Below, piece by piece: positions 1 through 64,000 of a stretch of DNA of 64,000 bases. The DNA lies in the NCBI RefSeq assembly GCF_008727875.1, contig NZ_VTWS01000005.1:496001-560000 (forward strand), in the 5' to 3' direction. A program made the translations under genes and the position numbers. Below the pieces are notes generated by a model. The model worked only from the letters and a program-made list of their open reading frames with translations. It was not told the DNA's origin and ran no database searches. The DNA is from Larkinella humicola. GTDB taxonomy: Bacteria > Bacteroidota > Bacteroidia > Cytophagales > Spirosomataceae. Each line of letters begins with the position of its first letter. The stretch's first letter is position 1.

Positions 1-1272
1 GATTTTGTGGGCCTGATTCTCGGCGTATTTACACTCGTTACCTTCGTGGCCGGGGGCTATCCGGCCTGGCAAATGGCGAGGTTCAACGCGGTGGAAGTGC
101 TAAAAGGCAAACTGTCGATGAAACGACCGGGCATTTTACGCAATTCCCTGATCGTTACCCAGTTCGCAATGTCGTGTTTGCTGGCCTGCTGCACCATCAT
201 TGCTGCCCAGCAGGTCGATCATCTGCGCACCCGGCCGCTCGGTTTTGAAAAAGAACAGGTCATCAGCATTCCGGTGGGCAATCAGGTGGACGGCCGGCAG
301 GTGCTCGGGCGATTGCGAAACAAACTGGCAACTGATCCTGCGGTGCTGGCCGTAACGGGCACGAGCGTCAACATCGGTCGCGGGCGGGATCGGGTCAGTT
401 CGCGAACCTCCCTCGGATTTAAATACAAGGGAAAAGATGTGGCGACGGATATCCTGTTGGTCGATTATGATTACCTGAAGACCCTGAATATAAAACCCGT
501 AGCGGGCCGTGACTTTAATCGCTCCTATTCGACGGATTCGGTAAACCGGATTATTATTACCGAAAGCATGGCCAAAATGCTGGGCGAACCCAAACCGGTG
601 GGTCTGTTTATGGGCGAAGATGAAGATACGACGGGCACCAAATCGGAAATTATCGGCGTCATTCCGGATTTCCATTTGTATTCGCTAGCCGATGAAAACC
701 GCCCCATCACGATGCATCTTTCCCATTCGGAAACCATTCATTACATCTTTATCCGCGTCACTCCGCAAAGTCTGGCGGGTTCGATGGAGAAGCTGAAAGC
801 GGTCTGGCAGGAAGTGGCCCCGCAATCGGAATTCATGGGTACGTTCATGGACGCCAATGTCGATGCGTGGTACCAGAACGAGGAACAGATGGCAAAAATC
901 TGCAGCCTGGCTTCTGGCATCGCCATTCTGTTGTCGTGTCTGGGTCTGTTCGCCGTCGCCATGATGGTGATCGAGCAGCGGACGAAAGAAATCGGGATTC
1001 GGAAAGTGATGGGCGCCAGCATTCCGAACATCATCGTGGTTCTTTCACGGGACTTTGTCAAGCTGGTGCTGATCGCCCTGCTGATTGCCCTTCCGATTGC
1101 CTGGTTTTTGATGAATACGTGGCTCGACAACTACCGGGAGCGTATTCAGATCAGTCTCTGGGTTTTTGCCGGTGTGAGCCTGTCTGCTCTTCTGATTGCG
1201 CTGGCGACGGTCAGTTTCCAGACCATCAAAGCCGCCCTGGTGAATCCGGTGAAAAGCTTACGCAGTGAATGA
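1..1272 (+). CDS. ABC transporter permease, FtsX/MacB type (5' end outside the window)
   Basis: The reading frame is open from the first base, so this is the last 423 residues of a longer protein. The fragment starts in the last membrane helix of a first FtsX unit, followed by a second membrane helix (about residues 47-66), a periplasmic MacB-type domain (about 70-290) and a closing FtsX core with three helices. The motif EIGIRKVMGAS and the ending NPVKSLRSE are typical of roughly 800-residue Cytophagales permeases built from two such halves. A second member of the family in this window (60152-62533) ends almost identically (NPADSLRSE). Such permeases work with a LolD/MacB-type ATPase on lipoproteins, peptides or drugs at the inner membrane; the substrate cannot be told here. 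A GTG at base 7 is an internal valine, not a start. Confidence 0.9.
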   Translation, partial: DFVGLILGVFTLVTFVAGGYPAWQMARFNAVEVLKGKLSMKRPGILRNSLIVTQFAMSCLLACCTIIAAQQVDHLRTRPLGFEKEQVISIPVGNQVDGRQVLGRLRNKLATDPAVLAVTGTSVNIGRGRDRVSSRTSLGFKYKGKDVATDILLVDYDYLKTLNIKPVAGRDFNRSYSTDSVNRIIITESMAKMLGEPKPVGLFMGEDEDTTGTKSEIIGVIPDFHLYSLADENRPITMHLSHSETIHYIFIRVTPQSLAGSMEKLKAVWQEVAPQSEFMGTFMDANVDAWYQNEEQMAKICSLASGIAILLSCLGLFAVAMMVIEQRTKEIGIRKVMGASIPNIIVVLSRDFVKLVLIALLIALPIAWFLMNTWLDNYRERIQISLWVFAGVSLSALLIALATVSFQTIKAALVNPVKSLRSE

Positions 1273-1290
1273 AACCAAACAACAGATTCC

Positions 1291-1638
1291 ATGAAACTCC
1301 TTTTTTTCAGCCTGATACTAACCATCGGCACGGCCGCAATGGCCCAATCTTCGCTGCGAACGCGCATCAGCGACGACGAGAAAACGCTCTCGATCCGGAT
1401 CGACGGCACGCAAAACGGACGTAAAATCCATTTCAACCGGGCATTCGATGTGTCGGACATGAGTGCGCTGCGCAAGGAAATGCTCAAATACCGGGTCTAC
1501 ACGTCCCTCGGTATTTCGCCACCACTGCATGAAATGCCGTGGGTCATTCTGACGGTTTTAGGAGTCTTGGTCGTATTTTTCACGGGATTAGTCCTCCGGT
1601 TCCGGCCGGTAAAGCCGGCGCGGCTTCGGCCGCTATAA
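1291..1638 (+). CDS. Small secreted or membrane protein of unknown function
   Basis: This 115-residue protein has an N-terminal signal peptide (about residues 1-18, ending AMAQ), a polar middle (20-82) and one C-terminal membrane helix (about 84-104) followed by an Arg/Lys-rich tail that should stay in the cytoplasm. The layout predicts a periplasmic domain anchored at the C-terminus. It starts 18 bases after the stop of the ABC permease gene and probably shares its transcript, so it may be an accessory of that transporter; that is inference from position. I do not recognise the family. The ATG at 1291 is chosen because it opens directly into the signal peptide. Confidence 0.65.
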   Translation: MKLLFFSLILTIGTAAMAQSSLRTRISDDEKTLSIRIDGTQNGRKIHFNRAFDVSDMSALRKEMLKYRVYTSLGISPPLHEMPWVILTVLGVLVVFFTGLVLRFRPVKPARLRPL

Positions 1639-1724
1639 GCATTCAATTAGCCATCCCTACAGATGACCGATCAAATTCCAAGGAAGAGTATTCTTGAAAC
1701 CACATAAACCGGAAACAGGGCAAT

Positions 1725-2345
1725 TCACCGGCCTTTCAGTGTGTATTGAATCGACGCGACACCTTGCACCGTTTTTCTACCAACTCCCGGCACGTACACG
1801 GTATTGTTCAATAAATCCGGTTTCCCGAAAACATACGCATTGGCCTGAATGCCCAAATCCAACGTTAAACGCGAAGCGAGATTAGTCCTGAATCCACCTG
1901 TAATGCCGGCACTCAACCTATCGTTTTTTTGGGCAGCGGCACTTTCAAGGGGATAACAAGGCGCCACAATGCATTCAATTACCTGATAGTTCGTGCCAGA
2001 CTGTTTGAAGTAGCTCTCCGTTAACTGCACACCCAGAAACATCCGAAACTTCCTGTTTGGATTTAGAAAAGCTCTTCCCCCTACCCGTAAATAAGCACCA
2101 CTCGATTTCCCTTCCCAATATTGCCATTCAAAATCATTTTTATTTTTCTGGTAATGGCGAGGAAAAGTATAGCCCCCCTGAAAGTAGAAGTCATAGTTCG
2201 GACTGTTCGTCCAGCTCGCGTTCACTTCTACGGTTTTATCGAATAACGGCACCACATTCACCCCAATCTGGGAACGAATCCGTTGCGCAAACAACCCATG
2301 ACTGAAAGCGAGTAAACCGAGCAACAGCAGGTAGATTGTCTTCAT
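1725..2345 (-). CDS. Outer-membrane beta-barrel-like protein, unknown function
   Basis: The 206-residue product begins with a clear signal peptide (MKTIYLLLLGLLAFSHGLFAQ), so the ATG at 2345 is preferred to an in-frame start 117 bases upstream. The mature part alternates hydrophobic and polar residues and is rich in aromatic residues and glycine (for example FYFQGGYTF and FLGVQL), as expected of a small outer-membrane barrel of the porin-like or OmpW/PorT-like kind common in Bacteroidota. A motif with two cysteines (ECIVAPCYP) near residues 120-130 could form a disulphide in a surface loop. It is transcribed divergently from the M16 peptidase gene. Family and function are not recognised; the barrel assignment rests on sequence pattern only. 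Confidence 0.7.
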   Translation of the reverse strand: MKTIYLLLLGLLAFSHGLFAQRIRSQIGVNVVPLFDKTVEVNASWTNSPNYDFYFQGGYTFPRHYQKNKNDFEWQYWEGKSSGAYLRVGGRAFLNPNRKFRMFLGVQLTESYFKQSGTNYQVIECIVAPCYPLESAAAQKNDRLSAGITGGFRTNLASRLTLDLGIQANAYVFGKPDLLNNTVYVPGVGRKTVQGVASIQYTLKGR

Positions 2346-2477
2346 CGTTGTATTGGGATGAACTATTCTTTGACTAAATTTAGTTTTTAATTCTGTACCT
2401 GCAACTGCACGCGCAGCAAACAACCGCCGGTATGGCTGATTATCAGACCCTACGCATTCCAAAAGGGTTGGAAAAGA

Positions 2478-3725
2478 ATGGAAGATTACGAAGTATACAC
2501 CTTACCGAACGGAATCCGGATTGTTCATAAACAAGTACCGCATACCCAAATTGCCCATTGCGGCATCATGCTCGACATCGGCAGCCGCGACGAATTGCCC
2601 CAACAGGAGGGCCTGGCCCACTTCTGGGAACACATGGCCTTCAAGGGAACCAAAAAACGCAAATCCTTTCACATCATCAACCGGCTCGAAACCGTGGGTG
2701 GTGAGTTGAATGCCTATACGACCAAGGAGAAAGTCTGCTTTCACGCGTCGGTTTTGGGGTTGCATTTCGAAAAAGCTACAGAACTACTGGCCGACATTGC
2801 CTTCCATTCGGTGTTTCCCGAAAAGCAGATCGAAAAGGAACGGAGCGTGATTCTGGAAGAAATGGCGATGTATTACGACTCGCCCGAAGATGCGCTCCAG
2901 GACGATTTCGACCAGGTGGTTTTCAAAAATCACCCGCTGGGCGGCAACATCCTCGGCACGCCCGAAACCGTTAAATCTTTTACGCGGGATCAACTCCAGT
3001 CGTTTATCGTCGACAATCTCGACACCGAACGGGTCGTTTTTTCGTCGGTCAGCAACCTGCCGTTCAGCAAGGTCAAAAAGATTGCATCCAAATACTTGAT
3101 CGATATTCCCCACCGCACCTCGGAGCGGAAACGGCTGGCCCCGGAAAGCTACGAACCGCAGCGGGTGACGGTGGAGCGGCCCATTACGCAGGCCCAGTGC
3201 GCCATTGGCCGCCCGTCGTATGCGCTGGCTGATCCCCGTCGGTTGCCGTTTTTCATGCTGGTTAATCTGCTCGGCGGACCGGGCATGAACTCCCGGCTGA
3301 ACATGAACCTGCGCGAAAAATTCGGGCTGGTCTATTCCATCGAAGCCAGTTACACGCCCTTTCTGGATACCGGTTTTCTGGGAATTTACTTCGGCACCGA
3401 CCAGAAACACCTCGACCGCAGCAGCGCACTCATCACCCGCGAACTGAAAGCCCTGCGTGAAAAATCGCTCACCAAACTGCAACTTCACAACACGAAAGAG
3501 CAGTTGATGGGCCAGTTGGCCATGTCGGAAGAAAGCAACCAGAGCTTTATGCTCACGATGGGAAAAAGCATTCTGGACACGGGTAAACTGGACTCGCTGG
3601 AGGAGATTTTCAAGGAAATCCGGGAAGTCGATGCCGGTTTGATGCAGGACCTGGCCAACGAGATGTTCGACGAAAGCCAATTGAGCTACCTCACTTTTGT
3701 GCCGGAACCGGACGAGGACGAGTAA
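2478..3725 (+). CDS. M16 family zinc metallopeptidase
   Basis: A 415-residue member of the pitrilysin/mitochondrial processing peptidase family. The inverted zinc motif HFWEH is at residues 48-52 with the third ligand near Glu128 (LEEM), 76 residues on, the usual spacing. The N-terminal half carries the active site and the C-terminal half is the inactive M16_C clamp domain, including LLGGPGMNSRLNMNLREK near residues 265-282. Length fits the short bacterial M16B type, which degrades peptides or removes signal sequences. No signal peptide is seen, so it is predicted cytoplasmic. It has a divergent promoter region of 132 bases shared with the barrel-like protein gene and stands alone. Confidence 0.92.
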   Translation: MEDYEVYTLPNGIRIVHKQVPHTQIAHCGIMLDIGSRDELPQQEGLAHFWEHMAFKGTKKRKSFHIINRLETVGGELNAYTTKEKVCFHASVLGLHFEKATELLADIAFHSVFPEKQIEKERSVILEEMAMYYDSPEDALQDDFDQVVFKNHPLGGNILGTPETVKSFTRDQLQSFIVDNLDTERVVFSSVSNLPFSKVKKIASKYLIDIPHRTSERKRLAPESYEPQRVTVERPITQAQCAIGRPSYALADPRRLPFFMLVNLLGGPGMNSRLNMNLREKFGLVYSIEASYTPFLDTGFLGIYFGTDQKHLDRSSALITRELKALREKSLTKLQLHNTKEQLMGQLAMSEESNQSFMLTMGKSILDTGKLDSLEEIFKEIREVDAGLMQDLANEMFDESQLSYLTFVPEPDEDE

Positions 3726-3742
3726 CAACCGCGCTTCCCGTT

Positions 3743-3777
3743 CGCTCCTATAAAGATGCCATGATAAAATAGGAGCG
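3743..3777. repeat. Inverted repeat downstream of the M16 gene
   Basis: Nine-base arms (3743-3751 and 3769-3777, CGCTCCTAT and its complement) enclose a 17-base loop just after the M16 peptidase stop. There is no T-run after the right arm, so it is a weak terminator at best; it may help protect or release the 3' end. Confidence 0.4.
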
Positions 3778-3880
3778 GCTCATTCCCGTTAACAGAATAG
3801 TCGTATTTTTACACGATCACCGGGTTTCGTTTTCAACCGCCTAAAGTAAACCGGGCCATACAGGCTCACAGTCAACCGGC

Positions 3881-4546
3881 ATGGATTTTTTGCCACCTGA
3901 AATCTCAGCGTATTCCGAAGCGCACACCTCGCCCGAAAGCGAGTTGCTGCGCCAGCTTAATCGAAATACCCGCGCCCGGATGCTCTATCCGCGGATGCTT
4001 TCCGGCCACTTGCAGGGGCGGTTTTTAGCCATGATTTCCCGGATGCTCCGTCCCCGCCGAATTCTCGAAATCGGCACCTTTACCGGGTATTCGGCCCTGT
4101 GTCTGGCCGAAGGGCTGGCCGATGATGGCGTGCTGACGACCATCGAAAAAGACGACGAACTGGAATCCTTTGCCCGCTCCTACTGGAACCAATCGCCGGT
4201 AGGGTCGCGGATCGACCTCCGGCTGGGTCTGGCCCCCGAACTGATCCCGGCCCTCGAAGGGCCGTTCGATCTGGTCTTTATCGATGCCGATAAGGAAAAT
4301 TATAGTTTGTATTACGACCTGGTTTTTGACAAGGTGCGACCGGGTGGCATCATTTTAGCTGATAATGTCCTGTGGAGCGGCAAGGTCGTCCGGCCCATTG
4401 GCAAGGGACGAACGGCCGCCGAACGCCGGGCCGACAAAGACACGCAGGCCGTGCTTGATTTTAACCGAAAAGTGAGTGAGGATTCGCGCGTCGAGCAGGT
4501 TCTGCTGCCCGTACGGGACGGATTAATGATGATTTACAAACGATAA
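3881..4546 (+). CDS. SAM-dependent O-methyltransferase (family 3)
   Basis: The 221-residue protein is a class I methyltransferase of the catechol/caffeoyl-CoA O-methyltransferase type. Motif I is EIGTFTGYSALCLAEGL (about residues 64-80), followed by the acidic residue that binds the ribose of SAM (TTIEKDDE). The family signature DLVFIDADKENYSLYYD (about 130-146) and GGIILADNVLWSGKV supply the metal-binding Asp and Asn residues. It transfers a methyl group from SAM to a hydroxyl of an unknown acceptor in the cytoplasm. The ATG at 3881 follows a 155-base leader; the lytic transglycosylase gene begins 6 bases after its stop, so the two are co-transcribed. Confidence 0.9.
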   Translation: MDFLPPEISAYSEAHTSPESELLRQLNRNTRARMLYPRMLSGHLQGRFLAMISRMLRPRRILEIGTFTGYSALCLAEGLADDGVLTTIEKDDELESFARSYWNQSPVGSRIDLRLGLAPELIPALEGPFDLVFIDADKENYSLYYDLVFDKVRPGGIILADNVLWSGKVVRPIGKGRTAAERRADKDTQAVLDFNRKVSEDSRVEQVLLPVRDGLMMIYKR

Positions 4547-4552
4547 CAGCGT

Positions 4553-6859
4553 ATGAAAAAGAGACTTTTGACTCTCCCCTTTTTTCTTTTCTTTGCCCCT
4601 TTTCTCGTTCTCTCCGGCATCGCTCAGGTGCCCGCCGACGTTCCCGAATCCATCCGCTTCGCCGATCTGACGGTTCGTTTTGACGAAGGCGCCCGCCGGA
4701 TTATCCGACAGGACATTACCTCTCTGGTTCAATCCAACAAAAAATACTGGGACGCCAAACTCGACCGCGTGGTCCTCTACTTTCCGCTGATCGAATCCAT
4801 TCTGGCGGAAGAAGAAGTACCGGTCGATCTGAAGTATCTGGCCGTTCAGGAAAGCTCACTGGTTCCCGACGCGGTTTCATCCTCGACGGCCGTTGGCTAC
4901 TGGCAATTCAAAAAAGAAACTGCTACCGACCACGGCATGCGCGTTGATGACGAAGTGGACGAGCGCAAGAGCATCGTTGCTTCCACCCGCGGAGCCGCCC
5001 GGTATTTCAAACGAAACAACACGGTTTACAACAACTGGGTATCGTCCCTGTTTTCGTATTACCTCGGCACCACCGGCATCAGCAAACTCGTTCCGGCGGA
5101 ATGGTCTTACGCCCAGGAAGTCACGCTGGACAGCAAAACCGACCGGTACATTCTTCGTTTTTTTGCCCATAAACTGGCTTTCGAGAGCGTGCTGCCCTCT
5201 TTTCAGACGGCGAATTCCGTAGCCCTGATCGAATACCCGTATGGCAGTGGAAAAACCGTTACCCGGGTTTCGGAAGACTTGAAAATTAGCGAACCGGAAA
5301 TCCGGAAATACAATCGCTGGATTCTGGGCGACCAGATTCCGTCCGATAAGGAATACATTCTGGCCATTCCGGCCACGGGCGATCAGGCGGCTGCGCTCCG
5401 GCGTCAGGCCCAGCAAGCCAAGCTGGTCGCACAAACCAAAGCCCCGGAGGTCGTGACGAGAGCGAAATTCGACACCGGTTTTCCGGTTTTGCGCAAGGTC
5501 AATTATTCGAAAGGCAAACCGGATGTGGTGCTGTATGAAATCAACGGCTTGCCCGGGATTCAGGCCCTGGCGGGTGACAATGCCTCGACACTGGCCCGCA
5601 AAGCCCGGGTCAGCGTATCAAGTTTCCTGCGTTACAACGACATGAGTGACCGCGACCCGGTGACTGAAAATGAAGTCTATTATCTGGCGAAGAAGATGCG
5701 GAAGGCAGTTGTTCCTCACCACACAGTGCAGGTGGGCGAAACCGTGCGGAGCATTTCGCAGATGTACGGACTCCGGCTGAAAAAACTCCTGCGCTACAAC
5801 CGCATCGATCGTTCGGATCGTTTGCAGGTGGGCCGGGTCATGTGGCTGCGCGAACGCCGTCCGGGTAATAAACCCGTCGAAATCATCAAAACGCCGACCA
5901 CACCGGCCCCCGCTTCCCGACCGATTGCCAGCCAATCCAGCCCAAGCGACAACCGGGTGAGCCAGTCAACGCCTTCCGATCGCCCGGCGAACACCATTCC
6001 CAGAAATGCCTCCGAACGCAAACTGTATTCACCCAAACTGGTTGAATCGAAGGACGCGCCCGCAACCACTCCTTCGCCAGCCCCGGATACGCGCGTAACG
6101 ACCACCACGCCCAGCAGCGCACCCGCCAGCCGACCCGTTGAAAATCAGGAGAATACCGTAAATACTGTGGTGAAACCACCGGTTTCTGACCAAACGGTCG
6201 CCAGCACGCCGACGGTGACTACGCAGAATTCCGGTTCGACACAGCGGGTTGTCATTGTTCGCCCGGAACGCTCAACCGACTTCGGCAGCGAACCTGCGCC
6301 CAGCCGCACTACGACGTCAGCACCGGTTAGCCGTCCAGCCGAGCGGAAACCGACCGATTCCCGGACAACACCTGCTCCCGCTCCCATAACCGCCAGTGCC
6401 AGGCGCCCTACGGCTGAACCGCTGGAAGAATCTTCACCCAAAGTGACCCACACCAGTTTGGCTCCCGCAACGACGACGCGGTCGGGAAATGCCGGACCGA
6501 TGACGCACCGAGTAGAACCGGGACAAACCTATTACAGCATTTCGCGGCTCTACAACGTGTCGGTTAATGACCTGCTGGCCTGGAACCGCCTGACTCAGAA
6601 CGACAAACTGGCGGTGGGTCAAGCGCTGGTGATCAGAGGTGACGGGGCCGTATCCAAAAGCCAGCCCGCAACCTCCGGCCGTTCGGCGGTCGATGCGAAG
6701 GTGTCGGAAGAAATCGTGTACCATACCGTGCAGAAAGGGGAAACCATGTTCCGCATTTCGAAACAATACGGCGTTAGCGTTGAGCAAATCCAGACCTGGA
6801 ACCAGCTATCCGGTGGCGGGGTCAACGTAGGCCAGCAGTTGAAAATAATCAAGAAATAA
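4553..6859 (+). CDS. Membrane-bound lytic transglycosylase with three LysM domains (MltD-like)
   Basis: The 768-residue protein has a signal peptide (1-25), a soluble lytic transglycosylase domain (about 70-220) with catalytic Glu100 in AVQESSL followed by GYWQFKK, and three LysM peptidoglycan-binding domains (about residues 385-430, 650-700 and 720-768). A long Pro/Thr/Ser-rich linker (about 440-640) separates the first LysM from the last two. It should cleave the glycan backbone of peptidoglycan in the periplasm, giving 1,6-anhydro ends, as E. coli MltD does. No lipobox cysteine is visible. It starts 6 bases after the methyltransferase stop and 18 bases precede the DUF3109 gene. Confidence 0.92.
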   Translation: MKKRLLTLPFFLFFAPFLVLSGIAQVPADVPESIRFADLTVRFDEGARRIIRQDITSLVQSNKKYWDAKLDRVVLYFPLIESILAEEEVPVDLKYLAVQESSLVPDAVSSSTAVGYWQFKKETATDHGMRVDDEVDERKSIVASTRGAARYFKRNNTVYNNWVSSLFSYYLGTTGISKLVPAEWSYAQEVTLDSKTDRYILRFFAHKLAFESVLPSFQTANSVALIEYPYGSGKTVTRVSEDLKISEPEIRKYNRWILGDQIPSDKEYILAIPATGDQAAALRRQAQQAKLVAQTKAPEVVTRAKFDTGFPVLRKVNYSKGKPDVVLYEINGLPGIQALAGDNASTLARKARVSVSSFLRYNDMSDRDPVTENEVYYLAKKMRKAVVPHHTVQVGETVRSISQMYGLRLKKLLRYNRIDRSDRLQVGRVMWLRERRPGNKPVEIIKTPTTPAPASRPIASQSSPSDNRVSQSTPSDRPANTIPRNASERKLYSPKLVESKDAPATTPSPAPDTRVTTTTPSSAPASRPVENQENTVNTVVKPPVSDQTVASTPTVTTQNSGSTQRVVIVRPERSTDFGSEPAPSRTTTSAPVSRPAERKPTDSRTTPAPAPITASARRPTAEPLEESSPKVTHTSLAPATTTRSGNAGPMTHRVEPGQTYYSISRLYNVSVNDLLAWNRLTQNDKLAVGQALVIRGDGAVSKSQPATSGRSAVDAKVSEEIVYHTVQKGETMFRISKQYGVSVEQIQTWNQLSGGGVNVGQQLKIIKK

Positions 6860-6877
6860 GGTCTGTCCGACAAATCC

Positions 6878-7441
6878 ATGATACTCATTGACAACACCTG
6901 CATCAGCGATGATGTGGCCGAGAAGTTTTTCGTCTGTAACCTGGACAAATGCAAGGGTGCCTGCTGCGTCGAAGGCGATCTGGGTGCCCCGCTGGAGACC
7001 TCGGAACTGGCGGTACTGGACGCGATCTATCCGCTGGTCAAACCGTACCTGATGCCCGAAGGCGTGGCCGCCATCGAAAAGGACGGCTTGTACGAATCCG
7101 ACGAGGACGGCGGTTTTGTTACGACCACTATCGAAGGGCGCGAATGCGTTTTTGCCAATTACGACCAACGCGGTATTCTGAAATGCGGTATCGAGGAAGC
7201 GTATAATGACGGGAAAGTGGATTTCAAGAAACCCATTTCGTGCCATCTGTACCCGATCCGGATCACCAAATACGACAGTTTTCACGCCCTCAATTACGAC
7301 CGCTGGCCCATTTGCAGTCCGGCCTGTGACTTTGGCGAACAACTGGGCGTCGAAGTCTACAAGTTTCTGAAAGAACCCCTGATCCGCATGTACGGCCCGG
7401 CCTGGTATGGCGAGCTGGTGAAGGAAATCGAAGAAAAGTAG
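6878..7441 (+). CDS. DUF3109 family protein, Cys-rich and probably metal-binding
   Basis: The 187-residue protein matches the DUF3109 family, which is widespread in Bacteroidota and unstudied as far as I recall. Its cysteines are clustered: [11 protein letters not shown] near residues 21-31, then single cysteines in GRECVF and LKCGIEE, CHLYPI in the second half and CSPACDFG near residues 145-152. This pattern suggests an iron-sulphur cluster or zinc site and resembles YkgJ-type Cys clusters. It is predicted cytoplasmic, with no signal peptide. It lies in a tight run with the lytic transglycosylase upstream and the alkyltransferase-like gene 17 bases downstream. The function is not known. Confidence 0.88.
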
Positions 7442-7458
7442 CCCTGATTCGGGTGCGT

Positions 7459-7785
7459 ATGGAACACCGCGATTACTTTGAAGATGTCTACGACGTGGTT
7501 CGGCTCGTTCCGGCGGGGCGGGTGACGACCTACGGCGCCATTGCTCAGTACCTGAGCCTGCGCGCGGGAGCCCGCATGGTGGGCTGGGCCATGAATGCGG
7601 CCCACGGGCGCGATGTGCCAGCCCACCGCGTTGTCAACCGGATCGGCGTTTTGTCCGGCAAACATTTTTTTGGCAGCCCAACTGCCATGCAGGAGTTGTT
7701 GGCGGCCGAAGGGGTTCTGGTACAGGACGACCGTGTCGTGGAATTCAGAAAAGTGCTTTGGGACCCGACAACCGAATTGCAATAA
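7459..7785 (+). CDS. Alkyltransferase-like protein (ATL; MGMT homologue without the active cysteine)
   Basis: The 108-residue protein is the DNA-binding domain of O6-alkylguanine-DNA alkyltransferases: RVTTYGAIAQYL, the arginine-finger helix ARMVGWAMNAA and the active-site region. The catalytic PCHR motif reads PAHR here (around residues 55-58), so it cannot accept an alkyl group. Such ATL proteins (E. coli YbaZ, fission yeast Atl1) bind O6-alkylguanine, flip the base and hand the lesion to nucleotide excision repair. The ATG at 7459 is preferred over a GTG at 7453, since only two residues differ and family members usually start close to the MEHRDYFEDVY segment. It is co-directional with the DUF3109 gene. 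Confidence 0.88.
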   Translation: MEHRDYFEDVYDVVRLVPAGRVTTYGAIAQYLSLRAGARMVGWAMNAAHGRDVPAHRVVNRIGVLSGKHFFGSPTAMQELLAAEGVLVQDDRVVEFRKVLWDPTTELQ

Positions 7786-7793
7786 CCGGAAGC

Positions 7794-8273
7794 TCAGAGC
7801 AGCTTGGACCAGCGAACACTGGGAACCTCCAGAAAACAGGCCTGCATGCTAATGACCAGGTGGTTGTAATCGTCCATGAGATTGGGCTTTTGGAGATACC
7901 CATTGGCTCCCAGACTGTAGGCTTTTTGCACCAGATCTTCCTCAATAGAGGTCGATAACATCACGGTCGGAATATGCTTTAACGAATCGTTGGTTTTGAT
8001 GGCTTCCAACACTTCGATTCCGCTCATCCGGTGCATATTAACGTCCAGAATAATGAGTCCGCACCGGGCAATTTTCTCTTCGGCTTCGTCACTTTCCAGC
8101 AAACTGTGCATCAACTGCTCACCATCTTCATACTGCAGAATCTGGTGTTTTGCCCCCACGTTTTGAAACGCCCGATGAATAAAATGGCGATCATCCTCAT
8201 CATCATCAACGATGATGACATAGATTTTTCGCTGTAAGGAAGGGGAGTGCAATAACTTGGCCGACTGTGGCAT
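7794..8273 (-). CDS. Receiver-only two-component response regulator
   Basis: The 159-residue protein is a single CheY-like receiver domain. The acidic pocket is DDDEDD (residues 23-28), the phosphoacceptor is Asp77 in LIILDVNM, the switch residue is in MLSTS (about 107), and the conserved lysine is Lys129 in YLQKPN. No output domain follows, as in the Rcp1 subfamily paired with phytochrome-like or hybrid kinases, which are numerous in Cytophagales. It would pass a phosphoryl signal to a partner protein. No kinase gene is adjacent. It converges on the ATL gene with 8 bases between stops. Confidence 0.9.
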   Translation of the reverse strand: MPQSAKLLHSPSLQRKIYVIIVDDDEDDRHFIHRAFQNVGAKHQILQYEDGEQLMHSLLESDEAEEKIARCGLIILDVNMHRMSGIEVLEAIKTNDSLKHIPTVMLSTSIEEDLVQKAYSLGANGYLQKPNLMDDYNHLVISMQACFLEVPSVRWSKLL

Positions 8274-8422
8274 TGTGATACTGATCAGATAAAGGGTGCC
8301 GTTACGATGGTGTGCGTTCCTAACAATAAAATTAGTGAACAGAACCGATTAACAGAGATTATGTCATATGAATGAAAAGAAAAAAAGCCGCTTTAAAAGG
8401 AAAACCAGCTTACTTATCTGTA

Positions 8423-8453
8423 AGATTTAGATCAGTCTATAACTATTCTAAAT
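8423..8453. repeat. AT-rich inverted repeat in the mtgA-regulator gap
   Basis: Eight-base arms (GATTTAGA at 8423-8430 and its complement at 8446-8453) lie in the 223-base gap between the receiver gene and mtgA; a smaller one (CGTATT/AATACG) sits at 8467-8481. They may be weak 3'-end structures for mtgA on the minus strand. I see no gene in this gap. Confidence 0.35.
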
Positions 8454-8496
8454 CAGACTTTTCTTTCGTATTAAAAATACGAATAAATTAACGGTT

Positions 8497-9303
8497 TTAC
8501 AAATTTTTAAGGTAAGCACGCCCACCCAGATAGCGCATCTGGCGGGCAATCTGGCGGGTTCGTTTCTGGGTATAAGCCGACGGTTTTTTGATGGAGAACA
8601 GGCGGGGGTTGGGCAAAACGGCGGCAATGCGGGCAGCCTCGGTTCGTGTCAGGGATTGAGCCGAATGACCATAATACCGCCGGGAAGCGGCCTCGACTCC
8701 GAAGGTCAGCGGGCCGGTTTCGGCCACGTTCAGATACACTTCCAGGATGCGTTCCTTGCCCCAGATCAGTTCGATCAAAAATGTGAAATAGACTTCCAGC
8801 CCTTTGCGCAGGTAGCTGCGGCCATTCCACAGAAAAACATTTTTGGCCACCTGCTGCGAAATCGTGCTGGCACCCCGCGGCCGTTTCCGGTGCTGGTTGT
8901 CTTTGATGGCATCCTGAATTTCGTCGAAATCGAATCCCCAATGGGCTGGAAACGCCTGGTCTTCCGACGCCACGACGGCCAGCGCCACTTCCTTCGAAAT
9001 CGATTCGTAGGGCGTCCAGTTCTTGTAGAGCCTGCTGTCCTGATCCTCGCCCATCGCTTCCAGTTTCCGCGAAATCATCAGGGGCGTAAACGAAACCGGC
9101 AGGTATTTCAGCAGCACCACCCAGCCAAACGAAAGCAGAAAAGACAGCGTGATCAATTTAGCAACCAGCCGAACCGCCCGTTCCAGCCACGGACGCTGAC
9201 GGAGAGAAGCCCCAATGCGCGGGGACTGGCCCGAACGGGAGGAGGCCGAAGAAGGGGTTGACGAGCGCAAACGATTGACTTTAGCGGAACGAAGAGTACT
9301 CAT
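8497..9303 (-). CDS. mtgA: Monofunctional biosynthetic peptidoglycan transglycosylase
   Basis: The 268-residue protein has an N-terminal basic segment, one membrane anchor (about residues 45-65) and a GT51 glycosyltransferase domain. The first catalytic Glu lies in VASEDQAFPAHWGFD; other family motifs are RGASTISQQVAKNVFLW, KERILEVYLNVAE and GVEAASRRYYG. It polymerises lipid II into glycan strands outside the inner membrane. There is no transpeptidase domain and the length fits MtgA. The ATG at 9303 is chosen because the upstream in-frame extension (to 9390) runs through the inverted repeat of the intergenic region. It follows hemW in the same direction. Confidence 0.93.
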   Translation of the reverse strand: MSTLRSAKVNRLRSSTPSSASSRSGQSPRIGASLRQRPWLERAVRLVAKLITLSFLLSFGWVVLLKYLPVSFTPLMISRKLEAMGEDQDSRLYKNWTPYESISKEVALAVVASEDQAFPAHWGFDFDEIQDAIKDNQHRKRPRGASTISQQVAKNVFLWNGRSYLRKGLEVYFTFLIELIWGKERILEVYLNVAETGPLTFGVEAASRRYYGHSAQSLTRTEAARIAAVLPNPRLFSIKKPSAYTQKRTRQIARQMRYLGGRAYLKNL

Positions 9304-9330
9304 TAAACGTAAAAATAGTAAAGAGTAATG

Positions 9331-9415
9331 AGTTATGAGTGAAGAATTAAGAGTTATGAGTTTTAGGTTAGCATACGTCATCCCGCTCATAACTCTTAAT
9401 TCTTCACTCCTAACT
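9331..9415. repeat. Long intergenic inverted repeat A (hemW/mtgA)
   Basis: Arms 9331-9360 and 9386-9415 match at 29 of 30 positions around a 25-base loop. Each arm is made of degenerate words such as GAGTGAAGAATTAAGAG and GAGTTATGAG. The right arm runs into the end of hemW (stop at 9410). Repeats at 60080-60147 and 62686-62748 share the arm sequence. Confidence 0.9.
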
Positions 9416-10549
9416 GATAAAAAGCTCCGAGGCTACGCGGTCGGCAAACAGTTTGCCGGCTTCGGTTAAGGTTAATCGATGGTTCTGGAGCGAGAGCCAG
9501 CCCCGGTTGTATAAACGTTGCAGTTCAGTCCGGCGAAGCGCTTCAAAATCGGTTCCGGCCAGCGCCGTAAGCTCCCGGACATCGCAGCCCCATTTCGTCC
9601 GGATTCCTGTCAGGACATACTCATTTACCTGATCAGCCCGTGACAATTCCTCGACCATTCCCGGAATTTCGCCTTTTTCAATGGCCCGGACATACTGCGC
9701 ATTGTTGGCGACATTATACTGACGGCTGTGGTGGTTGAACGAGTGCGCACTGGGGCCAATGCCCAAGTACGGCCGCCGTTTCCAGTAGCTGCTGTTGTGG
9801 CGGGCTTCCCAACCCGGCCGGGCAAAATTCGAGATTTCGTACTGTTCGTAGCCATGGGCCACCAGCGTTTGCACGAGGATCGTAAACTGGTCGGCGGCAA
9901 ATTCGTCGTCGGCAGCCTGCAACCGGCCTTTTTTCTGCCAATTTCCAAAAACCGTCCCCGGTTCGATGGTCAGACAGTAGGCCGAAATGTGCGGGATGCC
10001 AAACGAAAGCGCTTTCGAAAGATCGTCCTCCCAAACACCGTGTGTTTCGGCGGGAATGCCGTAAATCAGATCAATCGTGAGGTTATCAAAACCGGCTTCC
10101 CGGGCGAATTGCACACATTTTTCGGCTTCGGTGGCCGAATGGGCGCGGTTCATCAGGCGTAAATTCGGCTCATGAAACGACTGAATGCCAATGCTCAACC
10201 GGTTGACATACTGCCGAAAAAGCCGCAACGGAGCCAGCGGGTCTGCCGCCGGTCCCACCAAATCGTCCGGATTGGCTTCGAGCGTAATTTCAGCATCCGG
10301 CGCCACGGTATAAAACCGGTGAATGGTCTCGAAAAGCTGCTGCAATTCGGATTCGTTCAGCAGTGAGGGCGTGCCGCCACCCAGGTAAATGGTCTCCAGC
10401 TGGCGGGTGGGGAGGTAGTCTTTTTGCAGTTCGATTTCCCGGCAAAGTGCCTCGACCAGCACCGTTTTCTGCTTCAGACTGGTGCTAAAATGAAAGTCAC
10501 AGTAGTGACAGGCCTGTTTGCAGAAAGGGATGTGGATGTACAGATGCAT
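9410..10549 (-). CDS. hemW: HemW-like radical SAM protein (heme chaperone, CPO-like)
   Basis: The 379-residue protein begins MHLYIHIPFCKQACHYC, with the radical SAM cluster ligands Cys10, Cys14 and Cys17 in the CX3CX2C spacing of the HemN/HemW family. YLGGGTPSLL, NRLSIGIQSF and the C-terminal HemN_C domain (about 290-370) follow. The ATG at 10549 is chosen over one ten codons upstream because the family starts directly at this first strand. Members with this N-terminus are HemW, thought to bind heme and insert it into respiratory enzymes, rather than oxygen-independent coproporphyrinogen oxidases, which have a longer N-terminal region. It is cytoplasmic or membrane-associated. Confidence 0.9.
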   Translation of the reverse strand: MHLYIHIPFCKQACHYCDFHFSTSLKQKTVLVEALCREIELQKDYLPTRQLETIYLGGGTPSLLNESELQQLFETIHRFYTVAPDAEITLEANPDDLVGPAADPLAPLRLFRQYVNRLSIGIQSFHEPNLRLMNRAHSATEAEKCVQFAREAGFDNLTIDLIYGIPAETHGVWEDDLSKALSFGIPHISAYCLTIEPGTVFGNWQKKGRLQAADDEFAADQFTILVQTLVAHGYEQYEISNFARPGWEARHNSSYWKRRPYLGIGPSAHSFNHHSRQYNVANNAQYVRAIEKGEIPGMVEELSRADQVNEYVLTGIRTKWGCDVRELTALAGTDFEALRRTELQRLYNRGWLSLQNHRLTLTEAGKLFADRVASELFIS

Positions 10550-10628
10550 CGGCGAAACTACAAATCTGAACCGGATCAAGTTCCCCGCGAACGACGGAGC
10601 GAACCCGGTCTGCCGGAAAAGTCTGTCT

Positions 10629-11081
10629 TTAAAGCGTCTTTTCCAGTACTAACGTGGTGTGGCTGTTCGTGCTGGTGACGGTTCCGATAATGTCAAACCC
10701 GTGTCGCAGATTCAGGATGAGCATGTCGCGCCATTGATTGCGGGTGTGGGTCCGAACGGTCTGGTAGCCTTTGGTTTTGCACCAGTCGTGTTGCTGGCGC
10801 ATCAGCTCGCCCGCGATGCCCTGCCGCCGGTAATCCGGGTTTACGCAGCCCAGCCAACTGTAGAAATGGCCCGGTTTACGCTGATATCCCATTTTATAGC
10901 CCACAATCGTTTGATCGTCGGTAGCCACGATCGTCAACAACCGGCGGTTTTTCATTTCCTCAAATTCCTGAAAAAGCTGTTCGGGTGTCTGACCGGTGAA
11001 TACCCGCTGGTGCAATTGAATTATTCCTTGCAGCGTGGTTTCGGGGGGAAAACCGTCGTACATTTCGTAGTGGCATTTCAT
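10629..11081 (-). CDS. GNAT family N-acetyltransferase
   Basis: The 150-residue protein carries the GNAT fold: strand beta4 in HFYSWLGCVNPDYR, the acetyl-CoA pyrophosphate loop RRQGIAGELM (Q/RxxGxG/A type, about residues 89-98), and an aromatic C-terminal strand. It would transfer an acetyl group from acetyl-CoA to an amine on a small molecule or protein. The motif YQTVRTHTRNQWRDMLILN matches many small single-domain bacterial acetyltransferases with unknown substrate. It lies 79 bases upstream of hemW, in the same direction, and downstream of the small Cys-rich gene. Confidence 0.85.
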   Translation of the reverse strand: MKCHYEMYDGFPPETTLQGIIQLHQRVFTGQTPEQLFQEFEEMKNRRLLTIVATDDQTIVGYKMGYQRKPGHFYSWLGCVNPDYRRQGIAGELMRQQHDWCKTKGYQTVRTHTRNQWRDMLILNLRHGFDIIGTVTSTNSHTTLVLEKTL

Positions 11082-11158
11082 GCCACAAAGTTGGCAGAAA
11101 TACCGCTCATCTTTTTACGATACGGCTAAAAAAGAAGAAGGTATCTTGGAAGAAACTT

Positions 11159-11323
11159 TTACTTTTCGGGGCACTTTTTGCAGTGATTCCCTTTCTTTTT
11201 CCATTTTTTGCAGCACTTTTTAAACACACAGTCCGCTTCCCCCAGAAAAGGGTTAGCACCAAACGCTTTGGCGTTTTCGGCTGCAAAAGAGAATTCAAAC
11301 GATTTTTCGGTCAATTCATTCAT
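11159..11323 (-). CDS. Small Cys/Lys-rich protein (54 aa), unknown function
   Basis: Starting at the ATG at 11323, the product is 54 residues: an acidic/hydrophobic N-terminal half (MNELTEKSFEFSFAAENA) and a basic C-terminal half with five cysteines (CVFKKCCKKWKKKGNHCKKC). The cysteine spacing could bind a metal or an Fe-S cluster, and the lysines could bind nucleic acid. A near-perfect Bacteroidota promoter lies just upstream (11345-11376), placing the transcript start about 15-20 bases before this ATG, so a longer TTG-initiated version is unlikely. A frame on the same strand at 11107-11298 is a shadow. I believe similar short proteins occur in Cytophagales but cannot name a family. Confidence 0.65.
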   Translation of the reverse strand: MNELTEKSFEFSFAAENAKAFGANPFLGEADCVFKKCCKKWKKKGNHCKKCPEK

Positions 11324-11344
11324 GGCGCTTTCAACATTGCGCAA

Positions 11345-11376
11345 CAAAAGTATTACTTATTTAGAATAAGTACAAA
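11345..11376 (-). promoter_or_regulatory. Bacteroidota-type promoter for the 54-aa Cys-rich gene
   Basis: On the minus strand TTTG (plus-strand complement at 11373-11376) and TACTTTTG (11345-11352) are separated by exactly 20 bases, matching the TTTG-N19/21-TAnnTTTG consensus of the Bacteroidota primary sigma factor. The expected start of transcription is near 11340, 15-20 bases before the ATG at 11323. Confidence 0.7.
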
Positions 11377-11428
11377 TATTGTTTTTAAACGGGACATAAA
11401 TCACCACTCCTATTAATTGAAATTTTCC

Positions 11429-11842
11429 ATGAAAGAGGCATCCGCTCGTGTATCCCGCCTTCGCCCCTATGCGCCCTTCCTGCTCCGGCTGGCGTTCGGC
11501 TATCAACTCATCGACGCGGCCGGGCATACGGCCTTGCATCCCGCCGAAGGAATTCCAGGGTATGCCGACTGGCTGAAAAGTCTGGGATTTCCGTTGCCGC
11601 TGGTCGGGGCAACGCTGTCGGCCTATGCCGAGTTTTTGGGAGCGATTCTGATGATTGCCGGACTCTGGACGCGCTGGGCGGCTTTTTTCCTGCTGATCAA
11701 CTTTGTGCTGGCGGTTTTGGTGGGGCATGTGGCCATTCAGGATACGTACAAAAACACCATGCCAGCCCTTAATTTGGTGGCAATGAGTGTCTTTCTGCTC
11801 CTGAATGGCCCCGGAAAACCGTCGGTCGATGAGGGACTTTAA
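11429..11842 (+). CDS. DoxX family membrane protein
   Basis: The 137-residue protein has four predicted membrane helices (about residues 15-35, 52-75, 80-100 and 105-125), the DoxX arrangement. RLAFGYQLIDAAGHTA at the start of the first helix resembles the family pattern of a Gly- and His-containing first helix. Members are linked to quinol oxidation or to redox stress in various bacteria, but most, including this one, have no defined activity. The ATG at 11429 is preferred over a TTG 12 bases upstream. It ends in a 4-base overlap with the convergent PhzF-type gene. Confidence 0.85.
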   Translation: MKEASARVSRLRPYAPFLLRLAFGYQLIDAAGHTALHPAEGIPGYADWLKSLGFPLPLVGATLSAYAEFLGAILMIAGLWTRWAAFFLLINFVLAVLVGHVAIQDTYKNTMPALNLVAMSVFLLLNGPGKPSVDEGL

Positions 11843-12651
11843 AGTTCGAATTCGCCCGTCAGGTAGAGTTTCACCTGTCCGGCAATTTCAACGCGATCCT
11901 CCAGTAATTTACACCGCAGAAAACCACCCCGTTTGGAAATCTGGCGGGCCGTCAGCTCCGTTTTACCGAGCTTTTCGGCCCAATACGGAATGAGGGTCGT
12001 ATGCGCCGAACCCGTCACCGGATCTTCGTCAATGCCGGACTGCGGACCAAAAAACCGGGAAACAAAGTCGATGGGGCCGTTTTCGGTTGCATTTCCGGGT
12101 GCCGTTACGATCACCCCGCGCGCCGGAATGGTTGCCAGTTCGCGGAAGTCGGGCTGCATGTCCAGAATCTGCTGCTCGTTCTCGAAAACAATCAGGTAAT
12201 CCGTTTTCCCTTTCAACACTTCCACCGGTTTGATACCGCCCAGACTCGTTTCCAGGGCCGGTGGCTGAATGGCGATGTGCGTGCTGTCGGTCGGAAAATC
12301 CAGCACGAGCCAGTCGTCTTCGCGCCGAACCCGCAGCAATCCGCTGCGTGAATCGAACGCAATGGCATCGCCTTCGGCCGTTTTTTCCAGGAAAAACACC
12401 ACGTAGGCCGACGCCAGCGTGGCATGACCACACAGGTCGACTTCTACCGTGGGCGTAAACCAGCGAATGTGATAAAAACCGTTTTCCTGATCGGTCGGCA
12501 CGTAAAAAGCCGTTTCGGCCAGGTTGTTTTCTGCCGCAATGGCCTGCATGGTTTCGTCGGGTAGCCATTCCGTCAGCGGGCAGACCGCAGCCGGGTTTCC
12601 GCCAAAAAGCTGGTCGGTAAACGCATCAAGTTGATAAAGGCGGATAGGCAT
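11839..12651 (-). CDS. PhzF family isomerase-like protein
   Basis: The 270-residue protein has the family markers: start DAFTDQLFGGNPAAVCPL, the catalytic glutamate in NNLAETAFYV (about residue 45), DLCGHATLASAYV in the first half and EDPVTGSAHTTLIPYW in the second. The fold is two diaminopimelate-epimerase-like halves. PhzF in pseudomonads isomerises a phenazine precursor, but most homologues sit outside phenazine pathways and their substrate is unknown; no phenazine genes are nearby. Predicted cytoplasmic. The stop overlaps that of the DoxX gene, and the HAD hydrolase gene lies 15 bases upstream in the same direction. Confidence 0.92.
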   Translation of the reverse strand: MPIRLYQLDAFTDQLFGGNPAAVCPLTEWLPDETMQAIAAENNLAETAFYVPTDQENGFYHIRWFTPTVEVDLCGHATLASAYVVFFLEKTAEGDAIAFDSRSGLLRVRREDDWLVLDFPTDSTHIAIQPPALETSLGGIKPVEVLKGKTDYLIVFENEQQILDMQPDFRELATIPARGVIVTAPGNATENGPIDFVSRFFGPQSGIDEDPVTGSAHTTLIPYWAEKLGKTELTARQISKRGGFLRCKLLEDRVEIAGQVKLYLTGEFEL

Positions 12652-12666
12652 AGTGGGTTTAGGTTT

Positions 12667-13353
12667 TCAGCGGGTTATTTGTGTGATTGACAATTGATTT
12701 TCCAGTTCCCGCAATTGGGACAGGGTAAACGCCGTCAACGACGGAATTTTTAGCGTAGCCAGGTCGAACTTCGGGTCATCGAATTCATAATCGGCGGGTA
12801 CCGAAACCGTCAGCATTTCAGCCGCGTGAGCCGATTTCAGGCCATTTCCGGAATCTTCAAACGCAATACACCGGTGAGGCTCAACGCCGAGTTTACGGGC
12901 CGTTCCCAGATAAACATCCGGGTGCGGTTTGTTGCGTTTTTCCAGGGTGGCCGAATGCCAGAGGGTGAAATACGACCGGATGTTCAGCCGGTCCAGCACG
13001 ACTTCAATCAGGTGCATGGGCGATGCCGACGCAATCGCCATCGGAATGCCCTGCTGCCGAAACAACTCCAGAATGGCCGGAACGCCCGGCATCGGCCCCG
13101 CGCGTTTTCCAATCTGATCGTAGGCACCCTGAATAATATCGGCATTCACCTCCTCCACGCTCCGGTTGTGCCAGGGGTATTTTTCGTACCAATACCGCAC
13201 CACGGTGTCGGTGGGCAAACCGGTAGTCCGTTTACACATCTCGTCGTCCATTTCCAGACCGACTGTACGAAATACCTCAATCTCTACTTCCCGCCAGAAC
13301 GGCTCCGAATCGACCAGAAGGCCGTCCATGTCAAATATTGCTGCCTGAATCAT
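12667..13353 (-). CDS. HAD family phosphatase (subfamily IA, YniC/beta-PGM-like)
   Basis: The 228-residue protein has the four HAD motifs: FDMDGLLVDSEPFW (nucleophile Asp8, acid/base Asp10), SASPMHL with the motif II Ser, the motif III lysine near KPHPDVYLGTARKLG, and ECIAFEDSGNG-type motif IV reading CIAFEDSGNG. A helical cap domain lies between residues 15 and 80. The pattern fits sugar phosphatases such as E. coli YniC (2-deoxyglucose-6-phosphatase) or beta-phosphoglucomutases, so a hexose phosphate is the likely substrate. It is 15 bases upstream of the PhzF-type gene, likely in one transcript. Confidence 0.9.
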   Translation of the reverse strand: MIQAAIFDMDGLLVDSEPFWREVEIEVFRTVGLEMDDEMCKRTTGLPTDTVVRYWYEKYPWHNRSVEEVNADIIQGAYDQIGKRAGPMPGVPAILELFRQQGIPMAIASASPMHLIEVVLDRLNIRSYFTLWHSATLEKRNKPHPDVYLGTARKLGVEPHRCIAFEDSGNGLKSAHAAEMLTVSVPADYEFDDPKFDLATLKIPSLTAFTLSQLRELENQLSITQITR

Positions 13354-13368
13354 TCGTTTTTCGGTATT

Positions 13369-13452
13369 CGGTTTACGGTTTTTGGTTTACGGTTGCTGAC
13401 GCGTGTTACAAATAGCATGCGTGAGCAACCGTAAACCAAAAATCGTGAACCG
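13369..13452. repeat. Long intergenic inverted repeat D (YciI/HAD genes)
   Basis: Arms 13369-13405 and 13416-13452 (37 bases each, about 33 matching) enclose a 10-base loop. Each arm contains the word GGTTTACGG twice. This is the longest-armed repeat of the set and fills the gap between two co-directional minus-strand genes. Confidence 0.9.
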
Positions 13453-13461
13453 TACATTTTC

Positions 13462-13749
13462 TTATACATCCGCCTGCTTAAACGGCTTGATGTCAATTCG
13501 TTCCCAAACTTTTCCTGAAATATACACCTCGTTCTGCAACCAGTCGTTCAATTGGTCTTCCGTATCAAAATCGAGCAACATCATGGAGCCAATCATCTTG
13601 CCGTCGGGGTCGAGCAATGCACCACCGAGCACAAAGTGCCCGTCGGCTTTCAATTGACGCGCGCCATCGAAGTGGTTCGGGCGAACGGCCAGACGCCGGT
13701 CCATGGCCTGATCGTCGGTATAATCGTAAGCGTGAATAACGTACCGCAT
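13462..13749 (-). CDS. YciI-like protein
   Basis: The 95-residue protein fits the YciI family (dimeric alpha-beta fold related to muconolactone isomerase): MRYVIHAYDYTD, RLAVRPNHFDGARQL with the conserved His, GHFVLGGALLDPDGKMIGSMM and a closing segment rich in aromatic residues. The conserved His/Asp pair suggests an enzyme or binding role that has not been settled for the family. Its ATG is 133 bases from the divergent S9 peptidase start, and the long inverted repeat D separates it from the HAD gene downstream. Confidence 0.87.
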   Translation of the reverse strand: MRYVIHAYDYTDDQAMDRRLAVRPNHFDGARQLKADGHFVLGGALLDPDGKMIGSMMLLDFDTEDQLNDWLQNEVYISGKVWERIDIKPFKQADV

Positions 13750-13882
13750 CCTTTTTCAATACTATACCAAAAAATAACACCAAAGTTGGAGGTTCCAACG
13801 CTTGTTTTTGTCCAAATCTAAGCCTTTTCCCTTTTTCTCGCTAATTTCATTGTTTAAAAGCGTACTAGCCTCTTATTCATCA

Positions 13883-16354
13883 ATGAAACAACTGCTCATC
13901 GGATTGGGTTGTCTGCTGATTGTCAGGGCAACAGCCCAAACGCCGACCTCAAGCCCACCCCCGCTCACCGTCGAAAAAATCATGCAGGATCCAAAGGGCT
14001 GGATCGGAACGTCGCCATCGGGGGTTTTCTGGGCGGAAGATTCCAAAACGATTTATTTCAACTGGAACCCGACGAAAGCCAAAGGGGATTCGCTGTATAA
14101 AATACCCCTCACCGGCGACCGAAAACCCGTCAAAGTGGCCGCTGCGGAACGGCAAAAACTACCTCCCGCTACCGGCGGAACCTACAACCGCGCCCGCACC
14201 CTGAAACTCTACGAAAAAGACGGCGACCTGTTTCTGCTCGACTGCAAACCGGGCAAAACCAGCGGGCAAACCGTCCGGCAACTGACCAATACCGTTGAGC
14301 GGGAAAGCAATCCATCGTTCAGTGGCGATGAGCAAAAAGTGGTTTTTGCCCGGTCGAACAATCTCTTCACGGTTTCGCTGGCAACCGGCGAATGGACGCA
14401 GGTCACGAACCTTGACCCCGGCACCAAAAAACCGGACCCCAAGACCAACGATCAGGAAACCTGGCTCAAACGCGACCAACTGGCGCTGTTCGATGTGCTA
14501 AAAGAACGGAAAGCGAAGAAGGACGAGGGCGAGAAAATTACGAAAGCCGGGCAACCCAAACGTCCGAAGCAGTTCTATACCGAAGGAAAAACCGTTCAGA
14601 ATCAGCGACTCAGCCCCGACGGCCGGTTTGTGACGTTCTCACTGCAAAAGTCAGCACAGGGAGCCAAAACCGCCATTGTGCCGAGCTACGTAACGGAATC
14701 CGGTTTTACGGAAGACCTCACCGCCCGCACCAAAGTCGGCGCCCCATTGGCCAGTTCCGAGTTTTACGTGTATGATATTCAGCGGGATACGATTCAGGCG
14801 GTTTCGACCAAATCGATTCCGGGGATTACGGATTCGCCGGATTATGCCAAAACCGTTCCGTCGCCGGCATCCGTTCCCGATGGCAACCGGCGCGGTCCAT
14901 CGGCCGCCGAAGTGACCACCGACACGATCAAAAAGACGAAAAAACTGGCGGATCGCAGCGTGACGATCAGTGGGCCAATCTGGTCGGAAGACGGCAAATA
15001 CGCCGTGGTGATCATCCGCGCCTTCGACAACAAAGACCGCTGGATCATGCGGCTCGACCCTGCCACCCGGCAGTTGAAACTCCTCGACCGTCAGCGCGAC
15101 GAAGCGTGGGTCAGCGGTTTTGGCCCTCTGACGGGCATGACCGGTTTTCTGGCGGATAATCAGACCTTCTATTTCCCTTCCGAAGCCGACGGTTATTCCC
15201 ACCTCTACACGGTCAATGTGGAAACGGGCGAGAAAAAGCAGTTGACAAAGGGGAAATTCGAGGTGCAGCAGATCCAATTGTCGAACGACAAGAAATTCTT
15301 TTACCTGACCACCAATGAGCTTCATCCCGGCGAGCAGCATTTTTACCGGATGGCCGTCGACGGTGGAGAACGCGTGAAACTGACCACGATGACTGGTGCC
15401 AACGACGTGACGCTTTCGCCCGATGAAACCCAACTGGCCATTCGCTACTCTTACAGCAACAAACCGTGGGAGTTGTTTTTAGTGAAAAACGAACTAGTAA
15501 GCGTAAACAAAGGGAAGCAAAAACTGTCCCCTGCACCAACGCCGGTTCAGCTTACGATGTCACTAACCCCTGAATTTCAGGCGTATTCCTGGCGTGATCC
15601 GGCCATCGTAACCATTCCGGCCCGCGATGGACAAACCATTTACGGACGGCTGTACAAACCCGCCAAACCCAATGGAAAAGCCGTGGTATTTGTGCATGGC
15701 GCGGGCTATCTGCAAAATGCGCACAAGTGGTGGAGCCAGTATTTTCGGGAATACATGTTCCATAACTTACTGGCCGACAAGGGCTACACGGTGTTGGACA
15801 TCGACTACCGCGCCAGTGCGGGCTACGGTCGCGACTGGCGGACGGGCATCTACCGGCACATGGGCGGCAAGGATTTAACGGACAACGTCGATGCGGCCCA
15901 GTGGCTCGTCAAAACCCAGGGCGTGGATGCCAAACGGATCGGTTTGTACGGCGGTTCGTACGGCGGTTTTATCACCCTTATGGCCATGTTCACGACGCCC
16001 GACGTGTTTGCGGCCGGAGCCGCCCTGCGGCCCGTGACCGACTGGGCGGCCTACAACCACGGCTACACGGCCAACATTCTGAACGAACCGTTTAGCGACA
16101 CGCTGGCCTACCGCCGGAGTTCGCCCATCTATTTTGCCAACGGCCTGAAAGGGCATCTGCTCATTTGCCACGGCATGGTCGACGTAAACGTTCATTACCA
16201 GGATGTTGTCCGGCTCACCCAGCGACTGATCGAGCTTCGGAAAGAAAACTGGGAAGTGGCGTCCTATCCCGTTGAAGACCACGCGTTTGTGGAACCCACC
16301 AGTTGGATGGACGAGTACAAGCGCATCCTGAAATTATTTGAGGAACGGCTTTAA
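13883..16354 (+). CDS. S9 family serine peptidase (prolyl oligopeptidase/DPP-IV type), secreted
   Basis: From the ATG at 13883 the protein is 823 residues and opens with a signal peptide (MKQLLIGLGCLLIVRATAQ); an in-frame start 27 codons upstream would spoil it. An N-terminal beta-propeller (about 40-570) is followed by an alpha/beta hydrolase domain with nucleophile Ser in LYGGSYGGF, Asp in GMVDVNVHYQD and His in VEDHAF. Enzymes of this kind remove dipeptides or cut short peptides in the periplasm. The YGR-rich segment DYRASAGYGRDWR before the nucleophile is typical of DPP-IV and acylaminoacyl-peptidases. A strong hairpin terminator follows at 16396. Confidence 0.93.
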   Translation: MKQLLIGLGCLLIVRATAQTPTSSPPPLTVEKIMQDPKGWIGTSPSGVFWAEDSKTIYFNWNPTKAKGDSLYKIPLTGDRKPVKVAAAERQKLPPATGGTYNRARTLKLYEKDGDLFLLDCKPGKTSGQTVRQLTNTVERESNPSFSGDEQKVVFARSNNLFTVSLATGEWTQVTNLDPGTKKPDPKTNDQETWLKRDQLALFDVLKERKAKKDEGEKITKAGQPKRPKQFYTEGKTVQNQRLSPDGRFVTFSLQKSAQGAKTAIVPSYVTESGFTEDLTARTKVGAPLASSEFYVYDIQRDTIQAVSTKSIPGITDSPDYAKTVPSPASVPDGNRRGPSAAEVTTDTIKKTKKLADRSVTISGPIWSEDGKYAVVIIRAFDNKDRWIMRLDPATRQLKLLDRQRDEAWVSGFGPLTGMTGFLADNQTFYFPSEADGYSHLYTVNVETGEKKQLTKGKFEVQQIQLSNDKKFFYLTTNELHPGEQHFYRMAVDGGERVKLTTMTGANDVTLSPDETQLAIRYSYSNKPWELFLVKNELVSVNKGKQKLSPAPTPVQLTMSLTPEFQAYSWRDPAIVTIPARDGQTIYGRLYKPAKPNGKAVVFVHGAGYLQNAHKWWSQYFREYMFHNLLADKGYTVLDIDYRASAGYGRDWRTGIYRHMGGKDLTDNVDAAQWLVKTQGVDAKRIGLYGGSYGGFITLMAMFTTPDVFAAGAALRPVTDWAAYNHGYTANILNEPFSDTLAYRRSSPIYFANGLKGHLLICHGMVDVNVHYQDVVRLTQRLIELRKENWEVASYPVEDHAFVEPTSWMDEYKRILKLFEERL

Positions 16355-16395
16355 CCGACACGAACTAAGCGCTTTGGAGCGTTGTTGTCAAAACA

Positions 16396-16427
16396 GGCGT
16401 TTTCTGATTCCGGAAAACGCCCTTTTT
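16396..16427 (+). terminator. Rho-independent terminator after the S9 peptidase gene
   Basis: A nine-base stem (GGCGTTTTC at 16396-16404 with its complement at 16413-16421) and an 8-base loop are followed by CTTTTT. It lies 41 bases after the stop. Confidence 0.8.
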
Positions 16428-16455
16428 CTACCCCTTTACGACCCAACTCATTCGT

Positions 16456-17667
16456 ATGCTGATTAATCGCAAGGAGTTTCTGCTGTCCCTTCTCCTGTCC
16501 ATCACGGTTCTTCTGTCGGGCTGTGATACCACCGGAACCGGTTCTGATCCCAAACCCGAACCCGATGTTTATCTGGTCAGCAGTTCCGACATTAACGCAT
16601 TCACCAAGGATCAGCTTGGGACGCAGATTGCCCAGCAATTCCCGGCTCAGTACCAGAGCATTATCAAGGGATTTCTGCGCTACGATGTCAAGGTGTATAA
16701 ACTGGTTTACAACACCAAACTGCCCGATGGAACGGCCACGAAAGCGTCGGGAGCGATTATTGTTCCGACCGTCACGACGGCGGTGCCGATGATCAGCCAG
16801 CAACACGGAACCATTCTGAACGATGCCGATGCGCCGTCCAATTTCGGGCCGGGCAGCGATGCCGCTTTTGGCGGTACGTTTTTTGCCTCCAACGGCTACA
16901 TCATGGTTTGCCCGGACTACATCGGTTACGGTGAATCGAAGGCTATTCCGCATACCTACGAACACCGCGAAGGGCTGGCCACGGCCTCGCTGGACATGAT
17001 TCGGGCCGCGAAAGAATTCATCAAGCAAAAGTCGATCAAATGGGATAACCGGCTGTTGCTTACCGGCTACTCGGAAGGCGGTTTTGCCACGATGTCGTTG
17101 CAGAAAAAGATTGAAGAAGAATTTCCGTCCGAATTTACGCTGGCAGCTTCCAGCATTGGCGCGGGGGCTTACCACAAAACGGCCTTCATGAAGTACATCA
17201 TCAACCAGAAAACGCACGGTATTGCCAGCTATAACCGCCTGTATCTGTGGACAATGCTCACGTATAACAGCTTGTATAAGCTCAACAAACCGATGAGTTA
17301 TTATCTGAAAGAGCCGTATGCGACGCAGGCCACCCAGAATGGAATAAACATCAACATCAACGTTAGCATCAGCGATATCTTCACGGATAGTTTCAAGAAA
17401 GCGGTGAACGACGGGACGGAAACCGGGTTTTTGAATGCGGTCAAAGACAACGATGTTTACGACTGGAAGCCCAAAACGCCAACCTATCTGTTCCACGGTG
17501 ATGCCGATAATCTGGTGTTCTTTTTCAATACGCAGGATGCCTACGACGCCATGCGAAAACGGGGAGCTACCAATGTCGAAATAAAACCGCTGCCCGGAAA
17601 AGACCACGGCACGGCGGTTATCGACTACCTGCTGCAAACGTATCTCTTTTTCTCAAGCGTCCAGTAA
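16456..17667 (+). CDS. Alpha/beta hydrolase lipoprotein (lipase/S9-like)
   Basis: The 403-residue protein has a lipoprotein signal with lipobox LLSGC (Cys at residue 23), so it should be anchored in a membrane, probably the outer one. The hydrolase core contains QQHGTILNDADAP (oxyanion-hole region), the nucleophile elbow GYSEGGF (Ser near residue 204), Asp in FHGDADNLV and His in GKDHGT. The order matches secreted lipase/esterase or peptidase-like hydrolases. Its substrate cannot be told. It stands between two strong terminators (16396 and 17691), so it is its own transcription unit. Confidence 0.88.
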   Translation: MLINRKEFLLSLLLSITVLLSGCDTTGTGSDPKPEPDVYLVSSSDINAFTKDQLGTQIAQQFPAQYQSIIKGFLRYDVKVYKLVYNTKLPDGTATKASGAIIVPTVTTAVPMISQQHGTILNDADAPSNFGPGSDAAFGGTFFASNGYIMVCPDYIGYGESKAIPHTYEHREGLATASLDMIRAAKEFIKQKSIKWDNRLLLTGYSEGGFATMSLQKKIEEEFPSEFTLAASSIGAGAYHKTAFMKYIINQKTHGIASYNRLYLWTMLTYNSLYKLNKPMSYYLKEPYATQATQNGINININVSISDIFTDSFKKAVNDGTETGFLNAVKDNDVYDWKPKTPTYLFHGDADNLVFFFNTQDAYDAMRKRGATNVEIKPLPGKDHGTAVIDYLLQTYLFFSSVQ

Positions 17668-17690
17668 TCAGCCGCTTAACGTTCAGAGTA

Positions 17691-17731
17691 ACCAGAAAAT
17701 CCTCCCGGCAAAGGAGGATTTTCTGGTTTTA
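17691..17731 (+). terminator. Strong Rho-independent terminator after the hydrolase gene
   Basis: Perfect 15-base stem (17691-17705 with 17713-17727, arm ACCAGAAAATCCTCC), 7-base loop, then TTT. The A-rich left base of the stem gives a U-rich right base, so it may work in both directions. Confidence 0.88.
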
Positions 17732-17793
17732 CCCAACAATTGCCCTCGGATGCTGGTTATAAGAGGAGACTTAAAATAATTCCAACCAACATC

Positions 17794-18123
17794 ATGAAAA
17801 AATTGTGGATTGTTGCTCTGCTGGCCGCATTCGGTTTTACAGCAAATGCGCAGACAGTGAAAGAGGAAGCGAAGGAGACCGCGCATCATGCCGGCCAAAC
17901 GGTGAAAAAAGCCGCCGATGAGGTAGGAGACGAAGCCCGCGAAACCAAGCAGGAAGCGAAACGGAAAGCCAAAAAAGCCGGTAAGAAAATAGACAAAGCC
18001 GCGGACGACGCGGGCGATGAGGTTCGGGAAACGGCCAAAGAAACCAAGCAGAAAGCGCGTGAAGCGAAACGCAAAACCGGCAAGAAAGTAGAAAAAGCCG
18101 GTGAGAAAATGCAGGAGAATTAA
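17794..18123 (+). CDS. Small secreted Lys/Glu/Ala-rich helical protein (YtxH/LEA-like)
   Basis: The 109-residue product has a signal peptide (about 1-20, ending TANAQ) and then an almost wholly charged amphipathic helix with roughly 11-residue periodicity. A segment of about 30 residues is repeated (DEVGDEARETKQEAKRKAKK and later DDAGDEVRETAKETKQKARE). This recalls LEA-type and YtxH-type stress proteins, which protect or coat surfaces; that role is inferred from composition. The ATG at 17794 is preferred to one 18 codons upstream because only it opens a signal peptide. It has its own intergenic region after the terminator at 17691 and converges with the GH5-like gene. Confidence 0.75.
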   Translation: MKKLWIVALLAAFGFTANAQTVKEEAKETAHHAGQTVKKAADEVGDEARETKQEAKRKAKKAGKKIDKAADDAGDEVRETAKETKQKAREAKRKTGKKVEKAGEKMQEN

Positions 18124-18136
18124 AATTCTTTTAAGT

Positions 18137-18236
18137 GTTAAATGGTTGAAAATGGTTTTGATGGTTAAAAATGGTTGAATTGCTACTAACAATTTTTAAC
18201 CATTTCTGTCATCAAAACCATGTTCAACCATTTAAC
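18137..18236. repeat. Long intergenic inverted repeat E (convergent pair)
   Basis: Outer arms 18137-18163 and 18210-18236 match at 26 of 27 positions; the inner parts also pair with one gap. The arms are degenerate tandem copies of ATGGTTNAAA-type words. It fills the gap between the convergent small-protein and GH5-like genes and could end transcription from both sides. Confidence 0.88.
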
Positions 18237-18260
18237 CATTTTTTTTAGCCATCAAAACCA

Positions 18261-19397
18261 TTACTTCTTCCCAGTCATCTTCTTGATAAATGCCGTTTCG
18301 GCTGGAATATACGGCTGACCGTTCTCGCGGAAAATATCGTGGAACCACACCGGCGGCTCGGCGGTGTACTGCTTCTGCCACGAGTCCCACGGATAAATGG
18401 TGTTCGATTTACCGGACACAAAGCCCCAGTTCATCATTCCCACATTCTCGGCTTTCGCAATCGGCAGCGAGCCTTCAAACGTGCTACCCGCCGGGCGAGC
18501 CATGTACTCCGTACAGATCAGGGGGCGGCCAAATTTCTTAAGATCCGCTACCCGCTTTTTGAAATCATCCGGCTTTCCGTAGTTGTGGAACGTAATCACA
18601 TCGGAATTCTGAACCAGAAACCGGTTCATATCATCCATTTTTTCGAGCGACGACCAATCCCCTTTCCAGGGTCCCGACGTAATGGGCTGTGTTGGTTTGG
18701 CTTCCCGCGCCCAGCCAAAACCGGCTTTCACCAGTTCGGTGCCGAGTTGGGCTTTGTTGGGCAATTCGGTTTTGATTTTGCCGTTGCGGCCATAGCTGTT
18801 GGCGTTGTCGTTATCCGGTTCGTTGACAATGTCCCACGCCAGAATCCGCTTGTCGGCCCGGAACGAACCCACGATGTCTTTCACGTAACTCCGCAGACTT
18901 TCCCACTTGCTTTTATCGCCCAGAATGGCCGCGCCGGGGCCTTGCACCCAGCCCGAATTGTGCCGCCCCATAACGGGTGCATGTTGTTTGCCCAGCTTCG
19001 GCTGCGGGTCCCAGCACGAGTCGAACAACACCAGCATGGGTTTGATGTTGTGTTTGGCACACAGCGACAGAAACTGGTCAATGCGGTTTTTGAACCCTTT
19101 GGCATCCTGCCGCCACACCATGTCGTGCAGAAAAACCCGCATCGTGTTCATGCCCAGCTTCTCGGCATAGCCCAGTTCTTTATCAATCGTTTTCGGATCA
19201 AAGCTTTCGGCCTGCCACATTTCTAACTGGTTAATGGCACTGGCGGGCATAAAATTACTCCCCACCAGCCAGGGCTGGCTTTTATACCAGTCGTTAGCCT
19301 GCTTGGGCGTCCACTGCTGCGCGCTGGCCTGGAGTGACAAAACCGCCAGAACGACCAGAATAGCAGTCTGTAGTCTAAATTGAATTTGATTTTTCAC
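18261..19397 (-). CDS. Secreted GH5-like glycoside hydrolase (cellulase/mannanase superfamily)
   Basis: The 378-residue protein has a signal peptide (1-27) and a TIM-barrel glycosidase domain. The acid/base is Glu193 in DIVNEPDND and the nucleophile is Glu297 in LICTEYMARP; TMRVFLHD and ITFHNYGK mark the other clan GH-A strands. Homologues are often labelled 1,4-beta-xylanase or cellulase, but the exact polysaccharide is not fixed by what I see. It lies 125 bases upstream of, and in the same direction as... the minus-strand order is epimerase then this gene, with the perfect inverted repeat F between them, which points to joint sugar use. Confidence 0.85.
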   Translation of the reverse strand: MKNQIQFRLQTAILVVLAVLSLQASAQQWTPKQANDWYKSQPWLVGSNFMPASAINQLEMWQAESFDPKTIDKELGYAEKLGMNTMRVFLHDMVWRQDAKGFKNRIDQFLSLCAKHNIKPMLVLFDSCWDPQPKLGKQHAPVMGRHNSGWVQGPGAAILGDKSKWESLRSYVKDIVGSFRADKRILAWDIVNEPDNDNANSYGRNGKIKTELPNKAQLGTELVKAGFGWAREAKPTQPITSGPWKGDWSSLEKMDDMNRFLVQNSDVITFHNYGKPDDFKKRVADLKKFGRPLICTEYMARPAGSTFEGSLPIAKAENVGMMNWGFVSGKSNTIYPWDSWQKQYTAEPPVWFHDIFRENGQPYIPAETAFIKKMTGKK

Positions 19398-19418
19398 AAG
19401 TTGTAAGGACTGTTAAGA

Positions 19419-19507
19419 CTAAATGTAAAATGATGAATGCTAAATGTAAAAGTGATCGGCTGGCTGCTCCTAACTTTTACATTTAGCATTCATCATTTTA
19501 CATTTAG
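19419..19507. repeat. Perfect 35-base intergenic inverted repeat F
   Basis: Arms 19419-19453 and 19473-19507 are perfect complements over 35 bases around a 19-base loop. Inside each arm the word CTAAATGTAAAA occurs twice, 21 bases apart. A related stretch (TTTTACATTCAGCGTTAAA) lies at 20886-20904, and repeat G at 40973 shares AAATGTAAAAGT. Confidence 0.95.
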
Positions 19508-19522
19508 CGTTAAAAGAAAAAA

Positions 19523-20701
19523 TTACTTCACCGAAAACCGGTATTCCGTCGTGGTTTTGTACGTTTCACCCGGTTTCAAAACCGTCGTTGGGAACTTGGA
19601 CTGATTGGGCGAATCGGGAAAGTGCTGGGTTTCCAGACAGAACGCCGACCGTTTGTCGTACGGTTTGCCGCTTTTGCCGATCCGTTTTCCATTCAGGAAG
19701 TTCCCGCCGTAAAACTGCACCCCCGGCTCCGTCGTCAACACATCCATCGAGATGCCGGTTTTGGGCGAGGTCACTGTGGCAATCAGCCGTGGTTCAGCGG
19801 TCTGGCCGCCGTTCAGAACGAAATTATGGTCGAAACCGCCCCCGTTTTTAATCTGCGGGTGGTCGGCATCCTGGCGCTCGCCGATGGCAACCGGTTTCCG
19901 CAGGTCGAACGGCGTTCCATCCACCGGAGCCAGTTCGCCCGTCGGAATCAGGGTTGCGTCCACCGGCGTGTAGCGATCGGCCTTGATTTCCACCAGATGG
20001 TCGGCCACGGAGCCGGAGCCTTCGCCATTCAGGTTGAAATAGGCGTGGTTGGTCAGGTTCACGACCGTACTTTTGTCGGTAGTAGCCTGATAATCAATCT
20101 TGATGCCATTATCATCGGTCAGTGTATACGTCACATCGACCGTCAGCGTTCCCGGATAATTTTCTTCGCCATCCGGCGAAACATAGTGCAGTTTCAGGCC
20201 GTTGCTGCCCACCGGCGTGGCGTCCCACATCTTGGCGTTGAAGCCTTTTTTACCCCCATGCAGGGAATTGGGGCCGTTGTTGGTCGCGAGCTGATACGTT
20301 TTGCCGTCGAGCGTAAATTTCCCTTTTCCGATCCGGTTGCCGTACCGACCCACCAGCGTTCCGAAGAACGATTCGTTTTCCAAGTAGTCATCGATGCTGC
20401 TGTGGCCCAGGTTTACATCCAGTAGTTTACCGGTTTTATCCGGCACCAGAATGCTGACAATGCGGCCGCCGTAGTTTGTGATGGCGACTTTCATTCCGCT
20501 GGCATTGGTCAAAACAAATAAATCAGCCTGTTTCCCTTCGACGTCTTTCTGAAAACGCGAGCGATCAGGCAAACCGCTGGCTGAATCAGCGGTCGCTGTG
20601 CTTGTACTATCCGACATGGTTGACGATTCTTGTTGTTTTTGGGAGTTATTACAGCCGACGAGCATCCCCAGCAGGACGGCGGAGAGAAAGAATTGTTTCA
20701 T
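19523..20701 (-). CDS. galM: Aldose 1-epimerase (galactose mutarotase), lipoprotein
   Basis: The 392-residue protein has a lipobox (GMLVGC, Cys17), an acidic Ser/Thr-rich linker and the mutarotase beta-sandwich. Catalytic residues are visible: His148 in NSLHGGKKGF, His219 in LTNHAYFNLNG and the base Glu in FCLETQHFPDSPN near the C-terminus. It interconverts the alpha and beta anomers of hexoses. Secreted mutarotases are common beside glycan-degrading enzymes in Bacteroidota, fitting the GH5-like gene just downstream on the same strand. Length is typical after adding the lipoprotein leader. Confidence 0.92.
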   Translation of the reverse strand: MKQFFLSAVLLGMLVGCNNSQKQQESSTMSDSTSTATADSASGLPDRSRFQKDVEGKQADLFVLTNASGMKVAITNYGGRIVSILVPDKTGKLLDVNLGHSSIDDYLENESFFGTLVGRYGNRIGKGKFTLDGKTYQLATNNGPNSLHGGKKGFNAKMWDATPVGSNGLKLHYVSPDGEENYPGTLTVDVTYTLTDDNGIKIDYQATTDKSTVVNLTNHAYFNLNGEGSGSVADHLVEIKADRYTPVDATLIPTGELAPVDGTPFDLRKPVAIGERQDADHPQIKNGGGFDHNFVLNGGQTAEPRLIATVTSPKTGISMDVLTTEPGVQFYGGNFLNGKRIGKSGKPYDKRSAFCLETQHFPDSPNQSKFPTTVLKPGETYKTTTEYRFSVK

Positions 20702-20934
20702 ACGAACGTTTAGAAGGTATCGGGGTTTATAAAACGGCTATCCCGCTTCGAGTTCGAATAGAAAGCCGGGCATCAAATATCAGACTTATTTTGTAAAAAC
20801 TATAAATCTGAATGGAAAAGGGCTGGAACCGGTATAACCTACTCCAAACCGGACGCAGGAACTTCTTGATCCATCAAAAGAAATCTTTTACATTCAGCGT
20901 TAAAGAGACAATACCATCCTAACGGAATTCATTC

Positions 20935-21942
20935 ATGGCAGATCAGCCCAGCAACTGGCTTAATAAATTAGGGAATCTCCTGGTGCCGTCCTCCAGTGAG
21001 CCCAAAACCAATCCGGTTGCTACCGTTTCCAATACCCGCATTCTGAACGAACTGGTGGCGTCTTTTCAGGACTCCGTACCGCGGGAATCCGTCGGAAAAA
21101 GCATGCTTTTCAATGCGCATTTTTTGATCATTCTGCATCCCGACACCTACGAAGCGCGCCAGAATGCGTTTCCGGTCATTGTCAACGAAGCGGTGAATGC
21201 CTTTACGACTTTCATTGAGTCCGAAAAGTCGAACTACGAACGCGTGGTGCCGGTGGCCGCCAACTGGTTCTTCAAGTTTGGGGGCGGGCGTGAATTTGGC
21301 GGAGAACCGGTCACGCCAACGGATGTCAAAGTGGTGGGTGCCCTGACCGGTATTTTACCCGGAAACGACCCGGCGCAATCACCGGACCGGATTCACGTTA
21401 CACGCCGGGTCAAACAGACCAACCGGTTTGAGAAAGTGGACATCGACCCGAACACCTTCCAGCACATCGACTTTCGGGAACCCGGTGCGTTTGTCGTGAA
21501 GTTTACGTTTTCGACACCGGCACCAACCTCCCCACGACCACCGGTCGGAGCCCCCGCGACCCGCCATGCGCCGGGATTGCCCCGCAGCCTGGGTGCCGGA
21601 CTGGCTCAGATCAACCATTACATTGCGGAATTGAACAAGGAGGATTCGTACCTGATGCGCGACCGCGAAATCGTGGTGGCGCGAAAAGAGCCGGATAACC
21701 AGCATTTTCCCAACTACCTTTTGCTCGAATCGGCTTACGTCTCGAACCCCCACGCCCGGATTCGCTACAACGACGAAATCCGGGGCTTCCAGATTGCGTC
21801 GTTCAGCCGCAACGAAACCCGGGTGAACGAACAGCTTATTCCGCGCAGCGAACCCGCCAGTCCGCAGTGGTACGCGCTGCCGGATCAGGCTCAGATTCTG
21901 CTCAATAGCATGGTCACCCTAACCTTTCAACGCCATGATTGA
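20935..21942 (+). CDS. FHA-like protein with an N-terminal domain, first gene of the kinase/SEDS cluster
   Basis: The 335-residue protein has no signal peptide or membrane helix. Residues 1-180 form an unrecognised domain (MLFNAHFLIILHPDTYEARQ and later). A Pro-rich linker (about 185-215) leads to a C-terminal region (about 235-335) that reads as a degenerate FHA domain: REIVVARK for the first strands, SNPHARIRY for the phosphopeptide-contact SxxH, ETRVNEQLI for the GTxVNg strand and QILLNSMVTLTFQ for the last strands. FHA domains bind phosphothreonine. By position it resembles actinobacterial FhaA, which also has an N-terminal domain plus FHA. It overlaps the micropeptide gene by 8 bases. 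Confidence 0.65.
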   Translation: MADQPSNWLNKLGNLLVPSSSEPKTNPVATVSNTRILNELVASFQDSVPRESVGKSMLFNAHFLIILHPDTYEARQNAFPVIVNEAVNAFTTFIESEKSNYERVVPVAANWFFKFGGGREFGGEPVTPTDVKVVGALTGILPGNDPAQSPDRIHVTRRVKQTNRFEKVDIDPNTFQHIDFREPGAFVVKFTFSTPAPTSPRPPVGAPATRHAPGLPRSLGAGLAQINHYIAELNKEDSYLMRDREIVVARKEPDNQHFPNYLLLESAYVSNPHARIRYNDEIRGFQIASFSRNETRVNEQLIPRSEPASPQWYALPDQAQILLNSMVTLTFQRHD

Positions 21943-22018
21943 TGCGCTGTTTGTCGTGTTGCTGCTGCTGTTTGTACTCATCCTGGTGGTCCGGCATTTT
22001 CAGGATTTACCCCGATAA
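21935..22018 (+). CDS. 27-residue single-span membrane micropeptide
   Basis: This short frame starts at the ATG at 21935, inside the last codons of the FHA-like gene, and encodes 27 residues: MIDALFVV, a run of about 16 Leu/Val/Ile/Phe residues and a polar tail (RHFQDLPR). It predicts one membrane helix, N-terminus acidic and C-terminus basic. The 8-base overlap with the upstream stop is typical of translational coupling, and the PP2C gene starts 70 bases later. Micropeptides of this kind often bind and tune larger membrane proteins; here the kinases or the SEDS-PBP protein are candidates. It is too short for ordinary ORF calling and its expression is unproved. Confidence 0.5.
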   Translation: MIDALFVVLLLLFVLILVVRHFQDLPR

Positions 22019-22088
22019 AGCCAACAGAATGCGCTGCCAGCGGTTCTATTCAGTAGAACTGTTTATTTCGCCACGTTTCCCCAGTTAA

Positions 22089-23540
22089 ATGAATCCGTTT
22101 CTCATTGCCGGTCAGACCAATGTAGGCCAACGCCGAAAAAATAACCAGGATACGTTCATCTGCTCGACGATCTGGTCGGAATCCAGCGCGTTGCTGGCCG
22201 CCATCGATGGCGTGGGCGGTTATGCCGGGGGCGACCGGGCCGCGGCCATCGCGAAGGAATCGATCGAACAGTACATGGCGACGCCCAACGGCGATCCGTT
22301 GTCGATGCTGCGCGAAGCCGTCGTGTTTGCCAACAACCAGATCAATGCGCAGCGCGAGCAGAACCCCCAACTGGCGCAGATGTGTTGTGTCTTGACGACG
22401 GCGGTGGCTGATAGCCGTACCCAAAAACTGTATTTTGTGCATGTGGGCGACACCCGCCTGTACCGATACCGTCGGGGCATCCTCGAAAAACTCACCCACG
22501 ATCACTCGATGGTGGGCGTCCGGGAGGATGCCAACGAACTGACGGAAGCCGAAGCCATGCAACACCCGCGACGGAACGAAATCCTGCGCGAAGTGGGGTC
22601 GATGGCGCACCGGGTCGATGATCCGGATTTTCTGGAATCGGGCGAAACGGACTTTCTGCCGGGCGATTTGCTGCTGCTGTGCAGCGACGGTCTGACCGAT
22701 ATGATTACGCAGGCCCAGATTCAGAGCGTTCTGGATCAAAACCTTTCCCTTGAAAAACAGGTAACCGAGTTGATTGGGCTCGCCAATAAACAAGGCGGCA
22801 ACGACAACATTACCGTCGTTCTGGCCCAAAACACGACGCCAGCCACCCCGCAACCGGTGGTTGCCAACTCTACCGACCAGACGTTGCCGTTGAAACCGTC
22901 GTCAAAACCGGCTCCAGCCATTAGTCCAAAAACGACTTCGGGAAAGACCGAACCGGCCAAACGGAGCCTGACGGGTTTCTGGATTCTGATCGGGCTGGTG
23001 CTGGCGGGAACCATTGCGGGACTGGTTTGGTATCAAAACCAGGCTCCCAGCCAATCCGATCCGTTGGTTTCCGATAATCCACCGATGGTCAGCGATCCGG
23101 CTGATTCGACGCAGGCTATCGCGCCAACGGTTTCTCGCTTTGATTCATTGTTGCAGACGGCGTATCGCAGCACCGATCACCGGCTGATGCTGCCCGCTGA
23201 TACGGTTCGGCTCACGCAGCCCCTGCTGCTTACCGACTCGCTGCAAAGCATTGTGGGCGCAACCGGGCTGACGGTTTTCGTCCCTGCCGATACGGCACAG
23301 GCGCAGGTGGCATTACGGATCACCCGCTCGGGGCCGGTTGACCTTCAAAACCTGATCATTAGCGGTTTCAAGACCGGGATTGAGACCAGTCCCGGAACGA
23401 AGCTGCATCTGTCAAAGGTCTCTTTTCGCAACGTGAGCCAGCCCGTTCAGGCCGTTATCGGACAGGACACCTTCCGCGATGCCGTTATTGTGGTTACCTT
23501 GCAGAACCAGACTGATTCATCCAAAACACCCCCTCGCTGA
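22089..23540 (+). CDS. PP2C-type Ser/Thr phosphatase with a membrane helix and outer domain (PstP-like)
   Basis: The 483-residue protein begins with a PP2C phosphatase domain (1-250). Metal ligands are present: Asp21 in NNQD, Asp40-Gly41 in AIDGVGGYAGGD, Asp200 in LLLCSDGLTD and Asp239 in GGNDNITVV. A Pro/Lys/Ser linker (250-295), one membrane helix (about 297-315) and an extracytoplasmic region (320-483) follow, whose short repetitive strands (NLIISGFKTGIE, LHLSKVSFRNVSQ) look like a right-handed beta-helix. Actinobacterial PstP shares the phosphatase-helix-extracellular layout. It should reverse the action of the two kinases. Its stop overlaps the start of the first kinase gene by one base (TGATG). 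Confidence 0.9.
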   Translation: MNPFLIAGQTNVGQRRKNNQDTFICSTIWSESSALLAAIDGVGGYAGGDRAAAIAKESIEQYMATPNGDPLSMLREAVVFANNQINAQREQNPQLAQMCCVLTTAVADSRTQKLYFVHVGDTRLYRYRRGILEKLTHDHSMVGVREDANELTEAEAMQHPRRNEILREVGSMAHRVDDPDFLESGETDFLPGDLLLLCSDGLTDMITQAQIQSVLDQNLSLEKQVTELIGLANKQGGNDNITVVLAQNTTPATPQPVVANSTDQTLPLKPSSKPAPAISPKTTSGKTEPAKRSLTGFWILIGLVLAGTIAGLVWYQNQAPSQSDPLVSDNPPMVSDPADSTQAIAPTVSRFDSLLQTAYRSTDHRLMLPADTVRLTQPLLLTDSLQSIVGATGLTVFVPADTAQAQVALRITRSGPVDLQNLIISGFKTGIETSPGTKLHLSKVSFRNVSQPVQAVIGQDTFRDAVIVVTLQNQTDSSKTPPR

Positions 23541-25126
23541 TGTCTACCACCCGGTTTGATACACGGTTTCCCGGCTACGAAGTGCTGAGTGAATTGGGCC
23601 GCAGCAACGCCCGGATTCTCAAGGCGCGTCACCTGGCTACGGGCGATCTGGTGGCCATTAAGCACTTTGCCCTCAACACCGATGCCGAAACGCTCCGGCG
23701 GTTTCAGCGGGAATCGGCCATCATGACCAGCATCGCCCACCCCAACGTGGTCAAGGTTCGGGAGGTGCAACTGGAAGCCGAACTGCCCTACATCGTGATG
23801 GAACTGATTGAGGGCGGGAGCTTGAAACAGCTCATTACCGGTCAGCAACGCATCGACGTATCGACCACCATCCGGCTGGGGCTGCAAATGGCCAGTGCTT
23901 TCAAGGCGATTCATCCGCAGGGCATTATTCACCGGGATGTGAAACCGGAAAATATTCTTTTCCGCCCGCTGCCCAGTGGTGAACTGCATTTTTTGCTGAC
24001 CGATTTCGGGATTGCCCGGCTCCACGAACAATCAAGTACGCTGACGGGGCAATCGCTGATGACGTACGAATATGCGTCGCCCGAGCAGTTCAACGACCCG
24101 AAAGGCGTTGGGGCGGCCACGGATTATTATTCACTGGGCGTGGTTTTGTACGAATGCCTGCACGGAAGCGTCCCGTTTGCGCTGGACGATCATTCGGGCA
24201 TCGTGACGTTCATGAACAAGGTGCTGACCGAAGCGCCACCCGCCCTGACCGTGACCAGCCAGGACCAAACTCTGGGCCTGTTCGCGGAGCTTCTGGAGGG
24301 TTTATTGAAAAAGAAAGCCAGTGAGCGCCTGAACGATCCGGACGAATTGACGTGGTTGCTGAAACGGGCCGAACTGAATTATTTGCAGGCCGGTCGGATC
24401 AGCCCTAAAACCGCCCCGATCACCCGGGTTACGCAGCAGAATCCGGCGAAGCCCGAGCCCGAAGCAGCCAGGGTTCCGGTACCCGATCCAGTCGTTGTAA
24501 AACCCGAACCGACTAAACCGCCCCAAAGCCAGTCGTCGGGCAGGAGTCTAAAACTGGCGGCTCTCGTGCTGGTGATTGTGGCAGGTGGAGCGGGGCTATA
24601 CTATGTCCTTACCGATTTTGGAGCCAAACCCATCGCCAGCGTGCTGACACCAAACGATACAACCCATACGCCAACCGGGGATCAGACTGCGGGGACGGAT
24701 GTGCCGGGTGATCAGGAACAAGAGGAAGACACGGTAAGCCTGCGGCTGGCGGAAGAAGCCCGGCGACGGGAACAACTCCGGGCGCAGGTTCTGGCGGCCG
24801 GGAAAACCCTGACCGTCGAGCCCCTCGATTTTAAAGTCGGTTTTTTCGGCGGAATCAAGAAAGCGCAGATTCAACTCAACAACCCCAGTGCCATTCCCTT
24901 TCCGGCGGTGGCGGTTCAGGTGAGCTATTTCAAGGAGAAAGGCGGTCTTTACAAAACCGAGAAGATGTTTTTTATGAATGTAAAGCCCAATTCATCTCCC
25001 GTTCGGATTGCTCCGGACAGTGACCGGGGCATCCGGATCAGTTGCAAAATCTTAAAGTATGATTTGCCCAGGAATCTGGACTCTCTGATGCAGGTGATGC
25101 CCGTCAAAACCGACTCGTTACTTTAA
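23540..25126 (+). CDS. Membrane Ser/Thr protein kinase 1 (PknB-like)
   Basis: The 528-residue protein has a Hanks-type kinase domain (about 13-275): Lys41 in VAIKHF, Glu58 in the C helix, HRDVKPENILF (Asp133, Lys135, Asn138), Asp155 in TDFGIAR, and Glu182 of ASPE. The Gly-rich loop is degenerate (LGRSNARIL instead of GxGxxG). A juxtamembrane linker (280-337), one membrane helix (about 338-357) and a 170-residue outer domain with a coiled-coil part (LRLAEEARRREQLRAQV) follow. It should phosphorylate Ser/Thr of cytoplasmic targets on an outside cue. It begins at the upstream PP2C stop (1-base overlap) and is 7 bases before kinase 2. Confidence 0.92.
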   Translation: MSTTRFDTRFPGYEVLSELGRSNARILKARHLATGDLVAIKHFALNTDAETLRRFQRESAIMTSIAHPNVVKVREVQLEAELPYIVMELIEGGSLKQLITGQQRIDVSTTIRLGLQMASAFKAIHPQGIIHRDVKPENILFRPLPSGELHFLLTDFGIARLHEQSSTLTGQSLMTYEYASPEQFNDPKGVGAATDYYSLGVVLYECLHGSVPFALDDHSGIVTFMNKVLTEAPPALTVTSQDQTLGLFAELLEGLLKKKASERLNDPDELTWLLKRAELNYLQAGRISPKTAPITRVTQQNPAKPEPEAARVPVPDPVVVKPEPTKPPQSQSSGRSLKLAALVLVIVAGGAGLYYVLTDFGAKPIASVLTPNDTTHTPTGDQTAGTDVPGDQEQEEDTVSLRLAEEARRREQLRAQVLAAGKTLTVEPLDFKVGFFGGIKKAQIQLNNPSAIPFPAVAVQVSYFKEKGGLYKTEKMFFMNVKPNSSPVRIAPDSDRGIRISCKILKYDLPRNLDSLMQVMPVKTDSLL

Positions 25127-25133
25127 TCGACTC

Positions 25134-26432
25134 ATGCCAACCGTAAGCGTCAATACGCATTTTCCGGGTTATGAAATTATCGGCGAACTGGGCCGCTCGA
25201 ACGCCCGCGTTCTGAAGGCCCGTCACCTGGCAACGGGTGATCTGGTGGCAATTAAACATTTTACCCTCAACACCGACGCCGAAACACTCCGGCGGTTTCG
25301 GCTCGAATCGCAGTTGATGACCGACATCCGTCACCCGAACGTGGTGCGCGTGCGGGAGGTTCAACTCGACATGCCCATGCCCTTCATCGTCATGGAATGG
25401 ATCGAGGGCGGCAACCTGCGGACACTCCTGGCGGAAAAAGGACATCTGGAAATACCAACGGTCATCCGGCTGGGGCTGCAAATGGCCGAAGCCTTCAAAG
25501 CGATTCACCCGCAGGGCATTATCCACCGCGACCTGAAACCGGAGAACATCCTTTTTCGACTCCTGCCCAGTGGTGAACTGCATTTTTTGCTGACGGATTT
25601 CGGCGTGGCCCGGCTGCGCGAACAGTCGCAAACTATGACGGGGCAATCGCTGATGACGTACGAATACGCGTCCCCCGAGCAGTTCGACAACCCCCGGGGC
25701 GTGGATGTATCCACGGATTACTATTCGCTGGGCGTGGTTCTGTACGAATGCCTGTCGGGCCGGGTGCCTTTTTCGATGGCCGATAACGCCGGTATCGCCA
25801 CCTTTATGGGGCAGGTGTTGCGCACGCCCCCGCCAGCGTTGGTGTTGCCAACGGGGCAGTTTATGCCGCCCAGCCTCAACACGCTCCTCGACTGGATGCT
25901 CACCAAAAACCCGGCGGAACGGCTGAGTGATGTCAACGAGCTGGTGTTACTGTTCGGTCAGGCGAATGTGGAACAGTTGCAGGTCGGCCGGTCGAACGAT
26001 CGCCGGGGGCCGGTGTCGTCGCGCACGCTGGTGGCCGCCGAACCGCTGCCACAACTGGAGCTACCCGAAGAGCCGGAAGAAGAACCCGCAAACCGCCTGA
26101 CGGGCTGGTACATCGGCCTGGGCATTCTGGTCGTTATTCTGATCGGTTTGGCGGTTTTTTATACGTACCAGGCCCGGGAAACCAACGTCAACACAACGGC
26201 GGCACCGGATTCGACGCGGATGGAAACCGACTCCAACGCGTCGGAAACACCAGGCGAGATGGTCGAGGATACCGCAACGACGCCGTCGGAGGGCTTTATC
26301 GAAAGCCCCACCGATTCGACCCGATCGGACAGCAGTCCCGCAACAACGACGGAACCCGAAATTCCGACCGTTCCGGCATCGCCACCGGATTCATCGAAAA
26401 CCGTCGTTGACACCACAAAGACGGGAAATTAA
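25134..26432 (+). CDS. Membrane Ser/Thr protein kinase 2 (PknA/PknB-like)
   Basis: The 432-residue kinase is a close paralogue of its upstream neighbour; residues 1-190 are nearly identical in position (Lys41, Asp133 in HRDLKPENILF, TDFGVARL, ASPEQF) and share the degenerate Gly loop LGRSNARVL. The two genes are clearly a tandem duplication. After the kinase domain come an acidic Pro-rich linker, one membrane helix (about 321-343, WYIGLGILVVILIGLAV) and a short Ser/Thr/Pro-rich outer tail, without the folded outer domain of kinase 1. It probably acts with kinase 1 on the SEDS-PBP protein and the FHA proteins. 16 bases separate it from the fusion gene. Confidence 0.92.
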   Translation: MPTVSVNTHFPGYEIIGELGRSNARVLKARHLATGDLVAIKHFTLNTDAETLRRFRLESQLMTDIRHPNVVRVREVQLDMPMPFIVMEWIEGGNLRTLLAEKGHLEIPTVIRLGLQMAEAFKAIHPQGIIHRDLKPENILFRLLPSGELHFLLTDFGVARLREQSQTMTGQSLMTYEYASPEQFDNPRGVDVSTDYYSLGVVLYECLSGRVPFSMADNAGIATFMGQVLRTPPPALVLPTGQFMPPSLNTLLDWMLTKNPAERLSDVNELVLLFGQANVEQLQVGRSNDRRGPVSSRTLVAAEPLPQLELPEEPEEEPANRLTGWYIGLGILVVILIGLAVFYTYQARETNVNTTAAPDSTRMETDSNASETPGEMVEDTATTPSEGFIESPTDSTRSDSSPATTTEPEIPTVPASPPDSSKTVVDTTKTGN

Positions 26433-26448
26433 CTACTCAACCCATTGC

Positions 26449-29400
26449 ATGAAAGGTACGTCTGTATCGTCTGGTCGTTTGTATTTACTGGGGGCATCCA
26501 TCCTGCTGCTGCTGCTGTTTGTGCGTTTGTACATCAACCTGCTTCCCGGTCTGAATCAGGCCAAAGAAGCCCTTGCCAGCGGGCAGGCCATCACGTTGCA
26601 GCCCGGTTTGAAATCCACACCGATCCAGCGTTTACTCAATAGCGGTAATTACTACAGCGATCCGGCCGACCGGACGCTGGTAGCCGATTCCCTGGCGGCT
26701 AAACTGGGCCTAAATGGCTCACCCGACAACCTGGGAGCCATCAACAAACGGCAGTTTTCGATCCGGGCGCCGGTGGCGTGGCGCAGCCGGATTGGCGGAG
26801 CGGATTTTCAGAACCGCCTGCAACTGTCCCGCCAGCAGATGGGCTTCGACTCCATTCTGTACGTCCGCGAACTCAGCAATCCGAAACCGTATCCGGCCAC
26901 CGTGAGCGCGGGGAGCGGAACAGCCACCATTTCGGGACAGGTTGCGCTTACGGAAACAGAGCAACCGGTGGCGAATGTGCTGGTGCAACTCAAACGCCAC
27001 CCCGCCACCGCCCAGCCCGACACGCTTCCCAACCAGTTTACCTACGCCCGCACCGATGCCGGGGGGCGGTTTTCGTTCACCGGCCTGACGACGGATCTTG
27101 GCTACAGCGTCGTCGCCCTGAAACCCGGTTTCGAGTTCGGCAGCCGCCGGGGAACGAGTCAACTGACCAGCGACCAATCCTATACCTTCACGGCCCGCCC
27201 CCACCAACTGCGGCTGATTGGCTCCGTCGTTTACGGGCAACTGAAGTCAGATCACGCTTTCCTTGTTCGCACGCCAACGGCATTTACCGTACAATTCTGG
27301 ACCATCGTCGGGCTGTTTATCGGGGCTTTCTGGGCCGTGCAGGGCGTCTGGATGCTCCGGCGGTTTTACCCCGATCCGTTGCTGCTGTCGGTTCTTATGT
27401 TGCTCACCGGTATTTCCGTCCTGACACTATTAGCCATTCAGGACCCGTTGCAGGACACCTTATACGCCTGGCAAACCTTGCAGGGCGTGGCGGCTGGGCT
27501 ATTCGGCTTGCTCATCGTATCCCAGATCAACATCGGCCGACTGTATGCCGACTGGCGGTTTGATTGGTTGTTTACGTTTTTTAACCGCTCTTCCGTCCGT
27601 TTGTCGGGCTGGACGTGGCTGGTACTCGCCCTCGGTCTGGCGGCTTTGACCCTGTTCATCGGTTCGGGGCCGGAAGGCAGTGGTGTTCGCGTGAACCTGT
27701 CGGTTTTGGGACTGACGTTTCAACCCAGCGAGATCACCAAGTACCTATTGTTGGTCTTCTTCGCCGGTTTTTTTGCTGCAAATGAACAACAGATCCGGCA
27801 ACTCCCGGATTTGCGCTGGCGGTTTGCGGTGAGCTTTGGCGCGCTGGCCGGTGCCGGTTTGCTCATGCTGCTTTACCTGCTGCTGGGCGATATGGGTCCC
27901 GCGCTGGTCGTCTGCTTCACATTTTTGCTGTTTTACAGCATCGCGCGCGGTAACCTGCCGCTGACACTTGCGACAGGAGTCGGCTACGGCATTGCCCTGT
28001 GGTTTTTGCCGGGCTGGATCGCCACCCTTCTCAGTCTGGTGGTGCTGATGGGGTACCTGTTCTGGCGGGGAGAGGCCCGCTCCAAAACCGCCCTGGGTTG
28101 GGCCGCTTTGTTGACGGAAGCGCCGGTTTTGCTGCTGATGGTGATCGCGATGTTTGCCTTTGGCGATCAGTTGCCCTTTGTGGGAAGCCGCCTGGCCGAC
28201 CGCAAAGCGATCTGGCTCAGTCCCTGGAACAACGACGTGTACGGCGGTGATCACCTGGCCCATAGTTTCTGGACACTGGCGTCGGGCGGCTGGACGGGAC
28301 AGGGTCTGGGCAAAGGTTTTGCGAATGCGATGCCAGCCGCCCACACCGACATGATTCTGCCCAGTGTAGGCGAAGAGTTGGGTGGATTAGGGGTCATTGC
28401 GGTATTTCTGCTGATGGGCCTTCTGCTGCACCGGACTTTTTTGCACGCCCGCCGGGCAGGTCAGCCGTTCAGCTTTTTTCTGGTCGCCGGTATTGCCATC
28501 GCAACGGGGGTGCAGTTTCTGATCATTGCGAGTGGCTCCATCGGGCTACTGCCCCTGACCGGTATCAGCGTGCCGTTTTTGAGTTACGGAAAAATTTCGC
28601 TCATCATCAACCTCATGGCGATGGGCGTTGTCTTCAGCGTGGCCCACCGACCCGGCCAGGCCGAACAGCGTGAATACCTGGAAAAAAACTACGATGTGGT
28701 GCTGATGGCCGGCATTGCCGGTTTTCTGCTGGGCGTAGCGGTTTTGATTGGCCGGTTGTTGCCGATTGTGGGCTGGCGCGGGAACGAGTATATTGTACGA
28801 CCCGCCCGGGTCATCACCCGCAACGGCGACCCCATTTACAGCTATAATCCCCGCATCGAGCGACTGACCCGCGTTCTGGCTTCGGGCACCCTTTACGACC
28901 GGAAAGGTCTGGTGCTGGCCACCAGTTCGCCGGAGCGGGTTACCCGGCAATTGTCCCGGCTGAAAAAAAGCGGTTTGGAACCGGATCAGGTGAAAGCCAT
29001 GAGCCAGAAACGGCTGCAACGGTATTATCCTTTCGGCGAACACCTGTTTTTCTGGACGGGTGATCTGAATACGCAACTGTTCTGGGGCCAAAGCAACGGG
29101 TATTATGCAGAAGCCACCCACTTCAGCGAGTTGCGCGGTTTCAACAGCCGCCCCCGCAAAACCAACCTCGTCGCCACCAGCTACCGGGCCGACCGCTTCA
29201 GCCCGACGGTCGAGCAAACGCGGACGCTGTCGGTTTACGATTACCGGGAACTGGCACCGGCTTTGCGGGCGGGGGTCGATAGTCGGGAGGTCGCGAATCG
29301 AAAATCCAAAAACCGGGATCTGTTCCTGAGCGTCGATGCGGATCTTCAGGTGGCGTTGCAAAAATCACTGGCCCAATCCGAATACCGGGACAAGCGGCTT

Positions 29401-30432
29401 TCGGTGGTGGTACTGGATGCGGCTTCGGGCGACGTTTTGGCGTCGGCCATGCACCCCTTACCCAATCTGAAAACCCCGGAAGCCATGCTGCTGTCGGACC
29501 GGGACCGGCTGCAACTGCCGTATCTGGTGACGGAACGGGATCTGGGCATGACCTTTCCAACCGCCCCCGGTTCGACCGCCAAAATTCTGACGGCGATGGC
29601 GGCTTTTAACAAACTGGGTTCGTCGGCGTCGGCAGTTCGGTATTCCATTTCGTGTCAGGAGATCATCCGGCGGGGTGAGCGGGAGTCGGAGCCCTGCGGG
29701 GAATCGGTCGATATGCGGAAGGCCATTGTTCGGTCGAGTAACGTCTATTTTATCCGGCTGGCAAACGACCAGGCCCTCGATAAAGAACTGGCCGATTTGT
29801 ATTTAGCCACGGGGATGAATGTCGATTACATTGGCGGCTACTCCTTTTCGGATACGCACACCGAGGCCGAGCGCGTTCAGATTCGACAGCACTGGCGCGA
29901 TTCTTCGTTTGTCGTTCGCCGGAAGCTCTACCAAAGTTTGCAGTATCCGAGACGGTACCGCGGTGAGTTTTCGGGACTGGCCTGGGGGCAGGGGCAACTG
30001 AGCACCACACCCGCAGCCCTGGCCCGGATGGCGGGAGCGATTGCCAACAAAGGCGTTTTGCAGCCCTCGCGCTATGTGGTGTCCAAAGCCGGCAAACCGC
30101 AGCCGATTGGAACCGGCAAATCCGTAGCCCGAAGTTCCGATTACGCCGGGCAGTTGAAGGAATTCATGATCGAACAGTCGAACCCGGCGGGGCGCGGCAA
30201 GATCAGCCTAGCGCGGGTGGCGGGCAAAACCGGTACGCCCGAACGGATTGTGCAGGGCGTTCAGGAGAATGACGGCTGGTACGTCTTTTTTGCACCCACA
30301 CCCGACGGCCGGTCGAATACCGTGGTGACGGTGCGCATCGAGTTGGGAAAATCCTCCGCCGATGCAGTCAACCTGGCCAACACCGTTGTGGCGCCCATTT
30401 TAAAACAACGCCGGTATCTGGGTAGTTTTTAA
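26449..30432 (+). CDS. SEDS glycan polymerase fused to class B penicillin-binding protein (RodA/FtsW-PBP2-like fusion)
   Basis: The 1327-residue protein opens with a membrane helix (about 8-30), an outer segment and a CnaB/carboxypeptidase-regulatory-like domain (about 165-265, ATISGQVALTETEQPVAN). A SEDS domain with about ten helices follows (about 290-760): FQPSE at 424-428, GDMGPALV, WLSPWNN, PAAHTDMILP with catalytic-type Asp634 and GEELGG. A linking helix leads to a class B PBP: pedestal from about 800 (YYPFGEH), transpeptidase motifs Ser1042 in STAK, Ser1096-Ser-Asn and Lys1260-Thr-Gly. All three active-site motifs are intact. The SEDS loop reads FLSYGKISL where FVSYGGSS is usual. It should make and crosslink glycan at the membrane. 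The ATG at 26449 is chosen over an upstream TTG. Confidence 0.93.
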   Translation: MKGTSVSSGRLYLLGASILLLLLFVRLYINLLPGLNQAKEALASGQAITLQPGLKSTPIQRLLNSGNYYSDPADRTLVADSLAAKLGLNGSPDNLGAINKRQFSIRAPVAWRSRIGGADFQNRLQLSRQQMGFDSILYVRELSNPKPYPATVSAGSGTATISGQVALTETEQPVANVLVQLKRHPATAQPDTLPNQFTYARTDAGGRFSFTGLTTDLGYSVVALKPGFEFGSRRGTSQLTSDQSYTFTARPHQLRLIGSVVYGQLKSDHAFLVRTPTAFTVQFWTIVGLFIGAFWAVQGVWMLRRFYPDPLLLSVLMLLTGISVLTLLAIQDPLQDTLYAWQTLQGVAAGLFGLLIVSQINIGRLYADWRFDWLFTFFNRSSVRLSGWTWLVLALGLAALTLFIGSGPEGSGVRVNLSVLGLTFQPSEITKYLLLVFFAGFFAANEQQIRQLPDLRWRFAVSFGALAGAGLLMLLYLLLGDMGPALVVCFTFLLFYSIARGNLPLTLATGVGYGIALWFLPGWIATLLSLVVLMGYLFWRGEARSKTALGWAALLTEAPVLLLMVIAMFAFGDQLPFVGSRLADRKAIWLSPWNNDVYGGDHLAHSFWTLASGGWTGQGLGKGFANAMPAAHTDMILPSVGEELGGLGVIAVFLLMGLLLHRTFLHARRAGQPFSFFLVAGIAIATGVQFLIIASGSIGLLPLTGISVPFLSYGKISLIINLMAMGVVFSVAHRPGQAEQREYLEKNYDVVLMAGIAGFLLGVAVLIGRLLPIVGWRGNEYIVRPARVITRNGDPIYSYNPRIERLTRVLASGTLYDRKGLVLATSSPERVTRQLSRLKKSGLEPDQVKAMSQKRLQRYYPFGEHLFFWTGDLNTQLFWGQSNGYYAEATHFSELRGFNSRPRKTNLVATSYRADRFSPTVEQTRTLSVYDYRELAPALRAGVDSREVANRKSKNRDLFLSVDADLQVALQKSLAQSEYRDKRLSVVVLDAASGDVLASAMHPLPNLKTPEAMLLSDRDRLQLPYLVTERDLGMTFPTAPGSTAKILTAMAAFNKLGSSASAVRYSISCQEIIRRGERESEPCGESVDMRKAIVRSSNVYFIRLANDQALDKELADLYLATGMNVDYIGGYSFSDTHTEAERVQIRQHWRDSSFVVRRKLYQSLQYPRRYRGEFSGLAWGQGQLSTTPAALARMAGAIANKGVLQPSRYVVSKAGKPQPIGTGKSVARSSDYAGQLKEFMIEQSNPAGRGKISLARVAGKTGTPERIVQGVQENDGWYVFFAPTPDGRSNTVVTVRIELGKSSADAVNLANTVVAPILKQRRYLGSF

Positions 30433-30451
30433 CCCCAAACCACCCTTTTTT

Positions 30452-31351
30452 ATGAGCATCCTGGACACGGTAAAGAAACTATTCGGATTTACACCGGCGG
30501 AACCGCCAGCCACTGCGGAACGTCCGGCGGAGGTGGTCAGGCGCGTCGAACCGGCCCCTGTTTTGCCCAAACCGGCTCCGTCCGGACCTCCCCCGGCTGC
30601 TCCGCGACGGGATCAGCTCATCCGGTTTGTGGTCAACAAACTGCGGGCTTATCAGAACGAGCCGGAAACCGCTCCCGTGGGACTCAAGCTTGTGATTTTT
30701 TGTGCAAGCCCGGAGGAAGAAGAACTCTACCGCGTGGTTTTATGGACCAATCAGCCGGGGAAGTTCCAGCGCGAATTAAACCGCCTGCTGGCCGACAATT
30801 ACATTGTTTTGCCCAAAAACTGGCGATTCGACTATGCACTTTTTGCGGATGAATGGCCCACTACGACCTACCGGGAAGGTAACCTGGGTTTGCTGGTCGA
30901 GGATCAGTCAAAACCCGACACCACCCCGCTGCTGGCCCGGATTGTGGCGCTGGTGGGGCAAACGGAGCAGGCAGAGTATCTCCTCGATTCGTCCCAGAAA
31001 GGCACGTTCTGCATCGGACGCGGGCATACCGCCCAAACCAACTCGGGCCGGGTGCGAACCAATGACATCGTGATTCTCAACGACGACGATGCCGGTTTTG
31101 ACCCGGACCAAGGTGCCGGAAATGGGGCGGTTAGCCGGGCGCATGCCACGATCCGCTATGATTCCGGGCAGAAACAATATTCCCTGCTGGTCGATCCGGG
31201 GGGGCTGCCCGCCAGCGGCAACAAGACGAAAATCATGCACCCCGACAATACCATCGAGCGGGCCGATATTGCCGGGATGGGCTACCCGCTTCAGCATGGC
31301 GATCAGATCGAACTGGGGGGCGAGGTGGTTCTGCTGTTCGAACTTCGGTAA
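30452..31351 (+). CDS. FHA domain protein closing the kinase/SEDS cluster
   Basis: The 299-residue protein has a Pro/Ala-rich N-terminal linker (about 15-55), an alpha/beta domain (about 60-165: LKLVIFCASPEEEELYRVV, LLADNYIVLP) and a C-terminal FHA domain (about 180-299). The FHA markers are FCIGRG (conserved Gly-Arg), the acidic/Asn-containing loop, AVSRAHATIRYD with Ser, Arg and His for phosphothreonine binding, and GDQIELGGEVVLLF at the end. It is cytoplasmic and probably binds a phosphorylated kinase or the SEDS-PBP protein. It follows the fusion gene by 19 bases and is the last gene of the cluster before moaD. Confidence 0.88.
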   Translation: MSILDTVKKLFGFTPAEPPATAERPAEVVRRVEPAPVLPKPAPSGPPPAAPRRDQLIRFVVNKLRAYQNEPETAPVGLKLVIFCASPEEEELYRVVLWTNQPGKFQRELNRLLADNYIVLPKNWRFDYALFADEWPTTTYREGNLGLLVEDQSKPDTTPLLARIVALVGQTEQAEYLLDSSQKGTFCIGRGHTAQTNSGRVRTNDIVILNDDDAGFDPDQGAGNGAVSRAHATIRYDSGQKQYSLLVDPGGLPASGNKTKIMHPDNTIERADIAGMGYPLQHGDQIELGGEVVLLFELR

Positions 31352-31363
31352 GCGGTTTCGCCA

Positions 31364-31395
31364 TTTCCAAACCCGCGTTCTGTTTTGTATCTTTG
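31364..31395 (+). promoter_or_regulatory. Candidate promoter of moaDE
   Basis: TTTC (31364-31367) and TATCTTTG (31388-31395) are 20 bases apart, matching the Bacteroidota consensus except for one base in the upstream box. The expected start is within a few bases of the moaD ATG at 31399, so the message would be leaderless or nearly so. Confidence 0.55.
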
Positions 31396-31398
31396 AGC

Positions 31399-31647
31399 AT
31401 GAGCAATCGAATTTCTGTTCAGCTTTTTGGCATCACCCGCGAGATTGTCGGCTCTTCGGCCCTCACGCTCGACTTGCCGCAACCCGGTCAGGTGGGCGAA
31501 TTACTGAACAATCTGAAAGAACACTATCCCGCGCTGAATGGCCTCCGGTCTTTGCTGGTGGCCGTCAACGGCGAATACGCTGAAGCGGATCAACCGATCC
31601 ATCCCAACGATGAAATCGCCCTCATCCCGCCCGTAAGCGGAGGCTGA
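31399..31647 (+). CDS. moaD: Molybdopterin synthase sulfur-carrier subunit
   Basis: The 82-residue protein has the beta-grasp fold pattern of MoaD and ends in Gly-Gly (PPVSGG), where the C-terminal thiocarboxylate forms. ISVQLFGITREIVG at the start and NDEIALIPPVSGG at the end are typical. It delivers sulphur for making the dithiolene of molybdopterin. The ATG at 31399 is preferred over a TTG two codons earlier. It lies next to moaE, with the inverted repeat H between. Other cofactor genes are not in the window. Confidence 0.92.
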   Translation: MSNRISVQLFGITREIVGSSALTLDLPQPGQVGELLNNLKEHYPALNGLRSLLVAVNGEYAEADQPIHPNDEIALIPPVSGG

Positions 31648-31653
31648 AAATAG

Positions 31654-31722
31654 AATGATGGGTTATGAACGATGAATGGGCTAGTGCCATCGTTCATAAC
31701 CCATCGTTCATAATCCATCATT
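31654..31722. repeat. Intergenic inverted repeat H (moaD/moaE)
   Basis: Outer arms 31654-31674 and 31702-31722 match at 20 of 21 positions; an alternative inner stem (31660-31673 with 31689-31702) is perfect over 14 bases. The two pairings compete for the word GGGTTATGAACGAT. It lies between two co-directional genes. Confidence 0.88.
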
Positions 31723-31727
31723 TTCTT

Positions 31728-32138
31728 ATGGTTTCGATTACGACTGATCCCATCGATATGAATGCGGCTTACCGATACGTTTCGACGGATTCGGCCGGGG
31801 CCATTACGTTTTTCTTCGGAACGGTGCGCGACAGCACCAACGAGCGCGCGGTCGAGCGGCTGGAATACGAAGCGTATGACCGCATGGCGCTAACCAAAAT
31901 GCAGGAGATTGCCGCCGAAGCCTGCCGACGCTGGGACGTCCGGAAGTACACGATCATTCACCGCAAAGGTAATCTGGCCATTGGTGACATCGCGGTTTTG
32001 ATTGCCGTGGCCACGCCCCACCGGGCCGACGCGTTCGATGCCTGCCGCTACCTCATCGACACCCTCAAACAACAGGTGCCCATCTGGAAAAAGGAAATTT
32101 TTGAAGACGGACAGGTTTGGGTCGATGCCCACCCCTAG
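31728..32138 (+). CDS. moaE: Molybdopterin synthase catalytic subunit
   Basis: The 136-residue protein has the MoaE pattern: GAITFFFGTVRD near residues 25-36, LEYEAYDRMA, HRKGNLAIGDIAVLIAV, HRADAFDACRYLID and VPIWKKEIFEDGQ with the active-site lysine. It converts cyclic pyranopterin monophosphate to molybdopterin using sulphur from MoaD, in a heterotetramer. The ATG at 31728 is chosen because the open frame upstream reads through repeat H, so the earlier start at 31665 would give a spurious leader. Confidence 0.93.
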   Translation: MVSITTDPIDMNAAYRYVSTDSAGAITFFFGTVRDSTNERAVERLEYEAYDRMALTKMQEIAAEACRRWDVRKYTIIHRKGNLAIGDIAVLIAVATPHRADAFDACRYLIDTLKQQVPIWKKEIFEDGQVWVDAHP

Positions 32139-32375
32139 CTTTTGAAAACACCCTGTCTACGATTTTTCCCATTCATCCCCTAAAAATTCCTCTTTGGCAA
32201 CGTTCCCGGCAACGATTGCGTAAAAAAAGTCAATCCATTACTTGTTCGTTGCCATTTTTCTGCCAAATTTTAATCTACTCTCAGCCTACCTTCTACGCTG
32301 AACGGGCCGATGTAATCCTGGGTGATAAACCGACCTATTTAGTGGGCATTTTTGACAATGCGCACGGCTTTTACC

Positions 32376-32954
32376 ATGACGTATCAATCACTGTCCGACG
32401 AAATGCTGCTTCTCTATCTTCGGTCGGGCGATCCGGAGGCTTTTCGGGAGATTTATGGGCGCTACTGGAAGAAACTGTATGCCATAACCCGGCGCAAAAT
32501 TCAATCGCTGGATGCGGTTGAAGAAGTGGTGCAGAATATCTTTCTGCGCCTGTGGGAGCATCACGACACCCTCCGCGTACAGTGCCTGGAAGCCTATTTG
32601 GTTACAGCCGCCCGGTATGAAACCATTAATTACTTCAAGTCGAAACTGGTTCAGGAGAAATATGCGCTCCACGCCCAACTCCAGTTCAACGAAGCGACGT
32701 ATACCACCGACGAAGAACTGGACTTGAAGGACCTGATGAATGCCGTTGAGCAGCAATTGACGGATCTTCCCGAAAAAACCCGGCAGATCTTCCGGCTAAA
32801 CCGTCTGCAGCACCAATCCGTAAAAGAAATCTCCTCCCAACTCAACATTCCGGAGCGAACCGTCGAGTATCACCTCAGCCAGGCCATCAAAGTGCTGCGG
32901 GTTCACCTGAGCGATTACCTGCTGGTGGGCCTGTTCCTATTTCCCCTTCTTTAA
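32376..32954 (+). CDS. ECF sigma factor, FecI-like (Bacteroidota type)
   Basis: The 192-residue protein has a region 2 (FREIYGRYWKKLYAITRR, VVQNIFLRLWEH with core-binding and -10 contact helices) and a region 4 helix-turn-helix (VKEISSQLNIPERTVEYHL). It directs RNA polymerase to the promoters of its regulon, most likely the downstream SusC/SusD/GH28 genes. Starts at 32358 and 32376 are both possible; the later one is taken because MTYQSLSDEMLLLYL is the usual beginning. The anti-sigma gene follows after 172 bases. It has its own 237-base upstream region. Confidence 0.9.
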   Translation: MTYQSLSDEMLLLYLRSGDPEAFREIYGRYWKKLYAITRRKIQSLDAVEEVVQNIFLRLWEHHDTLRVQCLEAYLVTAARYETINYFKSKLVQEKYALHAQLQFNEATYTTDEELDLKDLMNAVEQQLTDLPEKTRQIFRLNRLQHQSVKEISSQLNIPERTVEYHLSQAIKVLRVHLSDYLLVGLFLFPLL

Positions 32955-33126
32955 TTCTGCATTCCCTAAAAACCGCTTCCGTTTAAACCGTTCTTTGATA
33001 TAATAGTATCAAGAATAATTTGTGTTTACTTCTATATTTATTAGACTTTTCAAAGAATAAATGAAATCCATTGCGGTTCAGTGCCCGGTTTCTTGGCTTA
33101 GGCAGTAGAAACCACCACGACGGGCT

Positions 33127-34164
33127 ATGAGCCGAAAAGAATTTGGGCAGCTCCTGCAGAAATACCTGCGGGGCGAATGTACACCGGAAGAGAAAACCTT
33201 TGTTGAACACTGGTACGGCTTGCTGGAAACCGACCCGGGCGAAGCTGGCCAGGAGGTTGATTTGTCCACCGTAGAAGGCCGGCTCTGGAACCAGATCCAG
33301 CGGAAGATGGACGCGAAGGAATCCGCCGTTTCGGGCCGGGTTGTGCCTCTGCAAAGCGCCCGGTATCGCTGGATCGGTATTGCGGCTTCCCTCCTGCTGG
33401 CGGGCATCTGGCTTTTCGCACAGTGGCAGCCTGACCGGTTTTCAGCGTTCAATCCGCTCAAAACCGACACCCGCCCGGACTGGACGGAACAGACCAATTC
33501 GTCCGCAAAACCGCTGCTCGTCCGGCTGGAAGATGGCAGCACGGTTCAACTGGCGGCTCACAGCACGCTGCGTTTTCCTAAACACTTTGCCTCCCAAAAC
33601 CGAACCGTCTACCTGACGGGGGATGCTTTTTTTGCCATTCAAAAGATGCCCTCCCGGCCTTTCTATGTCCATACCGGCACGGTTGTGACGAAGGTTCTGG
33701 GAACAAGCTTTTTCATCCGAACCCAGCCCGCCACCCAACAAGTTCGGGTTGAGGTCGTTACGGGGCGGGTGGCGGTGTATGACCAGCCGAAGGAAAATCA
33801 GCCAGCCACCCGGGAAGTGGTGCTTACGCCCAACCAAACCGCTACGTATTATACAGATCAACAGAAGTTTGTAACGGGTCTCGTCGCCACACCCCGGCTT
33901 ATTGAACCGGCCGTGGATGAAAAAAAACAATCCCGTTTTCTGTTCGACGATGCGCCCGTTTCGGAAGTCGTCGCGCAACTGGAAAAGTCGTATGGCATTG
34001 CGATCGAAGTTGAAAATCCCGGCTTGAAGGACTGTCCGCTCACCGCGGATTTGACGAATCAACCGCTGGAGACGCAGTTGGCGATCATCTGTGCGGCACT
34101 GAAAGCCACTTATGAAATTCAGGGTACCACGATTGTACTCGATGGGAAGGGGTGCAGTCAATAA
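33127..34164 (+). CDS. FecR-like anti-sigma factor
   Basis: The 345-residue protein has a cytoplasmic N-terminal sigma-binding region (1-75), one membrane helix (about 78-98, RWIGIAASLLLAGIWLF), a periplasmic FecR domain (about 120-230: LEDGSTVQLAAHSTLRFP, GDAFFAI, TKVLGTSFFIR) and a C-terminal DUF4974-type domain (about 265-340). It holds the upstream sigma factor until the STN domain of the SusC-type transporter signals substrate. The layout is that of Bacteroidota FecI/FecR/SusC trans-envelope systems. It precedes susC by 45 bases. Confidence 0.92.
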   Translation: MSRKEFGQLLQKYLRGECTPEEKTFVEHWYGLLETDPGEAGQEVDLSTVEGRLWNQIQRKMDAKESAVSGRVVPLQSARYRWIGIAASLLLAGIWLFAQWQPDRFSAFNPLKTDTRPDWTEQTNSSAKPLLVRLEDGSTVQLAAHSTLRFPKHFASQNRTVYLTGDAFFAIQKMPSRPFYVHTGTVVTKVLGTSFFIRTQPATQQVRVEVVTGRVAVYDQPKENQPATREVVLTPNQTATYYTDQQKFVTGLVATPRLIEPAVDEKKQSRFLFDDAPVSEVVAQLEKSYGIAIEVENPGLKDCPLTADLTNQPLETQLAIICAALKATYEIQGTTIVLDGKGCSQ

Positions 34165-34209
34165 CCGCCCCTGATGCGTGTCATTTTTATTTTCTAACTC
34201 CTTAACTCC

Positions 34210-37200
34210 ATGAAACCAATGCCGCCAATGCGTGCAGGCTACTCACCAGGCCGCTATGCCTCCCTGTTTCTGCGTCTTATGAATGTATCCCTTATCCAGC
34301 TCGTGTTCATGACTGCGTTTGCGGGCTTCTCGCTCGCTCACGATGGTCAGGCTCAGGAGGTACTGAACCGTTCCGTCACCTTGAAGATTGAAGGTCAGCG
34401 GCTGCGGGCCGTGCTCGCGCAGATTGAGCAGCAAACAGCCGCCCGGTTTGTCTACAGTTCAAAGTCGATCAACGTCAACCAGCCGGTAACGATTACCGTG
34501 ACCGATAAACGCCTGGGAGAAACGCTCCAGGAGCTGCTCAAACCGCTGAAACTGACCTACCGGATCGTTGGCGGACAGATCGTGCTGGATACGGAACCGG
34601 AGTCAGAAAGCCAGGTGCCGGATGCGGCTCCGAACGCGTTGGAGCGCCCCATAACGGGTTCGGTAACCGACGAAAAAAAGGCCGGACTGCCGGGCGTCAC
34701 CGTCGTTCTGAAAGGAACAAACCGGGGGACATCGACGGACGGAAACGGGAAGTTCACGCTCAACGTCCCGGACGGGGGTGGCGCGGTGCTGACGTTCTCG
34801 TTTGTGGGCTACCAGAGTCAGGATGTGACTGTGGGGACTCAAACGACCTTTGCCATTTCCATGACGCCCGATGTTAGTGCCCTGGACGAAGTGGTGGTCA
34901 TTGGCTACGGTGCCGTTCGGAAACGGGATCTGACGGGCTCCGTGGTTCAGCTCAAAGGCGATCAACTGAAAGAAGTGCCGACGGCGAATGTTCTGGAAGC
35001 GGCTCAGGGCAAAATTGCCGGGGCCGACATTACCCGGAGCAGTGGACAGGCCGGTGCGCGGGTGAACATTACGATTCGCGGAAACCGCTCCATTGGGGGC
35101 AACAACTCCCCGCTGATCATTGTCGACGGAATTCAGTACAACAACCTGGAGGATATCAATTCCAATGACATTGAATCGATGGACATCCTGAAAGATGCGT
35201 CGTCTACTGCTATCTACGGATCACGGGGTTCCAATGGGGTTATTTTGATCACCACCAAAAAAGGGAAAACCGGAAAACCGGATATTTCTTTCAATGCTTA
35301 CTCCGGGGTTTCGCAGGTCACCATGTATCCCAAGGCGATGGATATCAACGAATTTCGGGATTTTAAGCGGGAAGCCTGGCGGGCCGCGGGTGTCTGGAAA
35401 AGCCCGGCCGATGACCCCTCTATTTTCACCAACGTAGCGGAATACAAGGCTTTGCAGGACGGCGTCTGGACGGATTACCAGGATGAGTTGATTCACAATG
35501 GCCTGCAACAGGATTATCAGCTTGGCGTTCGGGCCGGAACCGACCGGCTGAAATCGTATGTTTCCATCGACTATTTCAACGAAAAGGGGATTCTGAAACT
35601 GGATGAACTGAAACGGTATACGGGCCGGCTCAATGTTGATTTTACGATCAACGACTGGATGAAAATCGGGTTGCAAAGCCAGCTTACGTATTACAACCAG
35701 AGTGTGCGGAGAGACCCGCTGAACCAGGCCAATAAAATAAGTCCCCTCGGATCGCTCTACGACGCGAATGGCAATTTTAACTACATCATGCTGGATGGGC
35801 AAACGGCGAATCCCCTTTCTGATGAGCAACCCAATGTGTTTAACAACACGGTTTTAACAACCCGCGTATTGACAAACGGTTACGTTGAGTTAACCCCAAT
35901 TAAGGGCCTGATGATCCGGAGTACGCTGGGGGTGAACCTGTCGTCGCTGCGGGATGGGGAATATTCATCCCCGCGATCCATCACCCGGTCGCTCACAGGG
36001 AAGTCGCTGGCGACGTATAACACCAGCAATGGCCGAAGCATCAATTGGGAAAACGTCGTCACGTATCAGCGGAGCTTTGGTCAGCACGGCCTGACGCTGA
36101 CGGGGATTGCCAGTTACCTGAATAATTCCTCGGACAATGCGTCGGCTTCGGGCGTTAACCAGTTGTTACCGTCGCAGTTGTTCTATTCGCTGGGCAGCGC
36201 CACCGAGGAAATCAAGATCAATTCGGCCTATTCCAAAAACAGCCTGGTATCCTATGCCGGTCGGCTCAATTATGCCTTCCGGGACCGGTATTTGTTGACG
36301 GTAACCGCCCGGCAGGACGGTTCGTCGAAACTGGCGGTAGGTAACAAATGGACCTTCTTCCCGTCGGCCGCCTTTGCTTGGCGGGTGATCGACGAGAATT
36401 TCATGCAGGGTATCAAGGGGTTGAGTGATCTGAAACTCCGGGCCAGCTACGGCATTGCGGGCAATGACCCCTCGGGACCGTATGCGACCCAGACGACGCT
36501 AACCCGGATCGCCTTTGGCTACGATGATGTGGTGGCTCCGGCGTATACGTTTTCCCGCAACGTGGGAAATGCGGAGTTGGGCTGGGAACTGTCGTACACG
36601 AAGAATTTGGGGGTTGATTTTGGGTTGTTCAATGGCCGGGTCAATACCTCCGTCGACTATTACGACACCCGCACCAAAGACTTGCTGTTAGACCGGGGTT
36701 TGCCGCCTACCACCGGCGTAACGACCGTTAAACAAAACATTGGCCGAACGCGAAACCGGGGCCTTGAAATCGCACTGGCCAGTACCAACATCCGAACCCC
36801 CAACCTGAGCTGGACCAGCAATGTGACCTTCACCCGCAACAAGGAGGAAATTACGGATCTGGTTACGGGCGGAAACGACATCGGAAATGGCTGGTTCATC
36901 GGCTCGCCCATCAGTGTCCATTACGATTACGAGAAACTGGGTATCTGGCAAACGTCCGAAGCCGATCAGGCGGCCAAGCTGTTGCCCATCCAGTTGCCCG
37001 GCGAAATCAAGGTGAAAGATCAGAACGGCGATGGGAAGATCGATGCGGTTAACGACCGGGTCATTCTGGGAACACCGCGCCCCAAATGGAGTGGCGGTTT
37101 TGATAATACGGTCAAATTCAAAGGGTTCGATCTCAACTTTTTCCTGTATGCCCGGCTGGGGCAGATGATCAACTCCGACCGTTCGGCCCGTTTCGACCAG

Positions 37201-37530
37201 CAGGGCGTAGGCAACAGCACGGCGGGGCTGGACTACTGGACGCCCGAAAACCCGACGAACGACTATCCGCGTCCCAATAAAAACGGCGGTCTGAAATACC
37301 TGTCGACGCTGGCGTATCAGGACGGTTCCTACGCCCGGATTCGGAACATTACCCTGGCCTACAACGTGCCGGCGAACGTACTGCCCAAAGCCATTCGCGG
37401 GGTTCGGGTCTATGTAACGGGGAAAAACCTCGTCACTTTCACCAAACTCAATTACGATCCGGAGCGGGGCGGGGGAGAAAGTTTCCCGATGACCAAACTT
37501 TACGTAGTTGGCCTGAACGTCAATCTCTAA
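34210..37530 (+). CDS. SusC/RagA-type TonB-dependent transporter with STN domain
   Basis: The 1106-residue outer-membrane protein has a signal peptide (about 15-48), an STN signalling domain (about 52-120: FVYSSKSINVN, ILDTEP-type end), a carboxypeptidase-regulatory-like domain (ITGSVTDEKKAGLPGVTVVL), the TonB box/plug (DEVVVIGYGAVRKRDLTG) and a 22-strand barrel. The STN domain is found when the transporter signals to an anti-sigma factor, consistent with the FecR-like protein directly upstream. It imports oligosaccharides with SusD and TonB energy. It is 19 bases from susD. Confidence 0.95.
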   Translation: MKPMPPMRAGYSPGRYASLFLRLMNVSLIQLVFMTAFAGFSLAHDGQAQEVLNRSVTLKIEGQRLRAVLAQIEQQTAARFVYSSKSINVNQPVTITVTDKRLGETLQELLKPLKLTYRIVGGQIVLDTEPESESQVPDAAPNALERPITGSVTDEKKAGLPGVTVVLKGTNRGTSTDGNGKFTLNVPDGGGAVLTFSFVGYQSQDVTVGTQTTFAISMTPDVSALDEVVVIGYGAVRKRDLTGSVVQLKGDQLKEVPTANVLEAAQGKIAGADITRSSGQAGARVNITIRGNRSIGGNNSPLIIVDGIQYNNLEDINSNDIESMDILKDASSTAIYGSRGSNGVILITTKKGKTGKPDISFNAYSGVSQVTMYPKAMDINEFRDFKREAWRAAGVWKSPADDPSIFTNVAEYKALQDGVWTDYQDELIHNGLQQDYQLGVRAGTDRLKSYVSIDYFNEKGILKLDELKRYTGRLNVDFTINDWMKIGLQSQLTYYNQSVRRDPLNQANKISPLGSLYDANGNFNYIMLDGQTANPLSDEQPNVFNNTVLTTRVLTNGYVELTPIKGLMIRSTLGVNLSSLRDGEYSSPRSITRSLTGKSLATYNTSNGRSINWENVVTYQRSFGQHGLTLTGIASYLNNSSDNASASGVNQLLPSQLFYSLGSATEEIKINSAYSKNSLVSYAGRLNYAFRDRYLLTVTARQDGSSKLAVGNKWTFFPSAAFAWRVIDENFMQGIKGLSDLKLRASYGIAGNDPSGPYATQTTLTRIAFGYDDVVAPAYTFSRNVGNAELGWELSYTKNLGVDFGLFNGRVNTSVDYYDTRTKDLLLDRGLPPTTGVTTVKQNIGRTRNRGLEIALASTNIRTPNLSWTSNVTFTRNKEEITDLVTGGNDIGNGWFIGSPISVHYDYEKLGIWQTSEADQAAKLLPIQLPGEIKVKDQNGDGKIDAVNDRVILGTPRPKWSGGFDNTVKFKGFDLNFFLYARLGQMINSDRSARFDQQGVGNSTAGLDYWTPENPTNDYPRPNKNGGLKYLSTLAYQDGSYARIRNITLAYNVPANVLPKAIRGVRVYVTGKNLVTFTKLNYDPERGGGESFPMTKLYVVGLNVNL

Positions 37531-37549
37531 CCCAAACCCGCTAGCCATC

Positions 37550-39196
37550 ATGAAGTCATTTGTTTTTAAAACGGGGGTATTGACACTGTCGCTGCTGACC
37601 CTCGTATCGTGTAAGGATGTCCTGGAAGAATATAACCCGAGCGGACTGACAGCCGAAACCGTGTATTCAACCCCCGAAGGTTTTGAAACCCTGGTCAACG
37701 CGGCCTATTCGTACCAACGCTGGTGGTATGGCAAGGAAGAAGCACACAACATCGTGGAAACCGGTACCGACATCTGGACCAGTGGAGCCGGGGAAACCGA
37801 TCGGGGGCTTACCCAATACCAGAATCTGCAGGGCAGTAATGCCTACCTCACCACCGAATGGCGGGAGTTTTATGCCGCCATCAATCTCTGCAACGCGGGG
37901 ATAAACCGCATCGACAAAGCCGGACTTTCGGCCACGCTCCGGCCCATTCGCGAAGGTGAACTCCGGTTTTTGCGCGCTTTTTATTACTGGCACGTCGTCG
38001 AAACCTGGGGTGGCGTTCACTTCACGACGCAGGAAACCAACGGCATTATCTCGACGGCCAACCGGACGCCCGTAGAAACGTTTTATAACCAGATTTTTGA
38101 GGATCTGAAAGCAGCCGTCGCTGCCTTGCCCATCACCCAACCGCAATACGGTAAAGTGACTAAAGGGGCGGCTCAGGCGTTTCTGGCCCGGATGTATCTG
38201 ACGCGGGGCATGAACAAGGAGGCCCTGGAAATGGCGCAGGCGGTGCTGACGGGCAACTACGGTTACAAACTGGAAGCCAATTACGCCGACCTCTGGAAGA
38301 TGAGTAACCTGAAAACCAAAGAAGCCATTTACGTGGTGGACTATTCAGCCAATCTGGCCCTCAACGATCTGGTTAACACGACTTTCAATCCGTATGGACA
38401 CGGGCGCGGCAGCAACAGTACGCACCTGCTGTATATCATGAAGTATGATGACCGACCCGGTATGACCCGCGACATTCTGAACGGGCGTCCCTTCAACCGC
38501 TACATGCCAACCCGCTTTTTGCTGGACCTGTACAGTGAAAACGATGCCCGGTATGAAGGCTCCTTCAATGAGGTCTGGTATGCCAATTCGGCCTCCCGGC
38601 CCGCGGGCATGAGCTTGGGCGACACGGCGGTGTATTGTACCCGGAAAGAAATCCCGGATGCGTTCGAGACAACCCGCAAATACCAGAACTACGACCGCAG
38701 CAAGGTTTATAATGCCAACGGAACGGTGAAAGATAACCTGCGCTACCCCAGCCTGTCTAAGTTCATGGACCCCACCCGCGCCAGTTTGAACGAAGCCCAA
38801 AGCGCCCGCGATGTGTTTGTGATTCGGCTGGCGGAGGTGTATTTGATTGCCGCCGAAGCCCAGATGAAGCTCGGCAATTTGCAGGCGGCTGCGGACTACA
38901 TCAACGTGCTGCGCACCCGGGCGGCCAAACCCGGAAAAACCGCTGCGATGCAGATCATTCCATCGCAGGTTACGATCGATTTCATTCTGGATGAGCGCGC
39001 CCGCGAGCTGGCCGGGGAGCAAATTCGCTGGTTCGACCTCAAGCGGACCGGGAAGCTGCTGGAACGCATCCGGGCGTATGCGCCCGATAATGCGGTCAAT
39101 CTCCAGGATTTTCACGTTCTTCGGCCCATTCCGCAAACGCAGTTGGATGCGGTAACCAATAAAACCGAGTTTACCCAAAACCCGGGATATCAGTAG
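37550..39196 (+). CDS. SusD/RagB-type glycan-binding lipoprotein
   Basis: The 548-residue protein has a lipobox (LVSC, Cys at residue 22), and the tetratricopeptide-like SusD fold: FLRAFYYWHVVETWGG, FYNQIFEDLKAAVAALP, KGAAQAFLARMYLTRG, VIRLAEVYLIAAEAQMKLG and the C-terminal ERARELAGEQIRWFDLKR. It caps the SusC transporter on the cell surface and captures the glycan. It lies between susC and the GH28 gene in one operon, so its glycan is likely a galacturonan. Confidence 0.95.
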   Translation: MKSFVFKTGVLTLSLLTLVSCKDVLEEYNPSGLTAETVYSTPEGFETLVNAAYSYQRWWYGKEEAHNIVETGTDIWTSGAGETDRGLTQYQNLQGSNAYLTTEWREFYAAINLCNAGINRIDKAGLSATLRPIREGELRFLRAFYYWHVVETWGGVHFTTQETNGIISTANRTPVETFYNQIFEDLKAAVAALPITQPQYGKVTKGAAQAFLARMYLTRGMNKEALEMAQAVLTGNYGYKLEANYADLWKMSNLKTKEAIYVVDYSANLALNDLVNTTFNPYGHGRGSNSTHLLYIMKYDDRPGMTRDILNGRPFNRYMPTRFLLDLYSENDARYEGSFNEVWYANSASRPAGMSLGDTAVYCTRKEIPDAFETTRKYQNYDRSKVYNANGTVKDNLRYPSLSKFMDPTRASLNEAQSARDVFVIRLAEVYLIAAEAQMKLGNLQAAADYINVLRTRAAKPGKTAAMQIIPSQVTIDFILDERARELAGEQIRWFDLKRTGKLLERIRAYAPDNAVNLQDFHVLRPIPQTQLDAVTNKTEFTQNPGYQ

Positions 39197-39256
39197 AGGC
39201 TAAAAACCGTTCACGCGTAAACAGTCGGCCTGGTTATGCAGCCGTTATCAATAAAA

Positions 39257-40912
39257 ATGATTCGACCTTCTTTTTTTGCCGGTCTTGTGCTGTTGGCCCT
39301 GGCTGGCCCGTCCACATCGGCACAGGTTGCCCCGCTGTATAGCTGGAGCAACCTGCCCAAAATTGCGCAGCCAGCGTTTCAAAAAGACACGATCTCTATT
39401 CTCGCCCACGGCGCAAAACCGGACGGCGTCACCCTGAATACCGGGGCCATCAACGCGGCCATCCGGACCTGTAGCCAGAAAGGCGGGGGCGTTGTGCTGG
39501 TTCCGGCCGGCTTGTGGATGACCGGGCCGATTGAACTGAAAAGTAATGTCAATCTGCACCTTAAAAAATCGGCGACGCTCCTTTTCACCACCGACAAAAG
39601 CCAGTATGCGCTGGCAGAAGGAGTCTACGAAGGCAAACGGGCGGCCCGTAACCAATCGCCCCTATCGGGAACGAACCTGGAGAATGTAGCCATTACCGGA
39701 CAGGGAATTCTGGATGGAAATGGCGATGTATGGCGGGCCGTCCATAAAAGCCAGCTCACGGAAAGCCAGTGGAAGGAAAAAATAGCTTCGGGCGGGGTGC
39801 TGAAAGACGATGGCAAAACCTGGTATCCCAGTGAGCAGTTCAAGAAGGTCAGTACCGAAAACCGCAGCATGCTGCTGACGCCGGAAAAACCGCTTTCGAG
39901 TTTTGCGGACATGAAAGATTTCCTGCGACCGAACCTGATCGTCCTGACGGGTTGCCAAAAAGTATTGCTGGAAGGGGTTACGTTCCAGAATTCGGCGGCC
40001 TGGTGTCTGCATCCCCTGATGTGTCAGGATCTTACGATCCGGAATGTGACCGTCAAGAATCCGGAATATGCCCACAACGGGGACGGCATGGATATCGAAT
40101 CCTGCAAAAACTTTTTGATCGAAGGCTGTACGCTCGACGTAGGGGATGATGCCATTTGCATTAAATCGGGCAAAGACGAAGAAGGGCGCAAACGCGGTAT
40201 GCCGACTGAAAATGGCATTATCCGAAATAATACCGTCTACAATGGTCACGGCGGATTTGTTGTCGGCAGCGAAATGAGTGGCGGAGCCCGCTACATTTTC
40301 GTGTCGAACTGCACCTTTATGGGGACGGATAAAGGCCTGCGGTTCAAGTCCGTACGTGGTCGGGGCGGGATAGTCGAGCACATTTACGCTAAGGACATTT
40401 TCATGAAAGACATCGCGCAGGAAGCGATTTTCTTCGATCTGTATTATTTCGTCAAGTTTGCCACGGATGGACAACGGGATGAGCGCCCGGTTGTAAACGA
40501 AGGCACGCCCGTTTTCCGGGATATGCATTTTGAGAATATCGTCTGCAATGGGGCAGAAAAGGGCATTTTCATTCGCGGGCTGCCCGAAATGGCCGTTAAA
40601 AATATCAACATGGAAAACCTGGTGCTGGTGGCCGAAAAAGGCGTTGAACTCATCGATGCCAGCGGCATCAACCTGAACAACGTAAAATTGGTTACCAAAG
40701 AGACAAAACCGGTGATTTATGTTGAAAACAGCAGCCAGCTAACCTTCAACGCCATTCAGTATCCGACCAAAACCGGTTTGCTTTTCAAGATTGACGGGGG
40801 GCGCAGCCAGGCGATCCGGGTCACGAACACCGATACCACCACCGCCGAAACGAAAGCGGAATTCACCCACGGAGCGGAAGAAAAACAGTTCACCCTGGCA
40901 GCGAAGAAATAG
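39257..40912 (+). CDS. GH28 family glycoside hydrolase (polygalacturonase-type)
   Basis: From the ATG at 39257 the protein is 551 residues with a signal peptide (about 1-23, ending STSAQ); an in-frame ATG seven codons upstream (39236) is possible. The right-handed beta-helix has the GH28 signature blocks: NGDGMDIESC with NGDG at the NTD position, VGDDAICIKSG with the catalytic Asp pair, NGHGGFVVGSEMSGG, and RFKSVRGRGG with the RIK-type arginine. It cleaves galacturonic acid linkages in pectin-type chains, in the periplasm or at the surface. It completes the sigma/anti-sigma/SusC/SusD locus. Confidence 0.9.
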   Translation: MIRPSFFAGLVLLALAGPSTSAQVAPLYSWSNLPKIAQPAFQKDTISILAHGAKPDGVTLNTGAINAAIRTCSQKGGGVVLVPAGLWMTGPIELKSNVNLHLKKSATLLFTTDKSQYALAEGVYEGKRAARNQSPLSGTNLENVAITGQGILDGNGDVWRAVHKSQLTESQWKEKIASGGVLKDDGKTWYPSEQFKKVSTENRSMLLTPEKPLSSFADMKDFLRPNLIVLTGCQKVLLEGVTFQNSAAWCLHPLMCQDLTIRNVTVKNPEYAHNGDGMDIESCKNFLIEGCTLDVGDDAICIKSGKDEEGRKRGMPTENGIIRNNTVYNGHGGFVVGSEMSGGARYIFVSNCTFMGTDKGLRFKSVRGRGGIVEHIYAKDIFMKDIAQEAIFFDLYYFVKFATDGQRDERPVVNEGTPVFRDMHFENIVCNGAEKGIFIRGLPEMAVKNINMENLVLVAEKGVELIDASGINLNNVKLVTKETKPVIYVENSSQLTFNAIQYPTKTGLLFKIDGGRSQAIRVTNTDTTTAETKAEFTHGAEEKQFTLAAKK

Positions 40913-40972
40913 AGCTGTTTTGGATTTGATTCCTCTTCAGATTAGAAGTAACAAGAGGAATGATAAATATCA

Positions 40973-41037
40973 AATGATGAATATTAAATGTAAAAGTATC
41001 CAGGCACTCTTCACTTTTACATTTAATATTTATCATT
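40973..41037. repeat. Intergenic inverted repeat G (convergent pair)
   Basis: Arms 40973-40997 and 41013-41037 match at 24 of 25 positions around a 15-base loop. The words AATGATAAATAT, AATGATGAATAT and AAATGTAAAAGT follow one another, giving alternative pairings. It lies between the convergent GH28 and endonuclease/phosphatase-family genes and could end both transcripts. Confidence 0.88.
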
Positions 41038-41105
41038 CTTTTCCAATGAAATCATAGACAGCTCCATGAAGAAATACCCGACTCGATGAATCGTCTGATT
41101 AAACG

Positions 41106-42275
41106 CTAGAAATCAAACTCCACGTGAGTGCGGGGCGTCCGGTCTTTGCTGATTTCGCGCGGTTTGATGGCGTATTGGGCCATAATGGGGTAATGGTCGG
41201 AGAATTTGACGTCGCGGTAGGTGATGTAGTTGAGCGGTTCCAGAAACCGGGCGTTGTAAAACTGGTTGTCGATGCGGAGAAAACCGGGGGCTTTGTTGTA
41301 ACTAAAACCAAATCCGCGCCCCGCATCTTCAAAGGCATTTCGCAGCAGCCGACGCAGCTTTCCGTACGTATAACTGTAGGGCGTGTCGTTGAAATCACCA
41401 CAGATGATAATAGGGTGCGGGCTGTTTCGGTAGTACTCTTCGAGCCGTACAATTTGATTTCGACGCAGGGTCAGGCCCTGCCGAAGCTGCCGCAGAACCG
41501 TCCGCGTGTTGCTTTTGACCCGGTTGGTCTCCGTTTGATCCAGCATCCCACCCACCCGAATGCCCATCGACTGCATGTGGACACTGATGATCCGGACGGT
41601 ATCGGCTCCCACCTTGACATCCGCCCAAACCAGTCCGTTGAAATTATCGAAAACCTCATCACCCCGCTTTACGATGGGGTAACGCGAAAAAACCGCCACG
41701 CCGAAGAACTTCCCCGGTCCTTCCCGTTCCGGCGGATGCAGCACGGCATAATACGGATACCCGGCTTTTTCCAGCCGCCGGATGGTTTTGAAGACGACCG
41801 AACTGTTGTCGTTGTAAAATTCCTGGAAACACTTCACATCCGACGGTTCTTTCAGGACCCATTCAATCATGTTGTTGGCATCATCGGGACGCTGGGTATC
41901 CACAATGTCGTATTTATTGAATCCCATCGCGTTGTAGCTCATAACCTGCAGCGTCGGACGTTTCTCACTGTTGCTGCCCGGTTGGCTATACGTCAGGGTG
42001 CGTCGCCAGAACGGAATGCCAATCAGCATCGTGAGCACGGGAAGCACCGCCCGCCAGGGGCGAACCAACACCCAGAAGAGGATAAAAAACAGGTTGCAGG
42101 CCCAGACGACGGGCAACGAAATCATTAGAATACTGGCGGTCCAGTGTCCAATCGGCACTTCGTAGAGCAGGTAATAAACCAGGAGCGTATACAGAAACAA
42201 CAACAGGTTCAGCGACCAGAGCAGCGACGAAAAAAACGAAGAAACCAGTACGCCAAGCCTAAGCGAAAATTTCAT
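41106..42275 (-). CDS. Membrane endonuclease/exonuclease/phosphatase (EEP) family protein
   Basis: The 389-residue protein has three N-terminal membrane helices (about residues 7-30, 40-62 and 68-88) and a DNase-I-like EEP domain (about 110-370). Markers are VMSYNAMGFNKYD with the Asn, FQEFYNDN with the metal-binding Glu, the catalytic IICGDFNDTPYSYTY and the closing KFSDHYPIMA. The active site should lie in the periplasm or outside and may hydrolyse nucleic acids, phosphoinositide-like lipids or other phosphodiesters; the family does not say which. It is convergent with the GH28 gene and divergent from rimP. A TAACTTTG box lies 75 bases upstream. Confidence 0.88.
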   Translation of the reverse strand: MKFSLRLGVLVSSFFSSLLWSLNLLLFLYTLLVYYLLYEVPIGHWTASILMISLPVVWACNLFFILFWVLVRPWRAVLPVLTMLIGIPFWRRTLTYSQPGSNSEKRPTLQVMSYNAMGFNKYDIVDTQRPDDANNMIEWVLKEPSDVKCFQEFYNDNSSVVFKTIRRLEKAGYPYYAVLHPPEREGPGKFFGVAVFSRYPIVKRGDEVFDNFNGLVWADVKVGADTVRIISVHMQSMGIRVGGMLDQTETNRVKSNTRTVLRQLRQGLTLRRNQIVRLEEYYRNSPHPIIICGDFNDTPYSYTYGKLRRLLRNAFEDAGRGFGFSYNKAPGFLRIDNQFYNARFLEPLNYITYRDVKFSDHYPIMAQYAIKPREISKDRTPRTHVEFDF

Positions 42276-42349
42276 ACGAACGAATCAGATGGGTGCGGGT
42301 CACGCAGACCGCCTTTTTTCAGTAACGACAGATGTAGGGCGTAGGAGTA

Positions 42350-42357
42350 CAAAGTTA
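42350..42357 (-). promoter_or_regulatory. Candidate -7 box for the EEP-family gene
   Basis: On the minus strand TAACTTTG matches TAnnTTTG exactly and lies 75 bases before the gene start at 42275. No good upstream TTTG partner is at 19-21 bases, so the match is partial. Confidence 0.45.
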
Positions 42358-42427
42358 CGAACGTTTGTTCGGAAAATAGCCCGTTTAATCAGCCGTAAAA
42401 ATTGTTACAGGCAGTTCGGCAATTTGA

Positions 42428-42459
42428 TTGGGAAACAATTCATAAAATACTTATCTTTG
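42428..42459 (+). promoter_or_regulatory. Promoter of the rimP-nusA-infB cluster
   Basis: TTGG (42428-42431) and TATCTTTG (42452-42459) are 20 bases apart, a good Bacteroidota promoter. The expected start is near 42463, leaving a leader of about 56 bases before rimP. The neighbouring gene points away, so the promoter serves rimP. Confidence 0.7.
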
Positions 42460-42462
42460 CAC

Positions 42463-42518
42463 CACTTATCAGCATTTGTGCATGGCAGGGAGTTTTTGAC
42501 TCCCTTTTTTGTTAATTT
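42463..42518 (+). promoter_or_regulatory. rimP leader with terminator-like hairpin (candidate attenuator)
   Basis: The leader contains a terminator-like stem: GGGAGT (42488-42493), loop TTTTG, ACTCCC (42499-42504) and six T residues (42505-42510). The stop region holds a tiny frame, ATG at 42482 to TGA at 42499 (MAGSF), that runs through the left arm. The upstream gene is divergent, so the hairpin cannot serve as its 3' end; it should act on rimP transcription. Confidence 0.55.
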
Positions 42519-42998
42519 ATGGATGTAAAGGCGAAAGTCAACGAACTGTTACAGCCGTATCTGAACGAAGATCAGTATTTTGTCGTTGGTATTCAGGTAT
42601 CCCCTTCCCGTACTCGTGCTAAAATAACCGTCTTGCTGGATAGCGATACCGGGATCACTATTGAAGAATGTGCGGGAATCAGCCGTCAGTTGGGCAACCA
42701 ACTGGAAGAACTGGAAATATTTGACGGACAGGCTTTTACCTTGGAAGTATCATCACCGGGTGTCGATGAACCCTTGGTGTTGAGACGGCAGTATCTGAAA
42801 AACGTAGGTCGTGAAGTGGAAGTGTTGCTGAACGACGGTCAGATTCGGAAAGGGAAACTGGAGAGCATCGGGGAAGACCATCTTGTGATGACCGAAATAC
42901 CGCTTAAAAAACCGAAGAAAAACGATCCTCCGATCGAACCGACGGCCATCCCGTTTACCGAAATAAAGAAGAGCACAATACAAGTTTCATTTAAATAA
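42519..42998 (+). CDS. rimP: Ribosome maturation factor
   Basis: The 159-residue protein has the RimP two-domain layout: N-terminal alpha/beta domain with LDSDTGITIEECAGISRQL, and a C-terminal SH3-like barrel (VEVLLNDGQIRKGKLESIGE). LEVSSPGVDEPL is the family signature. It helps 30S subunit assembly. The gene is first in the rimP-nusA-infB order. Its ATG at 42519 follows the leader hairpin closely. Repeat L separates it from nusA. Confidence 0.95.
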   Translation: MDVKAKVNELLQPYLNEDQYFVVGIQVSPSRTRAKITVLLDSDTGITIEECAGISRQLGNQLEELEIFDGQAFTLEVSSPGVDEPLVLRRQYLKNVGREVEVLLNDGQIRKGKLESIGEDHLVMTEIPLKKPKKNDPPIEPTAIPFTEIKKSTIQVSFK

Positions 42999-43023
42999 AG
43001 GAAGGTCGGTTTCTAAGTCGCGT

Positions 43024-43099
43024 TTTCAGTTCGTAGTTTCTGTTTATTCTGACTGGAAACCTATAACTGGATCCCTACACTGAAAACTGAGAACTGAAA
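43024..43099. repeat. Imperfect intergenic inverted repeat L (rimP/nusA)
   Basis: Arms 43024-43039 and 43084-43099 match at 14 of 16 positions around a 44-base loop. Both arms contain TTTCAGTTC-type words. The weakest member of the set; it ends two bases before the nusA ATG at 43102. Confidence 0.6.
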
Positions 43100-43101
43100 T
43101 T

Positions 43102-44346
43102 ATGGATAGCGGAGTACTCATTGAGTCGTTTGCAGAGTTTGCACGGTCGAAAAATATCGACCGCCCGACCATGATCAAAATTCTGGAAGATGTATTCCGG
43201 ACGATGATTCGCAAAAAATACGGCACTGACGAAAACTTTGACGTTATCATCAACGCCGAGAGCGGTGACCTCGAAATGTGGCGCACCCGCGAGATTGTGG
43301 ATGACAATTCGGAAGACATCTGGGATTATGACAAAATACCGCTGGCAGAAGCCCGCAAGATTCAGTCCGACTTTGAAGTGGGTGAGGAGGTAGCCGAAGA
43401 AGTGAAGCTGGAAGATTTTGGCCGCCGGGTTGTGCAAACTGCCCGCCAAACGCTGATTCAGAAGATCAAAGATCTGGAAAAAGAGATTCTTTACGATAAA
43501 TACAAAAACCAGGTTGGTGATTTACTGAACGCAGAAGTCTACCAATTGCTTAAAAATGAAGTAATTTTGCTCGACAATGAAGGCAACGAAATCAGCCTTC
43601 CCAAAAGCGAGCAGATTCCGAAAGATCGGTATCGGAAAGGGGAAACCACCAAGGCCGTCGTCCACCGGGTTGAAATGATCAATGGCACGCCCAAGATCGT
43701 TTTATCCCGGACGTCACCGGTTTTTCTGGAGCGCCTGTTTGAGAACGAAATTCCGGAGATTTACGACGGGTTGATCTCCATTCGCCGGATCGTTCGCGAA
43801 CCGGGTGAGCGGGCCAAAGTCGCCGTAGAATCGTACGACGACCGGATTGATCCGGTGGGGGCATGCGTCGGGATGAAAGGATCGCGGATTCACAGCATTG
43901 TTCGGGAACTGGGGAACGAGAATATTGACGTTATCAACTACACCGACAACTTTGAGCTGCTGATCAGCCGGGCGTTGAGTCCGGCCAAAATCAGTACGAT
44001 GACCGTCGACCGCGAAGCCAAACGCGTATCGGTTTTCCTGAAACCCGATCAGGTTTCGCTGGCCATCGGAAAAGGTGGTCAGAATATCAAACTGGCCGGT
44101 CGGCTGGTGGGTATGGAGATCGATGTATTCCGGGATGTTGAAGGGCAGGAAGACGATGAGGACGTTGATTTGTCAGAATTCAACGACGAAATCGACAACT
44201 GGATGATCGAGGAACTGCGCCGGGTTGGGTTAGACACCGCCAAGAGCGTGCTGGCCCGTTCAAAAGAAGAACTTGTCCGGATGACCGATCTGGAAGAAGA
44301 TACAGTTGAAGAGATTCTGGCGATTTTACGCCAGGAATTTGAGTAA
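43102..44346 (+). CDS. nusA: Transcription termination/antitermination factor NusA
   Basis: The 414-residue protein has an N-terminal RNA-polymerase-binding domain (1-130), an S1 domain (about 135-200), KH1 (about 240-300: GACVGMKGSRIHSIVREL) and KH2 (about 305-365: VSLAIGKGGQNIKLAGRL), then a short acidic helical tail (about 375-414). It lacks the two C-terminal acidic repeats of E. coli NusA, as usual in Bacteroidota. It controls pausing and termination. It sits between rimP and infB, with long inverted repeats on both sides. Confidence 0.97.
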   Translation: MDSGVLIESFAEFARSKNIDRPTMIKILEDVFRTMIRKKYGTDENFDVIINAESGDLEMWRTREIVDDNSEDIWDYDKIPLAEARKIQSDFEVGEEVAEEVKLEDFGRRVVQTARQTLIQKIKDLEKEILYDKYKNQVGDLLNAEVYQLLKNEVILLDNEGNEISLPKSEQIPKDRYRKGETTKAVVHRVEMINGTPKIVLSRTSPVFLERLFENEIPEIYDGLISIRRIVREPGERAKVAVESYDDRIDPVGACVGMKGSRIHSIVRELGNENIDVINYTDNFELLISRALSPAKISTMTVDREAKRVSVFLKPDQVSLAIGKGGQNIKLAGRLVGMEIDVFRDVEGQEDDEDVDLSEFNDEIDNWMIEELRRVGLDTAKSVLARSKEELVRMTDLEEDTVEEILAILRQEFE

Positions 44347-44347
44347 A

Positions 44348-44404
44348 ATGATGAACGATTGAGGATGAACGATGAATTAAGTCGATCCATTCATCGTTCA
44401 TCAT
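44348..44404. repeat. Intergenic inverted repeat I (nusA/infB)
   Basis: An inner perfect 14-base stem (44364-44377 with 44389-44402) has an 11-base loop; an outer 12-base stem (44348-44359 with 44393-44404) competes for the right arm. The shared word ATGAACGATGAAT also occurs in repeat H at 31654. Confidence 0.85.
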
Positions 44405-44449
44405 GCATAGTGTATCATTAAAATGCTTTTTTCATTCTAAACCATTTGT

Positions 44450-47400
44450 ATGGCAGAAGATAAATCCATGCGCCTTAGCCAAGTGGCAAAAATACTCGGA
44501 GTAGGTTCGTCTACTGTGGTGAGTCGTCTTTCTGCCAAAGGGATTAAGGTTGATAGTAACCCTAACGGCAAGATTTCTACGGATCAAGTGGAAATCTTGG
44601 CGAAAGAATTCGGTAATACTGAACTGTTGAATGGTGGAGCTGTTCGCAAACCAGCTTCAGAGACTTTTGTGCCCGAACCCAAGCGTCGGGAAGATGATGA
44701 TTTGCCGCAATATTTCCGCAGCGAACCCGCCCGGCCTTCCCAGTCGGTGCCACCTCAGCCTGTTGCCAACCCGGTCGTTCCTGCGCCCGCACCTGTCCCA
44801 GTACAGGAAGCGCCGGTCCCCCCGAAACCGCAGCCGGTTACCCAACCAGAACCCGTTGTAGCAGAAAAGGCACCCGAGCCAAGCCAGCCCAAGCCCGAAC
44901 CGGCCCCGGCACCCGTGGCTACGCCCCAGCCTGCTCCTGTTGAAGCCCGTCAGCAGCCCGCACCGGTGGAACCTAAGGAAACTCCTCCTGCGCCGACACC
45001 AGCACCTGCCCCTAGACCGGAAGCAGTAGCTCCTGTACCCGTTATAGAGAATAAACCGGAACCCATTCAGCCTGTGGCACCAACACCGGTTGAGCCCCCA
45101 CGCCCAATCGAAACACCTCAGGTTGAAACCCGTCCGCAAGTGACTTCACCGGAAATTAAAGAACCCGATCAGCCGGAAATTTCCAGTCCCCGCTTGCCGG
45201 GATTGACGGTTTTGGGTAAAATCGACCTGGAGAGGAAACCCTCTCCTCAGCCTTCGCAACGAGCTAACGACCCGAATGCGCGGCAGCAACAACCCAACCG
45301 GAACGACCAACGGAATACGGGTTCCCGGCCGGATGGCCAGCGGCCCGGTCAACAACCGAACCGGAATGATCAACGGAATATGGGCGCCCGACCGGATGGT
45401 CAGCGCCCGGATCGTCCCGGCGACCAAAACCGGGCCGGTATTCCAGGCCAGGGACAGGGTGGCAATCGCCCGCCGGATCGTGACCGGAACCGTCCGCAGG
45501 ACAACCGGGGCCAACAGCCTCCGCGTCCCGTCGAGCCACGGCCCGTTACGCCCCGGATGGAAGAAACACCGGTTCAGCCTGAACCCGCTGCTGATCTGCC
45601 AGTCGATGAGCCCATCGAAACCATCCGCGCCCGGGGTGAACAACTGCGTGGTCTGACGGTTTTGGGAACCATCGAACTGCCTTCTGAACGCTCGAAGAAA
45701 CAAAATGGCCCGGTTGCGTCAACCGACGAACGGGATAAAAAACGCAAACGCAAACGCCTGCGCCGTGACCCGGTCGGTGGTGCCCCGGCAACCGGCGGTG
45801 CAACCCAACCGCAAGGTCAGGGTGGCGCCCCGCGCACTCGTGATGCGAACGCACCCACCAACCGCAATCAACCACCGGGGCAGGCTAACAAGCCAGCTAC
45901 GGGAACGGCTGCGGGTGCCGGAGCAGCCAACAAAGGGAAAGCCGGAGCCCGTGGAGGTACGCGTGACCGCCGGGAGGAGCCAACCCAACGCGAAGTAAAA
46001 GATTCGATCAAGGCAACGCAGGCCCGGATGACCGGTAACAAACCGAATCGGGGTGCTGACCGTCGCCGGGATCGTCGCCAGGAACGCGCCGAACGCGAAC
46101 GCGAACGGATCGACCAGGAAAATGAAGAAGCAAAAATCCTGAAAGTAACCGAATTCGTATCGGCCAATGACCTTGCGTCGCTGATGGATGTGTCGGTCAA
46201 CGAAGTGATTGCCACCTGTATGAGCCTGGGGATGTTTGTATCCATCAACCAGCGTCTCGATGCCGAAGCGATTACGGTTATTGCCGATGAGTTCGATTAC
46301 GAAGTGCAGTTTGTATCAGCCGAGGAAGAGATCGAATCGGGTCTGGTCGATGAACCGGATAACGAAGAAGATCTGGTACACCGCGCGCCGATCGTAACCA
46401 TCATGGGGCACGTCGATCACGGGAAAACCTCGCTGCTTGACTACATCCGCCGGACGCGCGTTGCGGCCGGAGAAGCCGGGGGGATTACGCAGCACATTGG
46501 TGCCTACAGCGTAAAAACCACGGACGACCGCATGATTACGTTCCTCGATACGCCGGGTCACGAAGCCTTTACGGCCATGCGGGCACGGGGTGCGCAGGTA
46601 ACTGACATTGTTATCATCGTTATTGCTGCGGACGACAGCGTCATGCCGCAAACCCGCGAGGCTATCAACCACGCGCAGGTCGCCGGGGTGCCGATTGTCT
46701 TTGCCTTCAGCAAGGTCGATAAAGTGGGTGCCAATACCGAAAAAGTACGGGAAGAACTGTCGCAGATGAACATGCTCGTTGAAGAATGGGGTGGTAAATA
46801 TCAGACACAGGAAATCTCGTCAAAATCCGGTTTGGGTATTTCGGAACTGTTGGAGAAGGTGTTGCTCGAAGCCGAATTGCTCGATCTGAAAGCCAATCCG
46901 ACCAAAAAAGCAACCGGTACCGTCATTGAAGCCGAGCTGGACAAAGGCCGGGGCTATGTGACCACGATGCTGGTGCAAACCGGTACGCTCCGACAGGGCG
47001 ACATCGTGCTGGTGGGTGCGCACTTTGGCCGCATTCGCGCCATGACCGACGATATCGGTCAGCGCCTGAAAGAAGCCGGTCCCTCGACGCCGGTGCAAAT
47101 CCTGGGTCTGCCGGGTGCTCCGCAGTCCGGTGATAAGTTCAACGTGATGGAAACGGAGCGAGAAGCCCGCGAAATTGCCAACAAACGGGAGCAGTTGCTG
47201 CGTGAGCAAAATCTGAGGACCCGCAAGCACATTACGCTGGAAGAAATCGGTCGCCGGAAAGCCATTGGTAACTTCAAGGAACTGAACGTGATTGTGAAAG
47301 GTGACGTGGACGGTTCGGTAGAAGCCCTCTCCGATTCGCTGTTGCAGCTTTCGACGGAAGAAGTACAGGTCAACATCATCCACAAAGCCGTGGGTCAGAT

Positions 47401-47887
47401 TTCCGAATCGGATATTCTGCTGGCGTCGGCGTCGGATGCGATCATTGTGGGCTTTCAGGTACGGCCTTCGGTCAGTGCCCGTCGTTTGGCCGAACAGGAG
47501 CAGATCGAAATTCGCCTGTACTCCATCATCTACGATGCGATTGGCGAAATCCGGGATGCCATGGAAGGCATGCTGGCGCCAACCACCGAAGAGGTCATTA
47601 TTGGCAACATCGAAGTGCGCGATGTGTTCAAGATCAGCCGCGTTGGAACGGTAGCCGGTTGTATGGTGACAGAAGGAACCATCAAACGGAACAACAAAGT
47701 CCGCGTGGTCCGCGACTTCATCGTGGTTCATACCGGCGAAATCAGTGCCCTGAAACGGTACAAAGAAGACGTCAACGAAGTACGGTTTGGCTACGAGTGC
47801 GGCTTGAGTATCAAAAATTTCAACGATATTCTGGTTGGCGACATCATCGAAAGCTTCGAACTGAAAGAAGTGAAGCGGACGTTGTAA
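44450..47887 (+). CDS. infB: Translation initiation factor IF-2
   Basis: The 1145-residue protein has an IF2_N helix (1-55: [19 protein letters not shown]), a long Pro/Gln/Arg-rich linker (about 75-560) and then the GTPase core: IF2 domain G1 [12 protein letters not shown] (about residue 652-663), G2 and G3 DTPGHEAF, G4 SKVDK, domains II-III and C-terminal domain IV with fMet-tRNA binding ([12 protein letters not shown] and beyond). It positions initiator tRNA on the 30S subunit. A 63-base tandem duplication (21 residues) lies in the linker around 45298-45424. A strong terminator follows. Confidence 0.97.
45298..45423 (+). repeat. Two-copy 63-base tandem repeat in the infB linker
   Basis: Copies begin at 45298 and 45361 and encode [21 protein letters not shown] and a diverged second copy ([17 protein letters not shown]...). 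Copies differ at many silent sites, so the duplication is not recent. Confidence 0.7.
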
Positions 47888-47906
47888 ACCATTCCGGTAA
47901 CACGAT

Positions 47907-47946
47907 AAAAAAGCCTTTCCTGCGATTTGCAGGAAAGGCTTTTTCG
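47907..47946 (+). terminator. Rho-independent terminator after infB
   Basis: A perfect 16-base stem (47908-47923 with 47929-47944, core AAAGCCTTTCCTGC) and a 5-base loop GATTT, with A-rich and T-rich flanks. It ends the rimP-nusA-infB transcript and lies 20 bases after the stop; it may work both ways. Confidence 0.9.
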
Positions 47947-47961
47947 ATATATTGGAGTTCC

Positions 47962-48699
47962 ATGAAAATTATTACGATCTCTGACCTCCACGGACGGAAT
48001 AACTGGCTTCAAATTGATGTCGATTGCTACGACAAGGTGATCTTTTTGGGTGACTATACCGATAGTTATGATCTAAGCGATGAGCTTATTTTGGAAAATC
48101 TCCAACAAATCGTTCAGCTTAAACAACTTTACCCCGATAAAGTGGTGTTGCTGATTGGCAACCACGATGCCCAGTACCTGCATTTCCCGCATTACCGCTG
48201 CTCCGGCTTCCGGCCGTCGATGCAACCCGCACTAAGCGCCTTGTTTACGGAACACAAATCATCGTTTCAAATTGCATACCAGGTCGATTCGTATCTGTTC
48301 ACCCACGCGGGCGTGACCAATCTTTGGCTGGCTCATGTCCCCAAAGGCGGTGCAGGCGCAAAACTGGAACTAAATTTGCAGGCCCTGGGTCAATTGGCCG
48401 ATGCCATCAACAAAATGCACCAGGACCGGATGATGCGAACATCGCTGTTTGACGTCAGTTCCCTGCGGGGCGGTTTTGACGAAGCCGGTGGGCCATTGTG
48501 GGCTGATCAACGCGAAACATCGACGGATTACCTGCCGGGTTTGCATCAAATTGTGGGCCATACGCCCGTTCCGGAATTTACCACCATTGGCGACGAAACC
48601 GGGTCGATTACGTACACCGACGTTTTGCAGACGCAGGAAGCGTTTTACACCGTTGATTTCGACGATATAAACCAGGCGTTTGTCGATTTATCCGGGTAA
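47962..48699 (+). CDS. Metallophosphoesterase, calcineurin-like
   Basis: The 245-residue protein has the full set of motifs: TISDLHGRNNW (Asp-His), VIFLGDYTDSYD (Asp), LIGNHDAQYL (Asn-His), YLFTHAGVTN and IVGHTPVPEF. These are typical of PP1/calcineurin-like or Ap4A-hydrolase-type phosphoesterases with two metals. Predicted cytoplasmic. The ATG at 47962 is chosen because a longer frame starting at 47659 runs through infB and the terminator. It starts 15 bases after the infB terminator, so it is presumably served by a separate promoter or read-through. Confidence 0.9.
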   Translation: MKIITISDLHGRNNWLQIDVDCYDKVIFLGDYTDSYDLSDELILENLQQIVQLKQLYPDKVVLLIGNHDAQYLHFPHYRCSGFRPSMQPALSALFTEHKSSFQIAYQVDSYLFTHAGVTNLWLAHVPKGGAGAKLELNLQALGQLADAINKMHQDRMMRTSLFDVSSLRGGFDEAGGPLWADQRETSTDYLPGLHQIVGHTPVPEFTTIGDETGSITYTDVLQTQEAFYTVDFDDINQAFVDLSG

Positions 48700-48814
48700 A
48701 TCCGTTCAATTCGTGTTATCCGCGTGCTATTCTTGTTAAATTCGTAACGGTCAGAACAACATTGGTTTATTTGGCCGTTATAAAAGAAAATAATCGCTAC
48801 AACGACCCGTTTGA

Positions 48815-50890
48815 ATGAGTTTTCTATATCCTTCGTTTCTCTTTGGGCTCCTGGCGGTCTCAGTCCCTGTCGCCATCCATCTGTTTAATTTTCGCCGGAC
48901 GCGCCGGGTGTTTTTTACCAACGTCGCCCTGCTCAAAACCGTCCAGACCGAAACCAAGTCGTTCCGGCGGTTGAAACATTACCTGATTCTGCTGTTCCGG
49001 TCGCTGTTCGTGATCTGTCTCGTGCTGGCTTTTGCTCAACCGTTTCTGCCCAGCAAAAGCAAGCTGGGTCTGTCGCGGAAGGGTCTGACGAGTCTGTACC
49101 TCGACAATTCGTACAGTATGCAGAATGAGTTAAACGAGAAACGGTATCTGGATATCGCGACCAGCAAACTGGATCAACTGCTGGGTTTGTTTCGCAACGC
49201 CACCTCGCTGCAACTCGTCACCAATGATTTCAGCAGCCAGGAACAAACCGTCGGAACCGCCGACGCCCTGCGCGACCGCGTCACCACCGTCCGGTTTGCC
49301 CACACGCCCCGCACGTTGCCCGATGTCTACCGCCGGCAGTTGAACCTCCTTGCCTCACACAATCCGACCGGCCCCAATCAGTTGTTCTGGTTTTCCGACT
49401 TTCAGAAAAGCACCACCGGCGATTTATCCCGCCTGAAAATAGACACCACCAACCGGCTTTTTCTCGTTCCGCTGGAAACCCAGCCGACCAAAAACGTTTT
49501 TGTCGACTCCGTTTGGCTCAGTACGCCGTTCATTCGGGAACTGCAAAACAACACGCTCAACGTCCGCGTCCGGAACAGTGGCGATGAGTCGGTTCGCAAT
49601 TTGCCCATCAAACTTTTCATCGACCAGACGCAGGTTTCCACGGCTTCCGTCACGCTGCCGGGCAAAGGAGCCGCTACGGCCACGCTCAATTTTAACGTGA
49701 CCCAGAAAGGGTTCCGCCGGGGGCGCATCACCTTCGAAGATTACCCGATTACGTTCGATAACGAGTATTACTTTGTCATTCAGGCATCGCCCTCGATTCG
49801 GGTTCTGCACCTGTTCGACCAAAAATCGGAAGCCAATTACGTCGAGAATGTTTATGGCAACGACAGCCTGTTTGTTCGCCGGAGTTTCAATGCGCAAAAC
49901 GTGGACGTGGGCCAGTTGAAAACCGCCGACCTGGTGGTTCTGGAGGGCGTCAATCAGGTGAATGGAACGCTGCGGAGCGAACTCGAACGGTTTGTGCGGC
50001 AGGGCGGCAGTCTGGTGATCATTCCGCCAACAACGCCGGATGCAGCCACCTGGTCGCCGTTTTTTGCCGGTTTAGGCGTTGGCGGTTTGCAAACGCAGGC
50101 TCCTCCCCTGCCACCCCAGCAGCCGCTTTCGGCTCCGAATCGTCAGAACCCGTTTTTCCGCGACATTTTTGAACAGACCAATCAACAGGGCATTGAAAAC
50201 CTGCCGAATGCGGTTCCGGTCTGGCAATGGCGCGTGGTGGGTGAGCGGCTCCTGACACTACGCAACGGCACCCCGTACCTGACGCAATCCCGAACGGGCG
50301 GCTCCACAGCCGGACAGGTTTACATTTTCGCCAGCCCGTTGAATACCGAATACGGGAATGTCGCCCAACATGCTCTTTTTGTGCCGATTATGTACAAAAT
50401 TGCCGCCCAGAGCGTTCGGCCACAACGCACGGCGTATTCGTTCGATGACAATACCATTGAAGTCCCCGTTAGCAATGCGTCGCCCAATGCGGTGTATAAA
50501 TTGATGCGGGATAAACTGGAGATCATTCCCGTACAGCGCGTCAACGGGCAACAACTGCTGATGGAACTCCCGAAAAGCAACCAGTTGAACGACGGACAGC
50601 AACTGGCCTCCGGCTATTATGAACTGCAATTGAATGGCAAAACCGAGAAGCTGCTGGCTTTTAACCACGGCAACCGGGAGTCGCAGATGGAGTTTTACAA
50701 ACCCGACGAACTCCGGCGAATTTTTGCCAACCAGCCTAACGTGGCGGTTTTCGACAGCATTCAGGACGATGATTTTGTGGAGGAGCTCCGGCAACAAAAT
50801 CTGGGCACCAATCTCTGGAAATATTTCGTCATTGCCGCCCTGGCGTTTCTGCTGGCCGAGGTGGCCGTGATCCGGTTTATGAAAGGATAG
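48815..50890 (+). CDS. BatA/VWA-domain membrane protein (aerotolerance-like)
   Basis: The 691-residue protein starts with the BatA_N pattern: two helices (about 3-24 and 55-78) around FRRTRRVFFTNVALLKTV. A VWA-like domain follows whose metal-ion site DNSYSM (DxSxS) is at about residues 92-97, then a beta-rich middle part, and a C-terminal helix (about 668-686). The rest lies in the periplasm. Related proteins in Bacteroidota stand in bat operons of unknown function; here no other bat gene is adjacent. The 115-base upstream gap holds no clear promoter. Confidence 0.85.
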   Translation: MSFLYPSFLFGLLAVSVPVAIHLFNFRRTRRVFFTNVALLKTVQTETKSFRRLKHYLILLFRSLFVICLVLAFAQPFLPSKSKLGLSRKGLTSLYLDNSYSMQNELNEKRYLDIATSKLDQLLGLFRNATSLQLVTNDFSSQEQTVGTADALRDRVTTVRFAHTPRTLPDVYRRQLNLLASHNPTGPNQLFWFSDFQKSTTGDLSRLKIDTTNRLFLVPLETQPTKNVFVDSVWLSTPFIRELQNNTLNVRVRNSGDESVRNLPIKLFIDQTQVSTASVTLPGKGAATATLNFNVTQKGFRRGRITFEDYPITFDNEYYFVIQASPSIRVLHLFDQKSEANYVENVYGNDSLFVRRSFNAQNVDVGQLKTADLVVLEGVNQVNGTLRSELERFVRQGGSLVIIPPTTPDAATWSPFFAGLGVGGLQTQAPPLPPQQPLSAPNRQNPFFRDIFEQTNQQGIENLPNAVPVWQWRVVGERLLTLRNGTPYLTQSRTGGSTAGQVYIFASPLNTEYGNVAQHALFVPIMYKIAAQSVRPQRTAYSFDDNTIEVPVSNASPNAVYKLMRDKLEIIPVQRVNGQQLLMELPKSNQLNDGQQLASGYYELQLNGKTEKLLAFNHGNRESQMEFYKPDELRRIFANQPNVAVFDSIQDDDFVEELRQQNLGTNLWKYFVIAALAFLLAEVAVIRFMKG

Positions 50891-50926
50891 TCGGAAATCG
50901 TATTTTCGTATTCAACTCATCAGGCT

Positions 50927-51526
50927 ATGAATATGCTACTCACCAACGGGTTTTCTGTACTGAAGATGCCCCGGGGTTTTCGTCCCATGACAGACGATGA
51001 GTTTTTCTACTACTGTCAGGAAAATCCAGATCATAAATTTGAGCGCGCTGCCGACGGAACAATCATTGTAACGGGACAAACGGGCGGAGAAACCGGAAAA
51101 CGCAACAGCGAACTGAATGCCGATTTAGCAATTTGGAACCGGAGTACTAAACTCGGTTTTGTGTTCGATTCATCAACGGGGTTTATACTGCCAAATAGCG
51201 CCGTCCGTTCGCCGGATGCGGCCTGGGTTACGGCTGAACGCTGGAATGCCTTGTCATCCGACGAACGTAAAAAATTCCCGCCCCTCTGCCCCGAATTCCT
51301 CGTTGAATTCATGAGCGAATCAGACGTCCTGCGAATGGCAGAAGACAAAATGCGTGAATACATCGACAACGGTTGCCGCCTGGCCTGGCTCATTGACCCA
51401 AAAACCGAAACCGTCCGAATCTACCGGTTTGACGGTTCGGTGCAGGTTATCCAGGGCTTCGACAACACCCTTTCTGGCAAGAACATACTGCCGGATTTTA
51501 CGTTCAATCTCAGTCTGTTACGCTAA
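50927..51526 (+). CDS. Uma2/DUF820-type predicted nuclease-fold protein
   Basis: The 199-residue protein matches the Uma2 (DUF820) family with a PD-(D/E)XK nuclease-like fold: GRNSELNADLA-type helix, RSPDAAWVTAERW with the Asp, PEFLVEFMSESD with the Glu, KMREYIDNGCRLAWLIDPK with the Lys. The family is very abundant in cyanobacteria and Bacteroidota; it is often beside mobile DNA but its activity is not established. It stands 36 bases after the BatA-type gene and ends 3 bases before the convergent folA stop. It is predicted cytoplasmic. Confidence 0.88.
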   Translation: MNMLLTNGFSVLKMPRGFRPMTDDEFFYYCQENPDHKFERAADGTIIVTGQTGGETGKRNSELNADLAIWNRSTKLGFVFDSSTGFILPNSAVRSPDAAWVTAERWNALSSDERKKFPPLCPEFLVEFMSESDVLRMAEDKMREYIDNGCRLAWLIDPKTETVRIYRFDGSVQVIQGFDNTLSGKNILPDFTFNLSLLR

Positions 51527-51529
51527 GAA

Positions 51530-52024
51530 TTACGGTTTTCGCTCCCAAACCACAAAATCAAACGCCACGGCGTGCCGCTCATCGGTGGCATGATGCCGAC
51601 GGCTGATTTCCTGCCAGTGGCTTTTGTCAAAATCCGGAAAGGTGGCATCGCCTTCAAAAGAGGCTTTCACTTCAGTCAGATACAGCCGGTCGGCCGAGTC
51701 AATTGCCTGCCGGTAAATTTCGGCACCCCCAATCACAAAGGCTTCATCGATACCGGTTTTTCGGGCTTCATCCATTGCTTTTTCCAACGAATCGACCACC
51801 ACAACACCGTCGGGCCGGTAGTCCGGATTGCGGGTAATCACGACATTAAGCCGATTCAGCAGCGGTTTGCCGAGGGATTCGAACGTCTTTCGGCCCATCA
51901 GGATCGGGTGATGAGACGTCGTTTGTTTGAAGTATCGAAAGTCATCGGGCAAACGCCAGACCAGGTCATTATCCTGACCAATAACGCCGTTTTCTGCCAC
52001 GGCTGCAATTAAACTGATTAGCAT
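51530..52024 (-). CDS. folA: Dihydrofolate reductase
   Basis: The 164-residue protein has the DHFR pattern: MLISLIAAVAENGVIGQDND, WRLPDDFRYFKQTT with the catalytic Asp, HPILMGRKTFESLG, LNVVITRNPDY and FVIGGAEIYRQAI. It makes tetrahydrofolate with NADPH. It starts 3 bases after the fmt stop (minus strand), so both are one transcript; fmt uses 10-formyl-tetrahydrofolate, so the pairing is functional. Confidence 0.96.
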   Translation of the reverse strand: MLISLIAAVAENGVIGQDNDLVWRLPDDFRYFKQTTSHHPILMGRKTFESLGKPLLNRLNVVITRNPDYRPDGVVVVDSLEKAMDEARKTGIDEAFVIGGAEIYRQAIDSADRLYLTEVKASFEGDATFPDFDKSHWQEISRRHHATDERHAVAFDFVVWERKP

Positions 52025-52027
52025 ACG

Positions 52028-52954
52028 TTAAATTTTATTCCCCCGAAAATATTCCTCCACAGCCATTTTCCGTTTTCCCTCGGCCTGCAATTGGTCCACC
52101 GACAACCAGCCGTCAGTAGCCTTGATGAGCAGCGTTTTTTTGCCATCGGACCAGGCTTCACCCGGTTCGGCCGGAAGGGGCGAATGATCGGCAAACGAAA
52201 CCGCATAGATTTTGTACACCTTCCCGTTGATTTTCGTCCAGGCCGTCGGATAGGGCGACATTCCCCGCACAAAATTCCGAACGGCTTCGGCGGGCTGAAA
52301 CCAGTTGATCTCACAGGTTTCGCGGTGAATTTTCGGAGCGAGTTTCATTTCGCCAATCTGTGGTTGCGGTTTTCGCGGATACGTACCTGCTTCAATTGCC
52401 CGAACGGTTTTCAGCACCAGATTGGCTCCTTTTTCCATCAACCGATCGTGGAGCGTTCCGGCGGTGTCATCCGGATGAATGGGTTCGGTTTCCTGAAAAA
52501 TCATCTGGCCGGTGTCAATTTCTTTTTCGATGAAGAACGTCGTTACACCGGTTTCTTTTTCACCATTGATAACGGCCCAATTGATCGGGGCCGCTCCGCG
52601 ATACTGCGGCAATAAAGATCCATGCAGATTGAAGGTACCAATCCGGGGCATCGCCCAAACCACTTCCGGCAACATCCGAAAGGCCACGACCACCTGCAAG
52701 TCAGCCTGGTAGCGTTGCAATTGTTCCAAAAAAGCCGGATCGCGCAGTTTCTCGGGCTGCAAAACCGGAATACCGGCAACAACGGCGGCCCGCTTCACCG
52801 GCGATTCCGTCACTTGTTGCCCCCGCCCTGATGGTCGGTCGGGCGCTGTTACCACGGCCACGACCTGGCAGCCGTCGCCGAGCAGTTTGCTCAGGCTGGC
52901 GACCGCAAAATCGGGCGTGCCCATAAATACGATGCGAAAAGAATCACTTCTCAA
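52028..52954 (-). CDS. fmt: Methionyl-tRNA formyltransferase
   Basis: The 308-residue protein has the formyltransferase domain (1-190: FMGTPDFAVASLSKL, NLHGSLLPQYRGAAPINW with the catalytic Asn, His and downstream Asp region) and a C-terminal beta-barrel tRNA-binding domain (about 205-300). It formylates the initiator Met-tRNA. It is followed by folA at 3 bases and is transcribed away from greA. The ATG at 52954 opens MRSDSFRIVFMGTPDF, the usual start. Confidence 0.96.
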   Translation of the reverse strand: MRSDSFRIVFMGTPDFAVASLSKLLGDGCQVVAVVTAPDRPSGRGQQVTESPVKRAAVVAGIPVLQPEKLRDPAFLEQLQRYQADLQVVVAFRMLPEVVWAMPRIGTFNLHGSLLPQYRGAAPINWAVINGEKETGVTTFFIEKEIDTGQMIFQETEPIHPDDTAGTLHDRLMEKGANLVLKTVRAIEAGTYPRKPQPQIGEMKLAPKIHRETCEINWFQPAEAVRNFVRGMSPYPTAWTKINGKVYKIYAVSFADHSPLPAEPGEAWSDGKKTLLIKATDGWLSVDQLQAEGKRKMAVEEYFRGNKI

Positions 52955-52994
52955 AACAGTAACGGGTTATTTGCTCGAATTGCTGATTAGGACA

Positions 52995-53025
52995 TTGGGA
53001 GAATGCCACGGAATTGTTATTTTTG
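52995..53025 (+). promoter_or_regulatory. Promoter of the fmt-greA gap, reading towards greA
   Basis: TTGG (52995-52998) and TATTTTTG (53018-53025) are 19 bases apart, a good match to the Bacteroidota consensus. The expected transcript start is near 53029, more than 220 bases before the greA ATG, with an intervening terminator-like hairpin. Confidence 0.65.
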
Positions 53026-53028
53026 TCT

Positions 53029-53153
53029 TCCTGAGTTCCACTATGAGTAGTCGAACAGCTATACATACAATTCCGCAGAAAGGCTCCTGACGCTTCCTAC
53101 AAAGAAACAAGATTTTGTATGGAGAACGGTCAGCGAACCGTTCTTTTCTTTTT
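53029..53153 (+). ncRNA. Candidate small RNA or greA attenuator leader
   Basis: The stretch runs from the expected start of the promoter at 52995 to a terminator at 53123-53153. It has no convincing frame; the gap contains only this unit. The product would be about 125 nt long. It does not match known RNAs that I can recall (SRP RNA, 6S, tmRNA, riboswitches). The hairpin could also attenuate greA transcription. Confidence 0.4.
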
Positions 53154-53154
53154 T
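53123..53154 (+). terminator. Terminator-like hairpin upstream of greA
   Basis: A perfect 8-base stem (AGAACGGT at 53123-53130 with its complement at 53137-53144), 6-base loop, then TTTCTTTTTT. The neighbouring genes diverge, so it does not end a protein gene; it ends the candidate RNA at 53029. Confidence 0.7.
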
Positions 53155-53251
53155 GTAGCCATTTACCACCAAATAAGCGGCTATAGTGGGAATTGTAGGG
53201 TCTTGGGAGCAGCGAAACCAAAGGCAAAGAAATTTATAGAGTAGATGTAAC

Positions 53252-53725
53252 ATGGGTAAAATTTCGTATTACACTGAAGAAGGTCTAAACCGGCTGAAAG
53301 CTGAACTCAACGACCTGAAAACCAAAGGCCGGAGCGATATGTCCCGCCAGATTGCCGAAGCACGCGACAAAGGAGATTTGAGCGAAAATGCGGAGTACGA
53401 CGCGGCCAAAGATGCGCAGGGACTGCTGGAGATGAAGATTTCGAAGATGGAAGAAATTGTTTCGAACGCCCGGCTGCTGGATGAATCGTCGATCGATGCT
53501 TCGCAGGTATCGGTCCTATCGACGGTTAAAATAAAAAATCGAAAAAACGGCGCAACCATGACCTACACGCTGGTCTCGGAAGAAGAAGCCGATTTGAAAT
53601 TAGGAAAGATTTCCGTGGGTTCTCCCATCGGCAAGGGGCTGCTGGGCAAAAAAGTGGGCGATACCACTGAAATCAAAGTGCCAGCCGGAACGCTGGAGTT
53701 TGAAGTTCTCGAAATCGGACGATAA
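53252..53725 (+). CDS. greA: Transcript cleavage factor GreA
   Basis: The 157-residue protein has the GreA N-terminal coiled coil (1-75: YYTEEGLNRLKAELNDLK, RGDLSENAEYDAAKDAQGL-type tip with acidic Asp-Glu residues, here AEARDKGDLSENAEYDAA) and C-terminal FKBP-like domain (KIGSPIG-type GSPIGKGLLGKKVGD). It inserts in the polymerase secondary channel and triggers cleavage of backtracked RNA. It has 98 bases of leader after the terminator-like hairpin. Confidence 0.96.
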   Translation: MGKISYYTEEGLNRLKAELNDLKTKGRSDMSRQIAEARDKGDLSENAEYDAAKDAQGLLEMKISKMEEIVSNARLLDESSIDASQVSVLSTVKIKNRKNGATMTYTLVSEEEADLKLGKISVGSPIGKGLLGKKVGDTTEIKVPAGTLEFEVLEIGR

Positions 53726-53732
53726 GTTTCAA

Positions 53733-53808
53733 AATGAACACTGAATTTCGAATCTGGATCGAATGCGGAGCTACATCGTAATTCGATATTCACCATTCAG
53801 TGTTCATT
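53733..53808. repeat. Intergenic inverted repeat J (greA/HIT gene)
   Basis: Arms 53733-53746 and 53795-53808 are perfect over 14 bases (AATGAACACTGAAT) with a 48-base loop that holds further partial pairing. It fills most of the 96-base gap between two co-directional genes. Confidence 0.8.
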
Positions 53809-53821
53809 ATTCCTTCCCCTC

Positions 53822-54211
53822 ATGGCTTCCATCTTTTCCCGTATTGTCAGTGGCGAAATACCGGCGTATAAAATTGCCGAAACCGACGATTACCTGGCTT
53901 TTCTGGACGTGTTCCCAACGGTGAAGGGCCATACGCTGGTCATTCCGAAAAAAGAGGTCGATTACCTCTTTGATCTGGATGAGGATCTGTATCTCGGTCT
54001 GATGAAATTTGCCAAACAGATTGCGCCCGCCATTGAGAAAGCTGTTCCCTGCCAGCGGATTGGCGTGGCGGTGGTGGGGCTGGAAGTGCCGCACGCGCAC
54101 GTCCACCTGATTCCGATCAACAGCATGGCGGACATGAATTTCAACAATAAGCTGAAAGTGAGCCCGGAAGAGTTTACCGAAATAGCCGCCCGCATCCGGA
54201 GTTTCCTCTAA
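53822..54211 (+). CDS. HIT family nucleotide hydrolase/transferase
   Basis: The 129-residue protein has the HIT pattern: SIFSRIVSGEIPAYKIAET at the start, LVIPKKEVDYLFDL and the triad VPHAHVHLIPI at about residues 96-106, where the central His attacks the phosphate. It is of the HINT/Fhit-like group that hydrolyses nucleoside phosphoramidates or dinucleoside polyphosphates. It stops 1 base before the convergent gpsA stop. Confidence 0.94.
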   Translation: MASIFSRIVSGEIPAYKIAETDDYLAFLDVFPTVKGHTLVIPKKEVDYLFDLDEDLYLGLMKFAKQIAPAIEKAVPCQRIGVAVVGLEVPHAHVHLIPINSMADMNFNNKLKVSPEEFTEIAARIRSFL

Positions 54212-54212
54212 C

Positions 54213-55211
54213 TTACTTCAATACGGTTTTTAACGCATTCGTCGCCAGGACCGGCGACGTTTTTTCGTACAAAACCGTGTATACCATTTCCATAATCGGC
54301 ATCAGAACACCGTAGTGTCGGTTGATTTCGTGAATGCTCTTCACGGCATAATACCCTTCGGCAATCATATTCATTTCCATTTGGGCCGACTGCACGCTGT
54401 AGCCCCGCCCAATCAGATGCCCGAACGTCCGGTTGCGGCTGAAAGGCGAATAGGCCGTTACGAGCAGATCGCCCAGGTACGCCGACGCGCTCAGATCGCG
54501 TTGCATGGGATACACCCGGTCGACAAACCGCCGGATTTCCTGCATGGCGTTGGAGACCAGAACCGCCTGAAAATTGTCGCCGTAGCCCAACCCATGTGTG
54601 ATGCCGCAGGCCAGCGCAATGATGTTTTTCATGACGGCGCAATATTCCACGCCATAGATGTCATCGAGCGCCGAGGTCTGGACAAACCGCCCGTTCAAAA
54701 ACTGCGCTACTTCTGACGCGAATTCCAGGTTCTGCGATGCAATGGTCAGATACGACTGTTTCTCAAGGGCCACTTCCTCCGCGTGACACGGTCCGGCAAT
54801 GACGGCGACCCGGCCCGACGGCACCCCAAATTCCTGCTCGGCCCAATCGGTAATCAACTGGTTTTTTTCAGGAATCATGCCCTTGATCGCCGAAACGATG
54901 CTCTTCCCCGCCAGTTGCTCCGGTTTGACACCTTGCAGGGCGTCGCTGACGAAAGCCGCCGGAACCGCCAGAATAATGTAGTCGCTGGTACTGAGTGCAT
55001 CTTTGATTTTCGTACACACCCGCACCTTGCGGGGGTTGATTTGAACATCGCTGAGGTAGCTCGGATTGTGGTGAAATTTCCGGATATGCCCGGCATCGCG
55101 CTGGCTCCGCAGCCACCAGCGAATGTGGTTGTTTCCTTCCGACAGAATTTTAATGATCGCCGTGGCCCAACTGCCACCGCCCACGACGGTAATCCGAGCG
55201 GGTTGATTCAT
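54213..55211 (-). CDS. gpsA: Glycerol-3-phosphate dehydrogenase [NAD(P)+]
   Basis: The 332-residue protein has the N-terminal Rossmann domain (VVGGGSWATAIIKIL at about residues 9-23; Ala takes a place where Gly is usual), the family loop IRWWLRSQRDAGHI and the C-terminal helical domain with the catalytic lysine in VMKNIIALACGITHGLGYGDN. It reduces dihydroxyacetone phosphate to glycerol 3-phosphate for phospholipid synthesis. It converges with the HIT gene with one base between the stops and has its own 186-base upstream region. Confidence 0.95.
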   Translation of the reverse strand: MNQPARITVVGGGSWATAIIKILSEGNNHIRWWLRSQRDAGHIRKFHHNPSYLSDVQINPRKVRVCTKIKDALSTSDYIILAVPAAFVSDALQGVKPEQLAGKSIVSAIKGMIPEKNQLITDWAEQEFGVPSGRVAVIAGPCHAEEVALEKQSYLTIASQNLEFASEVAQFLNGRFVQTSALDDIYGVEYCAVMKNIIALACGITHGLGYGDNFQAVLVSNAMQEIRRFVDRVYPMQRDLSASAYLGDLLVTAYSPFSRNRTFGHLIGRGYSVQSAQMEMNMIAEGYYAVKSIHEINRHYGVLMPIMEMVYTVLYEKTSPVLATNALKTVLK

Positions 55212-55332
55212 AGGTGTTTATGGTGGACAAGTGAGGTGAGAATAAAGACCAGAGACTTCTACAACCCGTTATGAAGTCTTTTGTCTCAACTCGATTGTCC
55301 TTTTTCTTGAAATTTGATTCCGCAAAATACGA

Positions 55333-55366
55333 AAAACGCCTGCACCTTTAACCGGGCAGGCGTTTT
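55333..55366 (-). terminator. Rho-independent terminator after the periplasmic adaptor gene
   Basis: An 11-base perfect stem (AAAACGCCTGC at 55333-55343 with 55356-55366) and a 12-base loop. On the minus strand the stem is followed by T residues (GTTTTTCG), 32 bases after the stop of the adaptor gene at 55398. Confidence 0.8.
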
Positions 55367-55397
55367 CGCTTTTTCAACCGTATCGTTTAAGCGGAAT

Positions 55398-56816
55398 TTA
55401 TTCTTCCGGTTTTTCCGTCTTTTTGTCCTTGTTCGGGTCGCGTTTCACCACCGGATCGCCGTCTTTCAGGCGCTTCGAAACCGCAATGAAAGGCCCGAAA
55501 ATCACTTCATCACCCGCTTTCAGGCCCGATTTGATCTCAATATTTTCAAAATCGCTGATGCCGGTTTTGACTTCCCGCTGAACCACTTTGCCGTTTTGGT
55601 GAACAAACACAATCTCTTTGATCTCTTCTTTCTTGGCTGGCGCCTGATTAGCCGGTTTGTTCCCGTTGTTATTATTGTTGTTGTTATCCTCGTTCGGGCT
55701 GCGGTTCATGGCTTCCTGGGCGGCTCCCCGCGTGGTAACGGCCGCAATGGGAACAGCCAGCACACCCGGACGGCGATCCGTTATGATTTCAACGGAGGCT
55801 GTCATCCCCGGTTTGAGGGGATAGCTGCGTTTGGCCCGCTGTGCCATCAAATCTTTGTACGAACTGTTCAGCACCTTGATTCGGACTTCAAATTCGGTCA
55901 CGGCATCGGTCGACATGCTCGCTGTAGAGGTACCGGTTCCGGTCAACCCATTAGCGGTATTGGCAATTTCGGTAACAATTCCCTTGAACTTCCGACCCGT
56001 GGTCGAATACGAATCGACGTCGATGTCCGTCGTATCACCCAGGCTGACCCGGACAATGTCGTTCTCATTGACGTTGACCCGAACTTCCATGTTGTTAAGG
56101 TTGGCAATCCGGAGCATTTCAGTACCGGCCATCTGCGACGTTCCCACGACGCGTTCGCCCAATTCGACATTGAGTTTGGAAACCGTACCGTTCACCGGTG
56201 CGTAGATAGTCGTTTTGCGAAGGTTTTCCGTGGCGTCGCGCAAACCGGCTTCGGCGCCGGCGACGTTGAATTCGGCGGCTTTGATGTTCGCCTGAACGGA
56301 TTCGATGTCCTGTTTGGCAACGTTGTAGTCGGCCTCAATCTGTTCAAAATCAGAGGTCGAAATCACCTTGTCGGCCAGCAGTTTCTTGTTCCGGTCGTAA
56401 TTGGCTTTCGCCCGAATCAAACGGGCTTCCGATTGCGCAGCCAGGGCCTTGGTTTGTAAATACTGAGCGCGGCTGGAGTTGACGGTAGCACGGGCGCGGG
56501 CCAGCAGCGACTCGTAGTTGTCGGGCCGGATTTTGAGCAGCAATTGCCCCTGCTTGATCGAATCCCCTTCGGCGATGTACAGGGCAATAATTTCACCAGA
56601 AACATCCGGACTGATTTTGACCTCCACCTCGGGCTGCACCCGTCCTGAAGCACTCACCCGTTCGATGATGTCAACTTTTTTGACGGCGGTAAAATCCACT
56701 TCGGCCGGTTTTTCCTTCCCGATCAGACCGGCTTGCTTGGCAGCCACCAGACCACCCACCAACAAAATAACAATACCACCTAATATCCACCAGATGCGGT
56801 TCGATTTGCGTTTCAT
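55398..56816 (-). CDS. Efflux periplasmic adaptor (HlyD/MacA-type membrane fusion protein)
   Basis: The 472-residue protein has an N-terminal signal-anchor helix (about 8-27), a lipoyl/barrel-sandwich segment (SPDVSGEIIALYIAEGD and the later APVNGTVSKLNVELGERV), a long alpha-hairpin between them (about 105-190), a beta-barrel (about 230-320) and a membrane-proximal domain with VPIAAVTTRG. A low-complexity stretch (Asn-rich, then Pro-Ala) follows it near 390-410. It links inner-membrane transporters to TolC. The ATG at 56816 is chosen because a start upstream overlaps repeat K. It follows tolC in the same direction. Confidence 0.9.
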   Translation of the reverse strand: MKRKSNRIWWILGGIVILLVGGLVAAKQAGLIGKEKPAEVDFTAVKKVDIIERVSASGRVQPEVEVKISPDVSGEIIALYIAEGDSIKQGQLLLKIRPDNYESLLARARATVNSSRAQYLQTKALAAQSEARLIRAKANYDRNKKLLADKVISTSDFEQIEADYNVAKQDIESVQANIKAAEFNVAGAEAGLRDATENLRKTTIYAPVNGTVSKLNVELGERVVGTSQMAGTEMLRIANLNNMEVRVNVNENDIVRVSLGDTTDIDVDSYSTTGRKFKGIVTEIANTANGLTGTGTSTASMSTDAVTEFEVRIKVLNSSYKDLMAQRAKRSYPLKPGMTASVEIITDRRPGVLAVPIAAVTTRGAAQEAMNRSPNEDNNNNNNNGNKPANQAPAKKEEIKEIVFVHQNGKVVQREVKTGISDFENIEIKSGLKAGDEVIFGPFIAVSKRLKDGDPVVKRDPNKDKKTEKPEE

Positions 56817-56820
56817 AGAG

Positions 56821-56919
56821 ATGAACAATGAATAATGAGCATGAATGTGAGACTGAATACGCAAACGCCAGAAATAACAGGACTTGCAAATTATTCAATA
56901 TTCATTATTCATTGTCCAT
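56821..56919. repeat. Intergenic inverted repeat K (TolC/adaptor genes)
   Basis: Arms 56821-56838 and 56902-56919 match at 17 of 18 positions around a 63-base loop. The words ATGAACAATGAATAATGA and its complement fill the gap between two co-directional genes. Confidence 0.8.
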
Positions 56920-56925
56920 TATTCG

Positions 56926-58440
56926 TTAAAAAGACAACGGTTTATTTTGGTAAAAATCAAGAATCTTGGTTCGGAAAACGTAATCAAATTTGGCCTGCAC
57001 CAAATTGGCCCGCGAACGGTCGAGGTTATTTTTGGCAATGTTGTAATCCACCGAGTTCAAAGCCCCGGCATTAAACCGGCTTTCGGCCGCCTGGAACGCT
57101 TTCTCAAGCGATTCCACCTGAATCTGGGTAGCCCGGTAGCGGTTCGCGCCTGCCAGCATGTTGGTGTAGGCCGTTTCGATGTTCTGACGGAGCGTCAGCC
57201 GGGTATTGTCGGCATTAATTTCCGAGGTTTTCTGCGTGATGGTCGCGTTGGTGATCCGGTTGCGAGCTATAAACCGTCCGAAAATCGGAACGTTCAGGTT
57301 GAGTGAAGCTCCCCGGTTCAGGTTGTTATTCAATTGTTCGCCATACGTGAAATTCTCATTCCGGTAAGCCGTCTGAACCACCGAAATCGTGGTCTGGACC
57401 CCATTCATGATGACATTGAGCGGAACCAGGGTGGTTCCATTCTCAAACTGTTTTTGCCGCCCCACACTTGAATACAAGGTACTCAGGCTTCCGCTCAGTG
57501 ACAAGGTCGGGAACAATTGGGCCTTCGCTACTTTTACCCCCTCGGCATCACTCCGTACCCGCAATTCGGCGGCTTTCACGTCCGGCATAAACTGGAGAGC
57601 CGTTTCATAAACACCCTGTGCCGTAGCAGAATACGGTTCCAAGGTCGGATCATCAAGCTGGTATTTTTCCACTTCCAGCGTACCGGGTGACGGTGCGCCA
57701 CTATTCCCCGCCGGTACGTTCATGGCCTGGAGCAACGCCAGTTTGGCTAAATCCAGGTTATTCTGGGCATTCACAACGGTCAGTTCGTCGTTGGCCACCT
57801 GCGCACGAAGGTCATACAACTGGGCTTCGGCCAGGGTTCCGGCATTGACCAGTTTCGTGGTGCGGTCCAGTTGACCGCGGGTTGTTTCTACCTGGCGACG
57901 GGCAATGTCGAGCTGTTCCTGATACGTCAGTACGTTGAGGTAGTTCTGTACGACCAGAATCGAGACGTTATTTTGAATGGCCTGCAAATTCATTTGGGTC
58001 GACTGCAGAAACAAATCATTTTGCTTAATCGCCTTTTGCAGGGCAAATCCATTGAATACCGTCACCTGCCCCTGAAGCTGGTAGTTGTTGGAACTGACAG
58101 ATGATTCGATGAATGTATTCGTTGCCGGGTTGATGTTGCGCCCGGAGCTGAATGACTGACCGGCGTAGCCATTGATACTGGGCAACAGGTTTAATTTCGA
58201 TTGACGAAGTTGAAGTTCACTGCTCTGCACGTTTAACTGGCCCTGCTTGATTTGCAGGTTGTTTTGCAAGGCGATGTCGATACATTGCCGCAATGAATAC
58301 CGCTGGGAAACCGGTGCCGTCTGGCTGGTCTGTACCGTTGTCTGGGCATTCGTTGCGTTCACGATGAGCCCCAGTAGCGATGCCAGGATCGTTGTTCTAA
58401 ACCGGATCGCCGGACCGTTGTTGATAGTAAATCGCTTCAT
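56926..58440 (-). CDS. TolC family outer-membrane efflux protein
   Basis: The 504-residue protein has a signal peptide (about 1-32) and two repeats of the outer-membrane efflux motif in a long alpha-helical barrel pattern: SLRQCIDIALQNNLQIKQ near the start of the mature part, and the mirrored copy in its second half (about 300-500). It forms the outer-membrane exit duct. The adaptor lies 109 bases downstream in the same direction, and an ABC ATPase and permease lie 0.9 kb away, so a MacAB-TolC-type tripartite pump is likely. Confidence 0.92.
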   Translation of the reverse strand: MKRFTINNGPAIRFRTTILASLLGLIVNATNAQTTVQTSQTAPVSQRYSLRQCIDIALQNNLQIKQGQLNVQSSELQLRQSKLNLLPSINGYAGQSFSSGRNINPATNTFIESSVSSNNYQLQGQVTVFNGFALQKAIKQNDLFLQSTQMNLQAIQNNVSILVVQNYLNVLTYQEQLDIARRQVETTRGQLDRTTKLVNAGTLAEAQLYDLRAQVANDELTVVNAQNNLDLAKLALLQAMNVPAGNSGAPSPGTLEVEKYQLDDPTLEPYSATAQGVYETALQFMPDVKAAELRVRSDAEGVKVAKAQLFPTLSLSGSLSTLYSSVGRQKQFENGTTLVPLNVIMNGVQTTISVVQTAYRNENFTYGEQLNNNLNRGASLNLNVPIFGRFIARNRITNATITQKTSEINADNTRLTLRQNIETAYTNMLAGANRYRATQIQVESLEKAFQAAESRFNAGALNSVDYNIAKNNLDRSRANLVQAKFDYVFRTKILDFYQNKPLSF

Positions 58441-58501
58441 GGTTGTTCAATGTTACAAAGTATCTTGCGTACTCATTAACTATTTTAGATAAACGGTGAA
58501 A

Positions 58502-59329
58502 ATGCAAATGAACGTGGTTTTAAACGGGGATGTAGTGCCGGAAGAGGCCGTTGGGTTACCCCTCAACGACCGGGCATTTCAGTACGGCGACGGCTTGTTT
58601 GAGACCCTCCGTTACCAACACCATGAAGTCCGGTTCTGGGCAGATCATTACGACCGGCTCACCCGGGGAATGGAAGCCCTTTCGATCCGGTTGCCTCCCC
58701 AATTCACTTCCGACAGGCTCCAAAGCCAGGTCATTGAACTCCTGAAAGCCAACCACCTGCTCGATCAGACGTCGCGCATCAAACTCCAGGTCTGGCGACA
58801 AACCGGAGGTCTATACACGCCAACGAGTTTTCAGCCCCACTACCTGATTACCGCCCGAACCGGTTCGGCTTTTGCCCTGTCTGAAAAAACCATAGTGGGC
58901 TTCTTCGACGCCGTCCGACTGTCACCCTCAACGGTTTCGGCCTATAAAACCCTCAATGCGTTGCCCTATGTGCTGGCCGGGATTGCCAAACAGCAGCAAC
59001 AGGCCGACGACCTGATTCTGCTGGATACGCACGGCCACCTGGCGGAGTGCATCGCGTCGAACCTCTTCTGGCTGGTGGGCGACGTGCTCTTCACGCCATC
59101 GCCCACCAGTGGCTGCATCGAGGGCATTCTGCGCCGGCAACTGATCCGGCGGGCTCCGCACCACGGCCTTTCGGTGCAGGAAGGACTCTTTTTGCCCGAA
59201 GTGCTCACCAGGGCCGATGCGGTTTTCTGCACCAACATCAGCGGCATTCAGTGGATTCGGCGCATTGGCGAAACCGTGTTTGACGAGACGCTGATGAATC
59301 GAATCAGACCGGTTTTTGCGGATTTGTAG
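58502..59329 (+). CDS. Class IV aminotransferase (PabC/IlvE-like)
   Basis: The 275-residue PLP enzyme begins MQMNVVLNGDVVPEEA, has the family segment RAFQYGDGLFETLRY (about 26-40), the Schiff-base lysine in SAYKTLNALPYVLA (about 155) and the cofactor-binding AECIASNLFWLV. Branched-chain aminotransferases, 4-amino-4-deoxychorismate lyases and D-amino-acid aminotransferases share this fold; the length is nearest to PabC. A GTG at 58496 and an ATG at 58508 are alternatives. It lies alone, divergent from tolC and convergent with the ABC ATPase gene (9 bases apart). Confidence 0.85.
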   Translation: MQMNVVLNGDVVPEEAVGLPLNDRAFQYGDGLFETLRYQHHEVRFWADHYDRLTRGMEALSIRLPPQFTSDRLQSQVIELLKANHLLDQTSRIKLQVWRQTGGLYTPTSFQPHYLITARTGSAFALSEKTIVGFFDAVRLSPSTVSAYKTLNALPYVLAGIAKQQQQADDLILLDTHGHLAECIASNLFWLVGDVLFTPSPTSGCIEGILRRQLIRRAPHHGLSVQEGLFLPEVLTRADAVFCTNISGIQWIRRIGETVFDETLMNRIRPVFADL

Positions 59330-59338
59330 CGCGGCTAT

Positions 59339-60031
59339 TTACTCCCGCTCCAGCGATGGTACCTGAAACGATTCCAGCCAGCCGTCTTTCAGCCGCAGAA
59401 TTCGGTTGCCGTATTCGGCGTTCGCTTCCGAGTGCGTCACCTGCACAATGGTCACGCCGTCTTCCTTGTTCAGTTTTTTAAACAGGTCCATGATCTCCTT
59501 TGCGTGGTCGGAGTGCAGGTTGCCGGTCGGTTCGTCGGCAAAAATCACCTTCGGCTGCGATGCCACGGCGCGGGCAATACCGACCAACTGCTGCTGACCG
59601 CCCGAGAGTTGCGACGGAAAAAGGTCTTTTTTCGCCACCATGTTAAACCGGTCGAGCAATTCGGCCACCCGGCTTTTCCGTTCCGACGACGACATGCCTT
59701 TGTAGAGCAGAGGAGTTTCGATGTTTTCATACACCGTCAGTTCGTCGATCAGGTGATACGCCTGAAACACAAATCCGATGTAATTCCGGTGCAATTCGGT
59801 GCGACGTTTCTCCGACAATTTCTGTACCGGCTGGTCAAAAAACAGGTACTCCCCTTCCGACGGCTCCTCCAGCATCCCCAGAATGTGCAACAGGGTGGAT
59901 TTTCCCGATCCCGATGGCCCCATGATGGAGACAAACTCGCCTTCGTTGATATCGAGCGTGATATTACGAAGTACGTACGTCTTACCGAAACCGGCGGGGT
60001 AGTACTTGGAAACGTTCTGTAGTGAAATCAT
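59339..60031 (-). CDS. ABC transporter ATP-binding protein (LolD/MacB type)
   Basis: The 230-residue protein has Walker A GPSGSGKSTL (about residue 40), the Q-loop, signature LSGGQQQLVGIARAVA (note three Gln), Walker B VIFADEP and the His switch near VTHSE. It is of the LolD/MacB/FtsE group that works with FtsX-type permeases. The ATG at 60031 (MISLQNVSKYYPAG) is chosen because the frame upstream runs into the repeat B region. The permease is 121 bases upstream on the same strand. Confidence 0.94.
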   Translation of the reverse strand: MISLQNVSKYYPAGFGKTYVLRNITLDINEGEFVSIMGPSGSGKSTLLHILGMLEEPSEGEYLFFDQPVQKLSEKRRTELHRNYIGFVFQAYHLIDELTVYENIETPLLYKGMSSSERKSRVAELLDRFNMVAKKDLFPSQLSGGQQQLVGIARAVASQPKVIFADEPTGNLHSDHAKEIMDLFKKLNKEDGVTIVQVTHSEANAEYGNRILRLKDGWLESFQVPSLERE

Positions 60032-60079
60032 AATTTGGTATAGTTGAAAACCGTAAACTCTTCCCTTTGGGAGTGAAGA

Positions 60080-60147
60080 ATTAAAAGTTATGAGTGAAGA
60101 GTTATTCGTCGACACGTATTTTTAACTCTTCACTTTTAACTCTTAAC
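60080..60147. repeat. Intergenic inverted repeat B (ABC ATPase/permease)
   Basis: Arms 60080-60104 and 60123-60147 match at 21 of 25 positions around an 18-base loop. They share the words GAGTGAAGAATTAAAAG and TATGAGTGAAGAGTTA with repeats A (9331) and C (62686). The gap is between co-directional genes. Confidence 0.82.
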
Positions 60148-60151
60148 TTTT

Positions 60152-62533
60152 TTATTCACTCCGCAAACTATCCGCCGGATTCGACAAGGCAGCCCGATAG
60201 GTCCGGATTCCGATGGTCAGCCCACCCAGCCCCAGCAACAAACCAATGCAGCCGCCCAGGGTTTCAAAACCGATCGAAACGTGATAGGCAAAATTAATCA
60301 GAAAAGCCATTCCGGCCAGATACCCCAGCGGGATGGCAATTGCTCCGGCAAGGAGCAGTAATTTAACAAAATCCCACGACAGCAGCCAGATAATTTGACG
60401 AACCTCGGCGCCCATCACTTTCCGGATGCCCACTTCCTTGATGCGGGTCTCGGTCGTGTACGTAACCATGCCCAGCAGACCCAGACAGGCAATGGAAAAC
60501 GCCAGCCCCGTCAGCAGGCTCATGAAATCGATGTCGTCTTCGTGGCTATGGCGTTCGTATAAAAAATCAGCATACCATTGCGCGGCAAACGGTTCGTACG
60601 GATTGAGTCGTTTCCAGATGCGTTGAATAGCAGGCAGCGCGGAGGCTTCGGCACCGGCAGCGATTTTTACATTCAGATATCGGAACTCCTTCGGCTGATA
60701 CCGTAGTATAAGCGGTTTGATAGCCCAGTTGAACGTTGTAAACCGGAAGTCTTTCAACACGCCGGCAATCTGCACTTCCGTGCTGTCGTTCAGCCAAAGT
60801 GATTGCCCTACCACCTCCCGCGGGTTGCTGAACCGAAAGGCTTTTGCAGCTTCTTCATTGACCAGAATAAACCGCCCCGACGCACCGTCACCGGTTGCAT
60901 TCGCGGTCATTTCGGGTAAATTCTCACCCGCCAGCAAGGTCAGATCCATGTTGGCTACAAAATACTGATCGACGGCAGAACTGAAAATCAGGACTGAATC
61001 GCCCCCCGATCGCTGTCGGCGGGCTCTTATCAAATCGCCACCGTGGCCGCCAAACAACTCCGACGTGGCCGACACCCGCTCGACGCCCGACACCCGGTTT
61101 AATTCATTCGCCAGCCGCTGATACGGCACACCATGGAGTGGAATGTTCAGAATGCCTTCGCTCCGAAAACCGTAATCCGCCGTTGCCATGTAGTTCTGTT
61201 GCCGCGCCATCGAAAGGAGCGCAATCATGGCAATTAACGCAATCGAAAACTGCGCGACAATCAGCGACTTCCGCAGGGTAATTCCTTTAAAAACCTTTAA
61301 GCCTGTCTGGCTCCGCAACACCTGGGCCGGTCGGAAACCGGACAACACCCGGGCCGGAACGAAGCCCGCCAGCAAGCCCGCCGTGATGCTAAACCCGACA
61401 AAAACCGCCCACATCGTGCCATTCAATTGAACCCCGCCAATGAGCCATTGCTGCACAAACGGCATCGGTTCGATCAGCAACAGGAGCAGATAGGCAACGC
61501 CCAGCGCCAGCACCGACAACACCACCGACTCGGCCATGAACTGGGCCATCAGTTGCCAGCGCACGGCTCCGGATACTTTCCGAATGCCGACTTCGCGGGC
61601 GCGGCTCAGCGACCGGGCGAGTGTCAGGTTGACGTAGTTGAAAACCGCTAATAACAAGGTGACCAGGCCAACGGCCATTTCGGTCGCCAACTTGCCCCAG
61701 CTTACCTCCCAGGTGCCCATTTGCAGGTCATTGCGCGAGGGAGAAAGCGTGGTCAGGGGTTGCGCCCGAAAAGTGTAGCCTTTCTCGGACGTAAACCGAA
61801 GGTCTTTTGTGGCACGCGCGGCAATTGCGGGCAACGCTTTTTCGAGCAATTCGACCGAAGTGCCTTTTTTCAAAGCGACGTAGGTATAACCGGCAGCATA
61901 GTGTTTCCAGTCCGTGTGCTGCTTGCGGTTTTCGGCTGAAAGCGTCGCCATGGAAAGTGCCAGACCAAACCGCAGGTGCGACCGGATTGGCAGCGGTTTG
62001 AACACGCCCGTCACCGTGATCGTACCGAACTCTTTGTGGTGGATGGTTTTACCAATCGGGTTCGACCGGCCAAAAAACTTCTCAGCCGTTTGGGGCGTCA
62101 GCACGGCGGTATGGGGTTCCATAGCCGGTTGACCACTGGCCAGTTTGTAGCCTAAAACCGTAAAGAACGCCGGATCGACGGCACAATAGGATTCCTGAAG
62201 CATTTTCCGATCGACCGTAAACTCGGCATACGTGCGAATGACGCGGGCGGTTTGTTCCACAAATCCGTAGTCCCGTTTCAGTACCCCGGCCAGCGGCATC
62301 GGCGTGCTGGCATAAGCAACTACCTGATTTTCACCACTCGTTACATCGGTCAGGATGCGGTACGTTCGCTCCGGGTTCGGATGAAATTTCCCGTAATCAA
62401 ACGCGCCTTTAATGTCGATCAAGGCCAGCAGGCACACCATGATGCCGGATGACAAACCCACCACATTGATGACGGAAAACAGCTTGTGCTTCCAGAGATT
62501 GCGAAAAGCGATGACGACGTAATTGCGGAACAT
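60152..62533 (-). CDS. ABC transporter permease, two-halved FtsX/MacB type
   Basis: The 793-residue protein has an N-terminal helix (about 19-40: SVINVVGLSSGIMVCLLAL), a periplasmic MacB-type domain, three helices, then a second half with the same plan, ending NPADSLRSE. GIRKVSGAV and EVGIRKVMGAE are the FtsX-core motifs of the two halves. It pairs with the ATPase at 59339 and perhaps with the adaptor/TolC pair, and has no ATPase of its own. The ATG at 62533 (MFRNYVVIAFRNLWKHK) is chosen because the family always starts here. Confidence 0.93.
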   Translation of the reverse strand: MFRNYVVIAFRNLWKHKLFSVINVVGLSSGIMVCLLALIDIKGAFDYGKFHPNPERTYRILTDVTSGENQVVAYASTPMPLAGVLKRDYGFVEQTARVIRTYAEFTVDRKMLQESYCAVDPAFFTVLGYKLASGQPAMEPHTAVLTPQTAEKFFGRSNPIGKTIHHKEFGTITVTGVFKPLPIRSHLRFGLALSMATLSAENRKQHTDWKHYAAGYTYVALKKGTSVELLEKALPAIAARATKDLRFTSEKGYTFRAQPLTTLSPSRNDLQMGTWEVSWGKLATEMAVGLVTLLLAVFNYVNLTLARSLSRAREVGIRKVSGAVRWQLMAQFMAESVVLSVLALGVAYLLLLLIEPMPFVQQWLIGGVQLNGTMWAVFVGFSITAGLLAGFVPARVLSGFRPAQVLRSQTGLKVFKGITLRKSLIVAQFSIALIAMIALLSMARQQNYMATADYGFRSEGILNIPLHGVPYQRLANELNRVSGVERVSATSELFGGHGGDLIRARRQRSGGDSVLIFSSAVDQYFVANMDLTLLAGENLPEMTANATGDGASGRFILVNEEAAKAFRFSNPREVVGQSLWLNDSTEVQIAGVLKDFRFTTFNWAIKPLILRYQPKEFRYLNVKIAAGAEASALPAIQRIWKRLNPYEPFAAQWYADFLYERHSHEDDIDFMSLLTGLAFSIACLGLLGMVTYTTETRIKEVGIRKVMGAEVRQIIWLLSWDFVKLLLLAGAIAIPLGYLAGMAFLINFAYHVSIGFETLGGCIGLLLGLGGLTIGIRTYRAALSNPADSLRSE

Positions 62534-62620
62534 GGCGTTCAGAGGATCAGACTGCCTAGAAAGACTCAAGGCTTATGCCAGAAAACCAAAAGGCTGATAA
62601 TTAACGCCATACGCGCATTA

Positions 62621-62660
62621 AAAACAAAAGAGTGTCCGGTGACGGACACTCTTTTGTTCA
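62621..62660 (-). terminator. Rho-independent terminator (bidirectional stem) after the DUF4097 gene
   Basis: A perfect 16-base stem (62623-62638 with 62643-62658, core AGAGTGTCCG) and a 4-base loop. On the minus strand it lies between the DUF4097 stop and the permease start, with T-rich flank. Repeat C lies between it and the DUF4097 stop. Confidence 0.88.
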
Positions 62661-62685
62661 CAAACGGACAGGAAGGGGAGTGAAG

Positions 62686-62748
62686 AATTAAGAGTTATGA
62701 GTGAAGAGTTATATGCGTCAGCCAACTCTTCACTCACAACTCTTAACT
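62686..62748. repeat. Intergenic inverted repeat C (DUF4097 gene/permease)
   Basis: Arms 62686-62710 and 62724-62748 match at 23 of 25 positions around a 13-base loop. GAATTAAGAGTTATGAGTGA and AAGAGTT are shared with repeats A and B. It starts one base after the DUF4097 stop codon. Confidence 0.88.
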
Positions 62749-62749
62749 T

Positions 62750-63790
62750 TTACCTGTTCACATACACACTCCCGCTCCCGGCGGAGATGCGGACGGGAAC
62801 ACCACCTCCGTTCAGACGGCCCCGGACGCGGTCTTTCTCCACCGTTCCGTCGAATTTACTCAGCGGAATATCGACCCGGTTTCCGGACAAATCAAGGTCG
62901 ATACCCTGATCCAGCGGCATCCGGACTTTCACGCTGCCCGGCCCACCCGACAGCCGGACGTATTCGCCCAGTTTGGTAATTTCAACGTCCATTCCGCCCC
63001 CGCTGGTGCTGGCTTCAACGCTGCCCGAAATACCCGACAGCCGAACCGAACCGCCAGACGTACCGGCCACGAGTTCGCCCTTGATGCCCTCGCCTTTCAC
63101 ACTGCCGCCACTGGTGCGCGCATTGACCCGGCCGCTCAGGTTGGCCAGATGGACACTGCCACCCGAGGTCCGCAGATCCAGGTTGCCGTCAGAATCTTCG
63201 GCGTGGATGGACCCGCCACTGGTCGACAGGTCGATGTCTTTCCGGCAGCGATCCAGGTGAATGCTCCCACCCGACGTCCGGCCTTTGATCAGCCCTTCGA
63301 CACCGGTCAGGTGCAGGCTTCCACCACTGGTGGCAAAGTTCTGACTCCCCACCAGGTTGCTCAGCCGGATGCTGCCCCCACTGGTGTGCAGGTCGGTTGC
63401 GAAGGTTTTGGGCGTGTATACTTTAAACGAAATGCTGATCGACCGTTTCCAGTCCCAGTTGTCCCGGTTTTTCCGTTTGGCCGTTGCAATGACGGTATTT
63501 CCTTCAACGCCCAGTTTGATGTCGTATTCTTTCAGCCGTTCTTCGATTTCGTCTTTGGAGAGTTTGTTGCTCGGCCAGTTGTTGCCCCGTACGTACATTT
63601 CAACTTTGACGCCACTTGATTGATTGCCTTCTACCGAGATGCTGCCGCCGGAGGTTTCCACCCGAACGGTGTTCAGGCTACCGGAGAAATTCTTGGTCTC
63701 GTAGGGGGTTTCATCGTTGTCCTGGGCAAAAGAATGAAAGGAGAAGGCGATGGCACACGCAGCAGTGAAGAGGAAAGATGAACGTTTCAT
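62750..63790 (-). CDS. DUF4097-type secreted beta-helix repeat protein
   Basis: The 346-residue protein has a signal peptide (about 1-22, ending SFAQ) and a N-terminal domain, then a run of eight or nine tandem repeats of about 18-21 residues, each with SGGSIHL-type cores (GGSIRLSN, GGSLHLTG, GGSIHLDR, GGSIHAED, GGSVHLAN, GGSVKGEG, GGSVRLSG, GGGMDVEI). They predict a right-handed beta-helix, as in the DUF4097/adhesin-like family. The role in the periplasm or outer surface is not established. The ATG at 63790 opens the signal peptide, and a longer frame (to 63856) does not. Confidence 0.85.
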   Translation of the reverse strand: MKRSSFLFTAACAIAFSFHSFAQDNDETPYETKNFSGSLNTVRVETSGGSISVEGNQSSGVKVEMYVRGNNWPSNKLSKDEIEERLKEYDIKLGVEGNTVIATAKRKNRDNWDWKRSISISFKVYTPKTFATDLHTSGGSIRLSNLVGSQNFATSGGSLHLTGVEGLIKGRTSGGSIHLDRCRKDIDLSTSGGSIHAEDSDGNLDLRTSGGSVHLANLSGRVNARTSGGSVKGEGIKGELVAGTSGGSVRLSGISGSVEASTSGGGMDVEITKLGEYVRLSGGPGSVKVRMPLDQGIDLDLSGNRVDIPLSKFDGTVEKDRVRGRLNGGGVPVRISAGSGSVYVNR

Positions 63791-63944
63791 GGTATTTGTG
63801 TTTGAGATTGTTGGAGAGTTGGGTAAAAGATGCAGAATGCACGAACGGAGTTGCATCGTTTCTGATGAAAGACGATCAAAGAATATACCACAACCAGCAA
63901 GTTTCTATCTATCAACGACTTACCAAACCGTTCAATTTCAAAAC

Positions 63945-63960
63945 TGTCCGGGAACGGACG
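63945..63960 (-). terminator. Weak hairpin near the right edge
   Basis: A five-base stem (GTCCG at 63946-63950 with 63955-63959) and a GGAA loop are followed on the minus strand by a short T-run (AGTTTTG). It may end a minus-strand gene beyond the window. The rest of 63791-64000 holds no gene I can support. Confidence 0.3.
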
Positions 63961-64000
63961 GTTGTTTAGGACAAACCAGCCGTAGATCGCGGTCGTTACC

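Follow-up and report, generated by a model that had tools for sequence, protein, structure and literature searches.

The block of seven genes described here is probably the Bacteroidota version of the FhaA–PstP–RodA–PbpA wall-control module, running a third synthase, a fusion of a SEDS polymerase with a class B penicillin-binding protein (PBP), besides the RodA and FtsW of the host. It occupies positions 20935..31351 of the window (the whole 64,000-nucleotide stretch of Larkinella humicola DNA analysed), and all seven ORFs are open, on the forward strand and at the coordinates given below, as the original prediction of seven co-directional genes had it.

Organization of the block

The first gene (20935..21942) encodes FHA1, a protein of 335 aa with an FhaA-like N-terminal region and a C-terminal FHA domain whose phosphothreonine pocket is degenerate (VVARK, SNPHARI). 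It overlaps by 8 bases the gene for a micropeptide of 27 aa with a single membrane span (21935..22018), and 70 bases further on lies the gene for a PP2C phosphatase (22089..23540), with a Pfam PP2C_2 match, one membrane span at aa 295–313 and a C-terminal part past the span. Two Hanks kinases follow, both matching Pfam Pkinase: STK1 (23540..25126; overlap with PP2C of 1 base), with a membrane span at aa 339–357 and a tail past it, and its duplicate STK2 (25134..26432; 7 bases from STK1), with a span at aa 324–342. The fusion ORF (26407..30432) encodes 1341 aa from a TTG at 26407, overlapping STK2 by 26 bases, or 1327 aa from an ATG at 26449, 16 bases beyond STK2; the ATG is the likelier start. 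The last gene, 19 bases downstream (30452..31351), encodes FHA2 (299 aa), in which the conserved G-R and S-R-x-H are present and no membrane span was predicted. The Pfam FHA matches in the two end genes score 21.9 and 23.1 bits against a cut-off of 20.7.

Matches to FTSW_RODA_SPOVE and Transpeptidase lie within the single fusion ORF. Its N-terminal region (aa 20–292, 26464..27282) consists of a membrane span and about 250 residues ahead of the SEDS polymerase part (aa 293–756, 27283..28674), which is followed by a further membrane span and the class B PBP part (aa 764–1341, 28696..30429). Between the first span and the SEDS part, aa 174–248 match CarboxypepD_reg at 29 bits, under the cut-off of 32.3. 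Across 20 aligned fusions, D648 of the SEDS part and S1056xxK1059, S1110xN1112 and K1274-T-G of the PBP part are invariant; these are the SEDS catalytic aspartate and the catalytic SxxK, SxN and KTG motifs, the same as in RodA–PBP2 and FtsW–FtsI. Judged by its sequence, then, the fusion carries the catalytic residues of a SEDS–bPBP peptidoglycan synthase, and polymerization and cross-linking of lipid II are predicted. A predicted structure of aa 290–1341 (17 rows) was discarded for its mean pLDDT of 37. Natural single-ORF SEDS–PBP fusions exist, and a synthetic Escherichia coli RodA–PBP2 fusion polymerizes lipid II (PMC10449877); these unite both activities in one ORF, like the fusion in the window, and in the excerpts of that report available no linked kinase, phosphatase or FHA system is described.

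In both sets of phmmer-assigned kinase homologues (25 and 33 sequences), conservation of E58, H131, D133, K135, N138 and D155-F-G is 95% or more, K41 reaching that level in the STK2 set only, and the same holds for D40-G, D121, D200-G and D239 among 29 phmmer-assigned PP2C homologues. These are catalytic residues of the two enzyme families. The micropeptide has a pN/pS of 0.24, indicating that it evolves as a protein, and is present, at 22–32 aa and always in the place of fhaB, in all 34 counted loci with FHA1. Both of these observations on the micropeptide are new here. It is short enough for gene callers to overlook: on the Spirosoma oryzicola plasmid it is encoded yet missing among the annotated features.

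Conservation of the block in Bacteroidota

A search for the neighbour set across Bacteroidota, as the original prediction had proposed, revealed a conserved system in several families. On tblastn maps, 17 of the 21 named loci of Spirosomaceae have the six larger genes in the order FHA1–PP2C–STK1–STK2–fusion–FHA2 (L020 is interrupted by apparent assembly frameshifts), the remaining four comprising two with a single kinase, one that is split and one contig fragment. In the split locus, that of Spirosoma endophyticum, FHA1, peptide, PP2C, STK1 and STK2 are still together about 78 kb from the fusion, and FHA2 still adjoins the fusion. Seven loci of the same class lie outside the family; six (L052, L054–L058) are arranged STK–FHA1–PP2C–fusion–FHA2–STK, and L053 has both kinases downstream. 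The gene set is also found in reshuffled versions in distant Bacteroidota. In L059 and L064 the genes run FHA1–PP2C–SEDS–PBP, with PP2C, SEDS and PBP forming one ORF in L064. Conservation of the order far outside the genus and the protein-like evolution of the micropeptide mark the block as more than a chance arrangement; its recurrence in Spirosomaceae and in other families also led us to reject the idea of a lone curiosity.

The fusion was found in 15 of 395 genomes of the phylum and 36 of 150 of the family, one copy, in S. oryzicola, being plasmid-borne. Three genomes (G013, G034 and G131) have an FHA-flanked fusion locus with neither PP2C nor kinase across the 20 kb read, and in the two genomes with two fusions each (G530 and G539) every fusion has its own PP2C no more than 3 kb away. 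All six fusion-bearing genomes tested also possess RodA and FtsW, so that the fusion is a third SEDS protein. No paper describing a SEDS–PBP fusion or such a cluster in Bacteroidota was found by title or abstract opening, in a literature set covering few subscription papers.

Relationship to the actinobacterial locus

Phosphorylation-based control of wall synthesis by way of FhaA, PstP, RodA and PbpA is known chiefly in actinobacteria (PMC6554272, PMC3989709). The actinobacterial locus fhaA–fhaB–pstP–rodA–pbpA–pknA–pknB shares with the Bacteroidota block a SEDS protein of the same subfamily, a class B PBP, a membrane PP2C, membrane Hanks kinases and FHA proteins, with an FhaA-type protein upstream in Bacteroidota relatives. 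The order fhaA–pstP–rodA–pbpA is mirrored in distant Bacteroidota; PP2C lies directly upstream of SEDS in L052–L058 and L059 and is fused to it in L064, whereas in the window two kinases intervene. In Bacteroidota, by contrast with actinobacteria, SEDS and PBP are fused and preceded by an extra N-terminal span and domain, the kinases are lineage-specific duplicates that gave no PASTA match, a micropeptide takes the place of fhaB, an additional FHA2 follows the PBP, and a separate RodA and FtsW are encoded elsewhere by the host. Outside Bacteroidota, the closest match in the plasmid collection (rank two overall; E 1e-20, 39% covered) was Monoglobus pectinilyticus L067, a clostridial trio in which an FHA gene likewise adjoins neighbouring SEDS and PBP genes; there, however, SEDS and PBP are separate genes, and no kinase or PP2C is among the 10 annotated genes of the 13.8-kb stretch, for which the gene table may be incomplete.

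In an unrooted tree, the fused SEDS parts group with actinobacterial RodA and Monoglobus, split from 26 canonical FtsW and RodA sequences with support of 100/99, and this grouping persists when the only fusions kept are four that fall outside the class and Monoglobus is removed. Placing the fused SEDS with Bacteroidota FtsW (p 0.0066) or RodA (p 0.0006) is rejected by approximately unbiased (AU) tests. The tree points to a third lineage of SEDS proteins, distinct from the RodA and FtsW of the core synthases RodA–PBP2 and FtsW–FtsI, whose two components are encoded as separate genes. It includes five actinobacterial rows, of which Embleya was assigned to the FHA-locus RodA group by similarity only; the branches of both the fused SEDS and actinobacterial RodA are rather long, the composition of some rows is unusual, and the label NonoFtsW reflects the search that retrieved that sequence, not its tree position. 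One duplicate Listeria row, six near-identical fusions (L009, L022, L055, L057, L062 and L063) and Arthrobacter RodA, the last on account of an ORF broken in two, were left out, and of the named fusions only L007 and L015 were included (the other 19 are absent). For the PBP part, with the same six fusions omitted, AU tests reject union with the FtsI (p 0.0002) or the PBP2 (p 0.012) of Bacteroidota, and grouping with PbpA is neither shown nor rejected (p 0.127); in the PDB this part matches Penicillin-binding protein A best (3lo7, E 6.6e-10), with MrdA barely behind (E 3.8e-9). The Bacteroidota fusions form a single group (100/100) in both trees, apart from the few actinobacteria sampled.

The resemblance of FHA1 to FhaA runs by way of relatives. 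Pfam FhaA_N gave no match in FHA1 of the window or of L052 and L058, sub-threshold matches only in L059 and L064, and matches above cut-off in the distant relatives L060 and L062. At E<0.01 there were 10 FhaA_N hits among 395 genomes, confined to five genomes that all bear the fusion, and five of the 10 lie inside the locus; at E<=0.05 there was none in 10 of the 15 fusion-bearing genomes of the phylum, including that of the window. Direct profile comparison of the window FHA1 with actinobacterial FhaA gives a weak match (P 0.046), and intermediates link the two at P 1e-4 and at P 3.7e-4 (probability 36%). Alignment A2, searched against whole genomes, recovered FHA1 only at E 0.8 (G000, sole match) and 0.29, with no match in G099 and G269. 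PDB profile searches with N-terminal alignments of FHA1 gave nothing convincing; from a low-confidence model (13 rows, mean pLDDT 47) only the matches to the FHA fold were accepted, with caution.

The correspondences in the original prediction fared unevenly: those with rodA and fhaA (the latter through relatives) were retained, and the gene order agrees; those with pknA, pknB and fhaB were not retained. In the kinase tree, STK1 and STK2 form their own duplicate group (100/99), from one duplication inside Spirosomaceae, apart from PknA and PknB; Pfam found no PASTA in either, and they score 190 and 192 bits with the PknB_PASTA model (cut-off 450), and we rejected them as PknA/PknB orthologues. 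FhaB, which combines a span with an FHA domain and is encoded between fhaA and pstP, has no counterpart here; its place is taken by the membrane peptide, which has no FHA domain. Ten PP2Cs of the locus, sampled throughout the phylum, form one clade (100/100), which long branches prevent from being related to PstP; three candidates without an HMM match (L140, L150 and L153) were left out, and two rows turned out to be identical. The window PP2C scores 190.7 bits with the Stp1/IreP model, under its cut-off of 230.

Origin and possible function

We favour, on these comparisons, shared origin with the actinobacterial fhaA–pstP–rodA–pbpA locus over convergence. The SEDS part and FHA1 very probably have this common origin, to which the SEDS split with its AU rejections and the FhaA_N-bearing relatives point. 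Convergent assembly, in which a Bacteroidota RodA or FtsW was fused with PBP2 or FtsI and the kinases, PP2C and FHA genes were gathered independently, would accommodate the lineage-specific kinases, their variable positions between families, the window FHA1 with no direct FhaA_N match and the indecisive PbpA test, but is contradicted by the AU tests on both halves of the fusion, by FhaA_N in related FHA1 proteins and by the matching order, and we regard it as very improbable. Horizontal transfer from Actinobacteria or other Gram-positives, rather than ancient inheritance, is compatible with shared origin and has somewhat less than an even chance; the patchy distribution, the plasmid copy and the clostridial trio agree with it, yet the fusions form one group, and any transfer would therefore be old. 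More doubtful is a third, ancient SEDS–PBP class with its own FHA, PP2C and kinase control across Actinobacteria, Clostridia and Bacteroidota, fused in the last, with fhaB reduced to or replaced by the peptide as an undescribed subunit of a control complex.

As to function, control of the fused synthase by the locus kinases through phosphorylation is, on balance, likely. Our working hypothesis is that the membrane kinases sense the state of the envelope with tails located outside the cytoplasm and that they add a phosphate to a cytoplasmic threonine of a locus partner, on which FHA2, with its phosphothreonine-reading residues kept, would dock and so switch or place the synthase, until the membrane PP2C resets the phosphorylation. 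FHA1 may have lost a working phospho-pocket in this lineage and serve as a scaffold, and the micropeptide may be a subunit in the membrane, either tethering FHA1 or contacting the synthase. Alternatively, the kinases, PP2C and FHA proteins could form a general envelope-stress signalling unit with its main targets elsewhere, the synthase being merely transcriptionally co-regulated. Actinobacterial kinases have many targets, the fusion loci L060, L062 and L063 have no PP2C or kinase nearby, and the S. endophyticum signalling genes lie far from their fusion; nevertheless, the PP2C accompanying each copy in two-copy genomes and the attachment of FHA2 to the fusion even where the locus is split make such a unit unlikely.

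Control of the synthase from within its own locus would amount to a fused, self-contained version of the module in Gram-negative, environmental-type bacteria, and a simple system for asking what the kinases target and how FHA readers switch a SEDS–PBP synthase. In three of 11 fusion-bearing genomes tested (G099, G261 and G269) Pkinase matches at E<=1e-15 are confined to the two locus kinases; the other eight have further kinases too, G000 having two locus kinases of five. The locus PP2C is likewise the only PF13672 match in G099 and G269.

Organization and distribution of the block

The seven genes at 20935-31351 of the window, which comes from a 7.86 Mb genome, all lie on one strand, with successive spacings of -8, 70, -1, 7, -26 (16 if the fusion starts at the ATG at 26449) and 19 bases. 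Pfam assigns the six larger ones, in order, to FHA (FHA1), PP2C_2, Pkinase (STK1), Pkinase (STK2), FTSW_RODA_SPOVE plus Transpeptidase (the SEDS-PBP fusion) and FHA (FHA2). Hydropathy predicts one membrane span in each of PP2C, STK1 and STK2, and none in FHA1 or FHA2. For the fusion it predicts an N-terminal span, then a region of some 250 residues that matches CarboxypepD_reg below threshold, then the SEDS spans and another span ahead of the PBP. The key SEDS and PBP residues are invariant across 20 fusions, and the closest named fusions are those of Larkinella (98% identity). Single-ORF SEDS-PBP fusions in nature are already mentioned in the literature (in an extract of PMC10449877), and the fusion by itself is therefore no novelty; for the combination of kinase, PP2C, FHA and fusion in Bacteroidota, a literature search, judged by titles and the opening lines of abstracts, found no paper. 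MoaD-like and MoaE genes (31393-32138) follow FHA2, an arrangement seen in four of the 21 named loci, all from Larkinella (L006, L007, L021, L023).

Mapping by tblastn gave the order FHA1-PP2C-STK1-STK2-fusion-FHA2 in 17 of the 21 named loci; L012 and L013 have a single kinase, L024 is a contig fragment, and the Spirosoma endophyticum locus (L014) holds only the fusion and FHA2, with FHA1-peptide-PP2C-STK1-STK2 intact (L171) elsewhere on that contig, at a distance of about 78 kb. The fusion was found in 36/150 family genomes, representing 7/36 genera (E<=1e-40), and in 15/395 genomes of the phylum (E<=1e-20). The entire block of Spirosoma oryzicola lies on a 136-kb plasmid typed as non-mobilizable (L066:6363-16919), and the block can therefore occupy a secondary replicon.

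Six of seven same-class loci outside the family (L052, L054-L058) read STK-FHA1-PP2C-fusion-FHA2-STK, and both kinases are downstream in the seventh, L053. Among more distant Bacteroidota, L059 and L064 have the order FHA1-PP2C-SEDS-PBP with another FHA protein after it; PP2C, SEDS and PBP form one ORF of 1384 aa in L064 (7762-11916), which comes from a high-GC genome. In L059 the downstream FHA protein (11835-13205) carries, as a fusion, a Swt1-like HEPN domain (90 bits in Pfam), which is odd for a wall-synthesis locus. In L060, L062 and L063, FHA proteins flank the fusion on both sides, with no PP2C or kinase within the 20 kb read. Besides its FHA-flanked fusion, genome G131 has a second, diverged one (L061:5165-9088) with a kinase gene about 4 kb off. 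Two fusions occur in each of the genomes G530 and G539, and every copy has a PP2C no more than 3 kb away; in G408, of the same genus and without a fusion, all PP2Cs are diverged (best 35% identity).

Ancestry of the synthase and its partners

The actinobacterial loci that we retrieved read fhaA-fhaB-pstP-rodA-pbpA-pknA-pknB. In an unrooted SEDS tree of 46 rows, 14 fusions, five actinobacterial RodA and the FHA-linked SEDS of Monoglobus, a clostridium, were separated from 26 canonical FtsW/RodA (100/99). Fusions and actinobacterial RodA alone grouped at only 83/57 in this tree, and at 100/99 in an unrooted tree of 35 rows that was limited to four fusions, all from outside the class, and left out Monoglobus. 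AU tests rejected placement of the fused SEDS with Bacteroidota FtsW (0.0066) or RodA (0.0006), and did so again in the 35-row tree. Among solved structures, the PBP half matches Penicillin-binding protein A best and MrdA almost as well. This half stands apart in its tree; grouping with PbpA gave p 0.127, while Bacteroidota FtsI (p 0.0002) and PBP2 (p 0.012) were rejected.

Ten locus PP2Cs form a single clade (100/100). The original prediction that the kinases are counterparts of pknA and pknB was not borne out, as STK1 and STK2 join in a single Spirosomaceae group (100/99) that excludes both PknA and PknB.

FhaA_N was detected in FHA1 of L060 (26.5 bits) and L062 (27.4 bits; cut-off 25), with L059 and L064 under the cut-off. 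Across 395 genomes, E<0.01 gave ten matches in five genomes, all fusion-bearing, and five of the ten lie within the locus; weaker matches (up to E 0.05) occur in nine genomes without a fusion, and a search to E 0.05 found none in 10/15 fusion-bearing genomes, including the window's own. The window's FHA1 is tied to FhaA only via the FHA1 of relatives (P 1e-4 and 3.7e-4), the direct comparison being weak (P 0.046). Searched genome-wide for the FhaA link, the window genome returned FHA1 as sole match, only at E 0.8, and G099 and G269 returned nothing.

The micropeptide

A 27-codon ORF lies between FHA1 and PP2C, overlapping FHA1 by 8 bases. It is present in 19/19 named loci with FHA1 and in 14/14 further Bacteroidota loci with FHA1 (22-32 aa), giving 34 with the window; one of the scans behind this count used a lower hydrophobicity limit than the 288-gap scan described below, which matters for L059 and L064. 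The plasmid copy and the second copies in G530/G539 (L172, L173) also have it; in L060, L062 and L063 it sits between FHA1 and the fusion, and in the split S. endophyticum block the frame is there but lacks an ATG start. Comparison of 18 sequences shows variation at the third position of 26/27 codons and at the second position of 10/27 (pN/pS = 0.24); 11 aligned peptides share no invariant residue. As a control, a hydrophobic short ORF occurred in 30/288 same-strand gaps, of which 28 adjoin FHA1, counts that are not independent because the loci are related. In the actinobacterial locus this position is held by fhaB, whose product begins with a hydrophobic stretch; descent of the micropeptide from fhaB is our guess, the sequences being very short.

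Possible signalling and genomic setting

The residues G-R and S-R-x-H, by which FHA domains usually read phosphothreonine, occur in at least 95% of 35 FHA2 sequences. FHA1 keeps them in L059, L060, L062 and L064 and lacks them in the window lineage, L052-L054 and L056-L058. Our working hypothesis, the most likely sequence of events, is that a kinase would sense envelope state and phosphorylate a threonine of the complex, that FHA2 would dock on the phosphorylated complex and so change the activity or place of the synthase, and that PP2C would reset the system. As an analogy, extracts of a review (PMC3989709) report that PknB phosphorylates PbpA and that FhaA, once phosphorylated by PknB, negatively regulates the pseudokinase MviN; those of a second source (PMC6554272) report pstP-rodA-pbpA-kinase linkage conserved across Actinobacteria and pknB-fhaA linkage in some Firmicutes.

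Apart from the fusion, every one of the six fusion-bearing genomes tested encodes two standalone SEDS proteins and additional class B PBPs, so the fusion is a third SEDS there. In a Pkinase census (E<=1e-15) of 11 fusion-bearing genomes and five without, the locus pair were the sole matches in G099, G261 and G269, two of three in G379 and G249, two of four in G371 and G033, and two of five in the window genome; totals reached 8 in G030, 13 in G179 and 17 in G131. Three fusion-free genomes had none, one had 1 and one had 7. For PF13672, the locus PP2C was the sole match in G099 and G269, one of three in the window genome and G030, and one of five in G179. Away from the locus in the window genome (C11:1518207-1519725), another kinase match adjoins another PP2C match.
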